A stretch of 10,282 nt of DNA. Origin: Actinomycetota bacterium. Lineage in GTDB: Bacteria > Actinomycetota > Thermoleophilia > Gaiellales > Gaiellaceae. Both the position numbers and the translations under genes were made by a program. The DNA lies in the NCBI GenBank assembly GCA_013694685.1, contig JACDBY010000301.1, positions 1 through 10,282 on the forward strand, read 5' to 3'. The notes beneath the pieces were generated by a model. It saw only the letters and a list, made by a program, of their open reading frames with translations. It made no database searches and was not told the DNA's origin. Positions 1-10,282 of this stretch are shown in pieces (within the stretch, counting starts at the first letter, position 1; every line of letters begins with the position of its first letter).

Positions 1-694
1 TCGAGCCGGCGGCGATCTGGTTGAGCGCGAGCTCCTTGCACTTGGCCTGGTCGTCCCAGTCCTGCGAGTAGTCCCAGCGGACGGTTGTACCGGGGACGGC
101 GGACTGCGCGCCTGCCTTGTAACCCGCGATGAAGCGGTCGACGGGCGGCTCCTTGAACCCGCCGACGGCGCTGATCGCCTTGCCGCCCGCGCGCTTGGCC
201 TCGAGGGCGCCGAGGTACCCGACGAGGTACCCGACCTGCTCCTCGCGGAAGAGGAGACCCTGGACGTTCGTCGGCTTGCCCTTCAGGAACGCCTGGTCGA
301 CGTCGATGATCGCGAAGTTCGTGTCCGGGAACTTCTTTGCTGCCGCCGCGATCGCGTCTCCCTGGGCGAATCCGACCCCGATGATCAGGTCGAAGCCCTG
401 GCGGGCGAGCGTCGACATGTTCGGCACGTAGTCGGCCGCCGACTTCGTCTCGACGACACGACCCGTAATGCCCAGCTCACGCTCAGCGCGCTTGAGGCCC
501 TTGAACGCGAGCTCGTTGAACCCGTTGTCGTTCAGCTGTCCCGCGTCGGCGACGAGCCCGACCTTGAGGCTCGAGGTCGCCGTGGTCTCGGTGTCCGTCG
601 CGGTCGTCTCGTCGTCCCCGCCGCACCCGGCGGCGCCGGCGGCCATGACACTCACGAGCGCCGCGAGGCCGGTAAACGAACGTATTCTGATCAT
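1..694 (-). CDS. BMP-family ABC transporter substrate-binding lipoprotein (partial, C-terminus off the left edge)
   Basis: The minus frame is open from an ATG at 694 to the window edge, giving 231 residues. The protein begins with a basic N-terminus and a hydrophobic stretch, then a lipobox ending at Cys24 (AAGC), then a Thr/Asp/Glu-rich linker to about residue 41. This is the layout of an exported, lipid-anchored binding protein. The mature part starts LKVGLVADAGQLNDNGFNEL, the sugar/nucleoside-binding fold typical of BMP (PnrA/Med-like) proteins, followed by GFAQGDAIAAAAKKFPDTNF and FREEQVGYL. The family captures nucleosides or related ligands for an ABC importer. Family length is roughly 330-360 residues, so about a third is missing. 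AGGAG at 703-707 lies 8 nt before the ATG and fixes the start. The importer's ATPase and permease genes, if present, lie beyond the edge. The ligand cannot be read from the sequence. Confidence 0.9.
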   Translation of the reverse strand, partial: MIRIRSFTGLAALVSVMAAGAAGCGGDDETTATDTETTATSSLKVGLVADAGQLNDNGFNELAFKGLKRAERELGITGRVVETKSAADYVPNMSTLARQGFDLIIGVGFAQGDAIAAAAKKFPDTNFAIIDVDQAFLKGKPTNVQGLLFREEQVGYLVGYLGALEAKRAGGKAISAVGGFKEPPVDRFIAGYKAGAQSAVPGTTVRWDYSQDWDDQAKCKELALNQIAAGS

Positions 695-702
695 CTCTCG
701 CA

Positions 703-707
703 CTCCT
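703..707 (-). promoter_or_regulatory. Shine-Dalgarno of the BMP lipoprotein gene
   Basis: AGGAG on the minus strand, 8 nt before the ATG at 694. It decides that start. The divergent regulator gene at 725 has no comparable site. Confidence 0.75.
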
Positions 708-712
708 GTTGC

Positions 713-731
713 TAGTTTTAGACTATGAGTC
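713..731. promoter_or_regulatory. Candidate operator/promoter between the BMP and NrtR-family genes
   Basis: The 30-bp divergent gap is AT-richer than its surroundings and carries nested dyads. TAGT (713-716) pairs with ACTA (722-725) around TTTAG. GACT (721-724) pairs with AGTC (728-731) around the ATG. A wider ACTCCTG (702-708) / CAGGAGT (743-749) pair is centred at 725.5. TAGTTT (713-718) also fits a TAnnnT -10 box placed 6 nt before the regulator ATG, which would suit a leaderless transcript. NrtR-family regulators commonly bind palindromes near genes they control, so autoregulation plus control of the BMP gene is plausible. No clear -35 element was found, and short dyads arise easily by chance. 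Confidence 0.35.
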
Positions 732-1420
732 GTAAACCTGCGCAGGAGTCTACCAAACCCTCTCAGGCGACTCTGGCGGTCGTCCTCCAGATCAGGGACG
801 GGACGCTGCAGGTGCTCCTCTGGGAGCGAGCCCGCGAGCCCTATCGCGGCTCCTGGGCGCTCCCGGGTGGGCTGCTCGCTGCAGGCGAGACGCTCGAGGA
901 CTCGATCCGCAGGCATCTAGCGGCCAAGGTTGACGTCCGCGAGATCTCGCACCTCGAGCAGCTCGCCACGTATAGCGATCCCGACCGCGATCCGTCGTCG
1001 TGGGAGCTCGCTACCGCCTACCTGGGGCTCGTGCAGCTCGGACTCGACCCGGACGTGCCCGGCGACACGCGGTGGCATGCGGTCGACGACTTGCCCGAGA
1101 CGGCGTTCGACCACGGCGAGATCATCCTCGCCGGCCGCGAACGCCTGCGCGGCAAGCTTTCGTACTCGAACGCTGGCTTCGCGTTGGCCCCGCCGAGCTT
1201 CACGCTCGGCGAGCTCCGCGAGGTCTACGTCGCCGCCCTCGGTCACGAGGTCTCGGCGACGAACCTGCGGCGTGTGCTCGAGCGGCGCGACGTGATCGAG
1301 CCGACGGGCGAACGACGCCCCTCGGGCCGGACCGGGGGCCGACCCGCCGAGGTCTTCCGCTTCCGCGACCGCCAACTCGCGATCACCGACCCGTTCGCCG
1401 CCCTCCGCCCGCGCCGCTGA
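725..1420 (+). CDS. NrtR-family transcriptional regulator (degenerate Nudix domain plus winged helix)
   Basis: The 231-residue protein has a Nudix fold at about residues 15-135 and a C-terminal winged helix at about 158-215. The Nudix box (G49 to V71) keeps G49, E55 and R63, but the metal-binding glutamates of the REUxEE part are replaced (H64, A67, K68), so hydrolysis is unlikely. The stretch TYSDPDRDP (82-90) and the C-terminal FTLGELREVYVAALG...GGRPAEVFRF match NrtR proteins, which use the Nudix domain to sense ADP-ribose or related nucleotides and the winged helix to bind DNA. Classical NrtR proteins repress NAD biosynthesis or salvage genes. Here the neighbour is a divergent BMP transporter gene, so control of uptake of a nucleoside or NAD precursor is an inference. 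No Shine-Dalgarno is visible before the ATG, and a leaderless start is possible. Homology to NrtR is strong; the regulon is unproven, so no symbol is given. Confidence 0.85.
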   Translation: MSRKPAQESTKPSQATLAVVLQIRDGTLQVLLWERAREPYRGSWALPGGLLAAGETLEDSIRRHLAAKVDVREISHLEQLATYSDPDRDPSSWELATAYLGLVQLGLDPDVPGDTRWHAVDDLPETAFDHGEIILAGRERLRGKLSYSNAGFALAPPSFTLGELREVYVAALGHEVSATNLRRVLERRDVIEPTGERRPSGRTGGRPAEVFRFRDRQLAITDPFAALRPRR

Positions 1421-1451
1421 ACCGGGAACCGGGGCGTGGCCTCAGCCGCGC
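1411..1451. terminator. Possible bidirectional hairpin at the convergent regulator/thioesterase junction
   Basis: The arm GCGCCGCTGA (1411-1420) pairs at 9 of 10 positions with TCAGCCGCGC (1442-1451). The TGA stop codons of both convergent genes sit at the loop-proximal ends of the stem. The 21-nt loop contains a smaller CCGG-GAA-CCGG dyad. There is no T-tract, so this is a hairpin at a convergent 3' junction rather than a canonical intrinsic terminator. Confidence 0.35.
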
Positions 1452-2194
1452 CCTCGCATCGCACACAACCGAGCAGCTGCCCGAACCCCGCTCCCGACGC
1501 AGAAGCCGAGCGCGAGACCTTCGGTGCACTCCTGGACCGCGAGCTCGAGCGGATCGGCGAGGTCGATCGGATCGCGGTAGTCGAGCTCGGCGACGAGCGG
1601 TGAGCTTGCATCGAACTGCCGGGAACGGAGCACGTCCTCGATCGCCTGCCAGTGGACGGCGTTGTTGACGTGCCCGTGCAGGTCGACATCGGTCGCGCGA
1701 AGCGGCCAGGCCGTGCGCCGCACATCCGCGCTGGGGAGCGGCAGCTCGAGCCGGGTCGAGACCGGTCGCCCACCCGTCGCCTCCGCGTAGAGGCCGAACG
1801 ACTCGATCCGCGCCGGGCGCTGATCGGGGCCGAGGTGGATCCAGACGCTGTCGACCTCGACCCGCCCGCCCCGGTCGCCGCTCACCGACCAGCGGCGCCC
1901 GGCGGCGATCGCGGCGAGCCCGCTGCACCAGGTGACGAGCTCGAGCTCCCGATCCTCGAGCAGCGGCGTCCGCACCTCGACCCGGATCCGTCGCACGAAC
2001 CAGAGGTGCTCGGGTGTCCCCCAGCCCGTCTCCTGTACGTCGTCGATCGCGATGTCCTGGAGGAAGCGGGCGATCGCGTCGAGCCTGACGCGCCCCGTCG
2101 CATCCATGTCCGCCAGACGCACTCGCCTTGTCGAGGCGAACGACCGGCCGACGGCGGGCCGTGGCAGGGACGTATCGAGCATCGCGGCCGACAC
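1442..2194 (-). CDS. Acyl-ACP thioesterase-like double-hotdog protein
   Basis: The 250-residue protein has two hotdog-like halves. The first (about 18-130) begins RVRLADMDATGRVRLDAIARF, as in FatA/FatB-type and bacterial acyl-ACP thioesterases. The second (about 140-235) holds DVDLHGHVNNAVHW at 169-182. In plant FatB the equivalent motif supplies catalytic Asp, Asn and His. By alignment, Asp171 and His175 are kept here and the middle Asn is His173. The likely role is hydrolysis of a fatty acyl thioester in the cytoplasm; chain-length preference cannot be told. It lies downstream of the FAD oxidoreductase on the same strand with a 54-bp gap containing a hairpin, so the genes may be cotranscribed. 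The start is uncertain: GTG at 2194 is used here, but ATG at 2182, 8 nt after a TAGTGT box, is a good alternative and would shorten the protein by four residues. Confidence 0.78.
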   Translation of the reverse strand: MSAAMLDTSLPRPAVGRSFASTRRVRLADMDATGRVRLDAIARFLQDIAIDDVQETGWGTPEHLWFVRRIRVEVRTPLLEDRELELVTWCSGLAAIAAGRRWSVSGDRGGRVEVDSVWIHLGPDQRPARIESFGLYAEATGGRPVSTRLELPLPSADVRRTAWPLRATDVDLHGHVNNAVHWQAIEDVLRSRQFDASSPLVAELDYRDPIDLADPLELAVQECTEGLALGFCVGSGVRAAARLCAMRGRG

Positions 2195-2220
2195 TAACGG
2201 TGCGGCGATCCTCGTTCCTA

Positions 2221-2242
2221 AGGGCGAGATACATCTCGCCCT
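2221..2242 (-). terminator. 10-bp perfect hairpin between oxidoreductase and thioesterase genes
   Basis: AGGGCGAGAT (2221-2230) and ATCTCGCCCT (2233-2242) are exact reverse complements around a 2-nt centre. On the minus strand the hairpin begins 6 nt after the oxidoreductase TGA. No T-run follows, so it may be a weak terminator, an attenuator, or a 3' stabilising stem that lowers thioesterase expression relative to the upstream gene. Confidence 0.45.
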
Positions 2243-2248
2243 CGCCCG

Positions 2249-3601
2249 TCACATCCCGTAGGCCTCGAGGAGCCTCAACCAGAGCTCCGAGCGCGTCGGG
2301 AACGCCGGCACGGCATGCCAGAGATCCTCGAGCGGCACGGCGGCAACGACGGCGATCGTCGCCGCGTGCAGCGCCTCGGCGATCTCCGCACCCGTGATCG
2401 TGACGCCGACCAGCACGCCGCGATCCTCGTCCACGACGAGCAGCGCCGTGCCCGGCGCATCCTTGCCGACGAACGAGCCGCCGGCATTGCCGCTCGTCTC
2501 GACCTCCACCGCCCTTACGCGGAGCCCCGCCTCCTTCGCGGCCGCGACGGTGAGGCCCACCGAGCCGACCTGCGGGTCGGTGAAGATGACGCCCGGGGAC
2601 GAGGCCCCGTCCGAGCGCAGTCGCACGGTCTTGCCGAGGATCGCGTCCGCCGCGAGGCGCGCCTGGTACTTCGCCATGTGGGTCAGGAGCGCCCTTCCGT
2701 TGACGTCGCCCACGGCGTAGAGCCAGTCGCGACCCGGGACGCGCAGGGACTCGTCGACCTCGACGTGCTTGCCGGGCTCCAGCCCGACGGTCTCCAGACC
2801 GAGCTCGGCAGTGCGCGGTGTGCGTCCGATGGCGACGAGCAGCTCGTCCGCCTCGACCGGATCGCCCCGGTCGAGCTCGATCCGTACGGCACCGTTTCGC
2901 GAGACGGCCGTGACGCTCGTCTCGAGGCGCAGGTCGACCCCGCCGTCCCGGAGCGCGGTCGCCACCTGGTCGCTCGCGAATCGCTCCTCGCGCTCGATCA
3001 GCCGGTCACCGCGATGAGCGAGCGTGACCTGCGAACCGAGGGCCGACCACGCCTGCGCGAGCTCCACGCCGACGACACCCCCGCCGAGGACGAAGAGCCG
3101 CTCGGGCACCTTCTTCGCGGTCGTCGCCTCGACATTCGTCCAGGGTCGCGCGTCTGCGAGCCCCGGGACGTCGGGGATCGTGGCCGAGCTGCCCGTCGCG
3201 ACAACGACTGCACGCCGGGCAACAAGGACGTCGTCCCCGACCCGAACGCGTCGCTCCCCGTCGAGCCGCCCGTGCCCGCGCACGAGCTCTATTCCTCGGT
3301 CCTCGAGCCACGGAAGCTGCGAGGAGTCGTCGAGGTCGTGAATCACCTCGTCGCGGCGCTTGAGCACGGCGGCGACGTCCAGCGAGCCCGTCGCGACGCC
3401 AGGCACCCGCCGCGCCTCGGCGGCGAGGTCGACCGGACGGAGGAGCGCCTTCGACGGCATACACGCGTAGAAGGAGCACTCCCCACCCACCAGTCGCTCC
3501 TCGACGAGCACGACCTCGAGCCCCGCCTCACCGAGTCGTCCCGCGACGACCTCGCCGGGCGCCCCCGCACCGATCACGACCACGTCGAACTCCCGCTCCA
3601 C
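2249..3601 (-). CDS. FAD-dependent pyridine nucleotide-disulfide oxidoreductase (dihydrolipoyl dehydrogenase/mercuric reductase-like)
   Basis: The protein has 450 residues and starts at GTG 3601, chosen because GGAGG lies 7 nt upstream and FDVVVIGAGAPG (an FAD Rossmann GxGxxG motif at residues 11-16) follows at once. The frame stays open further upstream, but that extension would overlap the divergent gene. The redox-active motif GGECSFYACMPSK has the Cys-x4-Cys spacing of the dihydrolipoyl dehydrogenase/MerA family. The second nucleotide domain carries LGGGVVGVELAQAWSALGS, followed by VTLAHRGDR, where basic residues after the second strand hint at NADPH. AVGDVNG binds FAD. The C-terminal dimer domain ends AVPAFPTRSELWLRLLEAYGM. 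In lipoamide dehydrogenase this region reads HPTLSE with a catalytic His; here that position appears to be Phe. The substrate is therefore unknown, and a simple lpd call is not warranted. Confidence 0.87.
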   Translation of the reverse strand: MEREFDVVVIGAGAPGEVVAGRLGEAGLEVVLVEERLVGGECSFYACMPSKALLRPVDLAAEARRVPGVATGSLDVAAVLKRRDEVIHDLDDSSQLPWLEDRGIELVRGHGRLDGERRVRVGDDVLVARRAVVVATGSSATIPDVPGLADARPWTNVEATTAKKVPERLFVLGGGVVGVELAQAWSALGSQVTLAHRGDRLIEREERFASDQVATALRDGGVDLRLETSVTAVSRNGAVRIELDRGDPVEADELLVAIGRTPRTAELGLETVGLEPGKHVEVDESLRVPGRDWLYAVGDVNGRALLTHMAKYQARLAADAILGKTVRLRSDGASSPGVIFTDPQVGSVGLTVAAAKEAGLRVRAVEVETSGNAGGSFVGKDAPGTALLVVDEDRGVLVGVTITGAEIAEALHAATIAVVAAVPLEDLWHAVPAFPTRSELWLRLLEAYGM

Positions 3602-3608
3602 CTGACCA

Positions 3609-3613
3609 CCTCC
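3609..3613 (-). promoter_or_regulatory. Shine-Dalgarno of the FAD oxidoreductase
   Basis: GGAGG on the minus strand, 7 nt before the GTG at 3601. It decides this start against the longer open frame, which would run into the exonuclease gene. Confidence 0.75.
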
Positions 3614-3674
3614 GTCGTCGGCTCGGCACGCAGTCTGACCGACGGAAGGACGGCGGCGTGACCTTGACGGGACG

Positions 3675-3680
3675 TAGGCT
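3675..3680 (+). promoter_or_regulatory. Candidate -10 box for a leaderless exonuclease transcript
   Basis: TAGGCT fits TAnnnT and ends 6 nt before the ATG at 3687, the spacing expected if transcription starts at or near the A of the start codon. No good Shine-Dalgarno is present and no convincing -35 lies 17 bp upstream, so the call is weak. Confidence 0.3.
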
Positions 3681-3686
3681 GGGCGG

Positions 3687-5111
3687 ATGCCGAGTAGGCG
3701 CGTCCGCCTCACGCCTCCTGACGACGCCAAGATCGCCGCCTCGTTCTCAGATCTTCGGCGGGTTCTGAAGGTCAAGCTCGAGTTTCCACCCGAGGTGGTC
3801 GAGGACGCCGAGCGCTCGATCGCCGCCGCGCAGCTGTCCGAGACGGACGCGACCGACGTTCCCTTCGTCACGATCGACCCGCCGGAGTCGATGGATCTCG
3901 ACCAGGCGCTCCATCTGGAACGGAACGGCAACCGCTACCGGGTGCGGTACGCGATCGCCGATGTCGCGTCGTTCGTGACACCGGGCGGACCGATGGACGT
4001 CGAAGCGCAAGCGCGCGGGCAGACGCTCTACGCGCCCGACGCCCGCGCGCGCCTCTATCCGCCGCAGCTCTCCGAAGGCGCCGCGAGCCTGCTGCCGGAA
4101 CAGGTGCGTTCAGCCCTCGTCTGGGACATGGACGTCGACGAGACCGGAGAGGGGGTCGAGGTGACCGTCGGGCGCGCCCTCGTACGCTCGCGGGCCAAGC
4201 TCCATTACGCCGGGGTGCAGCGCTCGCTCGACGACGGGTCGGCCGACGAGTCGCTTCAGCTCCTGCGAGAGGTCGGCACGCTTCGCCAAGAGCGCGAGCA
4301 GCGGCGCGGCGGCGTCCAGATGCCCGTCCCCGAGCAGGTCGTCGAGCGCGGAGACGAGGGGTACGAGCTCCACTTTCGCGCGCCGCTTCCGGTCGAGGGC
4401 TGGAACGCCCAGATCTCGCTGATGACCGGAATGGCGGCCGCCGAGCTGATGCTCGAGGCGGGCATCGGCATCCTCCGCACCTTGCCCGAGGCCGACGAGC
4501 ACGCGGTCGCACGGCTTCGCCGAACGGCCAAAGCGCTCGGGCTCGAGTGGGGGAAGGACGTCCCCTACGCGGAGTTCATCCGCACGCTCGACGCGAACGG
4601 CGCCCACGACGCCGCCGTGCTCAACGAGGCGGCCGCACTGCTCCGCGGCTCGGGCTACCGCGCGTTCGACGGCCAGACGCCGCACGAGGCGGTGCACGCC
4701 GGCGTGGCGTCGACGTACGCCCACACGACGGCGCCGCTCCGCCGGCTCGTCGATCGCTACGTCGGCGAGGTCTGCGTCGCGATCTCGATGGACGCCGACG
4801 TGCCCGAGTGGGTGCGCGCGGCGCTGCCCGGGCTCCCCGAGACGATGGAGCTCTCCAATCGCCGTGCGCAGCAGTACGAGGGCGGGATCGTGTCGGCGGT
4901 CGAGGCGGCGATCCTCGAGCCGAGCATCGGCGAGACGTTCGACGCGGTTGTCGTCGAGGTCGACGAGCGCGACCACGCAGGCACCGTGCAGCTCCGGGAA
5001 CCAGCCGTGACTGCGCGCTGCAAGGGCGATTTGCCGCTCGGCGAGACGGTCGAGGTGCGCCTCGAGACCGCGGATGTGATGAAGCGGCTCGTGCGCTTCG
5101 AGCGCACCTGA
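3687..5111 (+). CDS. RNB-domain ribonuclease (RNase II/R family, stand-alone form)
   Basis: This 474-residue protein is dominated by an RNB catalytic domain at about residues 35-390. The metal-binding signature TIDPPESMDLDQALHLE (62-78) places Asp64, Asp70 and Asp72 at the positions of E. coli RNase II Asp201, Asp207 and Asp209. The fourth Asp (Asp210 in E. coli) is Gln73. The later motif YAHTTAPLRRLVDRY (344-358) corresponds to the Arg-rich RNA-contacting segment HFTSPIRRY of the family. No N-terminal cold-shock domains are visible, and only a short OB-like tail follows (about 415-474), so the enzyme is much shorter than RNase R or RNase II (about 640-810 residues). The likely role is 3'-to-5' hydrolysis of RNA in the cytoplasm. 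The DLDQ form is, to my recollection, usual in actinobacterial RNB proteins. It diverges from the oxidoreductase across 85 bp. Confidence 0.88.
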   Translation: MPSRRVRLTPPDDAKIAASFSDLRRVLKVKLEFPPEVVEDAERSIAAAQLSETDATDVPFVTIDPPESMDLDQALHLERNGNRYRVRYAIADVASFVTPGGPMDVEAQARGQTLYAPDARARLYPPQLSEGAASLLPEQVRSALVWDMDVDETGEGVEVTVGRALVRSRAKLHYAGVQRSLDDGSADESLQLLREVGTLRQEREQRRGGVQMPVPEQVVERGDEGYELHFRAPLPVEGWNAQISLMTGMAAAELMLEAGIGILRTLPEADEHAVARLRRTAKALGLEWGKDVPYAEFIRTLDANGAHDAAVLNEAAALLRGSGYRAFDGQTPHEAVHAGVASTYAHTTAPLRRLVDRYVGEVCVAISMDADVPEWVRAALPGLPETMELSNRRAQQYEGGIVSAVEAAILEPSIGETFDAVVVEVDERDHAGTVQLREPAVTARCKGDLPLGETVEVRLETADVMKRLVRFERT

Positions 5112-5176
5112 CCGCGGGGCGCTGACTGTACCGGCGTCTGTGCTGTCCAATGTCAGTCGGGCACGCACGCTTCCGC

Positions 5177-5205
5177 TTGAACCCGAGGCGGCCACCACAT
5201 AGCCT
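5177..5205 (+). promoter_or_regulatory. Candidate promoter of the membrane-protein pair
   Basis: TTGAAC (5177-5182) and TAGCCT (5200-5205) are separated by exactly 17 bp. The expected transcription start near 5211-5213 would give a 3-5 nt leader before the GTG at 5216. This is the best promoter-like match in the window. It lies in the 104-bp gap after the exonuclease gene and argues against the longer frame starting at 5150. Confidence 0.45.
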
Positions 5206-5215
5206 CAGCAGAGCG

Positions 5216-5692
5216 GTGAGCCTGAACGACTGGATCCTCGCGCTCCACCTCCTCGCGGCCTTCGCGCTCGTCGGCGCGCAGGTCGCCTTCACGTCGATGA
5301 TGGTGGCTCTCTGGCGCACCGACGATCCGCAGCGCGTGGTGGCCTTCAAACGCCCGTCGCAGGTCGCCCAGGTGATGATCATGGCCGGTGTGGCCGGAAC
5401 CCTGATCTTTGGCATCTGGCTCGCGATCTCGCTCGAGGCCTACCAGCTGTGGGACGGCTGGGTAATCGCCGCGTTCGTCCTGTGGGCGATCGCCAGCGGC
5501 CTCGGTCAGCAGATGGGCGAGGCATACGGCAGCTCCGCGACCGAGGCCGAACGGCTCGTCGCCGCGGGGACGCGCTCGAGCCCCGAGCTCGCTGCGACGT
5601 ACGGTCCGTCGAGGGCGTTCCAGTTCCACGTCGCCTCGGTGGTCGTCACGTTCCTGCTCCTTCTCGACATGATCTGGAAGCCCGGCGCATGA
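5216..5692 (+). CDS. Small four-helix integral membrane protein (DUF2269-like)
   Basis: Starting at GTG 5216 the protein has 158 residues and begins SLNDWILALHLLAAFALVGA. Four hydrophobic segments are visible at about 6-32, 50-72, 80-98 and 135-153, with a polar loop at about 99-133 rich in Ala, Ser and Glu. The layout, the His11 in the first helix followed by a small-residue-rich LVGA, and the length resemble DUF2269-type predicted membrane proteins, for which no activity is established. An ATG at 5150 would add 22 Arg- and Pro-rich residues, but it lies upstream of the promoter-like element, so the shorter form is preferred. The stop overlaps the next gene's start (ATGA, 5689-5692), implying translational coupling. 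A related first helix in the next protein suggests a paralogous pair. Confidence 0.72.
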   Translation: MSLNDWILALHLLAAFALVGAQVAFTSMMVALWRTDDPQRVVAFKRPSQVAQVMIMAGVAGTLIFGIWLAISLEAYQLWDGWVIAAFVLWAIASGLGQQMGEAYGSSATEAERLVAAGTRSSPELAATYGPSRAFQFHVASVVVTFLLLLDMIWKPGA

Positions 5693-6141
5693 CGACGCTC
5701 GTCGCCGCGATCCGCCCGGACGACTGGAACTTTCCGCTTCTTCTGCACGTCTTCGGCGCAATGGTGCTCGTCGGCGCCGTGACGGCAGCGGCCGCCTCGT
5801 CACTCGCCGCCGCCGGAAGCGGCGATCCGATCCGGCTCCGGCGCTTTGCGTTCCGCACGCTCCTGATCGTCGGCCTCCCCGCCTACGTCGTGATGCGAAT
5901 CGGCGCGGAGTGGCTCTACTCGAAGGAGTTCGGCGATACGGACGACGACCCGGCCTGGATCGGGATCGGCTACATCACCGCAGACATCGGCGCCGTGCTC
6001 TTCCTGATCGCGCTCGCGTGCGCGGGCGTTGCCTCGTGGAAGTCGAAGGACGGTCTCGGCAAGGCGTCGGGCGTGATCGTCGCGATCGCCCTCGTCGGCT
6101 GGCTCGTGGCTGTGTGGGCGATGGGAGCAAAGCCGAGCTGA
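5689..6141 (+). CDS. Small four-helix integral membrane protein, partner of the preceding gene
   Basis: The 150-residue product starts at ATG 5689, overlapping the upstream stop by ATGA. The frame is open further upstream, but that part would sit inside the previous gene. Hydrophobic segments lie at about 15-41, 55-72, 90-114 and 126-145, with an acidic loop (FGDTDDDPAW, 81-90) between the second and third. The first helix contains LLLHVFGAMVLVGA, similar to the LH...LVGA pattern of its neighbour, with a His in the membrane at residue 20. The two proteins probably form a complex or a divergently evolved tandem duplication. No function can be assigned. Ten bases after the stop begins the first copy of the palindromic repeat, which could act as a 3' hairpin for this transcript. 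Confidence 0.75.
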   Translation: MTTLVAAIRPDDWNFPLLLHVFGAMVLVGAVTAAAASSLAAAGSGDPIRLRRFAFRTLLIVGLPAYVVMRIGAEWLYSKEFGDTDDDPAWIGIGYITADIGAVLFLIALACAGVASWKSKDGLGKASGVIVAIALVGWLVAVWAMGAKPS

Positions 6142-6150
6142 GCCTCACCC

Positions 6151-6179
6151 GGTGTCAGGCTTCAGCCAGACACCTGCTC
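6151..6179 (+). repeat. Palindromic repeat copy 1 (R1)
   Basis: Arms GGTGTCAGGCT (6151-6161) and AGCCAGACACC (6164-6174) pair with one A/A mismatch around TC; the tail is TGCTC (6175-6179). It begins 10 bp after the membrane-protein stop. On the minus strand it would read E-Q-V-S-G-stop, the same layout as the other copies, but no gene uses it. A second stem, CACCTGC (6171-6177) with GCAGGTG (6184-6190), overlaps the right arm of R1 and ends immediately before copy 2, so the two copies form a compact pair with alternative folds. Confidence 0.8.
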
Positions 6180-6190
6180 CTCTGCAGGTG

Positions 6191-6218
6191 GTGTCCGACT
6201 TCAGTCGGACACGTGCTC
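6191..6218 (+). repeat. Palindromic repeat copy 2 (R2), forming the 3' end of the macrodomain gene
   Basis: Perfect 10-bp arms GTGTCCGACT (6191-6200) and AGTCGGACAC (6203-6212) around TC, then tail GTGCTC (6213-6218). On the minus strand the tail and left arm encode Glu-His-Val-Ser-Asp, and the TGA (6201-6203) lies at the centre of the palindrome. The last five residues and the stop of the macrodomain protein therefore come from the repeat. Confidence 0.88.
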
Positions 6219-6719
6219 TGCGATCCGCGACGCGAGCGCGTGCGTCTCGCTCCCGAAGAGCACGAGCCGAGCCTCCTCCACGTTCGCCTGCGCCGCGCGC
6301 ATCCCGGCGAGCGCCTGCCGCACGGCATCGTCGAGCGGCCAGCCGTACGCCCCGGCAGAGATCAGCGGGAACGCGACGGACGCGGCCCCGAGCTCGTCGG
6401 CGACGACGAGCGAGCTCGAGTAACAGGAACGGAGCGTCGCGCTCTGATCGCGCCGTGCGTCGTACACGGGTCCGACGGTGTGGATCACCCAGCGCGCAGC
6501 GAGCGAGCCGGCGGTCGTCGCGACGGCGTCACCGGCCGGCAACCCGTCGGGGTAGTGAGTCGCCCGGAGCTCCCGGCACTCGGCGAGGATCGCCGGCCCG
6601 CCGCGCCGGTGGATCGCCCCGTCCACGCCACCGCCGCCGAGGAGCGACGAGTTGGCCGCATTGACAATCGCGTCGACGTCCTGCGCCGTAATGTCCCCTT
6701 CGACGAGCTCGATCCGCAT
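6201..6719 (-). CDS. Macrodomain protein, YmdB/MacroD-type ADP-ribosyl hydrolase
   Basis: The 172-residue protein is a single macrodomain, near the length of E. coli YmdB (177). Ligand-binding motifs are present in order: EGDIT (7-11), VDAIVNAANSSLLGGGGVDG (15-34), HTVGPVY (80-86) and PLISAGAYGWP (118-128). Asn23 and Asp33 match the residues implicated in catalysis in YmdB (Asn25, Asp35). Enzymes of this type remove the acetyl group from O-acetyl-ADP-ribose or mono-ADP-ribose from protein side chains. It starts at ATG 6719 without an obvious Shine-Dalgarno; a GTGTG-T-CACAC palindrome lies 23 bp upstream (6743-6753). The C-terminus EHVSD and the stop come from repeat copy 2 and are probably not part of the ancestral protein. 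It lies 119 bp downstream of the helicase gene on the same strand, so cotranscription is possible. Confidence 0.9.
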   Translation of the reverse strand: MRIELVEGDITAQDVDAIVNAANSSLLGGGGVDGAIHRRGGPAILAECRELRATHYPDGLPAGDAVATTAGSLAARWVIHTVGPVYDARRDQSATLRSCYSSSLVVADELGAASVAFPLISAGAYGWPLDDAVRQALAGMRAAQANVEEARLVLFGSETHALASRIAEHVSD

Positions 6720-6742
6720 GAGCGGATCATCGCGGCTCGGAG

Positions 6743-6753
6743 GTGTGTCACAC
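6743..6753. promoter_or_regulatory. Short palindrome upstream of the macrodomain gene
   Basis: GTGTG-T-CACAC is a perfect odd palindrome centred 29 bp upstream of the ATG at 6719. Its position suits an operator, but it is short, stands alone and has no recognised binding protein. Confidence 0.2.
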
Positions 6754-6829
6754 GAGGGGTCGAACGAGCGAAGCCACGTGAACCGGCGGAAGGCCGTGGT
6801 CGTGCGAGGCGAGCACGAGCCCGCGTCCT

Positions 6830-6856
6830 GTGTCCGACTCAGTCGGACACGTGCTC
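6830..6856 (+). repeat. Palindromic repeat copy 3 (R3), forming the 3' end of the helicase gene
   Basis: Arms GTGTCCGACT (6830-6839) and AGTCGGACAC (6841-6850) are perfect around a single C; the tail is GTGCTC (6851-6856). On the minus strand it encodes Glu-His-Val-Ser-Asp and the TGA (6839-6841), as copy 2 does for the macrodomain gene. An outer inverted repeat, GAGCACG (6811-6817) with CGTGCTC (6850-6856), encloses the palindrome. A further stem TCGTGC/GCACGA (6800-6805, 6813-6818) lies next to it. Confidence 0.88.
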
Positions 6857-9800
6857 TCCCCCGCCCAACTCGACAAACCGGCTCACTGCGCTAACGAGCC
6901 GCATCTGGTCGATCGTCGCGCAGTCGGCGTCGAGCAGCGCGGGCGAGCACACGAGCACTGCGCGGCACTGCGCGCGTGAGGTGGCGACGTTGAAGCGGTG
7001 CGAGCTGAACGCGAAGCCGATCCCGCGCGGCGCTTCCTCCGTTGACGAGCTCGCCATCGAGACGAAGACGACCGGCGCCTGCTGCCCCTGGAACTTGTCC
7101 ACGGTGCCGACCGGGACACTGTCGGGCAAGCGGGAGCGCAGCAGCCGCACCTGCGCGTTGTAGGGCGCGACGACGAGCACGTCCGTGGCGGCGAGCGGTC
7201 GCGTCTCGCCGGACTCGTCGGTGAACGGCGTTCCGAGCAGCCCGTCAATCAGCCCCGCGATCGCGATCGCCTCCTCCGGCGAGGACTGGCCATGCCCCTC
7301 GTGCTCGCTCGGCACCCAGACCGGCCCGTTGCCCGCGGACAGCGAGCGCCGCGCGGCGTCGGGCGCGTAGCCGAGCCTCCCCTCGTAGTACGCCTGCGAC
7401 GTGAAGGCGCAGAGCTCGGGTCGCAGGCGCCACGTCTCGGCGAGGAAGAGCCCGCGATCGGGCGGCACGGTCTCGTGCTCGCCGAGCAGGTGCTCGAGGA
7501 CGGAGAGCCCCGAGTTTTCGGGATGCGAGCCCTGCGAGACCTGCGGCAGCTGGTTGGGGTCGCCGAGCAGGACGAGCGAGCGGGCCGCCGTGCCGACGGC
7601 GAGCACATCGGCAAGGGCCAGCTGTCCCGCCTCGTCGACGAAGAGGCAATCGAGCGGACGCTCCGCCGCGTGAATGTCGACTGTCTCGCGAGAGAAGGCC
7701 CAGGCCGTGCCCGCGACGAGGTCGAAGGACGGGTCGGCGCACACGTCCGGATCCTTCGACGCGAGGATGGAAGGAATCGCCGGGGACGTCTCCGCCTCGT
7801 CCGCCTCCCGTGCACGCCGAGCGCCCTGGAAGGCGAAGCCCTGCCTGTCGGCCTCGTGCTGGATCGCGCGGAGCATGTTGTGAATCGCCTTGTGGCTGAG
7901 GGAGGTGACGCCGACGCGCTTGCCGGCCCTCATCAGCGCAACAGCCATCCGCGCTCCCTGCCACGTCTTTCCGGAACCCGGCGGCCCCTGCACGAAGAGG
8001 TAGCTCTCCGCGAGCGAGAGCGCCGCAGCGACGGGATCGACGTCGAGCCGCACGTCGGGCGGCTGCCGCTCGAGGAGCGCGGTGAGCGCCGGATAGGCGC
8101 CGAGCTCTCCGTCTGCGTACGCGAGAGCGAAGCGGCCGAGCCCTTCGCGCTTCACCCGGTCGCCGATCGGGCCGCCGGGTGTCAGTCCACGCGGAAGCGG
8201 CTCCTCCGCCCGCTCGGTGCCGCGGAGGAGCGTGACCACGCCGTGGTCGTCGTCGACGCGAATGCGGTACCCCTTCTGCGTGTCGGCGTCGAAAGACCGG
8301 CCCGTCAGCTTGTGCTCCTGCGGCGGGAAGGTCAGGCGGTACGCGTGGCTCTCGCCCTCGACCTCGGGCTGCGCCCCGTCCCACCTCAGTCCGCCGATCG
8401 CGGTGCGGTCGCGGATCAGCTCGTCCTCGTCGAGTTGCGGCCAGCGGAACCAGGCCCACCATTGCGGGCGCGCCTCGCGCTGGTGGTAGTCGACGAGGTG
8501 GCCGAGGAGGCGTCGCGGCTCACCGGGCTCGGTGCCCTCGAGCAGACGTGCGCAGAGCGCCGCCCGCTCCTCGTCGCGGTGCTTCGCCTCTTCCTTCTGC
8601 GGCCGCTGATCGGGGGGCGCGCGCCACGGCACCTCGCCCGGCCGGATCGAGAGCAGCCACTCGTGCAACTCGTAGGTCGAGCGGCAGTCCTCCTCGTTGT
8701 AGCGCTCGACCTCCGTGAGGAGCGTCTCGTCGCCGGTCTCGAGCCAGGTCTCGAACGAGACGACCGCGTCGTCGCCGCCCTTCACCGTGGCGCTGCGGCT
8801 GAACCCGTAGAGCGCCTCGATCGCCTTGATCGAGTAGCTGTCCGTCGAGGCGCGGAGCGACTGCTTGACGATCCGGTAGAGGTCGACGAGCACCTCGCCG
8901 CGCAGGAAGTCGTCGACCTCGCGCTCGCGCGTCCCGTGCTCGCCCATCAGCCGCGTCAGCGCGGTGCGCTCGTAGGCCGCGTAGTGGTAGACGTGCAGCG
9001 CGGGGTGCCGCCGCCGTCGCTCGACGACCCAGTCGACGAAACGCGTGAAGACCTCGCACTCCTCGTCGCGGTCGCGCGCCCAGAGCGCCTCGTAGCGCAC
9101 CTCGCCCGCGTCGTCGCGGTAGCAGTAGCCGAACAGGAACTCGCGCCCGCGTGCTGACTCGTAGAACGGGTGGCCCTCGAGGTCGAGCCAGACGTCGCCG
9201 TGATCGGGCGCCGGCAGGAGCCGGAACCCGCGCTCCTCCTCGTCGTCCAGGAGCTCGTAGAGGTGCGTGCCGGTCACTCGCCCGCGGAGCTGGAGCTCGG
9301 CCTGGTGCCGCACCCTCTCGAACGTCTCGGCCCGCAGCCCGCCGGGCGGCTTGCCGACTGAGTCGGTGTCCGGCTTCAGCCCGACACGTGCTCTCCCACC
9401 GTCCGCCAGCGCCCCGAGCTCGTCGAGCGTGCCGATCCCGTCCGCCATGAGCCCCTCCGCCCACCCCCGCCGCATGCCGGCGACGAGCACGAGATGATCG
9501 TCCGCCACGAGCCGAGCCCGGCAGAAGTTCCGGAAGTCGCAGATCCCGCAGTGCCCGCACGGCCAGGGATACGTCTCGTCCTCGCGCTCGAGCGCGGCCA
9601 GAAACCGCCCACGCACCCGCCGGTAGTAGGCCTGGAACTCGGCGACGCGGAAGCTCTCCCGCTCCCCGCGCCCGTTCTCGACGTGCACGCGCTCGACCGG
9701 AGCGCCCTGCAGCCGCTCCACCTGCTCGGCGTAGAAGAGGAGCTGGAGCAGGTGCGCGGGCTTGGCCGAGCGGGCGAGCTTCGTGTCGACTGGCTCGTAG

Positions 9801-10189
9801 GTCACGCCAGGGATCAGCTCGAGGAAGTCCGCGAACCCGCGCCAGCGCCCGTCCGCGCTCGTGAGGTAGGGCTGGTAGATCACGTCGGCAACGTGCCCGC
9901 GGATCGCCTCCTCGGTGAGGCGCCGCGCCTCTTCACGGTCGAAGTCGGGATCGTCGTAGGTCGGGATGCGGACGATCGAACGGCCGAGCGCCTCGAGCCG
10001 CGCGAGATAGGCGGCCTCGTGCTCCATGCCCTTGCGCCGGATCAGATCGACGCGGGTGTCGTCGGCGTACGGCCGCTCGAGCTCCCCGCGCTGCACCGCG
10101 ACATCGAGGTTTGTCAGGTGTGGGCACGCGAGATGGTTCGAGAGATCGGAGGGCGAGAGCCGGAGCGTGCCGTCATCAGCGATGCGCAT
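6839..10189 (-). CDS. TM0106-type RecB-like Fe-S nuclease / RNase H-like exonuclease / SF1 helicase fusion
   Basis: This 1116-residue protein has three modules. Residues 1-230 are a RecB/Cas4-like nuclease: His57, Asp121, Asp135-Thr-Lys137 and the QxxxY motif at 149-153, with Cys22 and a Cys cluster at 211, 214, 217 and 223 that could bind a 4Fe-4S centre as in AddB and Cas4. Residues 330-515 are an RNase H-like domain with DEDD-type residues Asp336, Glu338, Asp436 and Asp501. Residues 720-1090 form a superfamily 1 DNA2/NAM7 (Upf1-like) helicase: Walker A GPPGSGKT (735-742), DEAG (852-855), GDPNQL (876-881), VDKFQGQQ (1030-1037) and NVATSRAQ (1067-1074). All key residues appear intact, so a DNA repair or nucleic-acid processing role is likely, though the pathway for this family is not established. 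Residues 266-279 and the final EHVSD are encoded by palindromic repeats. The start is ATG 10189, without a clear Shine-Dalgarno. Confidence 0.9.
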   Translation of the reverse strand: MRIADDGTLRLSPSDLSNHLACPHLTNLDVAVQRGELERPYADDTRVDLIRRKGMEHEAAYLARLEALGRSIVRIPTYDDPDFDREEARRLTEEAIRGHVADVIYQPYLTSADGRWRGFADFLELIPGVTYEPVDTKLARSAKPAHLLQLLFYAEQVERLQGAPVERVHVENGRGERESFRVAEFQAYYRRVRGRFLAALEREDETYPWPCGHCGICDFRNFCRARLVADDHLVLVAGMRRGWAEGLMADGIGTLDELGALADGGRARVGLKPDTDSVGKPPGGLRAETFERVRHQAELQLRGRVTGTHLYELLDDEEERGFRLLPAPDHGDVWLDLEGHPFYESARGREFLFGYCYRDDAGEVRYEALWARDRDEECEVFTRFVDWVVERRRRHPALHVYHYAAYERTALTRLMGEHGTREREVDDFLRGEVLVDLYRIVKQSLRASTDSYSIKAIEALYGFSRSATVKGGDDAVVSFETWLETGDETLLTEVERYNEEDCRSTYELHEWLLSIRPGEVPWRAPPDQRPQKEEAKHRDEERAALCARLLEGTEPGEPRRLLGHLVDYHQREARPQWWAWFRWPQLDEDELIRDRTAIGGLRWDGAQPEVEGESHAYRLTFPPQEHKLTGRSFDADTQKGYRIRVDDDHGVVTLLRGTERAEEPLPRGLTPGGPIGDRVKREGLGRFALAYADGELGAYPALTALLERQPPDVRLDVDPVAAALSLAESYLFVQGPPGSGKTWQGARMAVALMRAGKRVGVTSLSHKAIHNMLRAIQHEADRQGFAFQGARRAREADEAETSPAIPSILASKDPDVCADPSFDLVAGTAWAFSRETVDIHAAERPLDCLFVDEAGQLALADVLAVGTAARSLVLLGDPNQLPQVSQGSHPENSGLSVLEHLLGEHETVPPDRGLFLAETWRLRPELCAFTSQAYYEGRLGYAPDAARRSLSAGNGPVWVPSEHEGHGQSSPEEAIAIAGLIDGLLGTPFTDESGETRPLAATDVLVVAPYNAQVRLLRSRLPDSVPVGTVDKFQGQQAPVVFVSMASSSTEEAPRGIGFAFSSHRFNVATSRAQCRAVLVCSPALLDADCATIDQMRLVSAVSRFVELGGGEHVSD
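9354..9393 (+). repeat. Palindromic repeat copy 4 (R4) inside the helicase gene
   Basis: Arms GTGTCCGGCT (9366-9375) and AGCCCGACAC (9378-9387) pair with one C/C mismatch around TC; the tail is GTGCTC (9388-9393). Next to it is a 13-bp palindrome, CCGACT-G-AGTCGG (9354-9366), identical to the core of copy 3 on the opposite strand. It is read in a different frame from copies 2 and 3 and gives Arg266-Ala-Arg-Val-Gly-Leu-Lys-Pro-Asp-Thr-Asp-Ser-Val-Gly279 in the linker between the Fe-S nuclease and the RNase H-like domain. The TGA is out of frame here, so the gene stays open. Confidence 0.82.
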
Positions 10190-10204
10190 AGAAGAAGTAT
10201 CCGC

Positions 10205-10217
10205 GCGCCACCGGCGC
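10205..10217. other. Short GC hairpin in the gap upstream of the helicase gene
   Basis: GCGCC-ACC-GGCGC is a perfect 5-bp stem with a 3-nt loop in the 41-bp gap between the helicase start and the stop of the upstream gene. There is no T-tract. It could be a weak 3' hairpin of the upstream gene; the short stem may be chance in GC-rich DNA. Confidence 0.2.
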
Positions 10218-10230
10218 CCGCTTACGCCCG

Positions 10231-10282
10231 TCAGCGATCGAGCAGCTGCCCGAGTTCATCATCCGCGAGATCGACCCACCGC
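10231..10282 (-). CDS. C-terminal tail of an unknown protein (partial, start off the right edge)
   Basis: On the minus strand an open frame enters from the right edge, reads RWVDLADDELGQLLDR and stops at TGA (10231-10233). The acidic, Leu-rich sequence looks like a normal amphipathic protein end and fits the local codon use. Only 16 residues are visible, so the family cannot be recognised. If real, it would lie upstream of the helicase gene in the same direction, separated by 41 bp. Confidence 0.45.
   Translation of the reverse strand, partial: RWVDLADDELGQLLDR

Follow-up and report, generated by a model that had tools for sequence, protein, structure and literature searches.

Background

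REPs are repetitive extragenic palindromes, and RAYTs are REP-associated tyrosine transposases of the HUH/Y1 kind. GTAG-tagged REPs, as surveyed by Di Nocera et al. (2013, PMC3733652), are palindromes of 20-40 nt that occur in many copies, mostly between tandem or convergent genes and near stop codons, which they can themselves supply to open reading frames, and they are sometimes found inside repair genes including recB. In most of their host species they are linked to a RAYT, and the spacers of their doublets are often alike in length, but not in sequence (PMC3733652).

Here, we analysed a window of 10,282 nt, positions 1-10,282 of contig JACDBY010000301.1, from a genome (G000) related at genus level to the actinomycetote Gaiella sp. 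FR_16. We read the palindrome repeated within it as a new REP family, very probably a non-autonomous single-stranded DNA element of ~29-31 nt, whose 10-11 bp hairpin is tipped by a short TC or TTCA and carries an unpaired 5' tag, moved most likely by a RAYT. With the GTAG-tagged REPs described in PMC3733652 it shares size, high copy number, placement at gene ends, supply of stop codons, insertion into a repair-type gene and, in a sister genome, the link to a RAYT, whereas its tag in G000 is AGAGCAC instead of GTAG, and the stop codon stems from a TGA in the hairpin centre and not from the TAG of the tag. This places a REP/RAYT system in Actinomycetota, on which the main text of that survey is silent (the word Actinobacteria does not occur there), while a second study recorded only the IS200 subclass in its Actinobacteridae sample (PMC6006769). 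A search of the open-licence literature found nothing on extragenic palindromic repeats together with RAYTs in Actinobacteria, nothing on such repeats in Thermoleophil- taxa, one paper that mentions both REP-associated tyrosine transposases and Actinobacter- names, and no Gaiella palindrome paper dealing with these hairpins by title.

Four copies of a hairpin in the window

The four copies announced by the original prediction are all present within 1-2 nt of where it placed them, each on the plus strand. Copy 2 (6191-6219) consists of a perfect hairpin (6191-6212) followed by the tail GTGCTCT, and scored 52.9 bits against our covariance model; copy 3 (6830-6857; 45.6 bits) has the same tail and perfect arms (6830-6850) around a centre that is 1 base shorter. 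Copies 1 and 4 are imperfect hairpins because each has one unpaired arm position (6): an A.A mismatch in copy 1 (6152-6180; hairpin 6152-6173, tail CTGCTCC; model match 6150-6182, 45.8 bits) and a C.C mismatch in copy 4 (9366-9394; hairpin 9366-9387, tail GTGCTCT; 47.1 bits). The paired change described earlier for arm position 8 is correct, A:T in copies 2 and 3 being indeed replaced by G:C in copies 1 and 4. A TTCA-centred pattern allowing up to 3 mismatches, which leaves out copy 3 with its shorter centre, gave 6 matches, each of copies 1, 2 and 4 being recovered once per strand, and none in 200 dinucleotide shuffles. The fold of copy 4 was modestly better than those of its own shuffles (z -1.34), and an Rfam search of the window gave no match.

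Copy 1 begins 10 nt past the stop of a predicted gene on the plus strand (5689-6141; no Pfam match at 0.001), which is convergent with a macro-domain protein gene (PF01661; 6201-6719, minus strand) whose 3' end lies within copy 2. The minus strand of copy 2 provides the final codons and the TGA stop (...EHVSD*) of the latter, and copy 3 does precisely the same for the next gene, a nuclease-helicase of 1116 aa (6839-10189, minus strand) with RNase H-like (PF13482), PD-(D/E)XK (PF12705) and AAA (PF13087) domains, which hosts both copies 3 and 4.

Copy number, spread and stem covariation

The core hairpin of 22 nt, GTGTCNGNCT-TC-AGNCNGACAC, occurs in 76 exact copies in G000, and together with its 7-nt tag it falls within the 20-40 nt of REP palindromes and is dispersed in many copies. 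Two outcomes named beforehand as speaking against a repeat family, namely that only the four copies exist or that they are as frequent as in shuffled sequence, were not found, as a pattern search of G000 returned 79 matches and its backward control none. The uniform orientation seen inside the window does not extend to the genome: exact copies on the contigs are 36 forward and 40 reverse, and copies between tandem genes 24 in the same and 21 in the opposite orientation.

Two sister genomes share the family, with 60 (G004) and 15 (G003) exact oriented copies. The covariance model (E 0.001, 150 first-look candidates scored per genome) matched 110 times in G000, 77 times in G004 and 18 times in G003. 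Besides G000, 6 of 150 relatives had any exact match, one of which (G056; one exact match) received no support from the model (0 matches), and 4 of 7 genomes of the same genus carried at most one exact copy. In a collection of 84,980 species, the exact 22-mer was found in 41 stretches, 34 of them from Gaiella sp. FR_16.

The hairpin is kept through paired stem changes. The covariation score of the stem was 0.180 against 0.069 in shuffles, with none of 500 shuffles as high, and cells changed on both sides of a pair numbered 52 against 15.0, over 3 pairs; shuffles contain practically as many pairs with such changes (2.9), and independent events are few because the copies are related.

A RAYT gene between copies in a sister genome

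Copies of the window's hairpin flank a RAYT gene in G004 (C1:32041-32679). The stop codon of this gene falls within the downstream copy (32031-32052), and a six-copy array stretches upstream of it (32750-33072); the downstream copy and 4 of the 6 upstream copies differ from the core by one mismatch. A query with the protein of genome G001, a related RAYT whose gene is flanked on either side by CTTCAG-centred hairpins of 22 nt, brought up the G004 gene, and the two RAYTs pair in the tree with moderate support (SH-aLRT 84, 64 rows). With Pfam Y1_Tnp as the search key, the G004 gene was missed, and none of the other RAYTs found that way had the window's hairpin in flanks of up to 1.5 kb. Among 66 RAYT loci (350-nt flanks, perfect arms of at least 8), hairpins of 22 nt centred on CTTCAG/CTGAAG stood out at that of G001 (L063) and that of G004 (L248), the latter scored on the upstream side because the downstream copy overlaps the gene; the remaining loci had palindromes of other kinds, or none. 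L248 is the same gene as L152.

Judged from its sequence, the G004 protein belongs to the Y1/TnpA-REP family, with the HUH motif and the catalytic tyrosine: H60, H62, Y119 and N123, comprising the HxH and Tyr motifs, are invariant across 56 sequences. As in the RAYT/TnpA-REP and REPtron systems of PMC6006769 and PMC8266576, it combines these motifs with a match to NF047646 (E 1.4e-12), a profile match to E. coli TnpA-REP 4er8 (56 rows, 1e-9) and REPs flanking the gene, yet unlike them it scores below the curated cut-offs, with 47.7 bits against 80 for NCBIfam NF047646 and 19.4 against 23 for Pfam Y1_Tnp. Queried alone, the RAYT sequence had no relevant match among PDB chains; its predicted fold is confident (pLDDT 91.7). 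Set against the IS200-only sample of PMC6006769, a RAYT query found matches in 82 of the 103 genomes from the family to which the window belongs, presumed to be Gaiellaceae.

The original prediction had called for a RAYT able to mobilise the repeat, and one was found between copies in the sister G004, but not beside the hairpin in the assembly of G000. This assembly (86.7% complete) contains two RAYT-like genes: an apparently frameshifted one, ~3.3 kb from the nearest copy, and an intact one on contig C241, which holds no copy of the window's hairpin. Might the C241 enzyme in trans, or an unrelated transposase, have spread the window's copies instead? We consider this unlikely. C241 does carry the sole intact RAYT found in the assembly, and the tag in G000 is unlike that of G004; however, the C241 RAYT is flanked by an inverted repeat of its own, CGTGCCAGGCACGTAG, and when the tree is rooted at its midpoint, this enzyme and that of G004 fall in different halves. 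A true orthologue of the G004 enzyme may be missing from G000 because the assembly is incomplete.

The transposase-like enzyme of G004 probably spreads the hairpin, and we infer that this RAYT, or an orthologue that was lost or not assembled, moved the copies of the window. By analogy with published work on other REP systems, the RAYT would bind the hairpin in single-stranded form and cut at a site chosen with the tag as guide, after which the excised copy would be joined in elsewhere. That the hairpin is mobile is likewise inferred; we saw neither polymorphic sites nor excision products nor activity. The original prediction's comparison with REP or BIME elements agrees well with what we found, namely many extragenic copies, paired stem changes, inverted doublets in the sister genome and a RAYT between copies.

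The near fixation of a palindromic 22-mer in three sister genomes would also suit a site bound by a chromosome-organising protein (parS-like or KOPS-like) and conserved as a double-stranded palindrome, but four congeners are without the hairpin or nearly so, compensated variants are tolerated, tandem arrays and an insertion inside a gene occur, and a RAYT is linked in G004, all of which makes such a site very improbable.

Placement relative to genes

The copies are mainly extragenic and close to gene 3' ends. In G000, where copies with at most one mismatch number 104 in the placement set and 93 in the loci used for gene-neighbour and shared-gap comparisons, random placement would put 89.2 of the 104 within predicted genes; the number seen there is 8, several of which may be intergenic because they are close to a predicted gene end, where the call is unsure. 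Copies overlap gene 3' ends 14 times (1.9 expected), gene 5' ends never (1.9 expected), and occupy convergent gaps 19 times (1.1 expected), while in G004 4 copies lie inside genes against 64.1 expected. These figures are subject to two limits: genes were called by a simple home-made script that relies on codon usage learned from these very contigs, and the random-placement control was drawn from the fetched loci, many of which are centred on a copy. Under RAYT-driven spread, copies would persist chiefly between genes and just behind stops because insertion harms little there and the TGA of the hairpin can act as a stop. Fifteen proteins end in ...VSD on such a stop codon, supplied by the TGA in the hairpin centre.

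Copy 4 departs from this pattern. It is in frame within the nuclease-helicase gene, translated as ...RARVGLKPDT..., and is missing from 7 of 7 alignable homologues, relative to which the host gene has 13-15 extra residues at this place; by this alignment, copy 4 is an in-frame insertion. Together with the VSD protein ends, it shows that hairpins of such a type reshape proteins. The earlier likening of the family to Rickettsia palindromic elements suits copy 4 but few others; such a family would be specialised for insertion into coding sequence. The placement of the family largely refutes this reading, which we regard as highly unlikely, since so few copies are in genes at all. Compared with CGTC-tagged REPs and Rickettsia palindromic elements as treated in PMC3733652, the family is alike in being palindromic, in some in-frame gene insertions and in that no linked transposase was found in G000, and unlike in being mostly extragenic, in having a linked RAYT in the sister and in its tags, as CGTC is absent from the common ones listed.

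The same bias towards 3' ends and convergent gaps raises the question whether the hairpins are functional RNA elements, such as terminators or stabilisers of mRNA 3' ends, that are under selection at gene ends and are not mobile DNA. They are stable, and the outermost pair can be U-G (20/86). A terminator, however, could do without a single fixed sequence of 22 nt, and no conserved T-run adjoins the hairpin. Moreover, a comparison of 93 copies of G000 with 77 of G004 yielded only two gene gaps occupied in both genomes, the element is lacking or nearly so in the four congeners mentioned above, copy 4 lies inside a gene, and in G004 a RAYT lies between copies. On balance, we judge an RNA element improbable as the primary explanation, with a secondary RNA role of the mobile hairpin being possible.

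Tags and doublets across sister species

The unpaired 5' tag of G000 is AGAGCAC when the window is read on its minus strand, which corresponds to GTGCTCT on the plus strand, and GAGC is present in 73 of 102 copies. Membership in the GTAG-REP superfamily, which rests on a GTAG-like tetranucleotide at the foot of the hairpin, does not apply to these copies, as G[TG]NG occurs in 0 of 102. In G004, on the other hand, G[TG]NG occupies this place in 38 of 79 copies (GT[AG]G in 17, GGAG in 10), and in G003 the consensus is A-AGCC, with exact AGCC in 9 of 21. When the G004 tags were compared by eye with the flanking dinucleotide, nothing clear emerged.

One hairpin with differing tags in congeners offers a natural test of the proposed role of the tag as a programmable guide. 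In one REP system an altered tag shifted the cleavage site, whereas this failed in two others (PMC8266576). By analogy, and only tentatively, we propose that a natural switch of guide may have occurred, in which three sister species retained one 22-nt hairpin, presumably what the enzyme grips, and exchanged its 5' tag, so that cleavage and target specificity would have been rewritten around a constant substrate; in the G000 lineage the moving unit would be a single hairpin instead of a doublet.

The arrangement of copies differs from the REPIN model (Bertels and Rainey 2011, PMC3116915), in which inverted doublets are the prevailing form and singlets decay. In G000 most copies are singlets (61/97), and these, with an identity of 0.907, are no less conserved than the clustered ones with 0.855 (permutation p 0.072). 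The copies of G004 resemble REPINs in their frequent inverted doublets: 52 of 79 are clustered, with an identity of 0.924 against 0.898 for singlets that does not differ significantly (p 0.438), and they form 18 tag-inward pairs, 13 of which have a spacer of 27-33 nt.

A probable REP family of a variant kind in Gaiellaceae genomes

The palindromes of the window are filed as a variant kind of REP family, RAYT-linked (that is, linked to a REP-associated tyrosine transposase) in one sister species. The family resembles the elements of the GTAG/CGTC REP survey (PMC3733652) in anatomy, placement, the lending of stop codons and occasional insertion into repair genes. It is classed as neither GTAG-REP nor REPIN (inverted REP doublet), since in the source genome its copies lack a GTAG-like tag and do not fit the REPIN pattern of doublets with decayed singlets.

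The four copies and their [CG]TGCTC tails were recovered within 1-2 nt of where the original prediction had set them. Copies 2 (6191-6212) and 3 (6830-6850) are perfect, at -9.8 and -9.9 kcal/mol as single-stranded DNA, and copies 1 (6152-6173) and 4 (9366-9387) carry one mismatch at arm position 6 (-7.7 and -5.7 kcal/mol, the latter with a z-score of only -1.34). A TTCA-centred pattern, which covers copies 1, 2 and 4, was absent from 200 dinucleotide-shuffled versions of the window even with three mismatches allowed, and the window was without a match in Rfam.

The supposition of a dispersed family held genome-wide, as the source assembly (2.56 Mb, 493 contigs, 86.7% complete) contains far more than four copies, with 79 matches to the hairpin pattern with a 1-4 nt centre and none for the backward control. 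Among 151 searched genomes, the source included, the exact TC-centred hairpin was found 76 times in the source genome, 60 times in G004, which is probably Gaiella sp. FR_16 and is assigned to the same genus, 15 times in G003, twice in G018, once each in G001, G056 and G057, and in none of the other 144. When a covariance model derived from 86 copies was run on 17 genomes, it gave 110, 77, 18 and 3 matches in the first four of these, one each in G001 and G057, and none in 11 of the 17, G056 among them. Across 84,980 species, in a search that may omit the window's own genome, the exact 22-mer turned up in 41 stretches, of which 34 belong to a single Gaiella sp. FR_16 record (Actinomycetota, Thermoleophilia, Gaiellales, Gaiellaceae), four lie in a Thermoleophilia MAG, two in Actinomycetota MAGs and one in a Chloroflexi MAG, which shares its sample series with one of the two Actinomycetota MAGs.

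In the source genome the conserved unit is the hairpin plus an unpaired seven-base tag, AGAGCAC, located 5' of it on the window's minus strand, and extends no further; in the 47 copies with this exact tag, the columns beyond are near background except for a weak G at -9. The 11 stem pairs were paired in 96.1% of cells, as opposed to 15-41% in slid controls. Changes on both sides were seen in 52 cells, where shuffles gave 15.0, and covariation scored 0.180, where shuffles gave 0.069; none of 500 shuffles equalled either value. These two-sided changes are confined to three stem pairs, a count that shuffles also attain (2.9); since the copies are related and the changes fall at three pairs only, they represent few independent pairing-change events.

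Placement and inferred mobility

Genes were called with a home-made codon-usage caller, and random placement on the same loci served as control (values in brackets). Only 8 of 104 copies in the source genome lay inside genes (89.2), with 14 over a gene 3' end (1.9), none over a 5' end (1.9), 19, 49 and 6 in convergent, tandem and divergent gaps (1.1, 5.0 and 2.1), and 8 at contig edges (2.7). The 77 copies of G004 were similarly distributed: 4 inside genes (64.1), 7 over 3' ends (1.3), none over 5' ends (1.5), 19, 37 and 8 in convergent, tandem and divergent gaps (1.9, 4.7 and 2.1), and 2 at contig edges (1.3). Fifteen different source proteins adjoining copies, including the window's macro-domain protein and nuclease/helicase, have the C-terminus VSD, which in nine is preceded by EH; these endings are encoded by the hairpin strand, GAG CAC GTG TCC GAC TGA. 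The one-sided orientation of all 14 copies at 3' ends follows from composition, as in the usual sequence only the tag strand offers such a stop.

The genes adjoining 93 copies of the source genome were compared with those adjoining 77 copies of G004; according to our reading of eight gene-pair matches, copies of both genomes share two gaps. By a rough estimate this is about the level of coincidence, and thus the two genomes appear to have been populated largely independently.

Copy 4 lies in frame within the nuclease/helicase gene (6839-10189; 1116 residues; RNase H-like, PD-(D/E)XK and AAA domains), where it is translated RARVGLKPDT. Among homologues in genomes of the same family, the seven that align at this site all lack 13-15 residues there, an eighth, not alignable at that place, being left out of the count. 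None of these homologues ends in EHVSD, and their C-termini differ from one another.

RAYT genes

Searched in 91 genomes of the window's family, Pfam Y1_Tnp matched genes in 68, and those looked at in REP-bearing genomes have other repeats or none beside them. G001 encodes a RAYT (L063:1207-1827; NF047646, 52.7 bits) flanked by three copies of GGGTGAGGCTTCAGCCTCACCC on one side, one of them imperfect, and one on the other; GGGTGAGGCTTCAGCCTCACCC is a 22-nt hairpin too, distinct from the window's but sharing its CTTCAG centre. With this protein as query, a RAYT missed by Pfam was found in G004 (C1:32041-32679). Its TGA stop lies within a window-type hairpin copy (32031-32052, one mismatch), and six further copies, of which two are exact and the other four differ at one position each, form an array upstream (32750-33072). 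Its residues H60, H62, Y119 and N123 are invariant among 56 relatives, whose profile matches E. coli TnpA-REP 4er8 at 1e-9 (other transposase chains about 1e-3), and its fold is predicted with confidence (pLDDT 91.7). A quick phylogeny of 64 sequences places the G004 and G001 proteins as sisters with moderate support (SH-aLRT 84). In the source genome, the same query returned only a gene on contig C241, at 37% identity, and a C216 gene in two fragments that lie in different frames, each gene with its own repeats; C241 has no copy of the window's hairpin, and C216 has one about 3.3 kb from the RAYT-like gene. A RAYT of the kind that the original prediction proposed to look for, one that could mobilise the hairpin, sits amid hairpin copies in G004, but none was found beside the hairpin in the source genome.

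The intact C241 gene (2700-3520, L034; NF047646 80.2 bits, cut-off 80) has the inverted repeat CGTGCCAGGCACGTAG on both sides, and the apparently frameshifted C216 gene (3600-4714, L035) is flanked on both sides by a directly repeated 36-nt unit containing GGGGACTGGCCCC and GGCCTGTCCCC. RAYT-like genes were present in 82 of 103 searched genomes of the window's family, and the flanks that were read carry short palindromes of several kinds, for example GTGTCNGACAC, GTGCCNGGCAC and GGGGTCNGACCCC. The sister hairpin GGGTGAGGCTTCAGCCTCACCC stands beside a RAYT in G001 (L322, G001:C229, 3240-4122), and in G003 (L319, G003:C2, 4388-4608) it adjoins copies of the window's hairpin. Tandem hairpin arrays on G004:C1 have a period of about 133 nt at 2343873-2344543 and of about 60 nt at 32750-33072, directly upstream of the RAYT.

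Tags, doublets and singlets

The hairpin core is identical across the three sister species, whereas the tag differs. Of the 79 copies in G004, 38 have G[TG]NG as their foot (17 GT[AG]G, 10 GGAG); the consensus of 21 G003 copies is A-AGCC, with an AGCC end in nine and GAGC within two; and among 102 copies of the source genome 73 carry GAGC close to the foot and none G[TG]NG. Published TnpA-REP biochemistry (PMC8266576) shows that cleavage requires the tag, which sets the cleavage dinucleotide in one system, the same attempt having failed in two others. The tag differences can be read either as genuine guide switching or as founder effects, each species' family having expanded from a copy that happened to have other bases next to it.

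Clustered copies make up 52 of 79 in G004, chiefly as inverted doublets whose tags face each other and whose spacers are similar in length and different in sequence; 61 of 97 source copies are single. Singlets are decayed remnants in the REPIN model (PMC3116915). Those of the source genome are not decayed in comparison with clustered copies (identity 0.907 vs 0.855, p 0.072), and singlets and clustered copies of G004 do not differ significantly (0.898 vs 0.924, p 0.438). In raw counts with one mismatch allowed, a repeated half-arm, GTGTCCGAC, lies within 60 nt to the left of 12 of the 61 source singlets and to the right of 2; in L015, L102, L119, L133 and other loci it was seen immediately to the hairpin's left as read on the TC strand.
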